From: Pseudomonadota bacterium
Lineage (GTDB): Bacteria > Desulfobacterota > Desulfobulbia > Desulfobulbales > Desulfocapsaceae
NCBI GenBank assembly: GCA_018820855.1
Contig: JAHJNL010000060.1
Location: 1-64,000 of the forward strand
Length of the DNA stretch: 64,000 nt
Reading direction: 5' to 3'
Part shown: positions 1 through 64,000 of the stretch, one piece after another
Position numbering within the stretch: the first letter of the stretch is position 1
Layout: every line of letters starts with the position of its first letter
The notes under the pieces: generated by a model
Told to the model about the DNA's origin: nothing
Database searches by the model: none
The model's input: only the letters and a program-made list of their open reading frames with translations
Program-made: the position numbers and the translations under genes

Positions 1-40
1 AAGAGGTGATTTGGTTAAGGACTGTGCTATAATGCGCCAT

Positions 41-109
41 GGCTCGGATCTCCTTGTTTTAAATGATTTTTTCGTCGAAACCATTATAACACAAAGAGCT
101 CTCCGAGCC
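41..109. repeat. Long imperfect hairpin in the gene-free left edge
   Basis: Positions 41-48 and 102-109 are perfectly complementary (GGCTCGGA/TCCGAGCC). Inside them 50-57 pairs with 91-98 (7 of 8), and a further inner pair, AATGATTT with AAACCATT, closes the loop. The stretch 1-288 otherwise shows no gene. The structure could be a transcription terminator, a small non-autonomous repeat or the end of an unseen mobile element to the left. No target duplication or T-run of convincing length was found. Confidence 0.4.
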
Positions 110-288
110 TCCTTTTATTGATCATTTATGAGACAGCACTGTTGCAATATTTCCTTAGAAGGTTCTTTTTACCCCAAAAAAGGGCTCCTAGGGGCGAAAA
201 TGGGCTTTTTTTATTTTTAAATTTGGTATCAGGTTGTTAGCTTAGCCCTACCCCGTGTTAGGTCCCGTATTTGGTGTTAGGTTCTTTC

Positions 289-825
289 TTATGTGATAAT
301 AGCAATGGCATATCCATCCCATTCATTTTTCATATTTGCAATTGAAATTTCGAATGTATGTTTTTCATTTTTTTTAGAGTATGGGTCGCAGTAGGTAACT
401 GTTTCTTCGTCAATGTTTGTAATTACTATCCAATGCCCCCACTCACCCCACTTTTTGGGATCTTCTTCATTTTTCATACCGACCATTACTGGAACCTGTT
501 TAGCAAGTATTTTAAGACATTCCCAAGAAGCTTTTTTTTGTGCGTCTGATATTGATATGTAACTGATATTGTAATCATCAAGGTATTTGGTTACATCTCT
601 CGGATAAATACCAAAACAATAATCAGAATCCTTGAATTTACTTCCCCACTTCTGCGAAGCAGAGCTGTCAATATTTAGTAACTCTGCCATCTCTTTAAAA
701 CTATTTGGCGTATTAATTGATGCTGATTTTAGCAGCATTAAAATAGCTGCAACACCGCAACCATTTTCTGAATATTCAGTATCTCTTTGTGATACAAATA
801 CAAATTTATTATTCATAGGATTCAT
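289..825 (-). CDS. Stand-alone C39-like papain-fold cysteine peptidase
   Basis: The 178-residue protein has the layout of the C39 peptidase clan. Cys23 sits in NGCGVAA, preceded by Gln13 as a possible oxyanion residue; His131 is in WGHWIVIT and Asp147 in YCDPYS, giving a plausible Cys-His-Asp triad. C39 domains usually cut double-glycine leaders and are fused to ABC exporters. This one has no transporter domain, no signal peptide and no visible substrate gene nearby, so its target is unknown. The ATG lies three bases outside a decayed ISL3 element on the same strand, and the best Shine-Dalgarno (GAGGAG, four bases before the ATG) lies inside that element's terminal repeat. Loss of an original N-terminal part is possible. 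It could also be a non-peptidase papain-fold protein. Confidence 0.75.
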   Translation of the reverse strand: MNPMNNKFVFVSQRDTEYSENGCGVAAILMLLKSASINTPNSFKEMAELLNIDSSASQKWGSKFKDSDYCFGIYPRDVTKYLDDYNISYISISDAQKKASWECLKILAKQVPVMVGMKNEEDPKKWGEWGHWIVITNIDEETVTYCDPYSKKNEKHTFEISIANMKNEWDGYAIAIIT

Positions 826-827
826 TT

Positions 828-849
828 GGCTCCTCGCTGTTTCAAGTGG
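828..849 (+). repeat. Left terminal inverted repeat of the ISL3-type element
   Basis: This 22-base end matches the reverse complement of 2109-2130 at 18 of 22 positions; both begin GG and share TCCTCGCTGTT. It contains the transposase stop codon, and on the minus strand it carries a GAGGAG motif just before the C39-like gene. Confidence 0.75.
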
Positions 850-2064
850 CTAACTTGAAATCAAGTTTTCCGCCTATGAGGTAGATCATCGCAGCAATAT
901 TTCGTATCGTGCGATATCCTCTGGCTCTAGTCTTAGCCGCCTGGATCAGGCTGTTGATGCCCTCCAGAATACTATTGTTAATATGGGAGTGAAACCAACG
1001 AAGGACACCATTCCAGTGCCGTTTTTTATAGTATAAGCAGCCTGCCTGATTGGCTCCAGGCGACTATGGCTAGCCCAGAAGAACAACTTCTTCAGAATAG
1101 CTTCTGCCATATGTGGCCATTGACTGAAAAGTTCTTGGAAGTTGAGACGAATGTGATAGGCACGACTGGTCTTCAGATTGAGTTCTTTTACGCTTAGCCC
1201 CTCAAGGGTTGCCACTTGGGAGAGCTTGAGGTTTTCTGGATTTTTCAGCCAGATGTAACGTGTTCGCGCCAATTCAGGTTGCTCCTTCTGCTCCTGACGG
1301 CGAACTTCACCTACTGCCTTATTGATGATTTTCATGATGTGAAACTTATCAAAAGTGATCTTGGCCTCAGGGAACTGTTTCTCAACGCCACTGATGAATG
1401 CTGAAGACATGTCACTTCATACTTCTTTGATATTTTCGGGAGTTCCGTGGTGCTCGACCAAATCCTGTTTGAAACTTTCAACGGCGGGAGTATCTTTGCC
1501 TTCAGTCACAAACAAAACCTTTGGTCCTTCAAGATCAACAAAAAGACTCACATAGTTGTGGCCGCGTTTACTTGATGTTTCATCAACACCGATTTGCCTG
1601 ACCTGGGATAATCGGCATTATCCCGGGCGCTATCTACATAGTGATGCAGCACTCGCCACAGCCGTGTGTCGTGTTCATTGACAAAGGCGGCTATAGTCTT
1701 TACCGGCATGGACTTGGCCAAGGTCATGACAATGGCCTCAAAAGACAATGTGAAACCGCTTCCTGGACGAGCCCATGGCACATCAACTACTCGAATTCCA
1801 CACTGATCACCCTGAACACGGGGTATCCTGGCAGTCAGATATGTTTCATGCCGGAAAAAATTCAAGTGTCTCCAGGTCTTCGTTTCGGTGTCATACGCCT
1901 TTACGTTGCCCCTGTTTGCACTTTGGGCAGGAAAAGGTACTTCCGCGTGGAAACTCGATCTGGATATCCAGACGTTTTTGTTGCGGATCAAAATCCGAAG
2001 ATAACACCTGCCAAGGATGTGTTAAACCCAGGGCCATTTGGAAAAGGTCAGTATCTCTCATCAT
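842..2064 (-). pseudogene. ISL3-family transposase, frameshifted and interrupted
   Basis: Translated pieces in order cover an N terminus starting at 2064 (MMRDTDLFQMALG), a zinc-ribbon part with CPKC, a helix-turn-helix part containing HLNFFRHETYLTARIPR, and a DDE domain with IGVDETSSKRGHNYVSLF and FDKFHIMKIINKAV. The end reads ILEGINSLIQAAKTRARGYR and stops at 842-844. Frame is lost near 1900-1925, near 1600-1620 and near 1010, and an in-frame TGA lies at 1417-1419 where relatives have Cys (EV-C-SDM). The gene cannot make an active transposase. The family identity is firm; the exact frameshift positions are approximate. Confidence 0.85.
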
Positions 2065-2108
2065 GCTGAAAAACTTACTATCTTTAAATCAAAAAAAACA
2101 AGGCTTAC

Positions 2109-2130
2109 CCACTCAGAACAGCGAGGAACC
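2109..2130 (-). repeat. Right terminal inverted repeat of the ISL3-type element
   Basis: Reverse complement of 828-849 with four mismatches. It marks the transposase-start side of the element, 45 bases upstream of the transposase ATG at 2064. The next 170 bases, to 2303, show no gene. Confidence 0.72.
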
Positions 2131-2303
2131 CTTTAATTATTCCTCGTGTTAATTTTCTTTACCACAAGCCTCATGTGCCCTTCACTTGCGGGAACGGAGC
2201 ACCGCTGAGTTCTCACAGGATATTACAATGAATGGTTAGAGATTGTTTGTCGAATAGCAATTGACAGTTTTCCTTCAACAACTCCATATCGGCCGCTCAA
2301 GCA

Positions 2304-2858
2304 TTATGGCCAATCACGAGAGGTATCGGCACCTTGCGGTATGATCTCCTTTCTGAGGATAAAATTGACCATTGAAATACCGTTCCCTTCTCTTTGAATT
2401 CCATTGATAAATCCGTCATCGGTACACGTTACGCTGTCCAGAAAGAATGTAGCATTCCCCCACGTTCTGAGCATTATTTGTACCCGCCCGTCTTCAAAGA
2501 GTTTGACGTCCTGTATGTCTGCCTTATCCGGATCAAATCGATACTTCCCGCCAGGTGCTTTTCTATCACTAAAAACAGTTACAAAACGACCTTCCATTTC
2601 GTTGCCATGCAGGCCGAATCCCCCCTCTGAATAAGAACCGTGTCCCCAAGGATATTTCGTGGGGTTTGTTTCGCGTATTTTAACAGCAGCCATTTTCGCG
2701 CCGACACGGTTCACTCCGACCTTCGCCTTTGCCCACGACACATAGTTGCTGACGAAATCCTTACAATTAATTTCGCCCGCAGTTGCCGATTGGATTAGAC
2801 CAAAACTCAAAATCAGAACCCATCCAATTTGCTGTAATATTCGGCATTGCTTCAACAT
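2304..2858 (-). CDS. Exported protein of unknown function
   Basis: The ATG at 2858 is preferred because AAGGAGG stands eight bases upstream; the open frame continues further up to 3065 but crosses hairpins and looks non-coding. The 184-residue product starts with a signal peptide (basic MLKQCR, hydrophobic core, cleavage near SATAG). The mature part has two cysteines (INCKDF and SVTCTDD) that may form a disulfide, and it is rich in Gly, Asp and aromatic residues. I do not recognise the family. A periplasmic or secreted location is inferred from the signal peptide and cysteines. It stands alone between a dead insertion sequence and a decayed region, so it may be an accessory gene. Confidence 0.65.
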   Translation of the reverse strand: MLKQCRILQQIGWVLILSFGLIQSATAGEINCKDFVSNYVSWAKAKVGVNRVGAKMAAVKIRETNPTKYPWGHGSYSEGGFGLHGNEMEGRFVTVFSDRKAPGGKYRFDPDKADIQDVKLFEDGRVQIMLRTWGNATFFLDSVTCTDDGFINGIQREGNGISMVNFILRKEIIPQGADTSRDWP

Positions 2859-2950
2859 TTGTAGATCCTCCTTAAACATGTTGGTTAAGCCTCTCCATTT
2901 GTCCACTTCGTGTACTTCTAACAGACGCTGGTGAGCCGTGAGTATCACAG

Positions 2951-2982
2951 ATGTCAGGCAAGAAAGCTTGCTTGCCTGACAT
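2951..2982. repeat. Perfect 12-bp stem-loop upstream of the exported protein
   Basis: ATGTCAGGCAAG at 2951-2962 and its exact complement at 2971-2982 enclose an 8-base loop. It lies about 95 bases upstream of the start at 2858. There is no T-run on either side, so a terminator is unlikely. An operator, a leader structure or a mobile-element remnant are all possible. Confidence 0.5.
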
Positions 2983-3067
2983 TGAGAAGCGGAGTCGACT
3001 CCAACGCTTGGAACAGTGGCACGCGTAGCGTGGCGAGTATCTAGTGTGTTCGAGAAACTCGACATCG

Positions 3068-3106
3068 CCCGATAGGAGCTAGAGCGAAAGGGTCACTCCT
3101 ATCAGG
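3068..3106. repeat. 11-bp inverted repeat with one mismatch
   Basis: CCCGATAGGAG at 3068-3078 pairs with CTCCTATCAGG at 3096-3106 except for one base, with a 17-base loop. It follows the hairpin at 2951-2982 and ends where the sequence becomes AT-rich and featureless. Confidence 0.4.
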
Positions 3107-3109
3107 ATT

Positions 3110-3870
3110 AATAAGAGCTAATATTCTATGATATTGACAATGACAAACACCGTCTTCTTCCAACTATTGTCATTATAAAATCGAAAAAATGAAAACAAAT
3201 CTTATCCCAAACAATATTCAAAAAAATGAACCACCATTTACCTAACCATAGATAGGTGAATTTTCATATGGGTATATTTACCCATTTCAAAGTAATTATG
3301 AAAAGAACGTTAAGAGTAATCCAGTGAAAAGACCACCCAGTGGCAGGTAAGCAGAAATCAGAGCTTATTCCTTAAGTTGTCAGATCTTATCCAGCCTAGC
3401 TTGGAGGAATGTCAGGTGGGTACTATCTTTGCACATTGTCCGTTGGAAAAATATTGCTGTACATGACACTATTGCCGACCTTTTTTCCATAGTGATCGGC
3501 AGGCAAAAACTCTTACTATTACGGGAAACAGGACAATTATGAGGTACAATCCGCCAGAAGACACTTGGGCAAAAGCTGCTATGGATGAGCATGACTACCG
3601 AGGCCCTGAACAGGATCAAGGTCAGTATCGTTTCGGCCTGCCGTCAGAAGAAAACAATGGATGATAAAGAACTTGGAACCAAGTGGCAAAGAAAACATGG
3701 CTGAAGCTGAAGAAGCGGTGGCCTTAACCTTTGCCGACACCATCCCCAATCCGGTCCGATCCGGCCCAAGCCCAAGGCCCAGACCGACTCAAGCAGCTGA
3801 AAAATCTCATGAACACACTGGAGAGGCAGTTTTCCAACCGTATAGGTCAACACGATTGGTGACATGACAT
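3110..3870. other. Gene-free stretch with unidentified coding relics
   Basis: 3110-3370 is AT-rich and holds nothing recognisable. From about 3380 to 3870 the plus strand shows short protein-like segments in shifting frames, for example TIFAHCPLEKYCCT followed by a stop, and TTEALNRIKVSIVSACRQ followed by a stop near 3712. A third segment ends near 3855 (LMNTLERQFSNRIGQ). None has a start and ribosome binding site of its own. They look like remains of one or more genes, perhaps transposase-derived, but I cannot name a family. Confidence 0.4.
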
Positions 3871-3893
3871 AACAAGAAAAAAATGCATAAAAA

Positions 3894-3922
3894 AAACCCC
3901 GATCCTGAATGGAGCGGGGTTT
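3894..3922 (-). terminator. Intrinsic terminator of hup
   Basis: AAACCCCG at 3894-3901 pairs with CGGGGTTT at 3915-3922 around a 13-base loop. Read on the minus strand the stem is followed by a T-rich tract (the A-run at 3886-3896). It lies about 140 bases beyond the hup stop codon. Confidence 0.75.
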
Positions 3923-4064
3923 CTCATATCTTTTTCGTAGCTACTTTCAGCAGCTACTGCTCTCAAACTTCTCCATCTTAAAGGGGCCGGTAGGATCCTC
4001 AAACGCCTTGGAGTGTGCGCTCAATCCGAATTTGCCGACAATACACAGGAAGAAGGAAAGAGGA

Positions 4065-4337
4065 TCAGTTGATAGCTTCTGATAATTTGGAACCAGCTTT
4101 GAACTTGGCAACATTTTTTTCAGGGATATCGATAGTTTTTCCGGTCTGAGGGTTTCTACCTTTACGGGCATCACGCTTGGATACAGAAAATGTACCAAAA
4201 CCTACCAGAGTTACTTTATCACCTTTTTTCAAGGTCTCAGCAATGGCTTGAAGAGTACTGTTAAGAGCTTTCTCTGCTGCGGCTTTGGAAATGTCTGCGG
4301 CACCTGCAATATTCTCTACCAATTCCTTCTTATTCAT
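4065..4337 (-). CDS. hup: HU-family DNA-binding protein
   Basis: The 90-residue length and sequence are typical of HU. The N-terminal helices (NKKELVENIAGAADIS) are followed by the saddle and the GFGTFSV turn, then the arm with GRNPQTGKTIDIP and the C-terminal FKAGSKLSEAIN. HU dimers bend and compact DNA and help recombination, replication and repair. The start at 4337 has GGGAGGG just upstream. The gene is single, with a terminator at 3894-3922 and a long AT-rich leader. IHF is less likely because the sequence around the arm is HU-like. Confidence 0.95.
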   Translation of the reverse strand: MNKKELVENIAGAADISKAAAEKALNSTLQAIAETLKKGDKVTLVGFGTFSVSKRDARKGRNPQTGKTIDIPEKNVAKFKAGSKLSEAIN

Positions 4338-4415
4338 GAATCCCTCCCGGAAAAAAACTGTTTTTCTACGTAACAGGACACAGACTCTGCTGTTCCCCTT
4401 TATCTCTTGTTTATT

Positions 4416-4444
4416 GCTTTAATAAAAGGCGGATTAATTGTCAA
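4416..4444 (-). promoter_or_regulatory. Possible sigma-70 promoter of hup
   Basis: On the minus strand TTGACA (4444-4439) is followed after 17 bases by TAAAGC (4421-4416). The -35 is perfect but the -10 is weak, matching three of six. It lies about 80 bases before the hup start in otherwise gene-free DNA. Confidence 0.35.
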
Positions 4445-4610
4445 AAGAAAAAAGACGATCAATTCGTTTTTCTATGAAAAGAATAAATTCCACAACCCTT
4501 TATTATCGGGCTTTTACACACGAACAATTTACAATATGTTAATTGAATAGCTGTTCAGAAGCAAGTGGTAAATACATCTTTTTCAAGAAAGAGTCGGAAT
4601 CATATCTGTC

Positions 4611-5402
4611 CTAAGCTCGCGGCGTTAGATCAACCAAGACCCTTACAAATCCTGCAGATTGGAGAAAGTGAATGATTTCAACTCGCACAGGTGGGGTCGC
4701 CAATCGTTCCATATCCTTGCCACTGACTTCCAGAATAACATTCTTTCCTCTCGGACGTACCCTGCAACCGATAAAATCACGACTCAAAAGAAAACTTTCA
4801 CATTTTTCTACCAGACGCAGTCCCTCTGCATTGACAACTGTTCCCTGAGCAAAGCGCGTGGCAAGACAGGAATTGGAATGTTTGTCATGATTGAGCAGCC
4901 GAAACTGACGGGCCAAAATGCGAATATCTTCTTTATTAAGACCGGCGTCAAGAAGCGGGGTCTTCACAGACAGTTCATGAATTGCCCGCAGACCAGGCCG
5001 GCTGTCTTTCAAATCATCAACATTGGTCCCGTCAAGAAGTGCTGAACAACCCGCCTTCTCCATTTCGAGAAGAAAAGATTTATACATCCTTTTCTTGCAG
5101 AAATAACAACGATCCGCAGTATTAGCGATAAACTCTGGCCAGATAAGAGGGTGAAGCGCTAATTCAATCCTCTCCTCAGCAGTAACACCCATGGCAGCCA
5201 ACACATTTTCGGCACTGTTTCGTTCCACCTGAGAAACAAGTTCCGACACTCCCCGCAGGGCAAAGACATTTTCTTTTCCGAGAACATCACGGGCCGCATA
5301 CAGCAGAAGAGTGGAATCCACGCCTCCGGAAAAGGCAACGGCCACACGCTTATAGCTCTTCAGCGCATCACTGAGAGCCTTATATTTTTTTTGCTCGTCC
5401 AG
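4611..5402 (-). CDS. larE: LarE-like ATP-dependent sacrificial sulfur transferase
   Basis: The protein has the PP-loop ATP-binding motif SGGVDS (residues 25-30 from the CTG start), an ADRCYFCKKRMY motif (Cys99, Cys102) and NSCLATRF with Cys179. Cys179 lies where LarE proteins carry the cysteine that donates its sulfur. LarE adenylates and thiolates the pyridinium carboxylate used to make the nickel-pincer cofactor of lactate racemase; PP-loop relatives do other sulfur transfers. No larA, larB or larC is in the window. An annotator would pick GTG at 5345 (244 residues), but the frame upstream reads EQKKYKALSDALKSYKRVAV, the usual LarE N-terminal helix. The only start-like codon that keeps it is CTG at 5402, five bases after AGGAGG. 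That ribosome site lies inside the end of the upstream HcyBio gene, which suggests translational coupling. Confidence 0.85.
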   Translation of the reverse strand: MDEQKKYKALSDALKSYKRVAVAFSGGVDSTLLLYAARDVLGKENVFALRGVSELVSQVERNSAENVLAAMGVTAEERIELALHPLIWPEFIANTADRCYFCKKRMYKSFLLEMEKAGCSALLDGTNVDDLKDSRPGLRAIHELSVKTPLLDAGLNKEDIRILARQFRLLNHDKHSNSCLATRFAQGTVVNAEGLRLVEKCESFLLSRDFIGCRVRPRGKNVILEVSGKDMERLATPPVRVEIIHFLQSAGFVRVLVDLTPRA

Positions 5403-5404
5403 TC

Positions 5405-6589
5405 CTACCTCCTGCCCTCGTCAGCATCAGGAAGAAGCTGAGCAGGAGGATTGAGAAAGAACTTGCCATCCTTCATCCAGGCCTTAAGCGTTTCAGCAAT
5501 TTCCCGGGCCATGGGAAGGCTGGACAACGGAGCAGTGATTACATTCTTGCCGTTTACCTCAATGGCACCGGATTTCAGCTGGGCATAGCTTACTTCACCG
5601 TACGTTCTGGCAATACCGTTTGAATAATCAAACCCGTAATCGATAACCTGAGTAAACAGTTCCGCATCAGAGACGCCGGTATAGGCAGCCATTTTACTGT
5701 TAAGAATAGGAATAGGGACTCCCATTCCCACAGCCAGGCTATTGCCATATCCGAGGATTGAAACACCGCGAATCCACCGCGATGACATCTGTTTCAAATC
5801 ACCCTGGACCATAAGAGTTCCGGCCGGCCGCACCGGTGTGCCATTTTCAGCCCGGGTCGCATTAGGATTGTGCTGTGTCCCATGCCAGGTCACATAGCCG
5901 ATGCCTCCTCCCAGGAATATCCGGGTCCCGACACCTATCGTCTGATAATGGGGATCATTAAAAAGAGGACTCAACTCACCGGCACTGCAGTAATTGGCGT
6001 TGCGGCAGTGTGGTTTGAGGGTTCCCATATAGGTGTGGACAGCTTTGTCCGACAAATTAACCGCACAGTTATAATTCTGGTATCCGTTTCTCGGATTACA
6101 GAGCAGGGCATAAGGAAGATCTGCCAGGGTGAGTTCCTTTCTCATCTTGGTTGCCCGGTAGCAGTCAGTCCCATAGGCCTTGGCCTCAAAGAGAAGTCTT
6201 TTCCCAGCCAGCAGATCCTCAATGACATGACCTCCGCCATAACGAAACTCACCCGGATAAACCTTGTTCAAAGGATCGTCCTCTGAAGGCTCAGTGGCTC
6301 CAATGTAGGCATCCACAGCTGCCAGTCCTGCATAAGCGGGAACCTTATTAATCCACACCTTGGAGGCCTTAATAGTGGGAGTCATCTGACCAAAATTGAG
6401 AAACGCGCCGGAAGAACACATGGTCGAAAAAGTACCAGTCGTTACCACGTCCACTTCCCTGGCTGCACCCTCAGCTCCTTTTGCTCTGACGATGCCAACC
6501 ATTTCTTCGGCCGTGACTATAACTGCTTCACCTGCCTTGATCCTGGCATTAATTTCCTCATAACTTTTCTGTACCGGTTTATCGCTCAT
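5405..6589 (-). CDS. Homocysteine biosynthesis protein (HcyBio/DUF39)
   Basis: The 394-residue protein matches the HcyBio (DUF39) family through most of its length, including GTFSTMCSSGAFLNFG with Cys58, GGGHVIEDL, CNPRNGYQNYNCA and the Gly-rich RIFLGGGIGYVTWHGTQH. In methanogens and sulfate reducers, members make homocysteine from aspartate semialdehyde and a reduced sulfur source, by-passing O-acyl-homoserine. This copy lacks the C-terminal CBS pair found in some relatives, and the usual NIL-ferredoxin partner is not adjacent. The downstream gene is LarE-like, two bases away and with its ribosome site inside this gene. The start ATG at 6589 has only a weak purine-rich ribosome site after a long A/G-rich leader. 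Confidence 0.9.
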   Translation of the reverse strand: MSDKPVQKSYEEINARIKAGEAVIVTAEEMVGIVRAKGAEGAAREVDVVTTGTFSTMCSSGAFLNFGQMTPTIKASKVWINKVPAYAGLAAVDAYIGATEPSEDDPLNKVYPGEFRYGGGHVIEDLLAGKRLLFEAKAYGTDCYRATKMRKELTLADLPYALLCNPRNGYQNYNCAVNLSDKAVHTYMGTLKPHCRNANYCSAGELSPLFNDPHYQTIGVGTRIFLGGGIGYVTWHGTQHNPNATRAENGTPVRPAGTLMVQGDLKQMSSRWIRGVSILGYGNSLAVGMGVPIPILNSKMAAYTGVSDAELFTQVIDYGFDYSNGIARTYGEVSYAQLKSGAIEVNGKNVITAPLSSLPMAREIAETLKAWMKDGKFFLNPPAQLLPDADEGRR

Positions 6590-6817
6590 GACTCATTTTC
6601 TCTTTTTCTCTTTTTATATCTTCTCTGTGCACCTTACATGTGCATTTTCCTGTTTTTCATAACCAAAAGTTAAAAAAACAGCCGATAAGGATTTGACTTT
6701 GGATGGTTTCATTCTCAATAGCTGAGCAAAAGCCCACTATAAAAAAAACAATGGTGATCATATCCCGGCAGGAACGCTTATACCAGTCCTTTTTTACACC
6801 TTGACATACTTTTTTCT
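6590..6817. other. Divergent intergenic region of HcyBio and pheA
   Basis: The left part (6590-6640) is a polypyrimidine tract on the plus strand, forming an A/G-rich leader for HcyBio. I looked for a SAM- or SAH-type riboswitch because of the methionine link and could not recognise one. No small ORF is evident. Confidence 0.4.
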
Positions 6818-6845
6818 TTGACCTACATTCCGAACTTATTATATT
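6818..6845 (+). promoter_or_regulatory. Probable sigma-70 promoter of pheA
   Basis: TTGACC at 6818-6823 and TATATT at 6840-6845 are 16 bases apart, leaving a leader of about 60 bases before the pheA start. An alternative -35 TTGACA lies at 6801-6806 with TACATT 17 bases on, overlapping the same region. Confidence 0.55.
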
Positions 6846-6909
6846 TTTTCTCTTATGTAGTCAGGAACCTATTTATTTATTTGTGACCATATCTCAAGAA
6901 GGAATCTAG

Positions 6910-8007
6910 ATGGCAAAAGAAAATACCAAAGACATCACTACGGTACGGGACGATATCGATGCCATAGACAACCAGGTTCTTGATCTTCTGAAAGAAAGAC
7001 TGGCACTGGCCAAATCAATCGGCCAGCTCAAAGACGAAAGCAAACGAGCTAAATGGGACCCCCTGCGGGAAAGACAGATATACCAGCGTCTGACTGAATT
7101 GAATAAGGGGGTTTTCCCTGACAAGGCCCTCCACTCAATTTTTCATGAGATCATCACCACCTGCAGGCTCTCTCAGCAAAAGATCAACGTCTCTTACCTG
7201 GGACCGGAAGCGACCTTCAGTCACCTTGCAGGAGTCAAGTACTTCGGGCACTCAGCGACTTACAGCCCAATGGAATCGATTGACGAGGTCTTTTCGGAGG
7301 TAGAAAAAGGGCGTACCGACTACGGTATTGTTCCTGTGGAAAACTCAATCGAAGGAGCAGTCTTTTCAACGCTGGACTCCTTCATGAAGTACAAGATCAA
7401 GATCTGCGGGGAGATGCACATGGACATCAGCCACAATCTGGTCTGCCGTTCAGGTGATATTAATGACATTCAGACCGTGGCCTCCCATGCTCAGCCCCTG
7501 GCCCAGTGTCGTGAATGGCTGCGCAAGCATCTCCCTTCCTGCCCCACCCTGCCTGTCTTTTCCACAGGCGCTGCAGCCCAGATGGCAGCCAACAATCCCA
7601 ACATCGGGGCAATTGCCACATCGCTTGCCATCAAAACCTATGACCTGCAGGTGGTGGTCAGCGGCATAGAGGATTATCGCGGCAACACCACCCGCTTCCT
7701 GATCATCGGCAAGGAATCACCGGCAGCAAGTGGTGCAGACAGGACATCTCTTCTCCTTGGACTCATGGATCGTCCAGGAGCCTTAAACGAGATACTCACT
7801 GTCCTTTCCAAGGCAGACATCAACCTGGCCAAGATCGAATCACGCCCCATCAAAGGCAAGCACTGGAAGTATCTCTTTTTCCTCGACCTGATGGGTCATA
7901 TAGAGGACAAGAAGATCAAGGATTGCTGCGAGTCCTTAAAAGACCTCTGCTCCTACTTTGAATGGCTGGGCTCTTACCCCAGGTCAGATTCATCCACCGA
8001 TGCGTGA
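6910..8007 (+). CDS. pheA: Bifunctional chorismate mutase / prephenate dehydratase
   Basis: Three domains are visible in the 365 residues. An AroQ-type helical chorismate mutase (about 8-92) comes first, then prephenate dehydratase (about 96-270) with YLGPEATFSH, VPVENSIEGAV, ASHAQPLAQC and the catalytic-region NTTRF. A C-terminal ACT domain (about 282-355) has RPGALNEIL and ESRPIKGKHWKYLFFLD, the phenylalanine-binding signature. The protein turns chorismate into phenylpyruvate and is expected to be inhibited by phenylalanine. The start at 6910 has AAGAAGGA nine bases upstream and a good promoter at 6818-6845. The last 18 bases overlap the end of the convergent moaA gene. Confidence 0.95.
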   Translation: MAKENTKDITTVRDDIDAIDNQVLDLLKERLALAKSIGQLKDESKRAKWDPLRERQIYQRLTELNKGVFPDKALHSIFHEIITTCRLSQQKINVSYLGPEATFSHLAGVKYFGHSATYSPMESIDEVFSEVEKGRTDYGIVPVENSIEGAVFSTLDSFMKYKIKICGEMHMDISHNLVCRSGDINDIQTVASHAQPLAQCREWLRKHLPSCPTLPVFSTGAAAQMAANNPNIGAIATSLAIKTYDLQVVVSGIEDYRGNTTRFLIIGKESPAASGADRTSLLLGLMDRPGALNEILTVLSKADINLAKIESRPIKGKHWKYLFFLDLMGHIEDKKIKDCCESLKDLCSYFEWLGSYPRSDSSTDA

Positions 8008-9036
8008 CATCTGTCCCTGGCAGTGAGCCTGATCCGGCGTCTTGAGATCTTCTGCCAGGGTATGACCTTTGGGCTTATCAAGGATAGTCTGTTTGATAAG
8101 CGCCCTAACCTCTTTGTCACTTCCGCCGCTGCGCAGGAGCGCCTTGAGGTCGGCCTCATGATCATGGAGCAGGCAGGCCCGGAGTGTCCCGGCAGAAGTC
8201 AGGCGCAAGCGGTTGCAGGTATCGCAGAAATGGTGACTGATAGGACTGATAAATCCGATCCTGCCCGTGGATCCGTCTGCAGCAGTAAGGGAATAGACCT
8301 TGGCAGGCCCATCCATCCGACAGCCCGGCAAGGCCTCCAGGGTTCCAACCGTTCCTATCATTTCTTTTAATTCAGTTGACGAAATGTAATAGCGTTTATC
8401 CCAGGTGCTGTTTTTACCCACCGGCATAAATTCTATGAAACGCACCTGATATGGCTTCTTCAGGGCAAGCCGTGCAAAATCCGTAAACTCATCATCGTTG
8501 ATCCCTTTCATGGCCACCACATTGAGTTTTATCTCAAAACCCAATTTCACAGCCGTTTCAATTCCATCCCATACCTGCTCAAAAAGGTCCGCTCCCGTAA
8601 TTTCTTTAAAACGCTCGGGCCGCATGGTATCAAGGGATATATTCAATTTCCGGATTCCTGCCTCAAACAGGCCAACTGCCTTTTCCTTGAGAAGCACCCC
8701 GTTTGTGGTCAGACGAATCTCTTCCAAACCCTGGATCTTTGATAAAGCTGTAATGAAATCCATCACCCCGCGCCGTACCAGGGGTTCGCCGCCGGTAAGA
8801 CGCAGCTTATTCATGCCCATGTCAACAACCACTTTGATCACACGCAGCAGTTCTTCATAAGTGAGCAGGTCACTATGCTGCAGGATCTTCAAGCCCTCTT
8901 CCCGATCCTCCGGCATGCAATAGATACAACGCAGATTACAACGATCGGTGAGAGAGAGCCGCAGATAGGAGATTGTGCGGGAAAACATATCTACCAACTC
9001 ATTATTTTTTTGTGTGGCTTTCATTTGTTTATTCAT
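7990..9036 (-). CDS. moaA: GTP 3',8-cyclase (molybdenum cofactor biosynthesis)
   Basis: The 348-residue radical-SAM enzyme has the N-terminal CNLRCIYCM motif (Cys33, Cys37, Cys40) after SYLRLSLTDR. The TNGVLL and LNISLDT segments and the C-terminal second cluster motif HHFCDTCNRLRLTSAG with ACLL are also present. It ends in GG, the dipeptide that MoaA needs for activity with MoaC. The enzyme starts molybdopterin synthesis from GTP, needed for molybdo- or tungsto-enzymes such as formate dehydrogenases. No other moa gene is next to it. It converges on pheA with an 18-base overlap of coding ends. Confidence 0.95.
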   Translation of the reverse strand: MNKQMKATQKNNELVDMFSRTISYLRLSLTDRCNLRCIYCMPEDREEGLKILQHSDLLTYEELLRVIKVVVDMGMNKLRLTGGEPLVRRGVMDFITALSKIQGLEEIRLTTNGVLLKEKAVGLFEAGIRKLNISLDTMRPERFKEITGADLFEQVWDGIETAVKLGFEIKLNVVAMKGINDDEFTDFARLALKKPYQVRFIEFMPVGKNSTWDKRYYISSTELKEMIGTVGTLEALPGCRMDGPAKVYSLTAADGSTGRIGFISPISHHFCDTCNRLRLTSAGTLRACLLHDHEADLKALLRSGGSDKEVRALIKQTILDKPKGHTLAEDLKTPDQAHCQGQMSRIGG

Positions 9037-9050
9037 TGTCAGATCCAGTT

Positions 9051-9152
9051 TTATTTCTTCCCCGGAGTCACCAAGGTTACAAAGTTTACCATTTTTCCGT
9101 CCTCAACACTCAACGAATAAGCCCCATTGACTTTCCGGGAGAGGGCTTTTAT
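9051..9152 (-). other. Possible 33-residue ORF with an AUA in start position
   Basis: Just upstream of moaA an open frame reads KALSRKVNGAYSLSVEDG and ends TLVTPGKK before TAA at 9051-9053. An AGGAGG lies five bases before an ATA codon (9152-9150), and no standard start exists at that place. The peptide looks protein-like, but the start codon is abnormal. It may be a broken gene end or a leader peptide. This is a weak call. Confidence 0.25.
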
Positions 9153-9280
9153 AGTGGCCTCCTCTTACTCTGATTACTCCTTTTCTGCCAGCAGTTATTT
9201 GGTTATCCCGACAGGCACCACAGATCAGGAGCCAAGGACCAAAACAAAGCGAAATAAAGACATTCTGAAGAGAAACAGTA

Positions 9281-10285
9281 ATGCTAACCCTTGGAATTGA
9301 AAGCTCCTGCGATGATACGGCTGCGGCGGTCCTGAAAGACGATTTCACTCTGCTCTCAAGCGTTCTCACCAGCCAGGACAAGATCCATACCCGTTTTGGC
9401 GGGGTGGTCCCCGAACTTGCCTCGAGAAGTCACCTGCAATCCATTGTCCCGGTTGTCAACGAGGCATTACAACGGGCTGCAGTCACTCTGAAAGATATTG
9501 ATCTCATTGCTGTTACCCAGGGACCTGGCCTCATTGGTTCACTCCTGGTCGGCTTTTCCTACGCCAAGGCACTTTCTTATGTACACAAAACTCCCTGTGT
9601 GGGGGTTGATCACATGGCAGGCCATATCCTCTCAATTTTCCTGGAAGAAAAACAGCCGTCCTTCCCCTTTATCGCTCTGGTGGTCTCAGGAGGAACCAGC
9701 TCCACCTACCTGGTCAAGGATTTCACCACCTTTACCCTACTCGGCAGAACCCGGGACGATGCGGCCGGAGAGGCATTTGATAAGGTTGCAAAACTCCTGG
9801 GATTTTCTTACCCCGGAGGCCCGATTGTCTCCGGCCAGGCAGCCTCCGGAAAAAAGGATGCTATTAGCTTTCCCCGGTCCTGGCTGGAAAAAGGCTCCCT
9901 GGACTTCAGCTTTTCCGGACTTAAAACTGCTGTTCTCAACTATTGTAATACAGAGAAACAAAAAAACAATTCCCTTAACCTCCCTGATGTCTGTGCCTCG
10001 TTTCAGGAAGCAGTGGTGGAAGTACTGGTGGAAAAAACACTCATGGCAGCCCGACAGCAGGGAGTTGATACCATTGTCATGGGAGGAGGAGTCTCTTCCA
10101 ATCCCCGCTTAAGAGAGGTCATGGAAAAACGTTGCAGAGATGAACAGAAACAGTTCTTTACCCCCAGACCAGCCTACTGTACTGACAATGGAGCCATGAT
10201 AGCTCTCGCTGGCGTTCAGGCCCATCGCCTAGCCCATATTTTTTCCTATGACCATGATGTCTATTGCCGTTCCATACTTTCCTGA
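9281..10285 (+). CDS. tsaD: tRNA N6-threonylcarbamoyladenosine transferase subunit
   Basis: The 334-residue protein has the TsaD/Kae1 features: IESSCDDTA near the N terminus, ASRSHLQ, the metal-binding HMAGH (His111, His115), VVSGGTSS, DDAAGEAFDK, FSFSGLKTA and CTDNGAMIA. TsaD transfers threonylcarbamoyl from its adenylate to A37 of ANN-decoding tRNAs together with TsaB and TsaE, which are not in the window. The gene leads a plus-strand run tsaD-DUF2062-DUF2062-rsmA-adh. It is divergent from moaA with a 244-base gap. The start at 9281 gives the usual family length. Confidence 0.95.
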   Translation: MLTLGIESSCDDTAAAVLKDDFTLLSSVLTSQDKIHTRFGGVVPELASRSHLQSIVPVVNEALQRAAVTLKDIDLIAVTQGPGLIGSLLVGFSYAKALSYVHKTPCVGVDHMAGHILSIFLEEKQPSFPFIALVVSGGTSSTYLVKDFTTFTLLGRTRDDAAGEAFDKVAKLLGFSYPGGPIVSGQAASGKKDAISFPRSWLEKGSLDFSFSGLKTAVLNYCNTEKQKNNSLNLPDVCASFQEAVVEVLVEKTLMAARQQGVDTIVMGGGVSSNPRLREVMEKRCRDEQKQFFTPRPAYCTDNGAMIALAGVQAHRLAHIFSYDHDVYCRSILS

Positions 10286-10296
10286 CAGCCAAGCCC

Positions 10297-10797
10297 ATGA
10301 ATCTGAAACGTACCAGCCGCTATTATTATCTGAAATTCGTCAGACTGAAAGGTGATCCCCAATCCCTTGCGGGGGGGACTGCCATCGGCACCTTTTTCGG
10401 TATTACTCCCATCATCCCCTTTCACACCCTGATCAACCTGATTGTCACATTTCTCACTCGAACTTCCACCATAGCCGCTCTGCTAGCCAGCCTCATTGTC
10501 TGTAATCCTTTTACCTATGTCCCCCAGTACTATCTTTCCACGGTCATCGGCAATTTTATAACACCCTACAACCTCAACTGGGAACGAATCAAGAGTGTGC
10601 TTGACATCCTCCTTGCCAAACCAGGATTTATGGAATCGCTGCAGGCAGTGAGTAATCTTGGCTATGAAGCTGTCATTGTCCTCCTCGTGGGAGGATCAGT
10701 CCTTGCCCTGCCGTTTACTCTGATCAGTTATTTCTTCTCTCTCCGGCTCTTCATCAAAATCCGGGAAAAGAGAAGAGAGCGACATGTCCTCAACTGA
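10297..10797 (+). CDS. DUF2062 membrane protein, first of a tandem pair
   Basis: The 166-residue protein carries the DUF2062 pattern FVRLKGDPQSLAGGTAIG followed by hydrophobic segments (about 35-60, 62-85 and 125-150) and a basic tail KIREKRRERH. An upstream ATG at 10264 is open, but the start at 10297 is chosen because MNLKRTSRYYYLKFVRLKGD aligns with the start of the next gene. DUF2062 proteins are inner-membrane proteins of unknown function. The gene begins 12 bases after tsaD and is followed by a paralogue after a 139-base gap that holds nothing evident. Confidence 0.82.
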   Translation: MNLKRTSRYYYLKFVRLKGDPQSLAGGTAIGTFFGITPIIPFHTLINLIVTFLTRTSTIAALLASLIVCNPFTYVPQYYLSTVIGNFITPYNLNWERIKSVLDILLAKPGFMESLQAVSNLGYEAVIVLLVGGSVLALPFTLISYFFSLRLFIKIREKRRERHVLN

Positions 10798-10936
10798 TTT
10801 GCGCGTTTTGGAAAAACCCATGAAGGAAACGATGACGGAAACAATTTTCATCTTCCATATTCTTCTTCAATATGTCTTAGTAATAATAGCGACTGCTTAC
10901 TATCACCAACACAAACATATTGTTGCGCACTACTGA

Positions 10937-11449
10937 ATGAACCTGACGCGGCTCAAAAAATATTATTATCTTCGATTTGTTCGAATTAAAGGTGATCCTG
11001 AAGCTATTGCCTGGGGAAGCTTTATCGGCGCCCTAATCGGGACCATGCCGGTAATGCCATTTCACACCATAGGAATTATCGCGGTATGCTTTCTCACCCG
11101 AACCTCTGCCATGGCCGGTCTTTTTGCCAGCCTTGTAATCAGTAATCCTCTGTCCTACATTCCCATCTATTACTTCTGCATGGTCATTGGTAATTTCCTG
11201 ACTCCATACGATATCACCTGGGCCAAAATCAGCTCCGTCCTTTATCCCATTATTTCCGGTCAGGGATTCAAGGAATCTGTGACAATGCTGGCCAACCTGG
11301 GATCCGAAGTCATCATCGTCATGCTTACGGGGGGGATCGTTATTGCCCTGCCCACAGCTATTATCTGGTATTTTTTCACCCTGCGTCTATTCATCAAAAT
11401 CAGAAAAAAACGCAGGGAAAAGCATATTCTACGGCAGAAAAAAAAGTAA
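10937..11449 (+). CDS. DUF2062 membrane protein, second of a tandem pair
   Basis: The 170-residue product aligns end to end with the preceding gene: YYYLRFVRIKGDP, FLTRTS, a conserved VIGNFLTPY, and FTLRLFIKIRKKRREKH at the C terminus. By eye roughly half the residues are identical, so the two arose by tandem duplication. It has the same three or four hydrophobic segments and a lysine-rich tail. Function is unknown; a role in the envelope is inferred from the membrane segments. rsmA starts 30 bases downstream. Confidence 0.85.
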   Translation: MNLTRLKKYYYLRFVRIKGDPEAIAWGSFIGALIGTMPVMPFHTIGIIAVCFLTRTSAMAGLFASLVISNPLSYIPIYYFCMVIGNFLTPYDITWAKISSVLYPIISGQGFKESVTMLANLGSEVIIVMLTGGIVIALPTAIIWYFFTLRLFIKIRKKRREKHILRQKKK

Positions 11450-11479
11450 CCTCCCCATTCTGCCAGGACCTATTCCATC

Positions 11480-12367
11480 ATGACTCGTTACAGTGAAACC
11501 AGAAAATCTCTTCAAGAAGAGCATCTTGCGCCAAAAAAACAATTAGGCCAGAACTTCTTAGTCCACAAATCCACGGCCGAGGCGGTGGCCAGTTGCGGCA
11601 AAATCAGTCCTGAAGATATCATTATTGAAGTAGGAGTTGGTCTCGGGGCCCTGACCCAGCCCATTGCCGAACAGGCCAGTCAGGTCATCGGCCTGGAAGT
11701 TGACAGCGGACTGGTCCGTTTTCATCAGGAAAAGAAAGACCTTCCTGACAATGTTATCCTGCTCCACCAGGATATTCTCAAGGCCGACTTTGATGAGCTC
11801 TTTCGTTTGAGCCAGGGAAAACTGAAGATCATGGCCAACCTCCCTTACTCCATTTCCAATCCTTTCCTGTTCAAACTCATTGAGCACCAGGAAAAAATGG
11901 ACTGGGCCACAGTCATGCTCCAGAAAGAGGTGGCGGATCGATTAACGGCCCACCCCGGAACCAAACAGTACGGCATCCCCACGGTGCTGCTCAAGAGCTG
12001 TGCCACGGTAAAAAAACTGCTTACCTTGAAACCGGCAGAATTCCACCCCCGTCCCAAGATCGATTCCGTTGTGGTACGTATTGAATTCAACCACAACAAG
12101 CCGGAACAGGAAGCCTCTGCCGCCTATGATCCCGCCCTCTTTCAACAGATTGTGCGTGCAGCGTTCAGCCAGAGAAGAAAGACCCTGCTCAACACCCTCA
12201 CTGCCTCCGGTTTTTTCCGGGAAGCTGCTGCAGGGGACAAGGCAGCCACGAAGGAACTCACCAGGGATGCCATTGTCCGCGCAGGTCTTTCCCCCACCAC
12301 CCGGGCAGAAGTCCTGGATCTGGAACAATTCATCGAGCTGACCCGAGTCTTTTCCTCCTTGCTCTAG
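11480..12367 (+). CDS. rsmA: 16S rRNA (adenine1518/1519-N6) dimethyltransferase
   Basis: The 295-residue protein has the KsgA/RsmA motifs: KKQLGQNFL (about 19-27), the SAM-binding IIEVGVGLGALTQPI (48-62), the catalytic NLPYSIS (120-126) and the C-terminal AFSQRRKTLLN. It dimethylates two adjacent adenines near the 3' end of 16S rRNA during 30S maturation. It follows the DUF2062 pair closely and precedes an alcohol dehydrogenase by 34 bases, so the run is probably one transcript ending at the terminator at 13648. Confidence 0.95.
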   Translation: MTRYSETRKSLQEEHLAPKKQLGQNFLVHKSTAEAVASCGKISPEDIIIEVGVGLGALTQPIAEQASQVIGLEVDSGLVRFHQEKKDLPDNVILLHQDILKADFDELFRLSQGKLKIMANLPYSISNPFLFKLIEHQEKMDWATVMLQKEVADRLTAHPGTKQYGIPTVLLKSCATVKKLLTLKPAEFHPRPKIDSVVVRIEFNHNKPEQEASAAYDPALFQQIVRAAFSQRRKTLLNTLTASGFFREAAAGDKAATKELTRDAIVRAGLSPTTRAEVLDLEQFIELTRVFSSLL

Positions 12368-12401
12368 CATCTGTTCGCCACAACCTCACCCAAGGAGTCC
12401 C

Positions 12402-13565
12402 ATGCAGAATTTTGTTTTTCACAATCCCACCAAAATCCTTTTCGGCAGCAACACCATTCCCGCCATTGGCAAGGAAACAGTGTTATTCGGGACAAAGGTT
12501 CTCCTGGTATACGGCTCCGCTGCCATTAAGAAAAACGGAGTGTATGATCAGGTCCTGCAGTCACTTACTGCTGCAGGGGCAGAAATTACAGAACATTCCG
12601 GAGTCCTGTCCAATCCTGTCCTTTCCCACGTCAGGAAGGGCATACGACTGGCCAAAGAAAAAGGATGCCAGGTGATCTGTGCTGTGGGTGGAGGCTCTGT
12701 CATAGACGAGGCCAAGGCCATCTGTGCCGGGGCCACTGTGGAGCATGATGTCTGGAAGTTTTTCACCGGCAAGAAAAGCGTCAAGTCCCCCCTGCCCCTG
12801 ACCACGGTACTCACATTGGCTGCCTCGGGTTCGGAAATGAACTCGGGTATGGTCATCACCAACGATGAGACCAGTCAGAAATTCGGTTTTGCCAACAGAC
12901 ACCTCTATCCCAGGACCTCCATCCTCGATCCAAGGGCAACCTGCTCTGTTCCTGCCGACTACACAGCTTACGGTGCAGTGGATGCCGTGGCCCATGTCCT
13001 GGAATTCTATTTTACCACGGAAGATCCAGCCACTCCGGTCCAGGACCGGCTTATGGAGGGACTGGTGATGAATGCCATGGACAGCTGCAACCGGGTCCTG
13101 ACCGACCTTGACGACTACCAAGCCCGTGCAGACCTGATGTGGACTGCCACCCTGGCCTTAAACGGCCTCACCGGTGCCGGCCTGGGCAAAGTCGGCTTTC
13201 CCATGCACATGATCGAACACTCCCTGTCCGCCTTCTACAATGTACCCCACGGGGCAGGGCTTTCTGCTGTCATTCCCGGATGGCTGCGTTACCAGGCAAC
13301 ACAGCGGCCGGAACGTTTTGCCCAGTTCAGCGAACGCGTCTTTGACATCCGTGAGGGCAGCATTCAAAACAAGGCAGCAAAAGGTATCGAAGCCCTGACT
13401 GCCTGGTTTACACGGGTCAACAGCCCGACCACAATCACTGCCCTGGCTATTCCCAGCGAAGACATCCCCAAGATTGCTGAAAATGCCATTGCCCTGGCAA
13501 AGGTGTGGAGAATGGACAACTATGATACGACTCTGATAGAGGCGATCCTCCAAGACTGCCTGTAG
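12402..13565 (+). CDS. Iron-containing alcohol dehydrogenase (BDH type)
   Basis: The 387-residue protein belongs to the group III iron alcohol dehydrogenases. It begins with FHNPTKILFG, has the nucleotide-binding VGGGSVIDEAK (about 95-105) and shows metal ligands equivalent to Asp194, His198, His269 and His283 (GAVDAVAHVLE, MHMIEHSL, VPHGAG). These enzymes reduce aldehydes with NADH or NADPH; the butanol dehydrogenase/YqhD branch fits best. A role in fermentation or aldehyde detoxification is inferred. It is the last gene of the tsaD run and is followed by a strong terminator. Confidence 0.9.
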   Translation: MQNFVFHNPTKILFGSNTIPAIGKETVLFGTKVLLVYGSAAIKKNGVYDQVLQSLTAAGAEITEHSGVLSNPVLSHVRKGIRLAKEKGCQVICAVGGGSVIDEAKAICAGATVEHDVWKFFTGKKSVKSPLPLTTVLTLAASGSEMNSGMVITNDETSQKFGFANRHLYPRTSILDPRATCSVPADYTAYGAVDAVAHVLEFYFTTEDPATPVQDRLMEGLVMNAMDSCNRVLTDLDDYQARADLMWTATLALNGLTGAGLGKVGFPMHMIEHSLSAFYNVPHGAGLSAVIPGWLRYQATQRPERFAQFSERVFDIREGSIQNKAAKGIEALTAWFTRVNSPTTITALAIPSEDIPKIAENAIALAKVWRMDNYDTTLIEAILQDCL

Positions 13566-13647
13566 CCGGAGCCGGTTATTATCAGTAGTGCGTATTTGTT
13601 GCTAGCCACGGTTGTCAAAATCACCTGGCGTGAGCACATAAAACGAG

Positions 13648-13688
13648 AAAAGGGCAGGCCCACCAGAGGTGGCCTGCCCTTTTCTTTT
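13648..13688 (+). terminator. Intrinsic terminator after the alcohol dehydrogenase
   Basis: AAAAGGGCAGGCC and GGCCTGCCCTTTT pair around a short loop, with a small bulge, and the 3' side runs into TTTTCTTTT. It lies about 80 bases after the stop codon and could also serve the convergent small gene at 13722. Confidence 0.88.
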
Positions 13689-13721
13689 GGGCAACAATGA
13701 CAGATAGGTATATATGTCTGC

Positions 13722-13949
13722 TTAAGCCACAATAGCCTGCGGTTTGCAGACATTTTTTGCTTCCAGAGCTACCCTTCCGCAGCCGCCGCATACATATTTC
13801 ATTTCTGCCAATTTATCTTTGCAGACGTGTTTACTGTCCACTTCCGGTATTCCGCAAAAGCTGCACGATTCTTCTTTATCGTCACATGGCTTGCAGAGAT
13901 GGCCAGGAGCATCAGCTACTGCGCCGCATGTATTACACGAATAGGCCAT
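13722..13949 (-). CDS. Small Cys-rich protein with three zinc-ribbon-like repeats
   Basis: The 75 residues hold ten cysteines in three similar units: SCNTCG...GHLCKPC, SCSFCG...KHVC and VCGGCG...NVC. Each unit is CxxCG followed by ten or so residues and then (H/N)xC, a pattern typical of structural zinc or iron sites. It has a strong GGAGG site before the ATG at 13949. Function is unknown; nucleic-acid binding or metal handling are possible. It is followed upstream on the same strand by another small gene and converges on the alcohol dehydrogenase. Confidence 0.8.
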   Translation of the reverse strand: MAYSCNTCGAVADAPGHLCKPCDDKEESCSFCGIPEVDSKHVCKDKLAEMKYVCGGCGRVALEAKNVCKPQAIVA

Positions 13950-13976
13950 GAGAAACCTCCATTTTTATAAATCATC

Positions 13977-14013
13977 ACCTTGAAGCTGAAAAAGTTCCTT
14001 TCAACTTCAAGGT
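13977..14013. terminator. 15-bp stem-loop between the two small genes
   Basis: 13977-13991 pairs with 13999-14013 at 14 of 15 positions around a 7-base loop. It lies 20 bases beyond the stop of the gene at 14033. A T-tract is seen only on the plus side, so it may be a terminator or an mRNA-stabilising structure for the minus-strand gene. Confidence 0.5.
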
Positions 14014-14032
14014 GCATATTTTTAAATATCTG

Positions 14033-14200
14033 TTACCAGCGCTCGGTGCCGACAATTTCGTTTACATTCCGACAGTAGCAACGTTCCTCACTGGAAAGTT
14101 CGTCACCGTCTTTGAAATTTTTACGTACGGAGTCAAGTTCACAGACATACTCTTTTCCTTCTTTATCGCGTATCCAAATGAGATTGTCATATCCAGACAT
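14033..14200 (-). CDS. 55-residue protein of unknown function
   Basis: This short gene starts with ATG at 14200, five bases after GGAGG, and ends at TAA 14033-14035. The product (MSGYDNLIWIRDKEGKEYVC at the start, CYCRNVNEIVGTERW at the end) is acidic and soluble-looking. It has three cysteines, two of them as CYC, and no signal peptide. It precedes the Cys-rich gene at 13722 on the same strand, with a hairpin between. I do not recognise the family. The good ribosome site and coding character support the call despite the length. Confidence 0.72.
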   Translation of the reverse strand: MSGYDNLIWIRDKEGKEYVCELDSVRKNFKDGDELSSEERCYCRNVNEIVGTERW

Positions 14201-14483
14201 AATAACCTCCAATAGTTTTAGTTGAGGTAAAGAATTACCTTAATTAAACTATAAGTACCACAATGTGTCTGTCAAGGTTCGCGTTAAGAGGATTGAATAT
14301 GTAACGATGAGAGGTACAGAGCTATGATACAGATGAAATCTGTGTAAGAATACGTGTAATCAATCAGTTGGCTTCACAACCTTCGCATACTGATGTCACA
14401 ATAGAGCCAGAACACTGGAAACCAACCCCAGCCAAACATACCTATATATACGCTGAATCAGCAAGATCTACAGATATATTCAT

Positions 14484-14521
14484 AAAGGTGTTTAACGTCA
14501 TATTCGACGTTAAACACCTTT
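14484..14521 (-). terminator. Perfect 16-bp terminator hairpin of the chemoreceptor gene
   Basis: AAAGGTGTTTAACGTC at 14484-14499 and its exact complement at 14506-14521 enclose a 6-base loop directly after the stop of the gene at 14526. On the minus strand the stem ends in CCTTT followed by ATG, so the T-run is short. The rest of 14201-14483 shows no gene. Confidence 0.75.
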
Positions 14522-14525
14522 AGAA

Positions 14526-16697
14526 TTACACTCTGAACCGTCCGACAATCTCCTGTAGTTTATCCGACAACTCTGCCAGCTCCTCTGCCTTTTCGCTGAC
14601 CTGCCCTATGGATGTTGATACCTCCTGTACTGACTGGTTAACCTCGGCAATTTCGCTGGTAATCGTACCAATTACCACGGACCCTTGGCTGACATTGACA
14701 TTTACCTCCTGAATGCCCTGAGAGGTCTGATTGATATTATCAGCAATTTCCTGAGTTGTTGTTGCCTGGCCCTCCATCTCATCGGTAATCGAAGAAACGA
14801 TGTCACTGGCATCCTTGATAATATCCAGGATATTGCCTACTTCCGTCACTGTTTCGTCCGTGGCCATTTGGATGTTTGCGATCTGGTCCCTGACCATCTG
14901 TGTGGACTCGGCAGTCTGTTTAGCAAGCATTTTGATCTCCGTGGCCACGACAGCAAAACCCTTGCCTGACTCACCGGCTCTGGCGGCCTCGATAGTGGCA
15001 TTAAGAGCCAGCAGATTGATCTGTTCTGATATCTCGGATATGGCTTCTGTCACCTTACTGATCTCTTTTGCTCCCATTCCAAGTTTGCCTAATTTTTCGG
15101 AAACGTCACCTGCTTTTGCTAAAGCGGAACCGGAAACATTACGAGATTCTTCAGATTTCTTGGCTATCTCTCTGATGGTGATTGTCATATTTTCGGTGGA
15201 CGAAGCAACAATATTGACATTAGTAGCTGCCTGTTCGCAGGCAGAGGCCACGCTGGCCATGCTCACACTCATTTCTTCCGAGCCGGTAGCAACAGTCCTG
15301 GACCGTTCCGCCATGGATTTGGCAGAAGAGGTCATCTCTATGGCGATGCTGGAAAGAGAAGAAGAGGATGAATTAAGTGAACCGGCATCGAGTACAATTT
15401 CTTTTATCAACTCCTGTAGCTTGTCCATGAATAAATTGAACCAGGTCGCCATCTCTCCGACCTCATCTTCCCCTTTTACCTCAAGACGCTTGGTCAAATC
15501 GCCTTCTCCTTCGGCTATATCCTTGAGCATATCAACGGTACTGCGAATTGGGCGAGAGACACCTCCAGCTGCATACCATAATAGAAAGATAGCCAAAACA
15601 CTGATTCCCAGACCTGCCACAACCTGTAAGATGGTTGAGGCTCTCCCCGCCGCAGTGATCTCTTTATCGAGAGTAATTGCATCGGCAAGAACAGTTTCCT
15701 GATTGATCCGAATCATCACTGACCAGGGCTTTCCTGTACGGCCCAGTTCAATAGGTGCAAAAACTTCAAACTGATCGGTCTTGGAATTGAGAGCCGCCTC
15801 ACTTTTCCCACTCTGAATGTCCTGCAGGTATTGCTCCCAGTCCCCGTCAATAATAGTTTTAAAGTGCTTTCCTATCAGATCCGGTTTCTCGCTATGGGCA
15901 ACGATCAGCCCCACGTTACTGACTATGATCACTTCACCTTGTCCTTCGAAAAGTTCCCCATCCACACTTTTTGACAAGTCCTGAACAAAATCGAGGTTAT
16001 AGTCGGTTCCAGCCACACCATAGAATCTGCCGTTGTCCAGAATGGGAACAGAGATCGTCGTGAGCCACACCTGTTTTCCCTGCACGATATAAGGAAACGG
16101 GTCCAGTACGCTTTCCTTGTGATTTTCTCTGGGACCAATATACCAGCCACCCTTGAGAACACCATTGGGGTGACGATCCATGGTGTCGTACTCGACCAGG
16201 GGCTGAACCGCTATGTTACCTCTCTCATCCCGGTTCCAATATGGAGTGAAACGGCCGGTCAAAATATTATTGCCGTTTTTCCCGGTTTTGAAGGAAGAGT
16301 CTTGACCGTCAAGTGCATCCGGTTCCCAGCAGGAATAGGTGCCATTAAAATTCGGATTGTCTTTCAATACTTTCAGCAGGATGGCATTAATCTGATTCCG
16401 CCCCAACTCAAGCCCCCCATTATCCTCGGCTTTTGATACCATAAAAGTGTCTGCCATGGTCCTGGCTGCATCAAGTGCTACGACAAAATCGACCGCAATT
16501 TTTCCTGCATAATGACTGGCGAGGTTTTTCAGGCCGTCCAGCGATCTCATTTCTATAAGTCCGGAGACCCTCTCATTCACGAGCTTCTGGGTTGATCTGG
16601 CGGAGTACAGACTGTATCCCACCAGGACAGATGCTGTAAATACAAGACAGGCCCCTGCAATTGCTGATATTTTTGTTCTAACCGACTTGAATTTCAT
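14526..16697 (-). CDS. Methyl-accepting chemotaxis protein with a periplasmic Cache domain
   Basis: The 723-residue protein has an N-terminal membrane anchor (about 10-30) and a large periplasmic double-Cache domain (about 45-340), with the [15 protein letters not shown] type of segment near 225. A second membrane segment (about 355-377), a HAMP domain and a long coiled-coil signalling domain follow. The signalling hairpin tip reads [18 protein letters not shown], the core that binds CheA and CheW. There is no C-terminal NWETF-like tether for CheR. No other chemotaxis gene is in the window, so it is an orphan receptor. The ligand is unknown; Cache domains commonly bind amino or organic acids. 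Confidence 0.95.
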
Positions 16698-17481
16698 TTT
16701 TTTTACCTTTATTCAATGATTCTGGTTAATCTTAACAAGATTATGGATGTGGTAATGATTGCACCATAAGCCTCAGTACGGAGATACTCTCCTTCCTCTT
16801 CTGACCATCCTCTCCTTTTCAACAGATATCCCACTTATTGCACAATCACTTGTCCAGGCAGTGAGGTGATACAACCATGTACTTTTTTACCCAAAACAAT
16901 CCTGATCTCTTTTTTTGGGTTATTCTGATTTTTCTGTTCCTTAACTAATATTACAAAATTACTTAACGTCATTAAGCAAATAACATGCCACTACACGATA
17001 TTCAATAATTTCAAATTATTACACCATTGTCCGTTTGTGGTGGCATGGACAAGATGACCCACTATGGTACTTGTTCAACCAGAAAATCCCCTTTCCCCAG
17101 GAAAATACGTGATAAAAAGTATCAGATACCAGCTGGTTGGGTTGAGTGAGTCAAAAGGAAACAGACAGGAGACGACACGAGGCAAGATGTTGTTTGTCGG
17201 GAGTAAGGCTTTGATTTCGGAAAATTGAACAGTGGGTCAGGTGAGTAACCTGTCAAGAAATGAGTGAGTTGCTTTAAATTTTGCAATTCTTTTTCTGGAA
17301 AGAGGGTCAGACAAGATTCTTGAGGTAACTTCCGAAGACTTAAAAAATTATTTCCATAGCACCTGCCAACATTTCCCGCTATATTACATCAATCAAAAAG
17401 CTCCTCCTTATGGCAAGGCGTATCCGTACCTGATTCGCCTCGATGTCAATGCGTTGAACCTCTCTTTTTCGGCCAATAACT
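16698..17481. other. 784-base gene-free region
   Basis: Between the chemoreceptor and the SulP gene I see no convincing ORF, RNA structure or repeat. The left third is AT-rich and probably holds the chemoreceptor promoter. The rest looks neutral and may hold SulP regulation that cannot be recognised by eye. Confidence 0.4.
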
Positions 17482-19284
17482 ATGGATAAAAAATGGAGTC
17501 AAGCAGGACCAAATGCCAGGTTGAACACCTTCATGCCTTTCCTGAAATGGTGGCCCAGAGTCACACCCAGTACGTTTCGCGCTGATCTGACTGCCGGCCT
17601 TACCGGCGCCGTCGTTGCCCTGCCCCAGGGAGTGGCCTTTGCCACAATAGCCGGAATGCCTCCGGAATACGGCCTCTATGCCGGCATGATACCGGCCATT
17701 GTCGCCGCCCTCTTCGGCTCTTCCTGGCTCCTGGTTTCCGGACCGACCACCGCCGCATCCATTGTCCTTTTCTCATCATTGAGCGCCTACGCCCCTCCCG
17801 GCTCTGCGGAATACGTTTCCCTGGCCCTGACCCTGACCATGATGGTGGGTCTTATTCAATTCGGCATGGGCCTGGCCCGCTTTGGAGCTCTGGTCAATTT
17901 CATCTCTCATTCCGTTGTAGTCGGATTCACTGCCGGTGCTGCCATTCTCATCGCCGCCAGCCAGCTCAAACATTTTCTCGGTCTCACCCTGCCGCGCAGC
18001 AGGCATCTCTATGAAACACTTGAGGGAGTGATTGCTCATCTTGACAAGGCCAATCTCTATACCGTTGCTGCGGGTGCAATCACCCTGCTCTCCGGCCTCC
18101 TGGTCAAGCGTTTCTGGCCCAAATTCCCCTACATGATCATCTCCATGCTGGTCGGCAGCCTTGCCGCCCTGCTCATGACCCACACGCTGGGACCTGAAGT
18201 GACACAGATTGTTTCCGTGGGAGCCATGCCGACGACCCTGCCACCCCTGTCCGCCCCTCATTTCACCCTGCACAATATCAAAATGCTGGCACCCGCAGCA
18301 GTGGCAATGACCCTTTTTGCCCTTACCGAGGCCATTTCCATTGCCCGTTCTCTGGCAGAACGAAGCGGCCAGAACCTGGACGGCAACCAGGAATTTATCG
18401 GACAGGGAATGTCTAACATGATAGGCTGTTTTTTCTCCGGATACGTGGCAACCGGCTCATTCAACAGGAGCGGACTCAACTATCAGGCCGGTGCGAAAAC
18501 CCCTCTGGCTGCTATCTTTGCCGGCAGTCTGCTCATCGTTCTCGTCATGTTGGTTGGACCTCTTGCCGCCTATCTTCCCAATGCCGCAATGGCCGGTATT
18601 CTTTTCCTGGTTGCCTGGGGACTGATCGACTTCAAGCATATTGCTAAAATATTCAAAACCAGCCGCATGGAAAGCGTGATCATGACAGCCACCTTTCTGG
18701 CCACGCTCTTTCTGGAACTGGAATTCGCCATCCTGCTTGGTGTTACCCTCTCACTTATCATGTACCTGAACCGTACCTCCCACCCCAAGATGCTCTCCAG
18801 AATCCCTGACCCACATCAGGAGGACCGTCCTTTCACATCCGACCCCATGCTGCCGGAATGTCCGCAATTGAAGATCGTGCGCATAGACGGCTCCCTCTAT
18901 TTCGGTGCCGTGAATCATGTCAAAGACCGTTTGCAGGAGATGCAGTTGAACAATCCCAATCAGAAACACCTGCTGATCGTTGCCAGCGGTATAAATTTTA
19001 TCGATATGGCCGGGGCGGAATTCCTTATCAAGCTGGCCAAGGAAAAAGAAGCTGCAGGAGGCAGGCTCTACCTCTATGATATCAAGGAAGGCATATGTGC
19101 CTATTTTCGACTGGCCAATTATCTTCTCGATATCGGGACAGATTATATTTACGATTCCAAAAAGGACGCCCTGGCAGACATCTACACCAGGCTGGACAAA
19201 CAGATTTGCGCCGACTGTAAAAAACGGATTTTCCTGGAATGCCGATCCATAGAGAAGGCGGAAGCCTCAGTTACTGACCGATAA
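17482..19284 (+). CDS. SulP-family anion permease with STAS domain
   Basis: The 600-residue protein has the SulP transmembrane core (about 25-430) beginning TFRADLTAGLTGAVVALPQG and containing GMPPEYGLYAGMIP. A cytoplasmic STAS domain follows (about 455-560) with YFGAVNHVKDRL and FIDMAGAEFLIKLAK. SulP carriers move sulfate, bicarbonate or other anions, often with sodium or protons; the substrate here is not settled. In a sulfate reducer sulfate is an obvious candidate. The end carries an unusual CADCKKRIFLEC cysteine motif after the STAS domain. The next gene starts 30 bases downstream and is probably co-transcribed. Confidence 0.92.
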   Translation: MDKKWSQAGPNARLNTFMPFLKWWPRVTPSTFRADLTAGLTGAVVALPQGVAFATIAGMPPEYGLYAGMIPAIVAALFGSSWLLVSGPTTAASIVLFSSLSAYAPPGSAEYVSLALTLTMMVGLIQFGMGLARFGALVNFISHSVVVGFTAGAAILIAASQLKHFLGLTLPRSRHLYETLEGVIAHLDKANLYTVAAGAITLLSGLLVKRFWPKFPYMIISMLVGSLAALLMTHTLGPEVTQIVSVGAMPTTLPPLSAPHFTLHNIKMLAPAAVAMTLFALTEAISIARSLAERSGQNLDGNQEFIGQGMSNMIGCFFSGYVATGSFNRSGLNYQAGAKTPLAAIFAGSLLIVLVMLVGPLAAYLPNAAMAGILFLVAWGLIDFKHIAKIFKTSRMESVIMTATFLATLFLELEFAILLGVTLSLIMYLNRTSHPKMLSRIPDPHQEDRPFTSDPMLPECPQLKIVRIDGSLYFGAVNHVKDRLQEMQLNNPNQKHLLIVASGINFIDMAGAEFLIKLAKEKEAAGGRLYLYDIKEGICAYFRLANYLLDIGTDYIYDSKKDALADIYTRLDKQICADCKKRIFLECRSIEKAEASVTDR

Positions 19285-19314
19285 CACTGTCCCCCTGGCA
19301 CACAAAAGGAGACC

Positions 19315-20400
19315 ATGAGCGAAGACGACATCCGCGAGATCCGCATCAACCCGATCATTCCCACCGAATCCGTGCTCATCGCCACAGCCAGAAGCAGCAG
19401 GCCCCGAAAAAAAGAGCCTCCCTTTGTCTTTGACAGACGTCTGCATGTGGCTGACTGCCACTTCTGCCGGGGTAACGAAGAGATGACTCCTCCGGAGATC
19501 CTTCGTCTGCCTGCGGCAGGAGACTGGCAGATCAGGGTCGTGAAAAACCTCTACCCGGTTTTCGGTGACGAACACAGCCTCGAAGAACTTTCATTCGGTG
19601 TGCAGCAGGTCATAGACGGATACGGGCGCCATGAAGTGATCATAGACCACTCCCGGCATGGAATCTCCATCCATGAGATGAGTATCTCTCACCTCACCAT
19701 GCTTTTCGCCCTCTACCGGGACCGCATGGCCCAGCTCTACGAAGCTGACAACAACCACCGTTATGTCCTGGTCTTTAAAAATTTTGGTCCGGCCGCCGGC
19801 GGCAGTATCCCTCACACCCACAGCCAGATCATTGCCATGCCCATTATTCCCTACAACGTGGAGGCAGAGGTCGCCAACAGCCGCATCTATTTCCAGAAAA
19901 AACAGCGCTGCGTCTTCTGCTCACTCATCGACGAGGCCACCTCCTACGAGGCAACGCTCTATGAACGGAACTCAGGAAAAATCAGGAGAAAAATCGACAT
20001 AGGCCAGTATGTGGTTGAACGCAGCGAACATTTCATTGCCATCAAACCCTTTGCCAGCCGATTTGAATGGGAGGTACACATCCTCCCCCTTGTCCATCAG
20101 CACGACTACACAGCCATCGGCAACGAAACCTGCCGGGACCTCGGCCAGATCCTGAAAAGAGTTATGGCGCGGCTGGAACAGGTACTGGGAGGGGTCCAGT
20201 ACAACTATTTCCTCCACTCCGCCCCACATGACACCCGGGCCGAGGATCTACAGGAAAGTTTCCACTGGCACCTGGAAATCTGCCCCAGAACCAGCATTCC
20301 CAACGGCTTCGAACTGGGCTCCGGCCTGGCGGTGAATACCCTCAGTCCTGAAAAAGCTGCCAGACAGCTGAGAGAAGCGGAAATAGCAGATCTGGATTAA
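19315..20400 (+). CDS. GalT/HIT-superfamily nucleotidylyltransferase
   Basis: The 361-residue protein has the GalT-type arrangement: a zinc-site CHFC (Cys48, Cys51) near the N terminus, GRHEVIID and the catalytic HTHSQ motif (His167-Gln171). A second half follows with CVFCSL, the EVHILPLVHQHD segment and the FHWHLEICPR ending. Members transfer nucleotidyl groups through a His-linked intermediate. Examples are galactose-1-phosphate uridylyltransferase and ADP-glucose or ATP/APS phosphorylases. No Leloir gene is near. It follows the SulP permease at 30 bases, which makes an adenylyl rather than galactose substrate worth considering. The precise substrate cannot be read from the sequence. Confidence 0.85.
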   Translation: MSEDDIREIRINPIIPTESVLIATARSSRPRKKEPPFVFDRRLHVADCHFCRGNEEMTPPEILRLPAAGDWQIRVVKNLYPVFGDEHSLEELSFGVQQVIDGYGRHEVIIDHSRHGISIHEMSISHLTMLFALYRDRMAQLYEADNNHRYVLVFKNFGPAAGGSIPHTHSQIIAMPIIPYNVEAEVANSRIYFQKKQRCVFCSLIDEATSYEATLYERNSGKIRRKIDIGQYVVERSEHFIAIKPFASRFEWEVHILPLVHQHDYTAIGNETCRDLGQILKRVMARLEQVLGGVQYNYFLHSAPHDTRAEDLQESFHWHLEICPRTSIPNGFELGSGLAVNTLSPEKAARQLREAEIADLD

Positions 20401-20437
20401 AGAGCCAGGACAGCTCCCGTGCGGGAATAAAGGAAAG

Positions 20438-22051
20438 CTATCTCCCGCCTGCAGCCTGTCCTGCAGGACACATAGTGTCCAGGGCTTTCAGGATGCGGGG
20501 GTCCCGCTGATACTGGTCATCTATAAAACGGACATCACCATTTTCTCTGTCGGAAAGAACGGTCCAATAAAGGAGGTGCACAGGCATTGGAACAGCCAGG
20601 TTGACCCGTGTTTCCCTGCCGCTGTCCACCACCTGCTGAATTCTGTCGCGATTCCAACCTTCCTGGTTGGCCAACAGCCATTCAGCCAGTTCCAGAGGAT
20701 TCTCCACCCGGATGCAGCCCGATGAAAAAACCCGCTGCACCTTGGCGAAGAGTTCTATGGACGGAGTATCATGGAGGTAGACATTATAGCTGTTGGGAAA
20801 GATGAATTTCACCCGCCCCAATGCATTTTTGGGTCCCGGCATCTGGCGCAACTGATAGGGAAAGTTGTTCTCAGAAAGACGCTCCCACTGAACAGTCCTC
20901 TCATCGACCCGTTTACCAGCCTTATCCAGCAACTGAAACCCTCCTTTGGCAAAATATCCTGGATCCTTGCGAAACATCGGTAGTTTATCTTTAGCTGCCA
21001 GCTTGCGAGGGGCGTACCACCAAGGATTGAGAATAAGATATTCAATGGCACCGGAAAAGACCGGGGTCTGCCTGTAATCCATACCGACAATGACCTTATG
21101 CTGTCTGGCCAGAGACCCATGATCATAGGCATCGAGAAAGAACCCGGCAATATTGACCCGTATATGGCGCACGCCAAGATCTTCCGGGAGCCAGCGCCAA
21201 CGCTCCAGATTAATACGCAGACTGGCGATCCTGTCTTCCGGTGTCCTGTTCAGATTGCGCAGGGTATTAGGACCCAGCATACCATCCGGTTCCAGATTCA
21301 CCCGTTTCTGAAAGCGCTTGACTGCCTCCTCCACTGCCGGCGTAAATTCTGCCTGATCCGCATCGCTTTCCGCTTCCAGATCCCCGCCTGCCTTAAGCCG
21401 TTCCCGGAGCTGGATTACCCGTTCGCCACGACTTCCCGGCTTCAGCAGCTTACCGGAATCGATCTGTCCCCAACCGCCTTGGCCTGCAATTTGGCGATAG
21501 CGGGCCAAGGCTCGCCGCAATTCTTCATACTCAGGATAACTGGGGGCCAGGGCCTCCAGACTTTCCTGAATATCACCCCGCTCCAGAGCCCTTTCAAGGT
21601 ATACGACCAGATCATTCTTCCGACCGGCAGCATTCCAGCCCGGTTCAATGGAAACAGGATTAACCTTACCGCCAAAAAGATGACCGGCCAAAGTCAGGTA
21701 AGCATCTGTAGCCAGCAATTCCCTGTGCAGCTCATCGATTTTGTTGTCCTGCAAAAGCGTCACCCTGTAATCACAGGGTGTAAGACCGTGAGTGGTTGAG
21801 GCATTGATGGCAGTCACCAGCGTGGTGACCAGTACAGGGGTCCAGGCCTTACGATAGGCACGGCCTTGATAAAAACTCTGCAACTTAGCAACATTCTGCA
21901 GGGCCCAGGATTTTGCCTGAGGACCGGACAGGGCCTTACGGATATCGGATCCGTCTTCGACGACCGGAGTTGCCTGAGATCTCATTGGCCAGCCAACAAC
22001 AAAGAGGAGAAACAGGATAACAAAGAGAGGGATTAACTTATTCTTTCGCAT
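20438..22051 (-). CDS. L,D-transpeptidase (YcbB/LdtD-like) with peptidoglycan-binding domain
   Basis: The start at ATG 22051 is chosen; a GTG at 22087 is open, but AAGAAGGA lies between them, about 12 bases before the ATG. The 537-residue protein has a signal anchor (about 3-25), a scaffold domain, a PG_binding_1 domain (about 203-268, LLKPGSRGERVIQLRERL) and a YkuD catalytic domain. In the last of these, VYLHDTPS supplies His427 and SGCIRVENP the nucleophile Cys446. The enzyme makes 3-3 crosslinks in periplasmic peptidoglycan. The domain order is that of LdtD/YcbB. It converges on the GalT-like gene. Confidence 0.92.
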   Translation of the reverse strand: MRKNKLIPLFVILFLLFVVGWPMRSQATPVVEDGSDIRKALSGPQAKSWALQNVAKLQSFYQGRAYRKAWTPVLVTTLVTAINASTTHGLTPCDYRVTLLQDNKIDELHRELLATDAYLTLAGHLFGGKVNPVSIEPGWNAAGRKNDLVVYLERALERGDIQESLEALAPSYPEYEELRRALARYRQIAGQGGWGQIDSGKLLKPGSRGERVIQLRERLKAGGDLEAESDADQAEFTPAVEEAVKRFQKRVNLEPDGMLGPNTLRNLNRTPEDRIASLRINLERWRWLPEDLGVRHIRVNIAGFFLDAYDHGSLARQHKVIVGMDYRQTPVFSGAIEYLILNPWWYAPRKLAAKDKLPMFRKDPGYFAKGGFQLLDKAGKRVDERTVQWERLSENNFPYQLRQMPGPKNALGRVKFIFPNSYNVYLHDTPSIELFAKVQRVFSSGCIRVENPLELAEWLLANQEGWNRDRIQQVVDSGRETRVNLAVPMPVHLLYWTVLSDRENGDVRFIDDQYQRDPRILKALDTMCPAGQAAGGR

Positions 22052-22210
22052 AGCGTTACAACATCCTTCTTTTAAATTAAAACACACTTTCTACAATGAC
22101 ACATAGCATTCTAGCAGAAGGCTCTCAGCTCGCCAAGGAACAAAACATCGACCAGAAAATCCCTTTGCTTACCTTGGACAAATCCTGACCTTATCTCTTT
22201 CCCGCTTCAA

Positions 22211-22228
22211 CAAACATTGAAATGTTTG
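22211..22228. promoter_or_regulatory. 18-bp palindrome upstream of the L,D-transpeptidase
   Basis: CAAACATT and AATGTTTG flank two bases. It lies in the 482-base gap between the transpeptidase and the DUF5661-like gene and could be an operator for either. The rest of 22052-22533 shows no gene. Confidence 0.3.
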
Positions 22229-22533
22229 CCAGACTGGATCGCTACTGTCACCTCACGAAACCCTTTTCATTCCAAATAACTAGGCAGTAATCCCTTGACT
22301 TCCCACAGGTTCAGAGGGTTTAATAGAATGATTTCAGATCGATCTGTCTGTCTCAATCCGTATATGATCACTCTGGCCTCGATACGTGACAGATGCCAGC
22401 GACAAGAACAATGAGAAAACAGGAAATGATTTCATCGGATCGCCCTCAGCAGACATGGCTAGAATATTATTTTTAAACCCGGCCGTGTCCCTGTGCGGTA
22501 TCAGGACGCTAACCAGTACTATGGAGAATTTAT

Positions 22534-22968
22534 ATGGAATTGCCTGAATACATCACGAAAGAAGAAGTACAGCGGGTCTGCCGGGAAATAGGCCTCAGTG
22601 ACTGGACACAACTCACCAACGCAAAGATAACGCTTGAGGAAGCAAAAATCATACAGGAAAGCCTTGGTGGAGAAGCCTCCCAGATTTCCTCAGATGAGTT
22701 CCGCAGAGGCCTGGAGGTGGAACTGGAACACGGGTTAACTTTCACGGATGCCAATGTCACCAACAATCATCCACTCCTCACCGGAAAAATTGTCAAAGCC
22801 CACCTGAAAGAGATGCTTGACTACTACCTCCGCCTGGAAGTTGCCGAACTGGAAGGTGATCTGTTCAAGGCTGCCGCCAACGGAGATGGAGCAAAACTGT
22901 TAAACAAATATCAGAAACTCATCGATGCACGCATGGACCTTTGCATCTCAGAGAAAGCGAACAGATAG
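22534..22968 (+). CDS. DUF5661-like protein
   Basis: The 144-residue protein resembles the DUF5661 family in its second half: FRRGLEVELEHG, then NNHPLLTGKIVKAHLKE and LDYYLRLEVAELEGDL. The N-terminal 50 residues form an added helical segment (YITKEEVQRVCREIGLSDW). It has no signal peptide or membrane segment, so it is probably cytoplasmic, and no function is known for the family. ATG at 22534 is the only suitable start. It has its own leader and no clear operon partner. Confidence 0.75.
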   Translation: MELPEYITKEEVQRVCREIGLSDWTQLTNAKITLEEAKIIQESLGGEASQISSDEFRRGLEVELEHGLTFTDANVTNNHPLLTGKIVKAHLKEMLDYYLRLEVAELEGDLFKAAANGDGAKLLNKYQKLIDARMDLCISEKANR

Positions 22969-23060
22969 CAATCGTTTCCGGCGGCCTGGACTTGCTGATA
23001 AAGAAATAAAACGGTGTCGCTCCCCACAATCCTGACAACAATGCCGATACATCCAGGCGG

Positions 23061-23327
23061 ATGTTTTTGCTCCTTACAACATCCATCAGCATCCTTATTG
23101 TGGCCCTGTTTTTTTTACTCTTTCCGGGCAGAGAGGACAGACCTTTTACCTTTGAGCCTGGAAAATCGGGAAACTCTTTGGTCCAGAGTGGCTTCCTGTC
23201 TCTTTTCAGGAGGAGCACTTCGGCGTTTTCCCCCTAGTGGCGTGTACTTCCCTGGCTGATCCTGCCGATCCTCGCTACCCTGCCCGAAATCATTGTTGCA
23301 GAAAAGAGACTGAGCAGGTGCGCTTGA
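23061..23327 (+). pseudogene. Small two-helix membrane protein interrupted by TAG
   Basis: One frame runs from ATG 23061 to TGA 23325-23327 with a single in-frame TAG at 23235-23237. The first part opens with a strongly hydrophobic helix (LTTSISILIVALFFLLFPGR). After the stop the frame continues with a second helix (WLILPILATLPEIIVAEKRL). The hydrophobic helices on both sides of the stop suggest one former 88-codon gene rather than chance. The ribosome site is weak. The rest of 22969-23394 holds nothing evident. Chance remains possible. Confidence 0.35.
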
Positions 23328-23394
23328 GCTTGCTTATCCGAATCAGGGTCCGGAAACACAGAAACTGCCCCTTGGTATAACAAAGGAGAAAAGA

Positions 23395-24459
23395 ATGGCA
23401 AGATTCCTGAAAAACAAGGAAGCCTCCCTGGGGCAGGTCCCTGGCGAACTGATTTTTATCGGTGAACAAAAGGTGCAAGAGACAAGCATCCGGATTCTTG
23501 ATTATGATCAGGAGCACCTGAACGAGCAGTATCTGCAGGATATCAAAGACGGCATTCCCTATAAGGATTCGCCAACAGTCACCTGGCTTAACATCTATGG
23601 TCTGCACGACACGGAATTCATTAAGTCCATTGGCAAGGCTTTCGGACTTCACGCCCTGGTCCTTGAAGACATCAGCAATACCGGACAGCGCCCGAAGATG
23701 GAAGAGTATGACGACTATATCTTCTTTGTGCTCAAGATGATGCGCTATGACGAGGAGGAAGGAAAAATCCACAGCGAACAATTGAGCATGGTCCTCGGCA
23801 AAACCTTTCTCCTCACCTTTCACGAACGACCCGCCGACGTCTTTGAACCCGTGCGAGATCGTATTCGAAAACAGAAAGGGAGAATTCGCAAGGTAGGCAT
23901 TGACTATCTGGCCTATGCTCTCCTGGACACGATTGTCGATAATTATATCTTCATCATAGAGCGCCTCGGCGAACAGATCGAAGATATCGAAGATGAAATC
24001 CTTGAGAGCCCGACACAGGAGGTTCTCACGAAGATCAATAATTACAAACGTGAAATGAACTACCTGCGCAAGTCTATCCGGCCTGCCAAAGAGTTTATTC
24101 TACAACTGAGCAGGCTTGATTCTGACCTTATCCAGGAACAAACCGTACCGTTTATCAAGGATCTTCTTGACCTTGTCAGTCAGGCTGTTGAGGTCATAGA
24201 CACCTACCGGGAAATGCTTTCCGACCACTTGAATATCTATAATACCGGGGTGAGCAACAGACTGAATGAAATCATGAAAGTCCTTACTATCTTTTCAGCT
24301 ATTTTCATTCCCCTTACCTTTATTGCCGGTATTTATGGTACAAATTTTGAGCATGTACCTGAACTGCATTATCGCTACAGCTACTTCGTTTTCTGGGGTG
24401 TGATGCTGACGGTTGCTCTGGTAATGCTCAGGTTTTTCAGGCGCAAAAATTGGATATGA
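23395..24459 (+). CDS. corA: CorA-family divalent cation transporter
   Basis: The 354-residue protein has the CorA plan: a soluble N-terminal funnel domain, a long stalk helix (about 215-300) and two C-terminal membrane helices (about 293-315 and 328-347). The selectivity-filter signature reads YGTNF (314-318) followed by EHVPEL. Most CorA proteins have GMNF; a GTNF variant occurs in some relatives and may change ion preference. It likely moves magnesium, cobalt or another divalent ion as a pentamer. AAAGGAG lies just before the ATG. A CNNM-type gene follows after 87 bases on the same strand. Confidence 0.92.
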   Translation: MARFLKNKEASLGQVPGELIFIGEQKVQETSIRILDYDQEHLNEQYLQDIKDGIPYKDSPTVTWLNIYGLHDTEFIKSIGKAFGLHALVLEDISNTGQRPKMEEYDDYIFFVLKMMRYDEEEGKIHSEQLSMVLGKTFLLTFHERPADVFEPVRDRIRKQKGRIRKVGIDYLAYALLDTIVDNYIFIIERLGEQIEDIEDEILESPTQEVLTKINNYKREMNYLRKSIRPAKEFILQLSRLDSDLIQEQTVPFIKDLLDLVSQAVEVIDTYREMLSDHLNIYNTGVSNRLNEIMKVLTIFSAIFIPLTFIAGIYGTNFEHVPELHYRYSYFVFWGVMLTVALVMLRFFRRKNWI

Positions 24460-24546
24460 CCGATTAACAGATGGAATGCTTTATACTTTTGAATCAAATA
24501 CATACCATTATTCTCTTCGAAGAATATAAGTTTTTAGGTGTAACAT

Positions 24547-25554
24547 ATGCAGAATTTTTTGATCTGGCTGGGGATACTGTTCTGTGTCTCACAGTCTGCA
24601 CTTTTTTCAGGTCTCAATCTGGCTTTTTTCAGTATCAGCAGATTGCGCCTTGAAGTTGAGAGTGCCAACGGCAGCAGGGCTGCCTCCAGGATACTGGCCA
24701 TGCGCAATGATGGGAATTTCCTTCTGACCACCATTCTCTGGGGAAACGTGGGCATCAATGTCCTGCTCACTCTGCTCTCAAGTTCAGTACTTGCGGGAGT
24801 CATGGCCTTTCTTTTCTCAACACTCTTTATTACCATCGCCGGTGAAATTCTACCCCAGGCCTATTTTTCCAGAAATGCCCGTAAAATGGCCTCAGCCTTA
24901 AGTCCAGTCCTCCGGTTTTACCAGATACTCCTCTATCCCGTAGCCAAACCATCGGCCATGGTACTTGATGCCTGGCTGGGTGGAGAACCAATCCATTTTT
25001 TCAAAGAACGTGACCTGGAAGAGATGTTCCACCTCCATATCAAATCAGAGGAGAGCGACATAAGCGCCATGGAAGGACAGGGAGCTCTCAACTTTCTTGC
25101 CCTGGATGATCTTTTTGTCCATGAAGAAGGCGAACAACTTGATCCGGGAAGTATTGTCATGATCCCCTTTGCCGGCAACCATCCTGTTTTCCCTGATATT
25201 CAAAGAAATGCAGGCGACGCATTTCTCAAACGCCTTCAAATATCAGGAAAAAAATGGGTGGTCCTTACCGACGAAAATGGAGAAGCCAGACTGGTCCTGG
25301 ATACAGATGCCTTTCTGCGTGATGCATTTTTCGGGAGTGCTCCTTTTACCCCTCTTCATCACTGTCATCGCCCCATCATGGTTACTGATCCAAACACACC
25401 GCTGGAAGATGTCATTATGCGTCTCAAAGTCCACCCCCAGAGGGAGGGGGATGACGTAATAGATGCCGACATCATTCTACTCTGGGGAGACCAGAAACGG
25501 GTCATTACCGGGGCCGACATCCTGGGAAGACTGCTGCGGGGAATAGTGGCATGA
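24547..25554 (+). CDS. CNNM/DUF21 membrane protein
   Basis: The 335-residue product has an N-terminal DUF21 membrane domain with LFSGLNLAFFSISRLRLEVE (about 20-39), a conserved pattern of this family, and TLFITIAGEILPQAYF near 91-106. The second half takes the place of the CBS pair but is divergent and lacks a clear CorC domain. CNNM/CorC proteins handle magnesium or cobalt efflux or sense it. The position right after CorA supports a role in divalent-metal balance. The membrane domain assignment is firm; transport activity is inferred. Confidence 0.85.
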   Translation: MQNFLIWLGILFCVSQSALFSGLNLAFFSISRLRLEVESANGSRAASRILAMRNDGNFLLTTILWGNVGINVLLTLLSSSVLAGVMAFLFSTLFITIAGEILPQAYFSRNARKMASALSPVLRFYQILLYPVAKPSAMVLDAWLGGEPIHFFKERDLEEMFHLHIKSEESDISAMEGQGALNFLALDDLFVHEEGEQLDPGSIVMIPFAGNHPVFPDIQRNAGDAFLKRLQISGKKWVVLTDENGEARLVLDTDAFLRDAFFGSAPFTPLHHCHRPIMVTDPNTPLEDVIMRLKVHPQREGDDVIDADIILLWGDQKRVITGADILGRLLRGIVA

Positions 25555-25635
25555 GGGGCTCCCCACCTTACCGTAAAAAACCACAAATGTCTTCAGATAC
25601 CGGTCTATTCCACACCTCTCCCCTCCTCACCTCCA

Positions 25636-25662
25636 ATGAATCAGATTCAATCTGATTCATTG
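25636..25662. repeat. Perfect 13-bp palindrome after the CNNM gene
   Basis: AATGAATCAGATT at 25636-25648 and its complement at 25650-25662 flank one base. There is no T-run. It shares TGAATCAG/CTGATTCA with a second palindrome at 52247-52268. It could be a stem-loop at the end of the CNNM transcript or a protein site. The remaining part of 25555-25988 is AT-rich and shows no gene. Confidence 0.5.
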
Positions 25663-25988
25663 CACAAACCCGGCACAAGCCGATTGCACCGACCATCAAC
25701 ATATATTTAAAAATTGCAGCACGTTACAGCTGGTCCAACATGGCTACACCAATCACAAAATTCTTTTGGAAAGATTATTTTCAAAATGGATACAAATTTT
25801 GGTGGTATTACCTATGTAAGAAAACTCAAATTTGTGATTAACTTAATATAGTCCATTTATAAGAAAACAAGAACAGTCAGAAAAAATGGCAGCTTGCCGA
25901 GTTACCAGAATAAGCTTCTACCTAACTCAACATCCGGTAGTTACATTACAAAAAAGGATACAATCGAGTTTCGATTGAACAATTTCTG

Positions 25989-27122
25989 ATGAGACTAAAA
26001 AATATGGCTACATATTTTGCTCCGGCAGAGCGAGCTGACAAGAACGAACTTCTTACGAGCATTGAAATAGCGAACAATAATTCCGTAATGTCCGGTCTGC
26101 TCCATTCAATCGGAGGATTGCTTGCCATCCTCAATGAACATCGCCAGATTATCTCTATTAACGACTCATTCCTGAAAATGCTCGGCATTCATGATCCTTC
26201 TGAAGCCTTAGGATTGCGGCTGGGTGAAGCCTTGCAATGCATCCATGCCCAGGAAGAACCAGCCGGATGCGGAACCACAAAATTCTGTTCTACCTGTGGG
26301 GCTGCAATAGCCATAGTCACCAGCCTTGGCCAACACAAATCTGTCGAAAAGATATGTGCCTTAACAGCGAACAGAGGTGGGGAAGATATTGATATTTCCC
26401 TGATGGTTAAATCACACCCGATAAAAATTGACGGTGTAGAATTTCTTTTACTGTTCCTGCAGGATATATCCCTCCAACAACAACGGGCAGGTTTGGAAAG
26501 GACTTTTTTCCATGATTTCAATAACAGGCTCTGTGCACTGGTTGGAGCAACAGAAATGCTGGCCCTTGAAAACAGGGATTCAAATCTCGTTACAATCATC
26601 CGCCAGTCATCATTACTCCTGAAAAAAGAAGTAGAAATACAAAGATATCTCCTGCAAAGTGAATCCTGCACATACCATCCGGTGCTCCAAAAGACCACAA
26701 CAGGCCAAATAGTAGAAGAACTGCAATCCTTTTTTCTCAACCATCCGGTGGCCCGGAACAAAACAATACAGTTTCCAGCAGCCTACCCGGATCTGTCTCT
26801 TGAAACAGACATGTCACTGGTGTTACGTGTCCTGTGCAATATGATAACAAACGCACTGGAGGCTACCAGGGAAAATGGTACGGTAAAGGTATGGATAGAG
26901 GAGAAGGACGGTCTCCTCTCTTTTTCTGTATGGAACAGCAAAGCTATTCCGCAAGACATCACTCGTAGGATTTTTCAGCGAAATTTCAGCACAAAAGAAG
27001 GTGCCGGGAGAGGAGTCGGTACCTATTCCATGAAGTTGTTCGGAGAACAAATCCTTGGCGGACAGATAAGTTTTACAACATCTGAGGAAGACGGTACTGC
27101 ATTCAGATTTTCTCTGCCCTAA
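25989..27122 (+). CDS. Orphan PAS-domain sensor histidine kinase with a Cys/His motif
   Basis: The 377-residue soluble kinase has one PAS domain (about 33-160), a phospho-acceptor helix FFHDFNNRL with His175, and an ATPase domain (about 270-377) with NMITNALEAT and GRGVGTYSMKLFGE. The PAS domain carries Cys84, His86, Cys94, Cys100 and Cys103 in the spacing CIH-x7-C-x5-C-x2-C. This motif, recurring in some bacterial PAS sensors, suggests a bound metal, haem or Fe-S group. There is no membrane segment and no adjacent response regulator, so the partner is elsewhere. The start at 25989 lacks a strong ribosome site; ATG 26004 is an alternative. Confidence 0.88.
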   Translation: MRLKNMATYFAPAERADKNELLTSIEIANNNSVMSGLLHSIGGLLAILNEHRQIISINDSFLKMLGIHDPSEALGLRLGEALQCIHAQEEPAGCGTTKFCSTCGAAIAIVTSLGQHKSVEKICALTANRGGEDIDISLMVKSHPIKIDGVEFLLLFLQDISLQQQRAGLERTFFHDFNNRLCALVGATEMLALENRDSNLVTIIRQSSLLLKKEVEIQRYLLQSESCTYHPVLQKTTTGQIVEELQSFFLNHPVARNKTIQFPAAYPDLSLETDMSLVLRVLCNMITNALEATRENGTVKVWIEEKDGLLSFSVWNSKAIPQDITRRIFQRNFSTKEGAGRGVGTYSMKLFGEQILGGQISFTTSEEDGTAFRFSLP

Positions 27123-27361
27123 TAAGAACACAATAAAACAGGGAGATACAATTCGACTCAACACAGCACCGCAAGAGAATACGCTGAACTACCCTATAGT
27201 TTATCGGACGCGTCTCTAATCCAGACAGAAGCTCTGATTTTTTGTTTATCTTCCATAGGTTGATCAGGCCACCGAATTTCTCTTATAATTCTTCTCGGTA
27301 TTGTAGTAAAAATGTGCAAGTTCACCAAGTTGAAAATATTTTAAAATATGTTTTGATGAAG

Positions 27362-27367
27362 TATAAT
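27362..27367 (+). promoter_or_regulatory. -10 element of the riboswitch transcript
   Basis: A perfect TATAAT stands 26 bases before the first pairing strand of the riboswitch. No good -35 is found at the normal distance (27339-27344 is TTTTAA), so an activator or another sigma factor may help. Confidence 0.55.
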
Positions 27368-27393
27368 ATGTTGTTATAGAAATAAAATGTACT

Positions 27394-27474
27394 GGTTACC
27401 ATAACAGATAAAGCCAAACCTGCTGGAAGGCAGGGACGGAACGCCACGGATCTTACCAAGATAGCCGGGTTGCC
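27394..27474 (+). ncRNA. Cyclic di-GMP-I (GEMM-I) riboswitch aptamer
   Basis: The class I GEMM pattern is complete. P1 5' strand GGTTACC (27394-27400) is followed by GCCAAACC (27413-27420) and the P2 hairpin CCTGCT-GGAA-GGCAGG with a GNRA tetraloop. GGGACGGAACGCCACGG (27433-27449), the P3 hairpin ATCTT-ACC-AAGAT, the tetraloop-receptor strand AGCCGGG and the P1 3' strand GGTTGCC (27468-27474) complete it. The base that by eye aligns with the ligand-selecting G20 of the Vibrio Vc2 RNA is G27413, which favours c-di-GMP over cGAMP; this alignment is my own. The next gene encodes an exported protein. See the overlapping terminator for the switching mechanism. Confidence 0.95.
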
Positions 27475-27501
27475 TGAGCAAAAGGTAACCCGGCTTTTTT
27501 T
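27463..27501 (+). terminator. Riboswitch expression platform: intrinsic terminator
   Basis: AGCCGGGTTGCC (27463-27474) pairs with GGTAACCCGGCT (27484-27495) and is followed by a T-run to 27501. The 5' arm is also the receptor strand plus the P1 3' strand of the aptamer, so aptamer folding and terminator folding exclude each other. Ligand binding should stabilise P1 and prevent termination, making an ON switch. The free GGTAACC could then pair with 27394-27400, which is exactly complementary. Confidence 0.9.
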
Positions 27502-27689
27502 ATTGGATAAAAATTTTCAGAACCAGGATCAAAGGGCTGGTGCCATACAGATTCCTTACTTTTTCCATACAAGATTCCGACGTATTTTTTTGCTTCTTAT
27601 CCCGGTTTTCATCGGATTCTTGAGTATTATATTGATCGGCGGATTGTGTAGCTGTTCAAGACTAATTACCTTTGAAAGGAGAGAGAAAC

Positions 27690-28250
27690 ATGAAAAAGAT
27701 ATGCATTGGAGCAGGAATTTCGTTAGTTGTTTTGTCGTCTTGGTTTTGCCTTGCAGCGGACAAGGTTGTCGTGGTTCCTCTCAACCGCGCCAGCGAGGCC
27801 ATTCCGGCGGGAGCGGTGATGCATTTCAATCTGGCCAGCTGTCCTGACGGCTGGAGTCCGATTGTCGAAGGACAGGGAAGGGTCTTGGTCGGGATTTCTT
27901 CCTCAGGAGGACTTGGAGCAACTGTAGGTGCACCGTTATCGGATGGCGGAAGCCGTGTGATTACAGATGTTGCAAGTCACCAGCACACAGTTGATCCTGC
28001 TCCAATCTCAACCAATAGCTCGGGTGAACACACGCACAATCTTCATATTGAAAACATGGATTCATATGGAACTTATGCAGTTGCCGGATCAGAAAATAAT
28101 GCAGGAGGCTATTATTCACTTCCGACATATTCCGCGGGAACACACTCACACTCGCTTGATTTGCCTTCCACCTCAACGAGTGCAACCGGTTCCGGAAATG
28201 TAGACGTGACAATGCCCTATCTTCAACTCTTGATCTGCGAGAAACTTTAG
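27690..28250 (+). CDS. Exported phage-collar-like protein with HxH motifs
   Basis: The start at 27690 is chosen because AAAGGAGAGAG lies just upstream; the ATG at 27672 precedes that site. The 186-residue product has a signal peptide (cleavage near CLAA-DKVV), then a tail-collar-like part with SCPDGW (about 50-55) and ending VTMPYLQLLICEKL. Between lie three HxH motifs: His97/99, His114/116 (GEHTH) and His142/144 (GTHSH). GxHxH motifs in the T4 gp37 tail-fibre tip bind iron, so metal-stapled trimer formation is a reasonable inference. It sits alone about 190 bases after the c-di-GMP riboswitch terminator. A secreted or surface adhesin-like role is inferred. No phage genes are near. Confidence 0.85.
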   Translation: MKKICIGAGISLVVLSSWFCLAADKVVVVPLNRASEAIPAGAVMHFNLASCPDGWSPIVEGQGRVLVGISSSGGLGATVGAPLSDGGSRVITDVASHQHTVDPAPISTNSSGEHTHNLHIENMDSYGTYAVAGSENNAGGYYSLPTYSAGTHSHSLDLPSTSTSATGSGNVDVTMPYLQLLICEKL

Positions 28251-28470
28251 GTTGCTGCAAACTCGTTATGCCACTCTGAACAGAGCCTCTCTCAAGAGTG
28301 TGAATCAACAAAAAGCGGGGTCGGTCGACAATAGTGGAAGCTAACACAACGAATATTTCAACTACCCGGTAAAATAGACCAATTAACAATCTTGAGAGTG
28401 GCCGTTACCTTTCTATAGTAGAAATTGGGACGTCCGATATTTCATATCCTATAACGTGTTGTAAAGCTTT

Positions 28471-29004
28471 TTACCGAGGAATCTTCACATTACCATCGTC
28501 ATAGTTCCCCTGTTCTGCTGTGGTGTGGCAGGCAATACAGTTAGCGCGGGAACCAATCGCTTCCAGGTTAAAGACATTAGCTTCTATCTTCCTATGTTTT
28601 TCAATTATATATGGTGCTTCCGTGATCCGTGTCGGGGTTACGCCTTTGAGGCTTCTGTAAATCTTTCGTGATCTTTTAGAGGATGATTGTTCCGCTCCGT
28701 TCGCTGTTAAATATGTCCCGATATCTTTTACTGCTGCATCATCAATTGAGACCTCTTCACCGAAATGCGAGGGTAATTGAGCAAGCAGTTTTCCCCAGGA
28801 ATCTGAAGGAAGAAGGCCTGGTTGATAGGCAAAATGACAGGCGCCGCATTCCTGTTTGTATGCTGCATTTGTTACTGGTGCCAGATATTTTTCCCCTTGT
28901 TCTCCGTGCCCCTTATCCTTATCGGCAAAGCTGTCTGAAGATACTGAAAGTATTAAAAGACTGAAAAAGATGGTGCACAAGATCATTGTTCGTTGCTTTG
29001 TCAT
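28471..29004 (-). CDS. Exported dihaem c-type cytochrome
   Basis: The 177-residue protein has a signal peptide ending near SDSFA and two haem-binding motifs, CGACH (53-57) and CIACH (156-160). The spacing, the AAYKQECGACHFAYQPGLLP segment and the region after the first haem fit the dihaem cytochrome c (DHC, PF09626) family. It is a periplasmic electron carrier of unknown partner. It begins 27 bases after the RND pump stop, with AAGGAGGAACG before the ATG, so it is the last gene of that operon. Pairing a cytochrome with an RND efflux operon is unusual. Confidence 0.9.
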   Translation of the reverse strand: MTKQRTMILCTIFFSLLILSVSSDSFADKDKGHGEQGEKYLAPVTNAAYKQECGACHFAYQPGLLPSDSWGKLLAQLPSHFGEEVSIDDAAVKDIGTYLTANGAEQSSSKRSRKIYRSLKGVTPTRITEAPYIIEKHRKIEANVFNLEAIGSRANCIACHTTAEQGNYDDGNVKIPR

Positions 29005-29031
29005 GTCGTTCCTCCTTCTGTAAGAACAATG

Positions 29032-32000
29032 CTATAAATCCATCTTTAAAATAGATGGTAATCCCATATGATCCTGGCCATCTTCCAGTTCTCGGGCCTC
29101 TGCAGTTGTCTCGACATCCTGCTGTAATAACGCTCTGTTATTTTCAACAATCAGATAAAGACAGGGAACCAGAGCCAGGGTAATAACTGTGGCAAAAACA
29201 ATACCAAAGCCTAAAGAAAGAGCCATGGGAATCATAAACCGGGCCTGTCGTGAAGTTTCGAAGATCATCGGTGCCAGACCGCCGAAAGTTGTCAGGGTGG
29301 TCAGTATCACCGGCCGGAATCGTCGTATTGCTGCTGCCCTGATAGCTGCTCGCGGTGTAAATCCTTGCAATCGCTTCTTGTTGGCATAATCGACCAGGAC
29401 CAGAGAGTCATTGACCACAATACCGGAAAGGGCGATGATCCCCATCATGCTCATAAGGCTGAGATTGTAGCCCATAAGAAGATGACCGAGTACTGCGCCA
29501 ACAATGCCGAAGGGAATAGCGATCATGACAATGACCGGCTGAATATAGCTGCGGAAGGGAATAGCCAGCAGGAAGTAGATAGCAATGAGCGAGAAGATGA
29601 AACCCTGCATCAGACTTGTCATGCTCTCTTTCCTTTCCGACTCCCGTCCCTCATAGCCATAGGTGAGACCAGGAAATGTTCTGGCAAGGTCAGGCAGAAC
29701 AGTGGCATTGAGCGCCGCCATAATTTTTGTCGACTCTCCAATGGGATCGACATCGGCGGTTACCATCACCGTTCTGCGGCCATCTCTTCGAGTGATGCTG
29801 GTATATGCCCGACCTCGTTCTACACTTGCAATATCAGAAAGAGGGACAAAGGTACCGGATGGTGTTGAGATCAACATTGTTTCGATGTCGAATTCGCTGA
29901 GCCGCTGTTCTTCTGGCAATCTGACCCGTACCGTTACCTCATTTGCTCCACGTTGCTGTTTCAAGGCAATGGCTCCCTGAAAAGCGTCCCGCACCTGTCG
30001 CCCGACCAGTGTTGCTGTAAGTCCGAGACTATGGCCGCGCTCGTTAATGGAATAGCTATATTGCGGTTTGCCTTGGGTGTATCCGTCATCGATATCTTTG
30101 ATGTTGGGGAACTGGCTGAGTTCTTCCGCCAGCATACTGCTGGCTTTATCAAGAATATCGATATCCCGGTGACTGAGTTCGATGGAGAGTCCTGCCCCGC
30201 TTCCCGGGCCACCCCGGTCAGATTCAAAGAGAGAGGATTGCAGACCGACGATGGCACCCACTTCGCTGCGCCACAGATTGGTGACTTCCCTGGTACTGAG
30301 TGGTCTGATATCAGGGGAAGTGAGATAGGCATTCACCTCGACCACATTTTCATTGATCAAGGCGGAGATACCGTCAACCAGCTGATCACCTCCATGCTGT
30401 TCACGTACCCGTTCAATGGCCCCGACAATCTGATCCCGCACTCGAATTGCCTGAGCATGTGCGCTCCCGTAGGGCAGAGTGGCCGTCACCACGGCCCGGT
30501 CGGATTCGACTCGCGGCATGAGAATGATGCCGATCCGGCCACTGAAAACATAACCGAATGTGATAAGAAGTCCGGCTAAAAGCAGTGCTACAGTAAAAAA
30601 CTTGAAACGGAGAATTCTGTTGAGGAGGGAACCGTAAATATTTTCTATAAACCAGTTGAATTTCCTGCCGAATGCCTGTTGGCGGCGACTCAGCCAGCGA
30701 CTGAGCGGATTACCGGAACGTTGGTTGCTGTGAGCAAGATGCGTTGGCAGGATGAGCAGTGATTCCACCCAGGATATGAGAAATACGGTGATTACGACTG
30801 CGGGGACTACTTTCCACACCTTGCCCATAGTACCCGGCACAAACATCAGGGGCATAAAGGCGACAATATTTGTAAGAATACTGAAGGCGATGGGTACCGC
30901 CACATCTTTAGCCCCCTCAATGGCAGCCTGCATGAAATTGAGTCCCCGCTGCCTGTATTCGTAGATATTCTCCCCGGCGATGATGGCATCATCAACAACG
31001 ATACCGAGAGCAATAATAAAAGCGAACAGGGAGATCATATTGATGGAGACATTGAACATGGGAAGAAAAAGCAGACCACCAAGAAAGGAGATTGGAATAC
31101 CCATGGTAACCCAGAACGCCAGTTTCATCTCAAGGAAAAGACCGAGCAGAAGCAGTACCAGGACAAGGCCGATAAAGGCGTTTTTGAGGAGCAGTTCGAG
31201 GCGCTGCTTATAGACATCCGAACTGTCGCTGGTGATTTTCCAGCTGATTCCCGGAGGCAGGCTTGTCTCAATGTCAGCCATCGCCTCTTTGGTTACATCT
31301 GAGACGCCAATGGGCGTCTGTTTACCGACACGATAGACCAGGAGGGCCATGGAACGCTGCTGTTCATAGGTCGTCAGCCTGTTGGAGTCTTCAAAACCTT
31401 CAGTGACAACCGCCAGGTCTTCCAGGAAGAGCGTGGTACCGCTGGACGTGGTAATAATTGGAATGCGGCTGAACTCGCTGGCCCAGTCCCGGCGATTATC
31501 GATGCGCAGGAGGATCTCACCGGAGGCGGTATCAAGTTTTCCCCCGGGAATTTCTACGGCCGACTGACGAATGACAGTGGCAACCTGAGAAAGGGTCAGG
31601 CCGTACCTGCGCAGATTTTCCTGAGGAATCTGGACGGTTACTTCGAAATCGCGACCACCGCTGACCTCCACCTGACTGATGCCGGAGACCTGGAGCAACC
31701 TGTCCTTCACCTGTTCCACCACTTCTCGCAAAGAACGTTCAGAGACATCACCGTAGAGGTTTAACCGCAGCACCTGATGCTTATGGGTCACCGAGGAAAT
31801 GACAGGATCTTCCGCATCATCTGGAAAAGTACCGATGCGATCGACCTCCTGCTTGATATCCTGAAGAACCTTTTGGCCATTGGCACCTTCCTGCAGTTCT
31901 GCGGTGACACTGGCGCTCCCCTCAGAGGCGGTTGAGGTAATCTGTTTGATCCCGTCAATCCCCTCAATGGCATCTTCTATGGCAAGGACAATGCCCTGTT

Positions 32001-32205
32001 CGACATCCTCGGGGCTTGAACCCGGATAGGAAACCTGTATTGATACCTGGTCCAGTTCAAATTCCGGAAAGACTTCCTGTTTAATTCTGGTCGACATGAA
32101 GAGCCCGCCCAGAACAAGAAAAAGCATCAGAAGATTTGGCGTAACCCGGTTATATATCATCCAGGCAACAAGACCGCGCTCTTTCACTGTAGTCTTATGA
32201 AGCAC
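29032..32205 (-). CDS. RND-family efflux permease (first system)
   Basis: The 1,057-residue pump has the RND fold: a membrane helix near the N terminus, two large periplasmic loops, and two bundles of membrane helices. The proton-relay pair is in GIVVDDAIIAGENIYEYR. The sequence fits the AcrB/MexB-like superfamily, but the substrate cannot be deduced. The GTG at 32205 is preferred: it gives a short N terminus before MIYNRVTPNLL and has AGAGGAG upstream. The frame is open further up to 32277 inside the adaptor gene. It overlaps the adaptor end by 11 bases. Order on the minus strand is outer-membrane factor, adaptor, pump, cytochrome. Confidence 0.93.
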   Translation of the reverse strand: MLHKTTVKERGLVAWMIYNRVTPNLLMLFLVLGGLFMSTRIKQEVFPEFELDQVSIQVSYPGSSPEDVEQGIVLAIEDAIEGIDGIKQITSTASEGSASVTAELQEGANGQKVLQDIKQEVDRIGTFPDDAEDPVISSVTHKHQVLRLNLYGDVSERSLREVVEQVKDRLLQVSGISQVEVSGGRDFEVTVQIPQENLRRYGLTLSQVATVIRQSAVEIPGGKLDTASGEILLRIDNRRDWASEFSRIPIITTSSGTTLFLEDLAVVTEGFEDSNRLTTYEQQRSMALLVYRVGKQTPIGVSDVTKEAMADIETSLPPGISWKITSDSSDVYKQRLELLLKNAFIGLVLVLLLLGLFLEMKLAFWVTMGIPISFLGGLLFLPMFNVSINMISLFAFIIALGIVVDDAIIAGENIYEYRQRGLNFMQAAIEGAKDVAVPIAFSILTNIVAFMPLMFVPGTMGKVWKVVPAVVITVFLISWVESLLILPTHLAHSNQRSGNPLSRWLSRRQQAFGRKFNWFIENIYGSLLNRILRFKFFTVALLLAGLLITFGYVFSGRIGIILMPRVESDRAVVTATLPYGSAHAQAIRVRDQIVGAIERVREQHGGDQLVDGISALINENVVEVNAYLTSPDIRPLSTREVTNLWRSEVGAIVGLQSSLFESDRGGPGSGAGLSIELSHRDIDILDKASSMLAEELSQFPNIKDIDDGYTQGKPQYSYSINERGHSLGLTATLVGRQVRDAFQGAIALKQQRGANEVTVRVRLPEEQRLSEFDIETMLISTPSGTFVPLSDIASVERGRAYTSITRRDGRRTVMVTADVDPIGESTKIMAALNATVLPDLARTFPGLTYGYEGRESERKESMTSLMQGFIFSLIAIYFLLAIPFRSYIQPVIVMIAIPFGIVGAVLGHLLMGYNLSLMSMMGIIALSGIVVNDSLVLVDYANKKRLQGFTPRAAIRAAAIRRFRPVILTTLTTFGGLAPMIFETSRQARFMIPMALSLGFGIVFATVITLALVPCLYLIVENNRALLQQDVETTAEARELEDGQDHMGLPSILKMDL

Positions 32206-33502
32206 GCTTATCACTCCTCTTATCGTCAGCTTTTTCCTCAGCCTTACCGACTGGCTGTTCCTGCCACGACCCGTCATTCCCCTCTTTCAGACGTAACGGA
32301 ATGCCTGCTATCGGTGAAGAAAGGGCCGAAGTTACAAGACGCTCACCGTCCTGGATACCTCGGCTGATTATAACGTGATCCCGACCACGGAAGGTGATGC
32401 CCACTTCGCGAATATCCAGCATGCCGTTATCATCCATCAACCAGACGGTATTGCCGTTATGGACATTGGAGCGTTCGACACGGATACCGGATTCTATGTT
32501 GATGCCTTCGATCTCGGCGCGGACATAGGAGCCGAGCAAGAGTCTGGGCTTATCACGGTTTTCTGCCCTGCGGCAGAGCGGGTCATCTATTTTGACGAGC
32601 AGTTGCGCCATACGTCCTTGTTCCTCAAGAGCTGACATGAGCCGGATGACCTGCCCTGTCCTAAAAAAGGAGGGGGATGTATTTTCCTGAGTAAAGATCT
32701 GTACAGTTGAGCCTTCTTCTTCGCTGCTGCCGGGTATTTTCAACCAACGCAGCTGTTCAATGGGCAGAGTGAGCCTGAGCCAGAAAGCATCGGTGCCGAC
32801 GATATTGGCCAATACTGTGGATTCAGTGACTTTGGCACCAGTGTCAACCATTCGCGAGGCAATCACGCCGTTAAAGGGTGCTTTTATTACAGTGCGATCG
32901 AGATTGAGCCTGGCCTGATCAAGGCTTGATTGTTTAGAAACAAGCGCTGCCTGGAGTTTTTCAAGCTGCGGTATGCGCAGGATGAGATTTTTTTCTTCGT
33001 CACTGACTGATTCACCAAGGAGTTCATATTCCTTTTCAGCGATGCGCTGGTTTCCCATCTCTAAAACCATATCACTCTTCGCGTTAGCCACATCACTCTC
33101 AAGCTGGCGGATGACAAGTTCGTAATCGGTCCTGTCAATGGCAAGCATTGTTTCCCCGGCAGCAAAATAGCCGCCGGGGAAAAATTCATTGTTTATTTCT
33201 GATATTTCACCGTTCACCCTGGGCTTAATCTCTACTTCCCGTGCAGGTATGATCTCACCCATGGCGCTGAGCAGTGTATGCTGAGGGCCGGGACTGACCT
33301 GCTCCACCTCCACAAGAACGGTGCTTGGTACCCTTTTCCCCGGCTTGGCTTTTGGGCTTGTATTGAGCAGGTACAGGGTGACAACTATACCGCATGTCAG
33401 GATCAGGAGGGGAAACAGGACATGCAGGGTGATACTTGCGATCCTGTTCTGTGAACGCTGCACTTCACCTGATATTACAGGTTCTTTTTTTATCATGTTC
33501 AT
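32195..33502 (-). CDS. RND periplasmic adaptor (membrane fusion protein)
   Basis: The start at ATG 33502 is chosen with GGCGG upstream; the frame is open to 33586, but that part overlaps the outer-membrane factor gene. The 435-residue protein has an N-terminal membrane anchor (about 22-45). A biotinyl-lipoyl-like part with EIKPRVNGEISEIN, an alpha-hairpin, and the return strand with IKAPFNGVIASRMVDTGA follow. It joins the inner-membrane pump to the outer-membrane channel. It starts 10 bases after the outer-membrane factor stop. The C-terminal tail is charged and rich in Lys, Glu and Asp. Confidence 0.9.
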   Translation of the reverse strand: MNMIKKEPVISGEVQRSQNRIASITLHVLFPLLILTCGIVVTLYLLNTSPKAKPGKRVPSTVLVEVEQVSPGPQHTLLSAMGEIIPAREVEIKPRVNGEISEINNEFFPGGYFAAGETMLAIDRTDYELVIRQLESDVANAKSDMVLEMGNQRIAEKEYELLGESVSDEEKNLILRIPQLEKLQAALVSKQSSLDQARLNLDRTVIKAPFNGVIASRMVDTGAKVTESTVLANIVGTDAFWLRLTLPIEQLRWLKIPGSSEEEGSTVQIFTQENTSPSFFRTGQVIRLMSALEEQGRMAQLLVKIDDPLCRRAENRDKPRLLLGSYVRAEIEGINIESGIRVERSNVHNGNTVWLMDDNGMLDIREVGITFRGRDHVIISRGIQDGERLVTSALSSPIAGIPLRLKEGNDGSWQEQPVGKAEEKADDKRSDKRAS

Positions 33503-33512
33503 ACGTCCGCCA

Positions 33513-34988
33513 TCAGTTTGCATATAAAAGCGAGTTTTTTTGCAGTTGCCGGGTATCAGAAAAATTACGTGGCACCTGGCCACCAAGTGCCCGATAAAGA
33601 TCTATTCTGTAGCTGATAAGCTGCTGGCGGCTGCTCACCAGGCTGCGTTCCAGACCCTGCTGGGAGAGTAACGCCAAGAGAACACGCTCGTAGCTTTCAG
33701 CTCCCTGCTTGTAACGGTCCTTCACACTTTGCAGTGTCCTGGTTGCAAGATCGAGCTGAATTTCCATGCTGTTTATGAGTAATCTCTGTTCTTTTTCCTG
33801 TGCCAGTGCGTCCTCCACTTCCCCAACCGCTGTAAGCAGAGCTTCACCATAGGAGTGCAGCTTTTCCCAAGCTGATGCAGAGCTGCGGTCTACCTCTGCC
33901 TGCCGCATCCCGCCATCCAGGAGTGGTCCGACAAGATTCGCTGCCAGAGAGGCAAGCCAGTTGTCAAAGAGGTCATGGGCACTCGAGCCGGAGGTATTGA
34001 GATCAGCCGAGATACTCAGTCGAGGATATCTGTCGGCAACGGCGGCAGCCACCCGTCTGTCGGCTGCCAGCAGTGCGGCATAGCTGCTCCGGATATCAGG
34101 ACGGCTGCTAAGCAGATCCAGTGGAACACCGGTTGAGGGCAGGAGCGGCAGTTCAATGAGTACTGGTGTACCAGGCATCTCAAGCATTTCCGGAGACACG
34201 CCGATCAGTATTGCCAGCTGGTGCTCAAGCACCCTGGCGGTAGAGCGCTGCTGAGCCTGCTCTCCGGTTTTCGATTCAATCAACTGCTTTTGCTGGAGGA
34301 CATCGGCAATTCCAATCTGACCGGCATTGAAGCGAAGCTGGATGAGCTGCAAACCCACCCGGTTAACTTCCTGTTGCATTTGCAGCAACTCAAGCTGGCT
34401 GTAGCTGGCGGCAAGTCTGTACCAGACATTGGCAAGCTGTGCTACGAGAGAGAGAGCAGCGGTTTGCAGATCCTCACTGCTGGCACGGATATCAAAAAGT
34501 GCCGCATCTTCTTTGGCCTGCAGCCTGCCCCAGAGGTCAACTTCATATGCCGCAGCCAATCCCAGCAGCAGACTGGTTTTGCTGCCGGTTGCCCCGTCGT
34601 TTCGTGATCTGTTTGTATTGATCGAGCCGTTAGCATCAAGACTTGGCACAAGGTCAGCTCCGGCCTGGCGGGCAAGTGCTTCCGCCTGCAGCAGTCTCTC
34701 AGCAGTAGCAAGGAGGGTCAGATTATTGGCAAGAGCCCGGTCAATCAGCTTCTGCAGATTGGGATCATCAAGGTCCCGCCACCACTGTTCCGACAGCGGA
34801 TGCCCGCCCTGCTGTGAAAATGTTTCCGGCAAGACAACAGGTGCCATATCCAGCGGAATGTGGGTCATCGGTGTGCAGGCAGGAGTCGCCAGGAGGAAAA
34901 GGATGCCGGCAAGTGCCAGAGACAATTCGGATCCGGTCATGCTTTTTTTACACAGGATGTGAGAAATGGGAATTCTTGGTAATTTCAT
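33513..34988 (-). CDS. Outer-membrane efflux lipoprotein (NodT/TolC family)
   Basis: The 491-residue protein has a lipoprotein signal with LLATPAC, placing the acylated Cys at about residue 38, followed by the NodT-type start [20 protein letters not shown]. Two homologous halves of long helices and strands follow, as in TolC-like channels. It forms the outer-membrane duct of the tripartite pump whose adaptor and permease follow. It is the first gene of the operon and is divergent from the sensor kinase at 35175 across 186 bases. Confidence 0.92.
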
Positions 34989-35072
34989 ATCTGCTTGCTA
35001 TACTCTTTACAGAGCCGGTTAAATGATTGATAAAGTAACCTTACACAACAATTAAGGAAAAATTATGTCAGC

Positions 35073-35089
35073 AATGTGAAAAGAATGTG
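35073..35089. promoter_or_regulatory. Possible response-regulator direct repeat
   Basis: AATGTG occurs at 35073-35078 and again at 35084-35089, an 11-base period typical of OmpR/PhoB-family half sites. It lies in the divergent gap between the RND operon and the kinase/regulator operon. The call rests on spacing and position only. Confidence 0.3.
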
Positions 35090-35174
35090 CAAATTCATGA
35101 TGGGCTGGTTTTTCATCAGACAAAAGGGTAGATCTGATAAACAATAAAAAAAATCTCGGTAACAGTTATTCATC

Positions 35175-36611
35175 ATGAAGATAACTCTCCATTACAAACT
35201 GTTTGGTGCTATCCTGACCGCCATTCTGGCAGTAGTCATCTACATGAGTCTTCTCATGCAGTGGAGTTTCGACCGTGGCTTTCTCAATTATGTCAACATA
35301 GTCGAACAGGAACAGTTGAAGAAAATCGCATCAGATCTGGAATCCCGCTACAGGGAAAAAAAGAGCTGGGTGGAGCTTGCTGTCAATCCTGAGGAGATGG
35401 CTCTGCTCATCATTGCCAGCTATCCGGAAGGAAGGCAGAAAGAACGTTTTCTTGAAAAAATACGCCACAAGAAAATGGAGTCTCATTCCATACATTCCGG
35501 CCCCCTGCCCTCTGATATTCCGTCACATTTCTTTCATAGAGTGTTTCTTCTCGATGAGAGCAGGAATACTGTCTTTGGCTACGACCCCGGCAACGCGCAC
35601 CCGGATACGATTGATATCATGTACCAGAACCGGGTAGTCGGGTATCTTGGCGTGCATCCGGCCAAGAATCTTTCCGATATTCATCAGCTTGTTTTTATCA
35701 AGCAGCAGAAAGTAGCCCTGACCCTGGTGGCGATAGGAGGTTTTCTTGTCGCTGCAGGACTCTCTCTGCCCATTGCCTACCTGCTGACACAGCCCATCCG
35801 TCGCCTTGCCGTGGCGACCAGAGACCTTGCCTCCGGCAGATATCATACCCGGATTTCTGCAACATCCGGTGATGAACTGGGTCAGCTCTCGCAGGACTTC
35901 AACGGCCTGGCGGAAATTCTTGAGAAGAATCAACAGGCCAGGAGCCAGTGGGTAGCTGATATTTCACATGAATTGCGCACCCCCCTGTCGATCCTTCGTG
36001 GCCAGATTGAGGCCCTGCAAGATGGTGTATACCCGCCAACAGCGGAGACATTCAGGTCCCTGCATGGGGAGGTCCTGCATCTGGGAATGCTGGTAGATGA
36101 TCTCTACCAGCTCTCTTTGTCTGACGTTGGGGCAATGTCTTATCACAGAGCTAACGTCCAGCCGTGTTACGCCCTGCAACAGGCAATCGAAATGTTGCAG
36201 CCTGAACTGGAGAAAAAAAGACAACTACTGGAGACAACACTTTCAATTGACAAGGAGGTCTTCCTCTTTGCTGATAACGAGAGGTTAAAACAGCTGTTTA
36301 CCAACCTTCTGGCAAACAGCATTCGTTACACCGATGAAGGCGGCAGAATAGAGGTGAATGTAACAAAAGAGGAAAACAAACTGATCTACACTATCCTGGA
36401 CAGTGCGCCGGGGGTTCCTGATGAACATATTCCCCACCTGTTTGATCGGCTGTACCGAGTCGATGCTTCCCGCAGCCGGGATCTTGGCGGTGCGGGACTG
36501 GGATTATCAATCTGTTACAACATAGTTAAAGGGCATAATGGAACCATTGAGGCCAGGCAGTCTCCGATTGGAGGGCTTTTGATTCGGGTCTGCCTGCCTC
36601 TGCAGGAATAG
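35175..36611 (+). CDS. Sensor histidine kinase (BaeS-like)
   Basis: The 478-residue kinase has a membrane helix at about 12-28, a periplasmic domain of about 150 residues, a second helix (about 180-204), HAMP, then SHELRTPLSIL with the phospho-acceptor His265. The ATPase domain contains NLLANSIRYTDEGG and GGAGLGLSICYNIVKGH. It phosphorylates the regulator encoded three bases downstream. The arrangement next to a divergent RND operon is like BaeSR, which senses envelope damage and induces efflux. The signal is inferred only. Confidence 0.92.
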   Translation: MKITLHYKLFGAILTAILAVVIYMSLLMQWSFDRGFLNYVNIVEQEQLKKIASDLESRYREKKSWVELAVNPEEMALLIIASYPEGRQKERFLEKIRHKKMESHSIHSGPLPSDIPSHFFHRVFLLDESRNTVFGYDPGNAHPDTIDIMYQNRVVGYLGVHPAKNLSDIHQLVFIKQQKVALTLVAIGGFLVAAGLSLPIAYLLTQPIRRLAVATRDLASGRYHTRISATSGDELGQLSQDFNGLAEILEKNQQARSQWVADISHELRTPLSILRGQIEALQDGVYPPTAETFRSLHGEVLHLGMLVDDLYQLSLSDVGAMSYHRANVQPCYALQQAIEMLQPELEKKRQLLETTLSIDKEVFLFADNERLKQLFTNLLANSIRYTDEGGRIEVNVTKEENKLIYTILDSAPGVPDEHIPHLFDRLYRVDASRSRDLGGAGLGLSICYNIVKGHNGTIEARQSPIGGLLIRVCLPLQE

Positions 36612-36614
36612 GCT

Positions 36615-37283
36615 ATGACACAGACAATTCTTATTGTGGAAGATACGCAGGAACTGGCCCAGCTACTCAATGATTATCTGGTGCTGGCAGGTTTCCACCC
36701 CCACTGTCTCTATGAGGGGAATACGGTGGTGGACTGGGTGATGAAAAATCATCCACAACTCATTCTCCTCGATCTCATGCTGCCGGGTAAGGATGGCATC
36801 GAAATCTGCCGGGAGATCAGAGAATTCTCGCAGGTACCTATCATCATGGTTACAGCCAGGGTGGATGAACAGGCCCGTTTGACCGGACTCGACATCGGAG
36901 CCGATGATTACATCTGTAAACCATTCAGCCCACGGGAAGTGGTCGCTCGGGTAAGAGCGGTATTACGACGCACAGCAGTGGAACCGCTTCCGGACAAAGG
37001 CCTTCTGCAGTTGGACCCTGAGAAATACCAGGCAAATATCAACGGCAGAGTACTCTCCCTCACAGTTGTGGAGTTCCACCTTTTAGCACTCCTGGCCGGG
37101 ACCCCGGGAAGGGTTTTTTCCCGCAATCAGTTGATCGAGCAAATCTATCAGGACCAGCGGGTCGTCAGTGACAGAACCATCGACAGCCATATAAAAAAGC
37201 TGCGGAAAAAGATCAACGAGGTACATGACCGGGAGTTGATTCATTCGATCTACAGTGTCGGATATAAATTCGAGGAGATCTGA
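36615..37283 (+). CDS. OmpR-family response regulator
   Basis: The 222-residue protein has a receiver domain with phospho-acceptor Asp53 in LLDLMLPGKDG and the Lys in DDYICKPF. A winged-helix DNA-binding domain ends VSDRTIDSHIKKLRKKI and YSVGYKFEE. It starts three bases after the kinase gene, so the pair is translationally linked. The likely target is the divergent RND operon and its own promoter; a direct repeat at 35073 is a candidate site. A porin-like gene follows three bases downstream. Confidence 0.93.
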   Translation: MTQTILIVEDTQELAQLLNDYLVLAGFHPHCLYEGNTVVDWVMKNHPQLILLDLMLPGKDGIEICREIREFSQVPIIMVTARVDEQARLTGLDIGADDYICKPFSPREVVARVRAVLRRTAVEPLPDKGLLQLDPEKYQANINGRVLSLTVVEFHLLALLAGTPGRVFSRNQLIEQIYQDQRVVSDRTIDSHIKKLRKKINEVHDRELIHSIYSVGYKFEEI

Positions 37284-37286
37284 ACT

Positions 37287-38225
37287 GTGTATTCTGCCCA
37301 TGTGAAGATATTGAAGGTTTCATGCTTAGGACTCTGTCTTTTGCTGCTGACAGGATTACCGCCTCTGTGTCCGGCACAGGAAATTGAGGCCCGCCGATGG
37401 AGCCATCTGCCTACTGATTCGAATTTCGCCGGCGGAGTCTATTCGTATACCGAAGCGGAAATATACTTCGATCCCGTTCTCCAGATCAAGAACGCACAAA
37501 TGGAAATGAATACCTGGGCGTTCAGATATATCCGTACTTTGGAGCTGATGCATAAATCAGCACGAATCGAATTCACCCAGGGTTTCCAGGAAGGGAAATG
37601 GTCCGGCCTGCTCAGCGACGTTGCGACCTCTATCTCGCGTAGGGGCCTGACAGACTCACAACTCCGATTCGCCCTCAATCTCTATGGAGCCCCCCCCCTA
37701 AAAGGTGAGGAATTTGCCGCCTACCATGCCAAGGCAAATGTCGAGACCATTATCGGAACGGGTCTGGTCGTGCACCTCCCGACCGGCGACTACATGGATG
37801 ACAAACTTATCAATCTCGGCTCGAACCGCTACACCTTCCGGCCCCAGATCGGTTTGGTTCACAACCGGGGACCGTGGGCCCTGGAATTAACCGGAGATGT
37901 ATGGCTGTATACGGACAACAAGGATTTTATTATCCAGAACACATTGAAACAGGACCCGCTCTATACTCTGCAGATGCACCTCGTTCATACCTTTCGCCCT
38001 GGGTTTTGGGCTGCTGGCAGTATCGGTTATGCCTATGGCGGCGAATCCGCGGTGAATGGAGAGGACAAGAACGATCTCAAAGAAAACCTGGTCTGGGCGA
38101 TCAGCCTGGGTTGTCCGATCACCCGCCAGGTGGGTGTCAAGGTTATCTACCTGGGCACCCGGACACAACAATCCCTTGGCCAGGATAGCGACAGTATCGC
38201 TGTCAGCTTCTCCTTCTTATGGTAA
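37287..38225 (+). CDS. Outer-membrane beta-barrel (MetA-pathway phenol transporter-like)
   Basis: The 312-residue protein starts with GTG at 37287, nine bases after GAGGAG in the end of the regulator gene. It has a signal peptide (cleavage near PAQEI) and then many alternating strands. Segments such as GTGLVVHLPTGDYMDDK, YTFRPQIGLVHNRGPWALE and a final aromatic SFSFLW fit the PF13557 transporter-like outer-membrane family. Members are predicted to pass hydrophobic compounds. Co-transcription with the kinase and regulator suggests it belongs to the same efflux or envelope-stress response. Confidence 0.82.
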   Translation: MYSAHVKILKVSCLGLCLLLLTGLPPLCPAQEIEARRWSHLPTDSNFAGGVYSYTEAEIYFDPVLQIKNAQMEMNTWAFRYIRTLELMHKSARIEFTQGFQEGKWSGLLSDVATSISRRGLTDSQLRFALNLYGAPPLKGEEFAAYHAKANVETIIGTGLVVHLPTGDYMDDKLINLGSNRYTFRPQIGLVHNRGPWALELTGDVWLYTDNKDFIIQNTLKQDPLYTLQMHLVHTFRPGFWAAGSIGYAYGGESAVNGEDKNDLKENLVWAISLGCPITRQVGVKVIYLGTRTQQSLGQDSDSIAVSFSFLW

Positions 38226-38403
38226 TTCGGAAGGGATAATAAGTGCATAATAGAAAATACCACTAAGCACGGCAATTAGAACAAACAGAACACCTGTGTT
38301 GTTGCCAAAATACACATTTGACGAACGTCACGGAAAATGACAGTTGGGAGAACATCAATAAGCTGGTCAACACCCTGCATATCAGCATCGAGTGGGTGTA
38401 AGC

Positions 38404-38826
38404 ATGGAACTGCCCGCTCTTATAGATCAATTCTATGACCAATATATTGCCAGATACGGTGACACTGCCCTTCCTGGTCACCTGAAGAAAGCCCTCAATT
38501 CCATTCATCGCTGCCGTACCCCTGAATCCGGCGAGCTGTATGTCAAGTGTCCAGACTGTGCTCACGCAGAATGGCGTCCAGTCTCTTGTGGCAACCAGCA
38601 TTGTCCCAGATGCCAAAATCATAACACCAACCAGTGGATTGATAAGCAGCAAAGAAAATTATTACCGGTGCCGTATGTTATTGCGTCGTTTGATCAGCTT
38701 CGACTGCAGATCCCAATCTGGAATGATAGTGGACCTACCACGATTTATTCGCTGTTTAAATTACCAATAGGGCAACTCATGAGTACAGGAACAAGGGAAG
38801 CGACACTCAATTTCTACCATTATTAA
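38404..38826 (+). pseudogene. IS91-family transposase, N-terminal fragment
   Basis: The 140 residues cover the N terminus of an IS91-type rolling-circle transposase. The helical start ELPALIDQFYDQYIARYG leads to the zinc-binding domain with CPDC, SCGNQHCPRC and the following QQRKLLPVPYVIASF. A full protein has close to 400 residues, and the catalytic HUH and tyrosine part is missing here. Similarity ends near IGQLMSTGTREATLNF, then a stop. No element ends (oriIS or terIS) were recognised. It is a relic and unlikely to move. Confidence 0.8.
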
Positions 38827-39214
38827 AACCATATATAGAATTATTCAAGCATCAATAGTGGATAGTCTCTGCCGATAGATCTGCAATATACCAGGCTGGC
38901 GGGATGCTGCATTCCGGGTTTTATTTGCGAGTCTCTGTTCTTGGAAAATTGATCCCTCGCAGAATAGAGAGGGACTGGCAATGCACTAACATCACCAAGC
39001 CTGATTTTAATAAGTCAATTTGCAATAATGAGAATTAAAATATAACGTGACAATAGAGTAGTTATTTCGGAAACAGTTTTCTTCAGAGTAGATCTTCATT
39101 GACGGATGGATATGGAAAGTTGACAAATCCACCTATCACATTGAAACTATTTATTATTTTCTACCATTAATATCCACTAAACAATATACCCTTTATAACG
39201 ATAAGTTTGACGTG
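38827..39214. other. Gene-free, AT-rich region
   Basis: Between the IS91 relic and the large hybrid kinase I see no ORF with a ribosome site, no clear terminator and no repeat. The right half probably contains the kinase promoter. Confidence 0.4.
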
Positions 39215-42200
39215 ATGAAAGTAAAACAACTTACAGAAACATTCCGATTTCGAATTATTGGTTCATTCTTGATAATTTTGCTTCCAACATTGATTGTAAT
39301 GGCCGTTGCGGTAGAATATTTTTTTATACCCTCAATGCGACAAAACATCAAAGAAGAGCTAACCAACCCGACTCGGGTGCTTGTCGGTTCCATCCATGCC
39401 AGTGCCGATGCTTTAGTTCGCAACCATCTCAAAGCAATTGCAGAAAAGAATCGAGAAATAGCATCCCAACATCTCACAATGGTCGATCAAGGATTACTGA
39501 CCAGAGAAGAAGCCATCAACAGGTTGAAATCCATTATCCTCAGCCAACAAATCGGCAGTTCGGGATACATCTACTGCTTGGACCATACCGGCATAGTTGT
39601 AGTTCATCCCAACAAAGACGTTGAAAACTCCGACAACACAGGTTTCGAATTCGTCCGTGAACAACTCGTTCGTAAAGAAGGCTATCTTGAGTATGACTGG
39701 CAGAATCCAGGAGAGAAGTCTTCACGCCCGAAAGCACTTTATATGGTCTATTTCGAACCTCTTGATTGGATCATATCGGTTTCAAGCTACAGATCTGAAT
39801 TCTACGAATTACTTGACCCCAACGATTTTCATGAAGCTGTTTCCTCACTTCAATTCGGTGAAAGTGGTTACGCATGTGTTTTCACAAAAGAAGGCAAAGT
39901 ATTAATACATCCAAACCTGCCTTACTTAGCCGACTTATCACAGGTGGATTCGGATTCTGACATTGTAGACCAGATGCTCTCCCAGGGTTCAGGCATCATC
40001 GAATATGTCTGGCGTAACCCGGATGATGCAACGCCTCGGAAAAAAATCGCAGTATTTGAGAGCATACCAGAATATGGATGGACAGTTGTCTCTTCTGCAT
40101 ATCTTGACGAGGTAATGGCCCCTATAAATTTAATCAAAAAACTGGGGTACATTTCAATATTCTTCGCCTCTATCGCTGCGGCTGTTGCTACCTTCTTTCT
40201 CAGTGGTAGACTCAGCAAACCAATTGATGCCATGATGAGTCAATTGGATCAAAACACAAAAAGCGGGAATCATATTCCGCTCCCAGTTTATTCTCATGAC
40301 GAACTTGGAAGGCTGGCACAGGAATTCAACAGCTTTTTTAGAGTGTTAGAGACTCAAAGTGAACAGCTTCGAAAAGAAAGGGAAAGATATCAAAGTCTAT
40401 TTGAATCGAGTCCGGACGCAATTTTTCTTTTGCGCGGACTAACAATAATTGACTGCAACCAGGCAACGTGCGACCTCTTCGCAGGTAATAAAAATAAGAT
40501 GTTAGGTCTCACATTAGTTGATCTCTCACCACCTTCGCAGTTTCAAGGTGAAAGCTCGCTTTTATTGGCAGAGCAACTCACTAATCAGTCTCAACACTGT
40601 AATTTGCAGGCTTTTGACTGGATTCATAAAGCGATAGATGGCCGGTTGTTCTTTGCAGAAGTGCGGTTGAAATTTTTTGGTGTTGACGAAGGTGAACTCC
40701 TGCTTGTTGCATTTGTGCGTGATATCACAGAGCGAAAACGAGCTGAAGAAGCCCTCCTTCTCACTCAATTTTCTTTTGATCGAGCAGCGATAGGTATTTT
40801 CCAAATTGGAAATGATGCTCAAGTGCTTAATGCTAACGAACAAGCCTGTAAAGACCTTGGTTATAGTAAGTCCGAATTGTGCCAAATGACAATTTTCGAT
40901 TTTAATCCGAACGCTGATGTTAATGACTGGGAAGGTATATGGCAAAAATTGCGCGATCAGAAAAAGGACAATTTTGAGACAGAGCATCGCAGGAAAGATG
41001 GCACAATAATTCCTGTTGAAATAACATCAAATCTACTCGAATTTGACGGAAATCAGTATTCATTTAGCTTTGTGCGGGATATCACCGAGAGGAAAAATAA
41101 TGCAAAACTGAAAGCAAAGATGCAGGCACAGTTACAGCAAGTCCAAAGGCTGGATTCCTTGGGAACACTCGCTGGTGGCATTGCACACGATTTCAACAAT
41201 ATCCTTTCCGCTATCGTTGGCTATACGGAACTGACAAAATTGGGTTGTTCAGACAATCCAAAAGTGCTGCATTACCTTGACCAACTGAGTTCGGCCAGCC
41301 TTCGTGCTAAAGATCTTGTTCAGCAAATTCTTAATTTTAGCAGACAAAGTGGTTCGGAAAAACACCCCATTGATATCAGCCGGATTGTTAATGAAGCCTT
41401 GAAGTTGATCAGGGCAACAATTCCAACAACCATTGAAATTTCAAAAAATGTCCCATCAGACCTGGGCGTCGTTGTTGCCAATGAGACACAGCTCCATCAA
41501 ATAGTTATGAATCTGTGCACAAATGCACATCATGCCATAGGCAATGAAGGTGGTTCAATTGATGTGGATCTCATCACAACCACCATCAGTGCCAAGGATG
41601 AAATGAATTATCCGGATCTCGATCCCGGTGAATACCTTAAGCTTATAATTACCGACACAGGTTCAGGAATTCCAGCAGAAATATTGCCCAACATCTTCGA
41701 CCCTTACTTCACAACGAAGGATCCAGGGGAAGGTACTGGGTTGGGGCTCTCAACAGTGCACGGAATTGTAAAGGATCATGGGGGTAGTATAAAAGCTTAT
41801 AGTGAACCAGGCAACGGTACAAGTTTTCAAATTTTCCTTCCAATAATAGAAACGGAACCCGAAAAAAATGATAATTCAGTTGAACAATTGCCGCATGGAA
41901 TTGAAACCATCCTTTTTGTCGATGATGAAAAACTCTTGTTGGAAATAGGAAAAGAATTACTGGAAAGTCTTGGGTATCGAGTTGAAACCAGGGCGAGTTC
42001 AATCGATGCCTTAGAAGCTTTTCGCGTTCAGCCAGCCAAATACGATCTTATTGTGAGCGATATAACAATGCCGAAAATGACCGGAGAGTACCTGGCTATG
42101 GAAATCAAGAAGATCGCCCCAGATGTCCCGATAATTCTTTGCACGGGATTCAGTACCAGGCTGAATTCAGAAAAACTGATAAAAATTGGTGTCGCAAAAG

Positions 42201-42268
42201 TGTTAATGAAACCTCTGACCATGAGTGAACTGGCAGTGAATGTGAGGCTTGCGTTGGATCATATATGA
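39215..42268 (+). CDS. Large membrane-bound hybrid sensor histidine kinase
   Basis: The 1,017-residue protein has a membrane helix (about 15-37), a periplasmic sensor of two repeated Cache-like units, a second helix (about 312-331) and HAMP. Two PAS domains (about 390-510 and 520-630), a HisKA domain with GGIAHDFNNILSAIVGY (acceptor near His658), an ATPase domain with DTGSGIP and a C-terminal receiver with LIVSDITMPKMTG follow. The two sensor units share SGY-x4-8-G-V-x2-HPN (near 117-133 and 218-234), an internal duplication. It is an orphan; output must go through a separate phosphotransfer or regulator. ATG 39215 is used; GTG 39212 is directly before it. Confidence 0.93.
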   Translation: MKVKQLTETFRFRIIGSFLIILLPTLIVMAVAVEYFFIPSMRQNIKEELTNPTRVLVGSIHASADALVRNHLKAIAEKNREIASQHLTMVDQGLLTREEAINRLKSIILSQQIGSSGYIYCLDHTGIVVVHPNKDVENSDNTGFEFVREQLVRKEGYLEYDWQNPGEKSSRPKALYMVYFEPLDWIISVSSYRSEFYELLDPNDFHEAVSSLQFGESGYACVFTKEGKVLIHPNLPYLADLSQVDSDSDIVDQMLSQGSGIIEYVWRNPDDATPRKKIAVFESIPEYGWTVVSSAYLDEVMAPINLIKKLGYISIFFASIAAAVATFFLSGRLSKPIDAMMSQLDQNTKSGNHIPLPVYSHDELGRLAQEFNSFFRVLETQSEQLRKERERYQSLFESSPDAIFLLRGLTIIDCNQATCDLFAGNKNKMLGLTLVDLSPPSQFQGESSLLLAEQLTNQSQHCNLQAFDWIHKAIDGRLFFAEVRLKFFGVDEGELLLVAFVRDITERKRAEEALLLTQFSFDRAAIGIFQIGNDAQVLNANEQACKDLGYSKSELCQMTIFDFNPNADVNDWEGIWQKLRDQKKDNFETEHRRKDGTIIPVEITSNLLEFDGNQYSFSFVRDITERKNNAKLKAKMQAQLQQVQRLDSLGTLAGGIAHDFNNILSAIVGYTELTKLGCSDNPKVLHYLDQLSSASLRAKDLVQQILNFSRQSGSEKHPIDISRIVNEALKLIRATIPTTIEISKNVPSDLGVVVANETQLHQIVMNLCTNAHHAIGNEGGSIDVDLITTTISAKDEMNYPDLDPGEYLKLIITDTGSGIPAEILPNIFDPYFTTKDPGEGTGLGLSTVHGIVKDHGGSIKAYSEPGNGTSFQIFLPIIETEPEKNDNSVEQLPHGIETILFVDDEKLLLEIGKELLESLGYRVETRASSIDALEAFRVQPAKYDLIVSDITMPKMTGEYLAMEIKKIAPDVPIILCTGFSTRLNSEKLIKIGVAKVLMKPLTMSELAVNVRLALDHI

Positions 42269-42377
42269 ATTCCAGCACCTCCTGTTCCAGAAAAAAACGA
42301 AAAAACGGGGTCGGACCAAGTCAATATCATGTTTTCTAGGATGAACTTTTAAATTGCACCTTTTCAACCATCCACTG

Positions 42378-43190
42378 TTAATTGTTCCCAAAATGATTGC
42401 GGGCAATTTGCTCGAACATCTTTATCAGACCGGCACACAGGGTATAGATTGACTTGATGTGCAGGTTTGTTCCACAGCATTCATCAAAGAGTATGGTCAG
42501 CTTCGACTGCAGATCCCCATCTGCCACCTGGTAACAGATGAGGATGGGTAAATGGGGTAAGGGATGCAGAACAAGAGCAATGTCGGCATCAAAGCCTTCA
42601 ACTTCCTTACCCTGGAAGAGATCAACAATGTCACCGAGGAGTTCCGGCTGGGCATCGGCCAGCTTCCTCAATGGCGTCTCACAACGGCTGGCAAAAAGTC
42701 CCTGCCAGTCAATCCCGCCCTTGAGTTCGCGAAAGGAGATCCAGCGCCCGGTAATTGCCTGATGGGTGGGGTAACAGATGTATGAGAGCAATGGTGCCTG
42801 CACCCAGGGGATAATGTGACACTCAGAACGCACCTGGCCCTGGCTGTTCACATGAAATTCCTTCCCCATTGACCTGACGCTCAAAACACCGTTGCCATAC
42901 GTGGCCCCGATCCTGGAAGCGACTGCAGCAAGATCAATCTGCTTTACCTCCTGCAACAGTTTTTCCATGAATTCTGCCTGCCGCGGCTCGGCAAGGGAGC
43001 GTTTCTGTAACGTTACTGAGAGAGTATCCTTCACCTCTTCTGAAAGAAAAGGACAGTCATCCAGACTTTTCTGTCCTGCCACAACAGCCGCAGCAAAAGC
43101 CAGACAACTCGGCAGCATACAACGCTGACAGTTACTCTTTTCAAGGACCTTGTATAGTTCCAGAGGCGTCAAGGCCTTCCCATGCATCAT
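42378..43190 (-). CDS. DUF3786 protein with an N-terminal Fe-S motif
   Basis: The start at 43190 (MMHGKALTPLELY) is preferred over GTG 43205 because GGGGGAT lies between them. The 270-residue protein begins with CQRCMLPSC and a later CP (Cys21, Cys24, Cys29, Cys46). This is the C-x2-C-x4-C-x16-CP pattern of the 4Fe-4S domain found in corrinoid/acetyl-CoA pathway and RnfB proteins. The rest (about 60-265) matches DUF3786, with RWISFRELKGGIDWQGLFASR. It is cytoplasmic, and its function is unknown; links to one-carbon or corrinoid metabolism are an inference from the Fe-S domain. It stands alone, convergent with the hybrid kinase. Confidence 0.85.
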   Translation of the reverse strand: MMHGKALTPLELYKVLEKSNCQRCMLPSCLAFAAAVVAGQKSLDDCPFLSEEVKDTLSVTLQKRSLAEPRQAEFMEKLLQEVKQIDLAAVASRIGATYGNGVLSVRSMGKEFHVNSQGQVRSECHIIPWVQAPLLSYICYPTHQAITGRWISFRELKGGIDWQGLFASRCETPLRKLADAQPELLGDIVDLFQGKEVEGFDADIALVLHPLPHLPILICYQVADGDLQSKLTILFDECCGTNLHIKSIYTLCAGLIKMFEQIARNHFGNN

Positions 43191-43512
43191 TTTTCCATCC
43201 CCCACTTATCGCTTTCAAGTTACGTCCTTTCTCTAAACTTCATGTTCACACTTGTGTGTGTATCATTCTTTTACAGCGTTGCCCAGGCATGAGTCTCCTC
43301 TTCCTCCATACTGATAAAGAGTTTTTCCGATATCACTGACGATTGCTTTTCAATTTATCAGGCTATAGTGGTATACTTAAACACGAAAGGGAAGAATTAA
43401 TGCACCAACCTGCTGCTTACGTGCTATACCGGCTCAGACAGATGTCAGGTGTCCGGCAATGATCATTCATCCCGACAATCTTAAACATTAACCCTCCGAC
43501 TGAACCAATACC
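43191..43512. other. Divergent gap without a gene
   Basis: This region separates the DUF3786 gene from the FAH-family gene and should hold both promoters. A 20-codon frame at 43400-43462 has a fair ribosome site but is too short to support as a gene. Nothing else is evident. Confidence 0.35.
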
Positions 43513-44220
43513 ATGTCTATCCGATTACCTTACAGTAAAGGAGGAAAAATTGAAATTCGCCCCACCAAGATCATAGCTCTGGGCCTCAACTATTTGGAAC
43601 ATATCAAGGAAAGTGGTTCTGTTAATGTGCAGAATTTCACAAACGAGATTCCCCAGGAACCTGTCCTCTTTCCAAAAACGCCAAATGTCCTGATAGGGCC
43701 AGGAGAGGCTATCGTTCTGCCCAAATTTCTTGAGCAGTATGCATTTAAGGACTGCCGTACCGATCACGAAGCAGAGCTGGCCATTATTATCCGGGACCGG
43801 GTAAAGGACCTGCCGGCAGAGGAAGCTATTGACCACATCCTGGGGTTCACCTGTTTTAATGATGTCAGCCAGAGAAACCTGCAGCGAAGCGACAAATCCG
43901 GATGGTTTCGAGGGAAATCGCTGGACACCTTCGGCCCCATCGGCCCGATGGTAGTGGCACCGGACCAGATCGGTGATGTGCAGGCCCTGGATATTGTCTG
44001 TCGCCTCAACGGCCAGATAGTGCAACAGGGCAACACTGCCCAGATGATTTTCAAGATCCCGGAAATAGTCTCCTTTGTTTCAAGGAACTTTACCCTGGAA
44101 GCCGGTGACATCATTATCACCGGTACTCCAAGTGGGGTTGGCCCTCTTCATGACGGAGACGTGGTAGAGGTGGAGATCGAAAACATCGGCATCCTGCGAA
44201 ATCCTGTACGCCAGGAATAA
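43513..44220 (+). CDS. Fumarylacetoacetate hydrolase-family enzyme
   Basis: The 235-residue protein has the FAH signature: KIIALGLNYLEHIKESG, the metal-binding DHEAELAIII (Glu86, Glu88), GFTCFNDVSQRNLQRSDK and the terminal ITGTPSGVGPLHDGD. Members are hydratases, decarboxylases or acylpyruvate hydrolases acting on short keto acids with Mg or Mn. The substrate cannot be told; acylpyruvase (FAHD1-like) or oxaloacetate decarboxylase activity is plausible from the short length. The ATG at 43513 is the only good start. No aromatic-degradation genes are near. Confidence 0.9.
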   Translation: MSIRLPYSKGGKIEIRPTKIIALGLNYLEHIKESGSVNVQNFTNEIPQEPVLFPKTPNVLIGPGEAIVLPKFLEQYAFKDCRTDHEAELAIIIRDRVKDLPAEEAIDHILGFTCFNDVSQRNLQRSDKSGWFRGKSLDTFGPIGPMVVAPDQIGDVQALDIVCRLNGQIVQQGNTAQMIFKIPEIVSFVSRNFTLEAGDIIITGTPSGVGPLHDGDVVEVEIENIGILRNPVRQE

Positions 44221-44324
44221 ACAGACTATCCTTACAAACTTCAGTCCGCGCTATTCTCCTGCGTCCCTGACAATAGAGCGAGAATCCCCATGGTATTATT
44301 TATCAGTAGATTGAGAGATACAAT

Positions 44325-44591
44325 ATGATTGAAAAATATGACAAAGAAGAGGGATACTGCCGAATACTCGGCCACTTTCTGGTCTTTGAGTATTGCAGGA
44401 ATATGAACAATGGCCTCCCCTGTAGCCGAGTCCTTGACTGCTGGTTCCAGACCTTTCCGGTCCAGGAGTTTATCGATGAGAACTACTCTGCCGAAGATCA
44501 AAAGAAGATTTTTGAACCACCCAAAGCAAAGATACTGACCCTTTCCGAGATCCTGGAGCAGGCGCAGAAAAGACTGCAGAAAAACGAGTAA
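44325..44591 (+). CDS. Small conserved-looking protein of unknown function
   Basis: The 88-residue product has a compact N-terminal part with YCRILGHFLVFEYCRN, LPCSRVLDCWFQTF and then a helical C-terminal tail ending LEQAQKRLQKNE. Four cysteines (Cys12, 24, 33, 39) are spread over the first half and could bind metal. No signal peptide is seen. The stop codon touches the stop of the convergent HD-GYP gene at 44592. I do not recognise the family. Coding character and a GAGAGATA ribosome site support it. Confidence 0.7.
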   Translation: MIEKYDKEEGYCRILGHFLVFEYCRNMNNGLPCSRVLDCWFQTFPVQEFIDENYSAEDQKKIFEPPKAKILTLSEILEQAQKRLQKNE

Positions 44592-47327
44592 TCAAGTCAA
44601 TGGTTCCCTCACATCCCCTCCTCCCTCTCTCTGTTGCCCCCACCCGGCCATCATTCCCATCTTTTCCAGGGTTTTCATGGTATAGGCCTTGTCCTGCAGC
44701 AAATCCACATGACGCACCACAATGTTCATCTCGGTTTCCCGGATACTGTTAAAGGTTTCAATCGACTCCCGGGGAATTTCATTGTGGGTCTTTGCAAGCA
44801 CGATAAAATCATTGCCAAAGGCTCTGAATATCAGACTGTCTTGATACCCACGCCGCAATTCTTCAGCAAATTTCTGCAAAAAGCTATTGCCCTGTTCCCA
44901 CCCTGCCCTCTTATTATACTCCTGTAAATTTATAGGATGGAACGTGTTGATACAGGTATATTCAAAACACTGTAGATTGTTCTGAAGAATAATCTGCAGG
45001 TAATTTTCATTATAGAGCCCGGTCAGTTTATCGTTAAAGAAATAGGCAAAACGTTTGCGCTCCAGTTCTGTGACCGGCAACTGATCAATACTGGTAATAA
45101 TAGAAATATCCTGCAGGACTTTGAGAGCGGCATCAACCACGGCCGGATGAAATTGAATCCCTTTGAGACTGGAAAGCTCTTCCAGAACCTCATCCAGTTC
45201 TTTTCTTGGCTTATAGATACGATTGGTGGTCATGGCATCAAAGGCATCCGCCACGGACATTATTCTGGAAAATGGATGAATTTCGTCTCCCCTGAGCCCT
45301 ATGGGATATCCCTGTCCGTCATGCCGTTCGTGATGCTGATGAATAATCTCTGCCAACTCATGATACATCTTGACCTGGGACAGCATCTCAAATCCAGCCG
45401 TTGCATGCAGCTTAATCAGGTCATAATCGGATTCGGTGAGCTTTCCTGGTTTGAGCAGTACTGAGTCGGGGGTGGCAATTTTTCCGATGTCATGGAGAAT
45501 GGCAGCCTTTTTCAAGATCTCGATTTCTTCCTCATCATAGCCCATTTCCAAGGCAATAAGCTGGCAATAATGCGCAACCCGCAGAGTATGACCGGCAGTA
45601 TAGGTATCCCGGTGATCGATCATGTTTGCAAAAGAGAGAATGGTCTCTTCATAATTTTCCGTTCTCTCACTTTCCAGATAGGCCACCGCCTGGCGATGAC
45701 CATAGGCAGTAATAGCAAAACCCAGATCGCCGGCCAGTTCTTCGAGCATGGAAATTTCTTCTCCTTCAAAACCCTGCTCGCGCCAGGTGTATACAGAGAG
45801 AGATCCAATTGGTTTGGAAAAATGATCCGCTCGCAGAGGAAGTGCAATCACCCACAGTAGACCACTGACCAACTTTCCGTTGTGCAGTGGTGTAATTCCC
45901 GGTTTTTCAGTCCTGTAGGGCTGAACCACCGTCGTATTCTGGATGAGGCACTGAGCTGTCGCCGATCTGGAAAACGGGAATTCAGGATCTTCAGGGTCAA
46001 AAGGCGGAGTTTCCAGCAGATGTTCACCGTCGGAAGAGAAAACCTGGGCAACCTTTTTCTTGTCAAGCAGACCAACCCAGGCGAAATCATAATAACTGTG
46101 GCGGACAAAGCGGGAACAGGAATCCTCCAGCAATTTTTCCAGGCTTGCAGAGGTGATCAGCAGTTCATTGATATCAGCAACGGTCTGTAGAATTTCACGA
46201 AGATAAATCTCCCTTCCCAACAGGCTCTCAATCTCTTTGGTGCGATCCTGCACCTTTATTTCAAGGCCCTGGTTGAGCTCGTCGACTTCTTCTTTTTTAC
46301 GACTGAGATCACGATTCAGATGAAAGATATAAGAAGAAATCGAGAAAATGAAGATTAGGAACAAGAGTAAGAGAACGGTCTGCAGCCAGTATTTTATCAC
46401 AACATCTGTCAGCGTGAACTTGCCATACGATTCATACGGACTGATACGAAGGGCCAGGAGACAATCATGAACAGATTGATAGTTGAGGGGAATGGTCCAA
46501 CCCGCAATCTTACCGGCAACAGCGGCAGGATTTTGCTCATCCATGGCCATCAGGGCGGATGCCACAAGCCGGGAAAGCTGTTTCGGAGTGGTCTGGAGTG
46601 CTGCCAAAGGCCATTCCGGATAGAGTTCTGTGCTGAGGAGAAAAGGAAACTCTTCATCCTGTTTTTGATTCAGGATCTTGAAATCATCAAGATCGATCTT
46701 CCCTTCTCCTGCCATGCGTTCCAGGGTGTCTGTGCGGACCGTCCCCCCATCCACGAGGCCATCGCGCACACCGAACACTACGGCATCATGGGTTTCTCCG
46801 TATTGCAAACGAGAAAAAAAAGTAAATGGATCAATATGATTCCTGTCGAATTCACGCCAGGCCATAATCCAGCCGCCAAAAGACCTGGCATCAACAGCCA
46901 TAAAAGATTTTCTTTTAAAATCTACAAGGTCACGGATATCGTCCCGATCAGCACGAGAAAAAATGACGCCGCCGAAAATTGTTGTCTGTTTCCCGGTCAT
47001 ATGCTGATTAATCAACGTAGCAATACGACTCACACCATACCGTTTTTCCAGTTCCACATAAAAGGCAGAATTGGCAAGGACGAAATGGACTTGGGATTCC
47101 TGGACAGCGGAATCTATCTCATCAAAACCTAAAGGAATAACCTTGAAACGATATCCGGGGAGAGCATCACTGAGGTAGTCCGCCGTGGGCTGCCATTGCT
47201 GACAAACACGTTCCGCTCCTCTCTTGGCAAGGACTCCTATCTTCACCGTCTGCTCCGTTCCATGAAGAGAATGAAAGGGAATCAGCGTGCAGAACAAGAA
47301 AACTAAAAAGCGGACAACAGCCAGCAT
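44592..47327 (-). CDS. PhnD-GAF-HD-GYP protein with degenerate GGDEF domain
   Basis: The 911-residue membrane protein has a signal peptide (1-24) and a periplasmic PhnD-like substrate-binding domain (about 27-295). A membrane helix (about 314-334), a coiled coil, a GAF domain (about 385-545) and an HD-GYP phosphodiesterase domain (about 555-735) follow. The catalytic motifs are intact: HDIGK (612-616) and HHERHDGQGYP (665-675), so it should hydrolyse c-di-GMP. The last 150 residues begin NDKLTGLYNENYL like a GGDEF domain, but the active-site loop reads RAFGNDF, so cyclase activity is unlikely. The PhnD domain suggests sensing of phosphonate, phosphite or another small anion outside the cell. 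It is a single gene. Confidence 0.93.
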   Translation of the reverse strand: MLAVVRFLVFLFCTLIPFHSLHGTEQTVKIGVLAKRGAERVCQQWQPTADYLSDALPGYRFKVIPLGFDEIDSAVQESQVHFVLANSAFYVELEKRYGVSRIATLINQHMTGKQTTIFGGVIFSRADRDDIRDLVDFKRKSFMAVDARSFGGWIMAWREFDRNHIDPFTFFSRLQYGETHDAVVFGVRDGLVDGGTVRTDTLERMAGEGKIDLDDFKILNQKQDEEFPFLLSTELYPEWPLAALQTTPKQLSRLVASALMAMDEQNPAAVAGKIAGWTIPLNYQSVHDCLLALRISPYESYGKFTLTDVVIKYWLQTVLLLLFLIFIFSISSYIFHLNRDLSRKKEEVDELNQGLEIKVQDRTKEIESLLGREIYLREILQTVADINELLITSASLEKLLEDSCSRFVRHSYYDFAWVGLLDKKKVAQVFSSDGEHLLETPPFDPEDPEFPFSRSATAQCLIQNTTVVQPYRTEKPGITPLHNGKLVSGLLWVIALPLRADHFSKPIGSLSVYTWREQGFEGEEISMLEELAGDLGFAITAYGHRQAVAYLESERTENYEETILSFANMIDHRDTYTAGHTLRVAHYCQLIALEMGYDEEEIEILKKAAILHDIGKIATPDSVLLKPGKLTESDYDLIKLHATAGFEMLSQVKMYHELAEIIHQHHERHDGQGYPIGLRGDEIHPFSRIMSVADAFDAMTTNRIYKPRKELDEVLEELSSLKGIQFHPAVVDAALKVLQDISIITSIDQLPVTELERKRFAYFFNDKLTGLYNENYLQIILQNNLQCFEYTCINTFHPINLQEYNKRAGWEQGNSFLQKFAEELRRGYQDSLIFRAFGNDFIVLAKTHNEIPRESIETFNSIRETEMNIVVRHVDLLQDKAYTMKTLEKMGMMAGWGQQREGGGDVREPLT

Positions 47328-47466
47328 ATGGACCTTTTCTCCAAAAAAATGTCAAAAATGCATGGGGCCAACTCTCTTGTAGTATGGTAACAGAAAAAGT
47401 ACCTGCAGCAAAACAAGAAAAAACAGAAACAGATCCGTGACCTTGAATGGCCGTTTTTTTTTTACA

Positions 47467-48630
47467 TTACGGAAGTTTCAAGTTGAATAATCTGTTAATC
47501 CCCCACCAGCCCAAAAGCGTGGTGGTAGCCGAAGCCATACCAAGCCATCCCAGAACTGCCACCTTATCATACCAGTCGAGGGAGATCAGCCACATGGAGC
47601 AGGCCCCTGTTATAAAAAAGAAAAATACCATAAGTGACGATGCAGCCCCGGCATCTCTATCAACCTGTTCAAGGATAAGATTATTCCCAGGCGGTCGGCC
47701 AAAGGAAAAGAAGAAGGTGAGAAGCCACATCGGCACCACAAGCCGGTACGGCATGGAAAAAAAAGAATTCGTCATCGGCAGGGAGGCTAGCAACACCCCC
47801 AGATAACTGATGGGCAACAACCGGCCAAGAGAAAAATGACGGGCCATCCTGGAAAAGATAAGCGGTGCAACGAGAAAAGCAGAAGCATTAGCAGCAAAGA
47901 AATAGCCATACACTTTTTCAGAATAGCCAAGACCGGTTATATAAATTTCAGATGACACGGCAATAAAGGCGAAAAAGGGGATGCCCAGGCAGGCTAAGGC
48001 AAGGGTCAGAAGGAAAAAAGGTCTATTGTTCATCAGCCTCAGGTAACTTCGAAAAACCTGTTTCAGACCTTCGGCATTCAACACGGTCAACGACTCATTC
48101 AGTGACCAGACACCAAGCGCAGATATTACACCAAGAAGAGCCTGCAGGACAAAGATCCAGCGCCATGACAGGGACTCGATTATCACCCCCCCGATTATCG
48201 GGGCAATCATAGGTGCTGCTGCAACAATAATCCCGAGCTGGATAAATACCCGTTGCCGAAGATTGCCGGCAAAAAGATCTTTGCAGATGGCAAAGACAAT
48301 AGCCGATGCGGCAGCGGCGCCGGCTCCCTGCAGGGTTCTGGCCAGGATCAACATCACGACATTGTCGGCAATGGCACAGAGCAGACTGGCTCCGACGTAA
48401 AGTGCCAGCCCCGCCAACAACGGCGGCCGCCTGCCATAACGGTCTGAAAGAGGACCGTATACAAGCAAAAAACCACAATAGGTAACAAAAAAGCAGATCA
48501 AGGTCAGATTGACAATAGCCAGGGGCTGCTGCCATTTGTCACCCAACAGCGGGATCGCCGCCAGGTACATGTCTGTAGAAAGCGGCGGAAACGCCGCAAG
48601 AAGTGCAAGTAAAGCGATGGTCTTTTTCAT
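47467..48630 (-). CDS. Bcr/CflA-type MFS drug exporter
   Basis: The 387-residue protein has 12 predicted membrane segments and the DHA1 motifs: FPPLSTDMYLAAIP in helix 1, YGPLSDRYGRRPPLLAGL between helices 2 and 3, and RTLQGAGAAAASAIVFAICK around helices 4 and 5. These place it in the Bcr/CflA branch, proton antiporters that export drugs, sulfonamides or amino acids. It is a single gene upstream of the HD-GYP gene on the same strand with a 139-base gap. The actual substrate is unknown. Confidence 0.9.
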   Translation of the reverse strand: MKKTIALLALLAAFPPLSTDMYLAAIPLLGDKWQQPLAIVNLTLICFFVTYCGFLLVYGPLSDRYGRRPPLLAGLALYVGASLLCAIADNVVMLILARTLQGAGAAAASAIVFAICKDLFAGNLRQRVFIQLGIIVAAAPMIAPIIGGVIIESLSWRWIFVLQALLGVISALGVWSLNESLTVLNAEGLKQVFRSYLRLMNNRPFFLLTLALACLGIPFFAFIAVSSEIYITGLGYSEKVYGYFFAANASAFLVAPLIFSRMARHFSLGRLLPISYLGVLLASLPMTNSFFSMPYRLVVPMWLLTFFFSFGRPPGNNLILEQVDRDAGAASSLMVFFFFITGACSMWLISLDWYDKVAVLGWLGMASATTTLLGWWGINRLFNLKLP

Positions 48631-48881
48631 ATCTGATCAGCCTTAATAGAAAACATCCCCGGCTGAAGACATGTTTCGGAACAAAATGAAAATCAGCGTA
48701 ATGTTGAAATCTATGCGAATTCTACTCGCTACATTTTTACCAGGGGCAATTGCGACAATTCCGGGGACATTCGACCTCCCCCTAGAAAGTTATCTTTTCA
48801 GGGGAAAGATAAAACATATGTTAAAGGATCTTATCGAGGGTATAAGTTGTTTTCACAAAACACGCCCCCATGCCGGGCTCC

Positions 48882-50297
48882 TCATGTCCAGAAGAACTCA
48901 TTCTCAACATTGACTGAATCCGATTGACCAAACACCCAGGCGGGAAATGTCCGTCCTTTAATCTTTCCCTTTTTCAGATAAGAATAAGCTTCCCTGGCCA
49001 TACTACGCTCAATTGCAACATAAGTTTGACGGTCATAGATATCTATTTTACCGACATATTTACCCTCAATACCTGCTTCGCCGGTTAATGCACCGAGAAT
49101 ATCACCAGGACGCATTTTGTCCTTTTTCCCTCCTTCTAACACAATAGTTACATTGGGTGGGACCAGTGTGAAATATTCAACCTCGTTTAATGTGTCGACA
49201 CCATCAAATCGGCGGCTTTCATTTCGATAATATTCTGTTTCGGGAATTTGACGGTTGGTAAAGAGAGTAACTGCCAATCCCTCTTTACCCGCACGTCCTG
49301 TTCTGCCGATACGATGAGTATAAGTCGCTTCATCCTGCGGCATGTCGTAATTAACCACCATTCCCAGGTCTTTTATATCAAGTCCTCTTGCAGCAACATC
49401 TGTTGCAACGAGGACTGAACAACTTTTGTTGGAAAAGCGGACAAGAACGTCGGTTCGTTCATACTGCTCCAAATCACCATGAATGGCAAGAGCATCAACT
49501 CCTGCTTCATATAACTCCTCAGAAATATCCTGTGATTGTATTTTGGTATTACAAAACACCAGAATATTCTGAGGGTTGTGATGGGCAATTATTTTGATGA
49601 GTGTAGAAAGCTTCTCATTATGTACCACTTCATAAAAATATTCCGTTATCTTATTAGCGCTTTCTTCAGATATAGTTTGAATATTGAGAGCATTCTTCTG
49701 GATGGAAGAACTCAAATCCATAATTTTTTCTGGATAGGTAGCTGAAAAAAGCAACGTTTGCCGATTCACAGGTGCATGGGCAATAACTCTATCGATCTCG
49801 GCAATAAATCCCATATCAAGCATACGATCAGCTTCGTCGAGTACCAGTGTGTCCAGATCTTTTAAAGAAAGATATCCTTTATCCAGATGTTTTAATACCC
49901 GCCCCGGAGTTCCCACAATTATATGTGCCCCATGCAGTAACGATCCGTATTGCGGGCCAAAAGGAGCCCCACCGCAAAGAGTCAGTATTTTAACATTATG
50001 AGTAGCCCGTGCTAAACGACGTAATTCTTTCGCCACTTGATCCGCCAGTTCTCGTGTTGGACAAAGGACAAGAGATTGAACGCTAAATTTTTTGACATCA
50101 AGTTTATTGAGTACCCCGATTCCAAATGCTGCTGTTTTACCACTCCCTGTTTTGGCCTGTGCAATAACATCATGATTTTTTAAAATATGCGGCAGACTTT
50201 CGGCCTGAACAGGAGTCATTTTTTCAAACCCAAGTTCATTAAGGTTATGGAGCATCTCCTTGGAAAGAGGGAGGCGGGAAAATTTTAAGTCATTCAT
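48882..50297 (-). CDS. dbpA: ATP-dependent RNA helicase DbpA
   Basis: The 471-residue protein (ATG 50297, matching the N terminus of DbpA; 50318 is an alternative) has all DEAD-box motifs. These are Q motif TPVQ, AKTGSGKT, PTRELADQV, TPGR, LDEADRMLDMGF, FSAT and HRIGRTGRAG. The last 75 residues are the DbpA RNA-binding domain (RPGDILGALTGEAGIEGKYVGK is part of it), which binds hairpin 92 of 23S rRNA. It acts in 50S subunit assembly. It is a single gene; the 250-base gap to the exporter holds no gene. Confidence 0.94.
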   Translation of the reverse strand: MNDLKFSRLPLSKEMLHNLNELGFEKMTPVQAESLPHILKNHDVIAQAKTGSGKTAAFGIGVLNKLDVKKFSVQSLVLCPTRELADQVAKELRRLARATHNVKILTLCGGAPFGPQYGSLLHGAHIIVGTPGRVLKHLDKGYLSLKDLDTLVLDEADRMLDMGFIAEIDRVIAHAPVNRQTLLFSATYPEKIMDLSSSIQKNALNIQTISEESANKITEYFYEVVHNEKLSTLIKIIAHHNPQNILVFCNTKIQSQDISEELYEAGVDALAIHGDLEQYERTDVLVRFSNKSCSVLVATDVAARGLDIKDLGMVVNYDMPQDEATYTHRIGRTGRAGKEGLAVTLFTNRQIPETEYYRNESRRFDGVDTLNEVEYFTLVPPNVTIVLEGGKKDKMRPGDILGALTGEAGIEGKYVGKIDIYDRQTYVAIERSMAREAYSYLKKGKIKGRTFPAWVFGQSDSVNVENEFFWT

Positions 50298-50635
50298 AAT
50301 TAGTCTTTTTTCAATCATAGTGATTAGAATATCATATTATCAGGGAGATCCCATTTCTTCAGGTTGAAGACAACATTAGAAGAAACATGCCAAAAATGAT
50401 AGGATTACTTTGCAATATTCCCGAGATCTGATGGTAAGCAGTCATGAAATGATAGTATCAGCAACATTGCCAAGACTGAATAAATCAGAAGTTACCCTCA
50501 GTTTTTCCAGTACATTCATAATCAGAAAACACCTGATTTTTTCATCATTCGTCCAGATAAGTTTTCAGTACATATCGGACGGTATTATACATTCAGTCCA
50601 CTGTGTCTGTTTTCGACCCATCCCAACCTGACTTA
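50298..50635. other. 338-base region without a supported gene
   Basis: The region lies upstream of dbpA and downstream of the membrane protein at 50636. It is AT-rich with only short frames lacking ribosome sites. No clear terminator or repeat is seen. Confidence 0.35.
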
Positions 50636-51823
50636 CTACAACTTCTCAGGAATTTTGAATCCCAGGTAAGTCGCATTGCTGATACCCAGCAAAGTGAGCA
50701 ACGTCTCCGCAAATTCCGGCATGGATATCACCTGTACAACGTTTTGAACGAAGACAGCGCCCAAGACCATAGTCCAGATAACGACCTGAAGACGGTGAAA
50801 GCTAAGACCATTGCCATCGTCACAGATGTCCCGCCAAAATCCTTTGGATTGACCGGGAGCTACCTGTCCGGATAACTTGCCGATCTCGCTGAATACAGAG
50901 TCAATCTCTGACTTGATTTCCACCAGACGGTCTTGGCTTGCCTGCAAAAAGGCCGCTGGATAACTGGCTTTCTGCGCCTGAAGTTTCTGCTCCTCCTGCT
51001 GAAGCTCAGTGAGCTTGTTTTGTTTTTCACTGATCTTGCTTTGAATCTCGGCCTTTTTGCTATTGCCGATCACTACAGCGCTCAACCCGGTGCCTCCGCT
51101 GATACCAAGCAGGATGAGGGCCTGCGGTGGAATGCGTTCCATCGCACCGGTCAATATCCAGATCCCGGTGAATGACAACACGACCAACAACCCCCAGAAA
51201 GCCATCTGACTCTTCCCTAAACTGTAATAGTTCGTTTCTGCATCGCATAAAATTGTAGTTTTTGTCGCCAAGTACCAATATGTACCCAGCAGGGTCGCCA
51301 CCCCGCAGAGGAAAATAAGCCAAATGGCCGAATTCGATGCGACAGAGAACTGAAACGGCTGAGCGGAGTGCACCAGCAAAGGGAGATCATTGCCTATAGC
51401 AATGGACGGTTCTATCGTCATCTGATACTGATGCTTCTTCCTGAATAACCTGTCCCATGCCTGGCGGTTAGCGTCATTCTCCGCATCGCGGATAAGAGTG
51501 AAATTCAGGAGAAGTCCTGGACCTCCCTCAAACTGTTGAGGCGGGGAGCCCAGAGCAGCGATAGCCTCACCATCAAAATACAGCGTAAGTGACTTTGTCT
51601 TGCCCCATTCACTCTCGACCTTCTTGACAAGCTCGCCACTCGCTTTGATCTGCAAGATTTCTCCGAGCTGGAAATGAAAGTCCTCAGCCTTATTGGCCAT
51701 ATTCTTGCTGACAATGGAAAATCCGGATTGGCTTACAGACTTCTCACCAGGTACACCTTGTGCGGAAAGTGTGGTGACGCAGGTGAGCAGGATGGACAGC
51801 ACAAAGACGATTAAGTAACGCAT
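50636..51823 (-). CDS. Uncharacterised coiled-coil membrane protein
   Basis: The start at 51823 is chosen: AAGGGAG lies six bases before it, while ATG 51829 directly abuts that site. The 395-residue protein has a signal peptide (MRYLIVFVLSIL), a periplasmic beta-rich domain (about 25-160) and three membrane helices (about 165-255). A charged coiled coil (about 258-325) and a conserved-looking end with GFWRDICDDGNGLSFHRLQV and a final pair of helices (about 342-390) follow. I recall similar uncharacterised proteins, but no named family. The topology suggests a cytoplasmic coiled coil between membrane blocks. It is a single gene, function unknown. Confidence 0.75.
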   Translation of the reverse strand: MRYLIVFVLSILLTCVTTLSAQGVPGEKSVSQSGFSIVSKNMANKAEDFHFQLGEILQIKASGELVKKVESEWGKTKSLTLYFDGEAIAALGSPPQQFEGGPGLLLNFTLIRDAENDANRQAWDRLFRKKHQYQMTIEPSIAIGNDLPLLVHSAQPFQFSVASNSAIWLIFLCGVATLLGTYWYLATKTTILCDAETNYYSLGKSQMAFWGLLVVLSFTGIWILTGAMERIPPQALILLGISGGTGLSAVVIGNSKKAEIQSKISEKQNKLTELQQEEQKLQAQKASYPAAFLQASQDRLVEIKSEIDSVFSEIGKLSGQVAPGQSKGFWRDICDDGNGLSFHRLQVVIWTMVLGAVFVQNVVQVISMPEFAETLLTLLGISNATYLGFKIPEKL

Positions 51824-52246
51824 AAGCATCTCCCTTTAGAGTTTGTAATGCAGGCTTGGCGGCTTGAGATTACGCCACCATATCCTTTTAAATAATTACA
51901 AAATATCTTCAAAAAAAGGCCGAGTTCAGGTCTTAAACGCACATTTTCGTGCTAGCAGATTGCTAAGATAACAAAAATCATAGCATTACGCTTTATTATA
52001 CAGCTCTACTCAACAGCCCAAAAAGCCATCATGATCAAAATGTTCCATAACTATTGTATCTGCAGTAGCCATTCTATTGAGGTTACGCCCAGGAATGAGC
52101 CATCGACCAGATAACTGAAGTTCAGTTATCTGAAATCAGCTTTTCTCCCCTGAAGCTAGCCACTGTCGAGGCAGATAATGAGAATGCAGGCAATGCTGGA
52201 AGAACCGGAAGTAAACTCAAGAGTGTATACAGCGGACAAGGAGAAA
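51824..52246. other. Gene-free part of a 582-base gap
   Basis: No gene, RNA or terminator was recognised. Short frames here lack ribosome sites. A palindrome follows at 52247-52268. Confidence 0.35.
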
Positions 52247-52268
52247 GATGAATCAGACCTGATTCATC
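52247..52268. repeat. 22-bp palindrome
   Basis: GATGAATCAG at 52247-52256 and CTGATTCATC at 52259-52268 flank two bases. The half TGAATCAG is the same as in the palindrome at 25636-25662, but the spacing differs. It may be a protein-binding site or a stem-loop at the end of the LolA-like/MMPL operon. Confidence 0.5.
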
Positions 52269-52405
52269 CACAGTCTGCGGGGCAGGACAAAAGATCCTGC
52301 CGTTAGCGGCTGCGAAACCGGTCAATTCCACTATATCACTTCAGGGATATGGAACGGCAGTTAAAAAAATTCACAGAGACAGTTTGTTGATTTTGGTTTT
52401 TCCCT

Positions 52406-53191
52406 TTATTTGGCCCTTTTTAAGCTGTTTTGGTCGAAATTGCTGTCAGACAGCCCTGTCCTGAAAGAAAAATTTGACCACAGCAAATCGGTCTCCTTGC
52501 CTTTCTGATGGTTGACCATCCTCATCTCATGTGCCTTCCACAGGGTCCCCAGGTAAAGATGATATTCCTGCATGGAGAGCGTTTTTAAAAAACGTTTTTT
52601 ACTGTCATAATACTCTTCTTTCCATATCCTGTAATCATCCTGATCCAGCCAGGAAACGATACGGCTATACCCTGAGTTTTCGGTATCCACAGGAGAACGC
52701 TGGACAATATAGCAATTACGGCCAGCCAATGTCTCTTCACCCAGATACTGATATGTATACTTTTCAACCTCGATACTGCCGAAATCCTCGTAGGAAAATT
52801 CACTGCCCATAAATGCCCCGGACTTATTACGGGCACTGATCCGCTTCACCCGTTTCAGAGCGGGCAGATAGAGCCATTGATCATCGTCGCCAACCTTATG
52901 GCCATAGGTGAGAAGCGCCGTTCCCCTGACATCTCCCGGGGAATCGAAAATAGTCAGGCCTTTGTCACCGTCAGCAACCGTTTCCATGATGCGAATCCTT
53001 ATCCTGCGCCGGTTCTCCGAACCTTCCTGATTCCGCAGGACCATCTCCATATCTGCCGTCAGATCGCCGAATCCTGAACCACGCCTGTCCGCTTCAATCG
53101 CTATATCGAGACCTTTTTCCGCCGGGCTTTGTGCAAAACAAGCGAAGGGCGAACATAATATACTGAACAAAACAAACCCGAAGACCTTCAT
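52406..53191 (-). CDS. LolA-like outer-membrane lipoprotein-sorting protein
   Basis: ATG 53191 is used, with GAGGA five bases upstream; the frame opens at 53221. The 261-residue protein has a signal peptide (MKVFGFVLFSILC to CFAQS) and then the PF17131-type LolA fold. Its segments include RRRIRIRIME, DQWLYLPALKRVKRISA, SGAFMGSEFSYEDF and the closing strand with LGTLWKAHEMRMVNHQKGK. Such proteins carry lipids or lipoproteins in the periplasm and are often encoded with MMPL/RND exporters, as here. It follows the exporter gene by 33 bases. The cargo is unknown. Confidence 0.88.
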   Translation of the reverse strand: MKVFGFVLFSILCSPFACFAQSPAEKGLDIAIEADRRGSGFGDLTADMEMVLRNQEGSENRRRIRIRIMETVADGDKGLTIFDSPGDVRGTALLTYGHKVGDDDQWLYLPALKRVKRISARNKSGAFMGSEFSYEDFGSIEVEKYTYQYLGEETLAGRNCYIVQRSPVDTENSGYSRIVSWLDQDDYRIWKEEYYDSKKRFLKTLSMQEYHLYLGTLWKAHEMRMVNHQKGKETDLLWSNFSFRTGLSDSNFDQNSLKRAK

Positions 53192-53224
53192 GATATCCTC
53201 TATTATTTTAAGATGTTGCACAAT

Positions 53225-55597
53225 CTATGATTGTTGCAGCTGTTTTTTCTTGTAAACAAGCGATAAAATTGCCGGCGCCAGAAAGTAATCAGTGATAAGG
53301 GCCGCAAGGATAGTCGAGGCAATAAGAAATCCCGAGTATTTGTTCAGGGTGAGCTCCGAAAAGAGATCACATAAAAAGCCACCGGCCAGAACAAGTGAGG
53401 TCACCAGCATAGCCCGGCCCACTGTATTGAGGGTTTTTTGGGTAGCCTTCTTTGGATCACCGTATTCATCATAATATCTGGCGAAGTTATGGAGAAAATG
53501 TATGGTGTCATCAACCACCAGCCCCAAAGTGATGCTGCCGATGAGGATCGTCCCGAAATCAAGGGGAATTCCACACCAGCCCATGAGCCCCATTATCAGA
53601 ACAATCGGAAAAAGGTTGGGAATCATGCTGAGCAAGCCCATGCGGATCTTACCCAGCATAAGAATCATCAACCCGGAAATGAGGACCAGGGCAATGGTGT
53701 AGCTCCGCGTCATGCTTGTCATGACGTTATTGAGGATTTCAACAAAGATCGCATTTACGCCGGTGGTGACAATATCACACTCCGGAAACCGTTCGACCAG
53801 ATCAGAGCGGACATCACTCACAAATTTTTTATAACGGGATGTATCTCTGTAGGGAACATGCATTGTAAAACGTGTTTTGCTGAATTGCTGATCCACAAGC
53901 TCTTCCAGATCGTCGGAACCACTGAGCTGAAAGAGAAATAGCTCCTGGGCTATCAACTCACTGTTGTCCGGGATGGAATAATAGTCCTGATTATTGTCAT
54001 GGAGGGCCCGGTTTGTCTCTTTGAGCACGGTTGTCAGGGCCAGGACCTTGCCGACAAACAGGTCTTCGGTTTTGTAGTTACCGAATTTCAAGGCTGCCTC
54101 TTCCAGGGAACGTATAAAGTCAGGATCGTACAGGCCATCAGCCTTGCCGGTATCGATAACCACGTCAAAAGAAACAGTACCGCGCATCTCACGATCAATT
54201 TCTTCGGTGGCCAATCGTATCTTCGAATCTTTCGGAAACCACTTGAGGGCGTTGTGTTCAAAACGCAATTGAGTTACCCCCGCTATGGCCACGAGCAGCA
54301 GAACTGTAAAACTCCCTATCACCCACCATTGTTTTTCACAGCTAATTGCGGCAATCTTATCGAAGATCGTTTCAAAAATTCGTTCCCGCCTCTGCACGCT
54401 CTCCTTTTTCTTCACAGGAAAGAGTGCCAGCAGGGCCGGCAACAGGAAGACCGTATATAAAAGGGCCAGAAAGACACCAATGGGAGTCACTATTCCTAAA
54501 TCGGCTACAGGGGCCACTTTGGCAGAAGCAAAGGAGGCCAATCCGGCTGCAGTTGTCACGGAAGTCATCAAAACAGGCAGACCGGAATGCTCCATGGCGG
54601 CGACGATTGCTGTTTCCCGATCGCCTGTTTTCTGAAAAGCCGGATAAAACAGGGCCAGGATATGAACCGAATCACTGATGCTGACCACCAATATAAAGGA
54701 AGGCAGGATAGTTGTGATACCGGTCATCGGGATTCCCAGTGCCGCCATGATGCCGATGGCAGAGAGTAGCGAAAAAGTAAAGATCAGGACAGGGTAAACC
54801 ACTCCGGAAATTCTACGGAAAAGAAGGCCCAAAAAGATACTCACCATAAGGAAGATCATGGGAATAATAATCGCCAGATCCTTTTCCAGCGTGATATTGA
54901 GGGATTCTATCACTGCCGGCATTCCGGACATCAACACTGAAAAGTCTTCCCCATCGTAGCGCTTCAGTATTTTCTCAATTGTTGTGACCATTTCCCGATT
55001 CTGCACATTGGTCATGGGTTGGCAGGTTCCTTCAACCTGAAGCAGTACTTTCGAATCAGGATTACAGGCCAGCGGTTTGATGATGACAGCGGTAACGGTT
55101 CCTTCCTTATTGAGAATAAAATTTTCGTATAAGGTATTTTCGCCGGCCCGTTTTTTCAGTTCGTTCAAATCATCTCCGTTTTCCGGCCACCTCTCGAGAA
55201 AGTCTTCGACAAAGAGTTCATCGCCCTGCCCCCATGTGTTTCGTATATTGACAAGACTTGTAACTTCATCAAGAAAAGAAACCTCATTTTCCAAATCGTG
55301 GTGCAGATCCCGAAGCCTCTTCAAAAAATCCAGATTAAATACATCGGCACCCCTTATGGAAACGACAATGAATTCATCCTTGCCGAACTGGTTACGAAAC
55401 TCGTTATAATCGACCAGCACCTTATCGTCGGGCCTGAAGAAGCCCTCGTTACTCATATCTGTTGTCAGGCTCGGAATCTGAGAGATAAGGGCCGTAAAGA
55501 TTGTCAGAACAAAGATTATTGCCAACCAGTGATGCCGAAAAGACCAACGGGCAATTTTCCCAAAAGTGATTTCACAGAATTTTTTTAGTGTTTTCAT
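53225..55597 (-). CDS. MMPL-type RND exporter
   Basis: The 790-residue protein has two repeated halves, each with one membrane helix, a periplasmic loop and a bundle of five helices (about 230-390 and 615-785), as in MMPL/HpnN-type RND proteins. Characteristic segments are GMPAVIESLNITLEKDLAI and LGLVVDDTIHFLHNFARYY, where the Asp pair takes the proton-relay place. Members export lipids such as hopanoids. With the LolA-like protein downstream it likely moves a lipid toward the outer membrane. The start has GGAGA before the ATG. A TetR-type operator lies 29 bases upstream of the start. Confidence 0.9.
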   Translation of the reverse strand: MKTLKKFCEITFGKIARWSFRHHWLAIIFVLTIFTALISQIPSLTTDMSNEGFFRPDDKVLVDYNEFRNQFGKDEFIVVSIRGADVFNLDFLKRLRDLHHDLENEVSFLDEVTSLVNIRNTWGQGDELFVEDFLERWPENGDDLNELKKRAGENTLYENFILNKEGTVTAVIIKPLACNPDSKVLLQVEGTCQPMTNVQNREMVTTIEKILKRYDGEDFSVLMSGMPAVIESLNITLEKDLAIIIPMIFLMVSIFLGLLFRRISGVVYPVLIFTFSLLSAIGIMAALGIPMTGITTILPSFILVVSISDSVHILALFYPAFQKTGDRETAIVAAMEHSGLPVLMTSVTTAAGLASFASAKVAPVADLGIVTPIGVFLALLYTVFLLPALLALFPVKKKESVQRRERIFETIFDKIAAISCEKQWWVIGSFTVLLLVAIAGVTQLRFEHNALKWFPKDSKIRLATEEIDREMRGTVSFDVVIDTGKADGLYDPDFIRSLEEAALKFGNYKTEDLFVGKVLALTTVLKETNRALHDNNQDYYSIPDNSELIAQELFLFQLSGSDDLEELVDQQFSKTRFTMHVPYRDTSRYKKFVSDVRSDLVERFPECDIVTTGVNAIFVEILNNVMTSMTRSYTIALVLISGLMILMLGKIRMGLLSMIPNLFPIVLIMGLMGWCGIPLDFGTILIGSITLGLVVDDTIHFLHNFARYYDEYGDPKKATQKTLNTVGRAMLVTSLVLAGGFLCDLFSELTLNKYSGFLIASTILAALITDYFLAPAILSLVYKKKQLQQS

Positions 55598-55625
55598 GAC
55601 ATCTCCATAAATGGTTCTTTTTTAT

Positions 55626-55641
55626 ATGACCGCGCTCACAT
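55626..55641. promoter_or_regulatory. Putative TetR operator of the MMPL operon
   Basis: ATGACCGCGCTCACAT matches 13 of 16 bases of the palindrome in front of tetR (57833-57848) and stands 29 bases before the MMPL start. The rest of the 255-base gap to the UbiB-like gene holds nothing evident. Confidence 0.65.
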
Positions 55642-55852
55642 TAGAAAAAGAACAAATAGATGTCAAGCTCAAAGTGAGCAAGGTCGCATTATATGGTAAT
55701 AGCCAGCAGTTCTCTGGATATCCAGAAATATCAGCTCATTAATATGGGAAACAAACAATGCGAATGCGAGTGATTACGAAAATTGAAAAATTAAAGAGAA
55801 GTCGGGAGAGGTAGCAGGAACATCCTGGAAACATTTCCTGAAGAGATGCCCA

Positions 55853-57199
55853 TCAGGAATACTTTTCCATTTCCCTTTTATAAAGAGTGGAATAGTCAAC
55901 TTTAGAGCGCAGGCGGTACATGAGTGCACGGTGGCCGAGGATAGCCCTGTTAGACCAGTTAAAAAAAGAATCGGTCCGAACGTAGCCGCTCTTAATCGTT
56001 TCTTTCAGAAGAGTTGCACCCTGCTCTGCGTACTCTTTGTCGGCAAAATCAAATTGGTCTTTTGTCAAGATAGGGGCAATCACCCATCGCATCTGGCGAA
56101 TGGCCAGGTCCACCCAGACGGGATCAAGCTCTTCGGGATAATCGTGCATGGTTAATTTTGTAAAAAAATGCATCAGTTGTTCGCGGTTGTCATTGAACAT
56201 GGCGATCTCACCATCTATTTCCATCTTCCAGCGCTCCTCATTAAAGACCCTGTAACAGCCAAAGTCGATAAATCCCAAGCGACCGTCATCCATCAGGAGA
56301 TAGTTGCCCGGATGCAGGTCGGCATAGACAGTCCGGAGGCGAAACCAGGAGTGCACCAGGGAATAGGAGATGAGCTCACCGAAATGATTTCTCTTTGCCT
56401 GGGAGGGATTCCCGGCCAGAAAGGCCTGCAGATGTTTCCCCGGAAGATAGTCCATTGTCAGTATGCGTTTCCCTGAAAATTCCGGATAACTGCGAGGAAC
56501 AACAATTTCACTTCCCGCAAACAATCTTCTGTTTTTTTCCATGAAAGAGGCTTCTGACACATAATCGACCTCTTGCAGAAAGACTTCTCTTGCATCCTGG
56601 ACGTGCAGACAAAGATACTGATAGTCTTTTGTGAAACGCATGGTCTGCAACAAGAAGCTTAATGCTTTCAAGTCTGCATCAATGGTCTGAGCGATATTCG
56701 GATATTGTATTTTTACTGCAACCTCTCTGCCATCATGCAATCTTGCCCGGTGCACCTGCCCGAGAGAGGCGGCAGCAAATGCGTTTTTGTCAAAAAATGA
56801 AAAAATCTCCTCAGGTTCCTTGCCAAGTTCATCGAGAAACACTTCCCGAATAAGAGAAAAATGCATGGGAGGGGCTTCAAACTGCAGGGACTCGAAAAGC
56901 TCAATCAGATCATGGGGCATGATCTGGGGCAGGTTGGCAAGAAGCTGCCCCGCCTTCATGATGGCACCACGCAGGTAGCCCATTGTACCAAGGAGCTGCA
57001 AGGTGGATTTGAGATGAAAATGGTTTTTCAGCAGTTTCTTTTTTTCATCTTCGGCAAACTGCCTGCGAAGAAAATAGGAAAAATAGTAGCCCGCAATTTT
57101 TGCCTGGCTGCTGCTCAAAGAGCATACCCGCAAAAATGAGCTTGCCGGAATCCTTTTGGTTTGCACCTTGCTCAAAATTGGCCCGGCTGCCCTACTCAT
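55853..57199 (-). CDS. UbiB/ABC1 (ADCK) family atypical kinase
   Basis: ATG 57199 overlaps the tetR stop by eight bases and has AAGGGG upstream; the frame is open to 57223. The 448-residue protein has the UbiB hallmarks: IMKAGQLL (80-87, KxGQ motif), AAASLGQVHRARL, the Lys in VAVKIQYP (near 163), DLHPGNYLL (294-302) and the metal-binding DFG (312-314). UbiB-type ATPases support quinone synthesis or lipid transport between membranes. Here co-transcription with tetR, and shared control with an MMPL/LolA-like lipid exporter, favours a lipid role. It lacks the C-terminal membrane helices of UbiB. Confidence 0.9.
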   Translation of the reverse strand: MSRAAGPILSKVQTKRIPASSFLRVCSLSSSQAKIAGYYFSYFLRRQFAEDEKKKLLKNHFHLKSTLQLLGTMGYLRGAIMKAGQLLANLPQIMPHDLIELFESLQFEAPPMHFSLIREVFLDELGKEPEEIFSFFDKNAFAAASLGQVHRARLHDGREVAVKIQYPNIAQTIDADLKALSFLLQTMRFTKDYQYLCLHVQDAREVFLQEVDYVSEASFMEKNRRLFAGSEIVVPRSYPEFSGKRILTMDYLPGKHLQAFLAGNPSQAKRNHFGELISYSLVHSWFRLRTVYADLHPGNYLLMDDGRLGFIDFGCYRVFNEERWKMEIDGEIAMFNDNREQLMHFFTKLTMHDYPEELDPVWVDLAIRQMRWVIAPILTKDQFDFADKEYAEQGATLLKETIKSGYVRTDSFFNWSNRAILGHRALMYRLRSKVDYSTLYKREMEKYS

Positions 57200-57815
57200 T
57201 ACAAGCAACCCCTTGGACCTCAATATTAGCAGATATGGTGTTTACAAATACCTGCATTGAATAGTCTGCCAGGGTGAGGGTCTCGACCTGGTTTTCCGAT
57301 TCGTCGCCGGACCAGTGAGCCAAAATGCCAAGATAGAGCGCCCAGTAGAGTGTGACCGTAATAGAGTGTTGGATGAATACAAAGCCATGGGCGGCCAAAG
57401 CGGCCTCAACCGTCTTCAAGTGTAGCTGTCGCACCTGGTCTCCGGCCGGACAGGTGGACTTTTTCGCAAAAATCGACATACCACTCTCAAGTACCGGGCC
57501 GACATATGAACGGTATGGTCTCAGGGCGCGAAGTTCGGAAGCGACAAGGAGAAAAAGTTCTTCAACCAAACTTTCACTACCCGATTTCCGTCGCAAATAG
57601 GCTTGCCGACCCGTTTCCATGGCCTGCGCAACCAGAGTCATGGCCAGGGTTTCCTTGCTGTTGAAATAATTAAAGAGGGTGCCCTTGGCTATGCCGCAGG
57701 CCTCGGAAATATCCCTTGTGGTTGTCTGCTCGTACCCCTTCTCAGCAAACAGCTTCTCGGCAATTGCAAGAATCTTTTCCCTGTTTTTTTCTTTTGCTTC
57801 CTTGGTGATCCGCAT
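57192..57815 (-). CDS. TetR-family transcriptional regulator
   Basis: The 207-residue protein has the TetR N-terminal DNA-binding domain (about 10-56): KILAIAEKLFAEKGYEQTT, then DISEACGIAKGTLFNYFNSK. A divergent ligand-binding domain follows. It is the first gene of a unit with the UbiB-like gene, overlapping by eight bases. A perfect palindrome lies 17 bases before its start, and a close copy precedes the MMPL operon, so it probably represses both units and itself. The inducer is unknown; a hydrophobic or lipid ligand is a guess from the targets. Confidence 0.93.
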   Translation of the reverse strand: MRITKEAKEKNREKILAIAEKLFAEKGYEQTTTRDISEACGIAKGTLFNYFNSKETLAMTLVAQAMETGRQAYLRRKSGSESLVEELFLLVASELRALRPYRSYVGPVLESGMSIFAKKSTCPAGDQVRQLHLKTVEAALAAHGFVFIQHSITVTLYWALYLGILAHWSGDESENQVETLTLADYSMQVFVNTISANIEVQGVACNE

Positions 57816-57832
57816 ATATGTATCCTTTTTTT

Positions 57833-57848
57833 ATGACCACGGTCATAT
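57833..57848. promoter_or_regulatory. Putative TetR autoregulatory operator
   Basis: ATGACC-AC-GGTCAT is a perfect palindrome (57833-57846), extended by AT, placed 17 bases before the tetR start where a repressor would block transcription. A near copy stands at 55626-55641. Confidence 0.7.
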
Positions 57849-57946
57849 TAACACGACCCGCAATTTTGCAAAAGGTGTTTTTGAGATAATGACAAGCAAA
57901 GACTGCCCTAATAAAGGCAAAGGATGAGCGGAGGGCACCTGGCCCC

Positions 57947-57971
57947 GTTCGCGGCTGAAGCCGCGCCCACA
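57947..57971 (+). repeat. REP-like palindromic repeat, copy 1
   Basis: The unit reads TTCGCGGCTGAAGCCGC followed by GCCCACA: a GCGGC-TGAA-GCCGC stem-loop with a conserved tail. It is the first of three similar units in 230 bases. Confidence 0.7.
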
Positions 57972-58080
57972 GGATCTCGCCAATTCTGTGTTTTTTCAGA
58001 GTCTGGAAATATTCCGACTGGACTCTTGTGTGGTTGGAGAAGAAGAGGCAGAGAGCGCGTGTATATACTGTGGGGTGTCG

Positions 58081-58104
58081 TGTGGGAGCGGATTCATCCG
58101 CGAA
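58081..58104 (-). repeat. REP-like palindromic repeat, copy 2 (inverted)
   Basis: On the minus strand the unit reads TTCGCGGATGAATCCGC then TCCCACA, matching copies 1 and 3 in arms and tail but in the opposite direction. Alternating orientation is typical of clustered REP units. Confidence 0.7.
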
Positions 58105-58151
58105 AAAGGAGGTGGCGCGGGCCGCGTGTCTGTTTTCGTAGAACGGGTGCA

Positions 58152-58176
58152 GTTCACGGCTGAAGCCGCTCTCACA
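58152..58176 (+). repeat. REP-like palindromic repeat, copy 3
   Basis: The unit reads TTCACGGCTGAAGCCGC then TCTCACA, same direction as copy 1. Between the units there is no gene. Confidence 0.7.
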
Positions 58177-58222
58177 AGTGTAAAAATCTGGGCTCGGAGG
58201 ACATGGGAGCCAATTTCCTCCG

Positions 58223-58243
58223 ACCTGGCCTAAAGGACCAGGT
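58223..58243. repeat. Stem-loop after the second sensor kinase gene
   Basis: ACCTGGCCT (58223-58231) pairs with AGGACCAGGT (58234-58243) with one bulged base. It lies 34 bases beyond the end of the kinase gene. No T-run follows on the minus strand, so it may stabilise the transcript end rather than terminate it. Confidence 0.35.
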
Positions 58244-58277
58244 TCTCCATTTTAAAATAAAGCACAACGTTATCTAC

Positions 58278-59591
58278 TCAACTCTCTCCACCATCGTCTC
58301 CAGGCTCTGGAGCTGTAGAAACAAATGTGACTTTTACCCCATAGGAATCCGCTCCATTTTCATCCTCATAGGCCCATCCCAGTTTGGCCGTGAACTCGGC
58401 CGTCAACTGAAGGCCAAGACCAAAACCCAGATCCTGACTGCCGATTGCCTCGCCAGACTGGTCATTTGTAATTTCAACCTGGTTACCGTGCTGAAAAATT
58501 GTAACCCGGCCTTGCCAGGTATGCTGAAAGGCATTGCGGATCAGATTCCCAAGCACGATTCGAACCGGACTTTCCGGCAGGATGAGACTGCACGATTCCG
58601 TCTGCAACTCAAGTTCGACATCCTTCTTGTTGAGGAGATACCTCATCTCCTCAACAAGATGCCGGATCATTTCGTCAAGATCAACCTGCTGCTCCTTAAG
58701 CGGAACGGCCAGATCACGGTTCAGCCACAACAGGGTTTCGGTCAGATGCTGCATGGTCAGCGACGCACGGTCAATACGATTGATAACCTGCAGCTGTGGG
58801 GAGCTCCATTTCTGAGACGGATTACTCTCCAGTTTTTTGATCAGTTCGATGTTGTTGCGAATAACTGCGATAGGAGTACGTAATTCATGACTGGTATAGC
58901 GCAGGAACCGGTGTTCCCGCTCGAGACTTTCCTGCACCGAAGAAAGACTGCTGCGGATCAACATCGCGAACTCATTGAGTTCCGGATAAGAGAAGTCCGG
59001 TGGAGGCAGATTCAGCCGTTCCGAATCAAGTTCCCGGGCCCATTGTCCAAGCGCTTTCACCGGCCGGGAAACGCGCTTGAGGAGCAAAGCGATAATCGCC
59101 GCCAACGTCACGGCGATGGATAAACTGATGAGCAGCAATAACTGCAAACTTCGCGCAGCATTGCGGCCAACAAGCTTAGAGGCCGTACTCCGATCGAGCC
59201 GACGACTGACAAACAATGTGTCGTCCCCCTGCTTATACCGCATGGCAAAGTAAATAATATCCGGCGGAGCAAAACCGCCGGAATCGTTGTGCTTGAAGAG
59301 TATCCCGGATTCGGTCGGAGGCTGCGCAAAGGCCTGCCGGATCTCTCTTGGCATCTGCTGCCACTGTTCGGCTATCTGATAGCCGCTGAAACTGTTGAGG
59401 GCACGGCGCTGAATAGCCGGGATGGATTTGAGATAACTGACGGCAGACTCTGCCATGTTGCTGGCCGTAATGCTGTCCATGCCGCGCACGAAATAGTGTG
59501 CGCTCAACAGGGAGTAACCGATAACCAGGACGATACCAAAAGAGAGAAAGGCCAGAATAATGAAGAGTTTTAAGCTGAGCTGCCGTTTCAT
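58278..59591 (-). CDS. Sensor histidine kinase of the second RND operon
   Basis: The 437-residue kinase has two membrane helices (about 8-28 and 150-171) around a periplasmic domain, a HAMP domain, TSHELRTPIAVIRNNIE with acceptor His235, and an ATPase domain. That domain has NLIRNAFQHTWQG and LGFGLGLQLTAEFTAKLGW. The N box and G box are recognisable but the D box is short (ITNDQSGEA). It overlaps the regulator gene by four bases and is the last gene of the adaptor-pump-regulator-kinase operon. Its signal is unknown. Confidence 0.92.
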   Translation of the reverse strand: MKRQLSLKLFIILAFLSFGIVLVIGYSLLSAHYFVRGMDSITASNMAESAVSYLKSIPAIQRRALNSFSGYQIAEQWQQMPREIRQAFAQPPTESGILFKHNDSGGFAPPDIIYFAMRYKQGDDTLFVSRRLDRSTASKLVGRNAARSLQLLLLISLSIAVTLAAIIALLLKRVSRPVKALGQWARELDSERLNLPPPDFSYPELNEFAMLIRSSLSSVQESLEREHRFLRYTSHELRTPIAVIRNNIELIKKLESNPSQKWSSPQLQVINRIDRASLTMQHLTETLLWLNRDLAVPLKEQQVDLDEMIRHLVEEMRYLLNKKDVELELQTESCSLILPESPVRIVLGNLIRNAFQHTWQGRVTIFQHGNQVEITNDQSGEAIGSQDLGFGLGLQLTAEFTAKLGWAYEDENGADSYGVKVTFVSTAPEPGDDGGES

Positions 59592-60265
59592 GACTGACCC
59601 TTTCCCTTCAAGGCAAAACCGTGACCGGCAACTGTTTGCAACAGAGGATTGGAAAATGGTGCATCAATTGCCTTGCGCAGATGAAAGAGATGCACCTTCA
59701 GACTGTCACTGTCGGGTATCTCATTTCCCCATACAGCTTCCTCCAGGGTCTGACGCGTAACCACTGCAGGCGAGGCACGCAGCAGGGCTTCCAGTAATTT
59801 CCAGCCGATGGGAGAGACTTTGATCGGCAGACCGCTGCGCATGACGGTTTTAGCGCTGAAATCCATTTCAAGATCCCCGCAGGATAATTTTTGCATCTGG
59901 CCGCTACGCCGGCGCGCCAACGCCTGCAACCTGACCACCAACTCCTGCAATTCAAAGGGTTTGACCAGGTAATCGTCAGTTCCTGCCTGGAACCCGGCCA
60001 GTTTGTCGTCCAGATGATCACGGGCGGTCAACATCAGGATTGGTGTATCGTCTCCTGCGGCACGCAGCTGCTGACAAAGACTCAGACCGTCGAGCCGGGG
60101 CAGATTGAGATCAAGCAAGAGCACATTATAACTGTTCTCCATGGCCAACTGCAGACCGGCCATGCCGTTACTGGCATAATCGCAGCGGATCTTCTCCAGC
60201 TCCAGATACTGCTCAACCGTTTCCGCCAGATCAAGATCATCCTCGACCAGAAGCACGTTCAACAT
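59588..60265 (-). CDS. OmpR-family response regulator of the second RND operon
   Basis: The 225-residue protein has a receiver domain with Asp52 in LLLDLNLPRLDGL and Lys in DDYLVKPFELQELV. A winged-helix DNA-binding domain ends DSLKVHLFHLRKAID and VAGHGFALKG. It resembles the QseB/PmrA group. Its start overlaps the pump end by seven bases and its end overlaps the kinase start by four, so the set is tightly coupled. It probably controls its own operon, whose promoter is beyond the window. Confidence 0.93.
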   Translation of the reverse strand: MLNVLLVEDDLDLAETVEQYLELEKIRCDYASNGMAGLQLAMENSYNVLLLDLNLPRLDGLSLCQQLRAAGDDTPILMLTARDHLDDKLAGFQAGTDDYLVKPFELQELVVRLQALARRRSGQMQKLSCGDLEMDFSAKTVMRSGLPIKVSPIGWKLLEALLRASPAVVTRQTLEEAVWGNEIPDSDSLKVHLFHLRKAIDAPFSNPLLQTVAGHGFALKGKGQS

Positions 60266-63200
60266 GGCTGTCGCTCCTCCCTGCCTGGTTGCAATCGTTG
60301 TTTGAGTACTCCGAGCCAGGTGCTGATATCATGATGAATCAACAGCAGAGTCGGTATTAATATGAGCGTGATCACCGTCGCAAACATGATACCATAGGCA
60401 AGTGATACCGCTGCCGGAATCAGAAACTGCGCCTGCGTTGAGGTTTCTCCAAGCAAAGGCCACAGGCCGGCAAAGGTGGTGAATGAGGTCAGCAGGACAG
60501 CTCGCAGACGACTGCGGCAGGCCAGGATGATCGCTTCGTGCAAATGCCCGGCATCGGGTTTCAGTGTGTTGAAGCGAGACACCAGCAACAGACTGTCATT
60601 CACCACCACCCCGCTGAGAGCAATAATGCCGTTCAGTGACAGTATACCCAAGGAGAGGTCATTAAGCCAGTGTCCGAGAATAGCCCCGACAATCCCGAAA
60701 GGGATAGCAGTCATTATCAGTACAGGCTGGACGTAGGATTTTAAAGGGATGGCCAGCAGGATATAGATCATCAGCAGGGCCAGGAGAAACATTTTACCCA
60801 TGGAGTTCTGGGTTTCCGCCTGTTCTTCCGCTTCCCCGCCAAAATGGATGGAAAGACCGGGATACCGCCCTGTGAGGATCGGCGCCTCTTCCGTCTGCAG
60901 GATTTTGACCAGTTCGGTTACTGACAGGATGTCCTTATCAACATCGGCCGATATATAAACGGCACGCTTCCCGTCAATACGGGTGATTGCATCTCGGGTG
61001 TAACCGTAGCTTATGGTCGCCACACTTGAAAGAGGAATCACACTGCCGTCACTGCTGCGTACCCTGGCATTAAGCACATCCGCCGGATTCTGCCGCGCTG
61101 CTTCCGGATAGCGCACCTTGACCTCAATCTCATCACTGTTGCGTTGATAACGCTGGACCACCTGACCGCTGAAGGCCTGCAGCACCTGCTCAGCAAGGGC
61201 CGTTGTTGTCATGCCGAGGGCACGACCCTGTTGCGTTAACTCTATATGCAACTGTGGCTGCCCGGGTTCCAGGTTATCTTCGATACCGCTGACACCCACC
61301 ATTTTTCCGAGTTGCACTTTGAGATCCTCACCTGCCGCAGTCAGCACCTCATCGTCACTTGCTCGCAGTTCAATGCGCAACGCCTCCACCATTCTCGGCG
61401 CATTCTGAATGCTCAGAGTCCGTGTGCCTTCCGGCATTCCAGAAAGCTCCTGCCAGCGCCGGGTAAAGGCATTGATATCGTAGGGTGCATCACTTTCAAG
61501 TTCAACAGTGATTTTACCGGATTGATCCCCTTCGGATAGGACCTGCAGATTGGCAATAGCGGATTTCCCTGCATTACTGCCACGCAGTTCGCAGTCAGTT
61601 TCATAGGCACTGCTTTCGAGGAGATTGAGAGCGGCATGGGTCTGGCCAAAACTGGTGTCATTTTGCATGATCAATTCTGCACGCACGGTATCACCCGGGA
61701 TATCCGGAAAAAAGCTTACGCGCAGAGCACCGGTAAAGGGCATGGCTATCACCAGGGCAAAGAGGGCGACAAAGAGAATGACAACGGCATAGCGATAACT
61801 CAGTGCCAGTTCAATGAGCGGTTGATAACAACGGGCACTGAACCAGTTCAGACTGTAATCGGCCCCATGCTGTATTATCTGCCAGCCCCGAAGCAATGGA
61901 TTACGGCTCCTGTTTTTCCGGGTATTCAAATGGGCCAGATGGGCAGGTAAAATAAACTTGGATTCGATGACTGAAAGTACCAGACAGATGGCAACCACAG
62001 TGGCGAACTGAGAATAGAGCTGACCGAGACCGCCACTGATTCTGGACAGTGCATAAAATGCCGCCACCGTGGTAAAAACCCCAAAGAGGGTGGGAATTGC
62101 CACCTGCAGGGTTCCCTTGATAATACTCTCCCGGGTGTCCCCTTCAGCGGCACGCACCGTATAAATACTTTCTCCAACCACCACGGCATCGTCAACCACA
62201 ATACCCAGTGCCATGATAAAACCAAAGGTAGTGAATTCATTCAGCGACAGACCGATAAAAGTCGTTCCCATACAATAGAGTGTGCCGAAGAAAATAAAGG
62301 GCAGCCCCATGGCCACCCAGAAAGCTACAGTCAGGTTGAGAAACAGGGCCAGCAGCACAAAAACCAGAAAGATGCCGGTCCCTGCATTTTTGACCAGCAG
62401 TTGCAGGCGCTCGTTGATGGATGTACTGCGATCATTCCAGGTTGCCAGTTCCACTCCCTGCACCAGTTTTCCGTTTGTCTGCCACTCTGCGGCGACTTTG
62501 CGGGCTCCCGCAACAGAATCGGAGATATCGTCCTCACCGGTGGTAATCACCTGCAGGGCAATACTGTTTTGTCCGTTAAAACGAGAAAGGACCGAGGTAT
62601 TGTCATCATATGTATCGCTGATGGTCGCGACCTCGCCGAGCAGCAACTGTCGACCGTTATTTGTTGTCAGCAGCGGGATAGCTGCAAACTCATCCTTCAA
62701 ATAGGCCTGCTGGGAAGCCTTGAGCTGCAGATAGAGCTGTTCATTGCGCAGCACAGCGGTCATACTGTTCGAAGAACCCTGGTTAATGACATCTTCGACA
62801 TCCGACAGAGACAAACCATAGGCCTGAAGCCGCCCCTCATCAATCTCTATAACCATCATGGGATCCAGCCAGCCCGAGATACTGACCCTGCTGATAGAGG
62901 GACTGGCCAATAAATCAGACTTCAGCTCATCGGTGAGCTGCTGCAGCGTGTAGCGATCAACCGGACCGTAAAGTTGCAGCCACAGAGCATGTTCCTCACG
63001 TTCGGCTTTTTCAATTACCGGGTTCTTTGCATCAGCGGGAAAGGTTGAAATGGCGTCGACCTTGGCCTTGACATCTTTTAAGAGGGTATCGAGGTCGTGG
63101 TCGTCCTTTTTTTCAATGGAAACAGTGACGCCGCTGCCGGTGGAGGTGCTTGTGATAGTTTTGATCCCGGTGACATCCTCCAGCTGATCTTCAATCTTAA

Positions 63201-63408
63201 TCGCCAGCCCTTCTTCAGCCTGCCTGGCCGAACCACTCTCGTAAGAGACAGAAACGGTCATCCTGTCCGGTTCCATACTGGGAAAAGCCTCTTTACGTAA
63301 ACTGCCTGCCTGCAACACTCCCAGAACAATGACAAGTATCATCAGGAGATTGGCGGCAACCGGATTGGCAATAAACCAGGGGATAATGCCTTTCATTCCA
63401 TTATTCAT
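60259..63408 (-). CDS. RND-family efflux permease (second system)
   Basis: The 1,049-residue pump has the RND pattern of two six-helix bundles and two periplasmic loops: WFIANPVAANLLMILVIVLG at the N terminus, MALGIVVDDAVVVGESIY with the Asp pair, and LNGIIALSGVVVNDSLLLV in the second half. It is only distantly similar to the first pump in the window. Substrate is unknown. The start overlaps the adaptor end by eight bases, with GGAGAGG upstream. No outer-membrane factor gene is inside the window; it may lie beyond the right edge. Confidence 0.93.
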   Translation of the reverse strand: MNNGMKGIIPWFIANPVAANLLMILVIVLGVLQAGSLRKEAFPSMEPDRMTVSVSYESGSARQAEEGLAIKIEDQLEDVTGIKTITSTSTGSGVTVSIEKKDDHDLDTLLKDVKAKVDAISTFPADAKNPVIEKAEREEHALWLQLYGPVDRYTLQQLTDELKSDLLASPSISRVSISGWLDPMMVIEIDEGRLQAYGLSLSDVEDVINQGSSNSMTAVLRNEQLYLQLKASQQAYLKDEFAAIPLLTTNNGRQLLLGEVATISDTYDDNTSVLSRFNGQNSIALQVITTGEDDISDSVAGARKVAAEWQTNGKLVQGVELATWNDRSTSINERLQLLVKNAGTGIFLVFVLLALFLNLTVAFWVAMGLPFIFFGTLYCMGTTFIGLSLNEFTTFGFIMALGIVVDDAVVVGESIYTVRAAEGDTRESIIKGTLQVAIPTLFGVFTTVAAFYALSRISGGLGQLYSQFATVVAICLVLSVIESKFILPAHLAHLNTRKNRSRNPLLRGWQIIQHGADYSLNWFSARCYQPLIELALSYRYAVVILFVALFALVIAMPFTGALRVSFFPDIPGDTVRAELIMQNDTSFGQTHAALNLLESSAYETDCELRGSNAGKSAIANLQVLSEGDQSGKITVELESDAPYDINAFTRRWQELSGMPEGTRTLSIQNAPRMVEALRIELRASDDEVLTAAGEDLKVQLGKMVGVSGIEDNLEPGQPQLHIELTQQGRALGMTTTALAEQVLQAFSGQVVQRYQRNSDEIEVKVRYPEAARQNPADVLNARVRSSDGSVIPLSSVATISYGYTRDAITRIDGKRAVYISADVDKDILSVTELVKILQTEEAPILTGRYPGLSIHFGGEAEEQAETQNSMGKMFLLALLMIYILLAIPLKSYVQPVLIMTAIPFGIVGAILGHWLNDLSLGILSLNGIIALSGVVVNDSLLLVSRFNTLKPDAGHLHEAIILACRSRLRAVLLTSFTTFAGLWPLLGETSTQAQFLIPAAVSLAYGIMFATVITLILIPTLLLIHHDISTWLGVLKQRLQPGREERQPC

Positions 63409-64000
63409 TTACAACCTCTCCAGTAGGGTTTACCATCATTCCCGGCAGATAGCTGCTGAGCGGATGGACCAGGACCTGCTGTGAGGTCGCTGCCAATGCT
63501 GCCGGAACACTAAGGTAAATCGAATCACCAGCACTGAATACAGGTTCGCTCAAAAACCGGTCCAGGGTGCTGCCGTCCTTGACGTACCAGATTTCGCCCT
63601 GTTGGCTGAGAGCAGAACTCGGCAACTGCCAGAGCCTCTCCAGGCGACGACCAGCCAATTCAACCTTGAGAAAGGTTCCGTTTAACAGGGCAGGAGACTG
63701 ATCCAGTGGCTGATCGACAGCAACAATCAGAGAACGCTTTCGAGTCGTTCCGTCAAGATGCTGTTCAACACGATCCACTCGACCGGACCAACTCTGGCCA
63801 TCTTCGACACTGGTCAGTTTCACCCACCATTGCCCGCCAATTAGGGTCGCCGTATCGGGCAGATTATTCCAGTCACGGCCCGACAATGCCACGGCGACTT
63901 CCACCCGGTCTGAACTGTACAATTTTGCCAACTCAGTTCCGGCCTGCACATAACTCCCCGGTGCCACCAGCCGTTCCACTACCAATGCGTTAAACGGAGC
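63401..64000 (-). CDS. RND periplasmic adaptor, N-terminal part beyond the window
   Basis: The frame is open to the window edge and reads APFNALVVERLVAPGSYVQA, the adaptor signature after the helical hairpin, followed by the beta-barrel and membrane-proximal domains and a stop at 63401. About 200 C-terminal residues are visible; an internal GTG at 63985 is not a real start. It joins the second pump to an outer-membrane channel. It is the first gene of the operon seen in the window. Confidence 0.88.
   Translation of the reverse strand, partial: APFNALVVERLVAPGSYVQAGTELAKLYSSDRVEVAVALSGRDWNNLPDTATLIGGQWWVKLTSVEDGQSWSGRVDRVEQHLDGTTRKRSLIVAVDQPLDQSPALLNGTFLKVELAGRRLERLWQLPSSALSQQGEIWYVKDGSTLDRFLSEPVFSAGDSIYLSVPAALAATSQQVLVHPLSSYLPGMMVNPTGEVVNE

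What the first reader, a model, noticed from the sequence alone, without database searches (positions are those of the whole stretch)
4611..6589. HcyBio (DUF39) gene coupled to a LarE-like sulfur transferase
HcyBio makes homocysteine with an as yet unclear sulfur donor and is often found with a NIL-ferredoxin partner. Here the partner position is taken by a PP-loop protein with the sacrificial-cysteine motif NSCLATR. The LarE-like gene sits two bases away with its ribosome site inside the HcyBio gene. No lactate racemase genes are visible, so this protein may serve sulfur delivery rather than nickel-pincer synthesis.
Basis: partly seen in the sequence, partly recalled or inferred. Interest (0 to 1): 0.5.

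Follow-up and report, generated by a model that had tools for sequence, protein, structure and literature searches.

The report
Nickel-cofactor gene beside homocysteine gene
In this sulfate-reducer-type bacterium the gene for an unusual homocysteine-making enzyme shares an operon with a sulfur-inserting enzyme for a nickel cofactor; the pairing recurs in many relatives and nobody knows why, because most of them lack the only enzyme known to use that cofactor.

Summary
Confirmed: HcyBio (5405-6589, -) is followed after two bases by a LarE-type gene (4611-5402, -) with a CTG start and its ribosome site inside HcyBio. The linkage recurs: 40 of 47 HcyBio-bearing genomes of the relatives sample, and 27 of 109 (33 with nearby genes) of a phylum-wide sample.

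The interpretation needs correcting. (1) The LarE is not sacrificial: it has the CXXC...C motif of [4Fe-4S] LarE, with Ser at the sacrificial position. (2) The genome carries larB and larC elsewhere but no larA, so synthesis of the nickel-pincer nucleotide (NPN) looks complete. (3) NIL-ferredoxin is not replaced; it lies on another contig. (4) In seven relatives with LarA the HcyBio-linked LarE is the only LarE, so it should make NPN. (5) HcyBio occurs without LarE (20 of 146; 4 of 39), and LarE survives loss of HcyBio.

Best reading: an NPN sulfurtransferase in a sulfur-assimilation operon, not HcyBio's dedicated sulfur donor. Still open: larB-CBS-HcyBio-larE operons and the usual absence of LarA leave the user of NPN unknown; the homocysteine pathway is a testable candidate, although some HcyBio genomes lack all lar genes.

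The parts
5405..6589 (-). HcyBio (DUF39/COG1900) gene, homologue of L-aspartate semialdehyde sulfurtransferase; Cys58 and Cys143 conserved
   Evidence: PF01837 507 bits; conservation in A3; AlphaFold2 model mean pLDDT 83
4611..5402 (-). LarE-type PP-loop sulfurtransferase gene, CTG start, 263 aa
   Evidence: TIGR00268 241.7 bits; model mean pLDDT 96; start codon comparison
5408..5413 (-). AGGAGG Shine-Dalgarno-like site of larE, inside the last two codons of HcyBio
   Evidence: sequence
5097..5108 (-). CXXC (Cys99, Cys102) of LarE, presumed [4Fe-4S] ligands
   Evidence: invariant in 35 of 35; ligand role from PMC9283937
4866..4868 (-). Cys179 of NSCLATR, third presumed cluster ligand; Ser178 before it aligns with the sacrificial Cys176 of L. 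plantarum LarE
   Evidence: alignment to 5udq; counts

Best explanation
A two-gene sulfur-incorporation operon. Gene 1 (HcyBio) makes homocysteine from aspartate semialdehyde with a sulfur held on a conserved cysteine and electrons from the NIL-ferredoxin encoded elsewhere (family knowledge, not shown here). Gene 2 is a [4Fe-4S]-type LarE that adenylates the LarB product P2CMN with ATP and inserts sulfur carried by its cluster to give P2TMN, which LarC converts to the nickel-pincer nucleotide (NPN). LarE is thus the NPN enzyme of this genome, translated from the HcyBio message because both steps draw on sulfide or persulfide and are usefully made together; it is not an obligatory sulfur donor of HcyBio. 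Where LarA exists it serves LarA; here LarA is absent, so NPN goes to an unidentified protein. Shown: the gene structure, motifs, larB and larC in the genome, recurrence, dissociability. Inferred: the reaction, the co-regulation, the sulfur source.
For: larB on C21 and larC on C7, no larA. CXXC-C and the P2CMN-phosphate residues T182, R214, R216 kept (T/S 35 of 35, R 35 of 35, R/K 35 of 35 in A2; their role from PMC9283937). Seven genomes (G020, G024, G026, G029, G030, G032, G033) have LarA, and their only LarE over the cut-off is the HcyBio-linked one; all seven have larB, six have larC. 34 of 47 HcyBio+ relatives have larB, larC, larE and no larA. In G031, G021 and G046 HcyBio has no neighbouring LarE, but a LarE that groups with lar-type LarE lies elsewhere. 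LarE stays in place after loss of HcyBio and NIL in G038, which also has larB and larC. HcyBio without LarE: 20 of 146 phylum genomes including single-contig ones and 4 of 39 Desulfobacterales-type genomes. No HcyBio column separates LarE+ (93) from LarE- (15) rows. In family f19 the cluster holds an Rrf2 regulator, a PALP enzyme (CysK-like), HcyBio, NIL-Fd, an MnmA-like protein and LarE.
Against: G040, G047 and G049 have the linked LarE and larC but no larB; G039 lacks larC and shows only a larB fragment; G028 has LarE without larB, larC or HcyBio; G037 has larB and larC without LarE. The own-order LarE forms lack the C-terminal stretch of the lar-type LarE rows in the alignment, so specificity could differ. 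Co-regulation is inferred; no regulator site was sought, and no Rfam element lies at the operon. That the LarA of the seven genomes are active NPN enzymes is assumed.
Confidence: 0.6

Rival explanations
1. One reading: LarE passes cluster-bound sulfur to HcyBio (directly or through its catalytic cysteine), alone or besides making NPN.
For: Tight translational coupling (gap between -10 and +25 bases in 21 of 37 loci examined); adjacency in 12 of 15 own-order family codes and 13 further families; all 47 HcyBio+ relatives have a LarE; [4Fe-4S] LarE can carry an extra sulfur (PMC9283937).
Against: HcyBio persists without LarE in 20 of 146 phylum genomes and 4 of 39 others; LarE persists without HcyBio (G038, G028, G045); P2CMN residues retained; in D. 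vulgaris Miyazaki F the genes found necessary were DUF39, NIL/Fd and COG2122, and LarE does not occur in the text (PMC5764234, passages). 47 of 47 is weak, since LarE is also in most HcyBio- genomes of the phylum sample.
Confidence: 0.15
2. The homocysteine pathway itself uses NPN: HcyBio or a partner is the unidentified non-LarA NPN protein, which is why larB, larE and sometimes larC lie beside it.
For: larB - CBS protein - HcyBio - larE on one strand in L289 and L331; larB upstream of HcyBio-larE in six loci of five families; larC 4.2-4.7 kb upstream of HcyBio-NIL-larE in three f19 loci; larB beside NIL-Fd in 26 genomes of the own family; 34 of 47 HcyBio+ relatives have larBCE without larA; controls S. 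elongatus and M. jannaschii are HcyBio+, larC+, LarA-. PMC11796402 (passages): about 15% of genomes, many cyanobacteria among them, have larB, larE and larC without larA, and an unknown NPN protein is expected.
Against: G057 and Desulfobotulus alkaliphilus (G092) have HcyBio but no larB, larC or larE over cut-off; HcyBio of LarE- genomes shows the same conserved residues; the HcyBio model has no PDB fold match, to LarA or anything else (best E 0.04, TM about 0.1); larB upstream of HcyBio-larE takes only 2 changes on the HcyBio tree, so it may be a single gain; the larB-NIL neighbourhood is confined to one family (26 of 31 f1, 0 of 14 others).
Confidence: 0.13
3. No functional link: larE happens to be inherited in a serviceable transcription unit downstream of a housekeeping gene.
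For: In the own order a good part is vertical inheritance; the surroundings (pheA-like and HU-like genes, by eye) are conserved in G031, where larE is gone.
Against: The linked state changes at least 8 times on both the LarE and the HcyBio tree (at least 4 forced by supported branches on the latter), and larE turns up behind NIL-Fd or among other sulfur-assimilation genes in other families.
Confidence: 0.12

Closest known systems
[4Fe-4S]-dependent LarE of Thermotoga maritima (PMC9283937)
   Same: SGGXDS P-loop, CXXC-C motif, P2CMN-phosphate residues
   Different: operon partner is HcyBio, not lar genes; shorter C-terminus than lar-type relatives; activity untested
LarE of Lactobacillus plantarum (5udq)
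   Same: same family, 106 bits by phmmer
   Different: its sacrificial Cys176 is Ser178 here; the single-Cys mechanism does not apply
L-aspartate semialdehyde sulfurtransferase MA1821/MA1822 and the D. vulgaris DUF39 pathway (PMC5764234, PMC12068725)
   Same: HcyBio family, NIL-ferredoxin in the genome, conserved cysteines
   Different: no CBS domain on HcyBio; partner gene is larE; NIL-Fd unlinked in this genome
larBCE-without-larA genomes (PMC11796402)
   Same: NPN synthesis genes without LarA
   Different: here larE, and in other families larB or larC, lie with homocysteine genes

Membership tests
LarE (TIGR00268) | score over curated cut-off | tested here: met
   241.7 against 150 bits
LarE (TIGR00268) | PP-loop SGGXDS | tested here: met
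   S25 G26 G27 D29 S30 invariant
[4Fe-4S] LarE | CXXC plus distant Cys | tested here: met
   C99, C102, C179 in 35 of 35 and 32 of 32
sacrificial LarE (L. plantarum type) | Cys at position 176 | tested here: not met
   Ser178 aligned with Cys176
LarE (NPN synthesis) | P2CMN-phosphate residues Ser180, Arg212, Arg214 | tested here: met
   T182, R214, R216
LarE (NPN synthesis) | larB and larC in the genome | tested here: met
LarE (NPN synthesis) | P2CMN sulfurtransferase activity | not testable with these tools
   needs an enzyme assay
HcyBio / L-ASST | PF01837 over cut-off | tested here: met
   507 against 26.2 bits
HcyBio / L-ASST | two conserved cysteines (Cys54, Cys131 of MA1821; PMC12068725) | tested here: inconclusive
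   C58 and C143 conserved; MA1821 itself was not aligned, the correspondence is inferred
HcyBio / L-ASST | NIL-ferredoxin in the genome | tested here: met
   C21:109550, 171 aa
HcyBio / L-ASST | COG2122 partner | not tested
   no genome search left
Methanogenesis marker 16 (CoM synthase) | TIGR03287 over cut-off | tested here: not met
   112.4 against 363.95 bits
lactate racemase system | larA in the genome | tested here: not met
   PF09861 no match in G000

The most novel reading that the evidence does not exclude
The nickel-pincer nucleotide has a second job: in larBCE+ larA- bacteria it serves the HcyBio/NIL-ferredoxin homocysteine pathway (as a hydride-transfer or allosteric cofactor that some lineages have dispensed with), and HcyBio or a partner is the long-sought non-LarA NPN protein.
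Probability: 0.13. Interest if true: 0.88.

Novelty: new variant of a known kind. Interest (0 to 1): 0.5.

Why it matters
Many bacteria make NPN without having LarA, and the protein that uses it is unknown (PMC11796402). A recurrent physical link between NPN genes and the homocysteine pathway, across 12 own-order and 13 other family codes, gives a concrete neighbourhood to test. My searches found no paper describing this link (only the held open-access library).

Tried and rejected
Sacrificial-cysteine mechanism: rejected by alignment. Replacement of NIL-Fd by LarE: rejected, NIL-Fd is in the genome; in the phylum sample NIL-Fd directly behind HcyBio (31 of 109) and LarE directly behind it (27 of 109) never coincide, which is positional only. 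HcyBio residues that track LarE: none. LarA-like fold for HcyBio: no match. Riboswitch at the operon: none. Co-occurrence as evidence: in the phylum sample LarE is over the cut-off in 185 of 217; about 121 of 146 HcyBio+ and, by subtraction, about 64 of 71 HcyBio- have it, so presence alone says nothing (read from the table by E-value, with five f53 genomes at 1e-29 to 1e-31 left aside as ambiguous). Weak PF09861 rows (E above about 1e-6, profile 143-196) were taken as background, not LarA. The D. vulgaris Hildenborough fitness paper PMC10102598 does not mention methionine, LarE or DUF39. Rows set aside: G013 and G025 (contig breaks) in the 47; L101, L161, L176 (contig ends) in the 80 named loci; L109 is linked through a LarE fragment.

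Full report
What is there. On the minus strand HcyBio runs from 6589 to 5405 (394 aa) and the LarE frame from 5402 to 4611 (263 aa). HcyBio's TAG and the LarE start are separated by two bases, and AGGAGG lies in HcyBio's last two codons. The start is CTG; in seven loci of the genus, window included, the same codon is CTG, in others GTG or TTG, and in further families also ATG. HcyBio: PF01837 507 bits, below cut-off for the CoM synthase family. LarE: TIGR00268 241.7 bits; closest solved relatives are L. plantarum LarE (5udq, 106 bits) and 8cnz (67 bits). The best named relatives of HcyBio are Desulfocapsa and Desulfobulbaceae contigs, 79-85% identical.

The rest of the genome. larC lies on C7, larB on C21 (297.6 bits against 175), NIL-ferredoxin on C21, about 2.1 kb from larB and divergent. 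No larA. So larB, larC and larE are all present, larA is not.

Kind of LarE. Cys99, Cys102 and Cys179 are invariant in 35 of 35 aligned LarE (27 HcyBio-linked, 8 not) and 32 of 32 of a second set. By alignment to 5udq, Ser178 stands at the sacrificial Cys176. PMC9283937 (passages) reports that CXXC-C LarE binds a [4Fe-4S] cluster, keeps its cysteines and works catalytically, with a one-residue shift of the third Cys, as seen here; it also names Ser180, Arg212 and Arg214 as substrate-phosphate residues, here T182, R214 and R216. PMC13329287 (passages) describes the same three-cysteine class.

Recurrence. Relatives sample: 56 genomes, HcyBio in 47; LarE directly downstream on the same strand in 40, two more at contig breaks, five truly elsewhere (G021, G031, G046, G052, G055). 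Named loci: of 80, 38 linked, 3 cut by the contig end, 39 not (one search printed 33, and L110, L133, L172, L174 overlap in its own output, L109); the unlinked are mainly Desulfobacterales. Phylum sample: 217 genomes, HcyBio in 146; of 109 examined (100 with up to about 6.5 kb flanks, 9 with 1.5 kb), LarE is directly downstream in 27 and nearby downstream in 6 more. Adjacency is found in 12 of 15 own-order family codes and 13 others. On trees the linked state changes at least 8 times (LarE; HcyBio), so it is either an old arrangement lost repeatedly or gained more than once.

Other lar genes in the neighbourhood. larB lies upstream of HcyBio-larE on the same strand in L289, L291, L307, L309, L331 and L342; in L289 and L331 a CBS-domain protein sits between (the L289 one checked by Pfam), recalling the CBS domain fused to the methanogen enzyme (PMC12068725, passages). 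In family f19 the order is larC ... Rrf2 regulator, PALP enzyme, HcyBio, NIL-Fd, MnmA-like, larE, another PP-loop protein ('CysK' and 'MnmA' are my naming of PF00291 and PF03054 hits). L377 has Rrf2, HcyBio, NIL-Fd, a CysK-like and a CysE-like ORF (by eye), a MOSC protein and larE. These look like sulfur-assimilation clusters. In Desulfobacterales-type genomes larE, larB and larC form one cluster away from HcyBio in six of the 25 fetched larE loci (L181, L182, L186, L193, L195, L199) and larE-larB in a seventh (L185); the flanks were only 1.5 kb, so this is a lower bound.

Does HcyBio need LarE, or LarE need HcyBio? HcyBio without LarE: 20 of 146 in the phylum sample (among them single-contig genomes G118, G153, G180, G181, G204), and G057, G084, G089, G092 of 39. 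G057 and G092 (Desulfobotulus alkaliphilus) also lack larB and larC over cut-off. LarE without HcyBio: G028, G038, G045. HcyBio conservation is the same with and without LarE. Therefore neither depends strictly on the other.

Does the linked LarE make NPN? Eleven of 56 relatives have LarA. In seven of them (G020, G024, G026, G029, G030, G032, G033) the only LarE over the cut-off is the HcyBio-linked one. If those LarA are NPN enzymes, that LarE supplies them. Against this, G040, G047 and G049 lack larB, G039 and G029 lack larC, and G028 has neither.

What remains. In 34 of 47 HcyBio+ relatives the set larB, larC, larE occurs without larA. PMC11796402 (passages) states that such genomes should contain an unknown NPN protein. 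The neighbourhood makes the homocysteine pathway a candidate, but the larBCE-less HcyBio genomes, the unchanged HcyBio residues and the lack of any fold match speak against a general requirement. Literature searched; no paper on a HcyBio-LarE link appeared. Papers were seen as passages only.

Noticed in passing
L081 4741-5541 (-) and 7476-7988 (+) (own genome, contig C21): larB and NIL-ferredoxin are divergent neighbours 0.25-3.4 kb apart in 26 of 31 genomes of the own family that have both, and in none of 14 genomes of other families.
   Followed up: partly
window 5400-5402 and genus loci L007, L011, L012, L026, L059, L097: larE appears to start at CTG in seven loci of the genus, an unusual recurrent near-cognate start.
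   Followed up: partly
L337 10338-11339, L341 3110-4111: A PP-loop protein (in L337 with ThiI-like and NFACT-R_2 domains) directly follows larE in family f19.
   Followed up: no
L093 5244-5876 (G038): A CBS-domain protein stands directly before larE where HcyBio is missing, as if HcyBio had been lost from a CBS-HcyBio-larE unit.
   Followed up: partly
window 27404-27478 (+): c-di-GMP-I-GGC riboswitch (60.5 bits, gathering 59).
   Followed up: no
G010:C141:4314-5386: HcyBio is split by a TGA and a frame change in one relative; sequencing error or decay was not decided.
   Followed up: no

Follow-up and report, generated by a model that had tools for sequence, protein, structure and literature searches.

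Why should a riboswitch of the c-di-GMP-I (GEMM-I) class stand in front of a gene for an exported protein that resembles the tip of a phage tail fibre? We addressed this question for a single locus within a 64-kb window (the whole stretch of DNA analysed, 64,000 nucleotides). The RNA element, the covarying terminator that overlaps it, the predicted export signal of the product, the leader segment behind this signal and the domain homology of the product are established here. The reading that we consider probable, with good but not full confidence, is that of a c-di-GMP-I ON switch driving an exported, leader-bearing collar or tip protein, a small and probably trimeric surface or extracellular binding domain produced at high c-di-GMP. 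All coordinates are those of the plus strand unless stated otherwise.

The aptamer and its overlapping terminator

The only Rfam match over threshold in the whole window falls at 27404-27478 and is to c-di-GMP-I-GGC (RF03167; 60.5 bits against a gathering threshold of 59, E 8.6e-12 for the whole window). The first-pass annotation had proposed a GEMM-I aptamer at this place, and the covariance model of the canonical c-di-GMP-I riboswitch (RF01051) recovers it at the same site with 60.2 bits against a threshold of 35. The 5' bound given earlier, 27394, was 10 nt too far; the modelled P1 is formed by 27406-27407 with 27474-27475. Like the riboswitches of both Rfam families, which it matches at 60 bits, the element has all helices and the conserved core. 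Its nucleotides were assigned by our reading of the Vc2 numbering, which places G20 at 27413, C21-G46 at 27414-27439, A47 at 27440 and C92 at 27473. The letters GGC in the model name presumably stand for nucleotides 20, 47 and 92; unlike that model, which has G at position 47, the element reads G20/A47/C92. As an RNA the element is ordinary and has no unusual feature compared with known c-di-GMP-I riboswitches.

The aptamer is followed by an intrinsic terminator (27463-27502) that shares its 3' strand. The terminator scan identified a hairpin of 13 pairs at 27463-27495, with the 5' arm at 27463-27475 and the 3' arm at 27483-27495, followed by a T run. The strand 27463-27475 is common to the terminator and the ligand-binding fold, and the two are mutually exclusive; when the leader was folded through the T run, the terminator formed and P3 was lost. 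The one other terminator-like match in the scan corresponds to the P2 hairpin of the aptamer as it reads on the minus strand.

The genome contains 12 GEMM-I elements above the cut-off, and the other 11 have the same overlapping-terminator design. Covariation of both structures was tested on the same alignment of these 12 elements (A6). The aptamer helices, including P2 and P3, have two-sided changes in 11 of 19 pairs, with 96% of cells paired. The terminator helix has two-sided changes in 4 of 12 pairs, and 94% of its cells are paired versus 25-51% in slid controls. None of 500 shuffles reached the score of the aptamer, and none of 500 the covariation score of the terminator; pairing collapsed when either helix set was shifted by 1-3 columns. 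An overlap of the same kind is present at 50 of the 54 GEMM-I sites in the genus. Since both competing folds covary across the 12 elements, the prediction of a transcriptional ON switch is well supported, and the sharing of the terminator 5' arm with the aptamer 3' strand described in the first-pass annotation stands.

In the proposed mechanism, the aptamer 3' strand AGCCGGGTTGCC would pair with the downstream AGGTAACCCGGCT when no ligand is present, which would terminate transcription and hide the C that pairs with the ligand (27473). Binding of c-di-GMP would instead keep the 3' strand in P1 and P3, and RNA polymerase would read through into one gene. The same architecture is known from the Geobacter pilM GEMM-I ON switch, in which terminator and aptamer are mutually exclusive and the terminator, built from the aptamer's own 3' strand, sequesters the ligand-pairing C (PMC9262584). 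The pilM switch, however, responds to cGAMP and governs genes for pilus assembly, whereas the present element carries G20 and precedes a gene for an exported collar-like protein.

Two further sequence features are of lower weight. The assignment of a candidate sigma-70 promoter (TTTAAA-16-TATAAT, 27340-27367; 10 of 12 positions in a consensus scan) is weak because 2.2 such sites are expected by chance in the region. The sequence GGTTACC at 27394-27400 could pair along its whole length with 27484-27490 of the terminator 3' arm (7/7 pairs; aptamer energy -15.5 to -23.9 kcal/mol), and we speculate that it could serve as an accessory antiterminator strand; we give this little weight, since no counterpart was seen in the sister elements of the 12-element genome alignment.

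The exported collar-like product and its surroundings

The gene behind the switch (27690-28250, ATG at 27690) encodes an exported collar- or tail-tip-like protein of 186 aa, hereafter P0001. Sequence inspection and a simple hydrophobicity rule predict a signal peptide, MKKICIGAGISLVVLSSWFCLA (27690-27755), without a lipobox. It is followed by the leader segment ADKVVVVPLN (27756-27785), which is common to other exported proteins of the genus. The following gene (28474-29004) is on the opposite strand, so the transcript is probably monocistronic; together with the predicted N-terminal signal peptide, this agrees with the earlier claim that a single exported product is controlled. The neighbours encode a PAS histidine kinase, CorA, a CNNM-domain protein, a dihaem cytochrome, an RND pump and a HAMP kinase, and no phage genes were found among those scanned, which confirms the non-phage setting noted before. 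An empty-site comparison in congeners was prevented by the poorly conserved synteny of the locus.

The rest of the protein is a collar or tail-fibre-tip-like domain (27801-28247). Pfam matches only the relatives of P0001 and not P0001 itself, and for this reason we term it collar-like and not a member of a Pfam family; PHROG gave only weak tail-fibre matches. A single-sequence search with P0001 found no relatives in genome contigs or viral contigs, and the exact C-terminal DNA pattern of the gene was absent from viral contigs. Two search rounds yielded 14 and then 24 viral relatives, together with one bacterial relative in genome contigs, and the nearest relatives are mostly phage tail fibres. 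The resulting alignment of 26 sequences (A3), whose members include Gp10_C and Collar domains, conserves P-x-G, P-x-GW, the first and third HxH motifs and the terminal strand. Its profile, which includes both P0001 and the viral relatives, matches the tail-fibre protein PDB 9qgo with E 8.8e-13, and it is this profile homology that bears out the tail-collar-like assignment of the first-pass annotation.

P0001 shares with Gp10_C (PF21939), Collar (PF07484) and IPSGTKMLF-type phage tail-fibre tips a P-x-G...F/S...P-x-GW core, HxH motifs and a terminal YxxxxxxxK strand. It differs from them in lying below Pfam detection, in having a signal peptide and in the lack of a fibre shaft. The domain begins 15 residues past the predicted signal-peptide cleavage site, which leaves no space for a shaft; hence "fibre", the term used at first, is the wrong word and a free-standing tip is the better description.

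The bacterial relative is an exported non-phage protein of 429 aa from a Deltaproteobacteria MAG (JAFGRB010000092.1; L072:2308-3597). It has the same tip domain, 47% identical to that of P0001 in A3, and ends in VDVSMPYIQLLMCQKD where P0001 ends in VDVTMPYLQLLICEKL. Unlike P0001, it has a different N-terminal part, about 10 HxH motifs and no GEMM-I element upstream. No relatives of P0001 were found in the congeners searched within the genus. For weak matches in further genomes of the same class and phylum (L050, L055-L057), the translations inspected contained nothing collar-like, and the matches were set aside as chance similarities in or opposite unrelated genes. A phmmer match to PDB 7on7 (SAKe6BE-L2, a six-fold repeat protein) covered only a short repeated stretch and was rejected.

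The AlphaFold model of the monomer has a mean pLDDT of 57 and is confident in the collar core only, with much of the HxH region below 50; if the domain folds as a trimer, a poor monomer model of the HxH stretch would come as no surprise. With this low-confidence monomer as the query, all six Foldseek matches were tail-fibre or baseplate structures, each with E > 1.

We infer the identity of the ligand, the trimeric state of the product, its location and its binding role. The exported product, with its ADKVVVVPL leader and almost wholly composed of the tail-fibre-tip or collar domain, would act as an adhesin- or lectin-like binding domain, at the cell surface or extracellularly, and would be made in attached growth, when c-di-GMP is high. 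The locus would connect c-di-GMP, which usually signals an attached way of life, with a domain of the phage receptor-binding type outside any phage.

Metal binding, ligand and origin of the gene

The HxH motifs lie at residues 97, 114 and 152 (27978, 28029 and 28143). All three motifs listed in the first-pass annotation are present, but the GxHxH form is limited to two of them, the first motif reading SHQH. As that annotation suggested, the same switch could drive a trimeric needle stapled by metal, like that of T4 gp37, the HxH motifs of its three chains holding iron or zinc, and we regard this as a tentative alternative that has a real chance of being correct. It is favoured by the presence of three HxH motifs, the first and third of which are nearly invariant across the 26 relatives, and by the T4 long tail fibre tip (2xgf) being ranked first by Foldseek; however, the latter match is non-significant (E 1.3). 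The needle of gp37 has many more HxH motifs, which are in register along it, whereas P0001 has just three, separated by long unrelated loops, in a stretch that was modelled without confidence. HxH motifs moreover occur throughout the Collar and Gp10_C relatives, where they are at most putative metal sites, and any metal held by those of P0001 is likewise putative.

Because nucleotide 20 is G, the ligand is expected to be c-di-GMP and not cGAMP, the change tied to cGAMP recognition being G20A. That the element senses cGAMP or another dinucleotide is unlikely. Such a ligand would be in line with the top Rfam model being the variant c-di-GMP-I-GGC, and many Geobacter GEMM-I riboswitches bind cGAMP (PMC6456294). 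Against it, G20 is present in 12/12 GEMM-I elements of this genome (and in 130 of 142 GEMM-I sites), the presumed position 47 is A and not the G of the GGC model, and the canonical model trails by no more than 0.3 bits.

It is also improbable that P0001 is a decaying prophage tail-fibre fragment caught behind an unrelated riboswitch and devoid of selected function, as might be suspected from its mostly phage-borne closest relatives and from the lack of the gene in the congeners searched, since a complete signal peptide and leader are fused in frame to a full domain that runs as far as the conserved C-terminal strand, the scanned neighbours include no phage genes, and an exported non-phage bacterial protein carries the 47% identical domain.

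The leader family and other GEMM-I targets

About 140 GEMM-I loci of the family were surveyed, the first gene behind each being picked by a simple rule. P0001 was the sole match to the collar profile among them, so the search for further collar-like products among GEMM-I targets that the first-pass annotation had proposed gave none. The collar-plus-GEMM pairing is a single case, and the other exported collar proteins found are without GEMM. A rough signal-peptide criterion classed 35 of 53 genus targets of GEMM-I as exported, a modest enrichment given that it did the same for 18 of 44 window genes. Extracellular modules found in the genus targets include cadherin-like, FG-GAP, fn3 and CarboxypepD_reg.

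What P0001 shares with other targets is the leader segment, which has no Pfam match. The pattern [DN]-[KN]-V-x-[VI]-[VI]-P-x occurs 38 times in 20 genomes of the genus. Ten of these genes, including that of P0001, are directly behind a GEMM-I element, with 0.05 expected (p ~4e-21; p ~5e-16 versus a rough count of exported genes only), where gene totals were estimated and orthologous pairs among the ten are not independent. The C-terminal parts of the ten proteins differ, being collar-like, short beta-like (an orthologous pair), Lcl_C-like, repeat-rich beta-helix-like and, in several cases, unknown. The association is not explained by duplication of whole GEMM-UTR-gene units, as the 5' regions are unlike each other outside the aptamer-terminator block except for short leader-codon stretches and one orthologous pair. 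The remaining 28 leader genes have no adjacent GEMM-I; they include genes for a classical Collar protein, a collagen-repeat protein and a protein with an FGE-sulfatase domain. Since such leader proteins exist, the riboswitch, as judged from gene context, acts on only some members of a modular family of exported proteins, of which P0001 is one variant. A stricter leader pattern was found in only 3 of 395 genomes phylum-wide, and the leader therefore looks largely restricted to this group. Neither the leader shared with other GEMM-I targets of the genus nor the singleton status of the collar product was part of the first-pass annotation; both are new here.

The classical Collar protein (L227:744-1310, from a congener) is exported, has a DKVVVIPL leader, matches PF07484 with E 3.7e-28 and has no GEMM-I upstream; we read it as microcystin-dependent-protein-like. 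Other leader proteins of the genus (L198, L202, L205, L209, L213, L225 and L228) have C-terminal parts that are repeat-rich, small beta-like, collagen-repeat, DUF1554/Lcl_C-like or FGE-sulfatase.

A broader reading, which we consider doubtful, is that c-di-GMP-I riboswitches of the genus drive a swappable set of exported proteins with the DKVVVxPL leader, whose adhesin-like and tail-tip modules would form a variable surface-binding repertoire. On this view, P0001 would be a tail-tip trimer that stands alone, is stapled by metal and has been recruited as an adhesin, and the leader could be a sorting or assembly signal. A sorting role of the leader, if real, would hint that this group has an export or assembly route not yet described. 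The leader family also supplies a set of exported proteins whose control by one second messenger can be tested. In the open-access literature we found no paper that connects GEMM with tail collars, phage tails or tail fibres, nor any on the leader peptide. Neither this type of product nor the set of exported proteins united by the leader, which are often placed behind the same class of riboswitch, seems to have been described before; it is this product type and the leader association that merit follow-up.

Several other GEMM-I loci were observed in the course of the survey. On another contig of the same genome (C52; L004:1684-2190), a GEMM-I element precedes a gene for a signal-peptide protein that contains the Hcp domain of T6SS (PF05638, E 2.3e-28). 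This adds the tail tube as a second tail-related fold behind GEMM-I; the protein adjoins one with MopE-like metal-binding motifs. The contig of P0001 carries, outside the window, a stronger GEMM-I element of 70 bits on the minus strand (G000:C43:78978-79054; L230:14977-15053); the gene assigned to it by the rule begins 479 nt behind the element, and its product is small and lipoprotein-like. In one further genome (G035), two GEMM-I elements about 6 kb apart (L182 and L183) each precede a gene for an exported protein. The two proteins, which we read as fibronectin-like, share their N-terminal sequence, and the pair apparently results from a recent tandem duplication.
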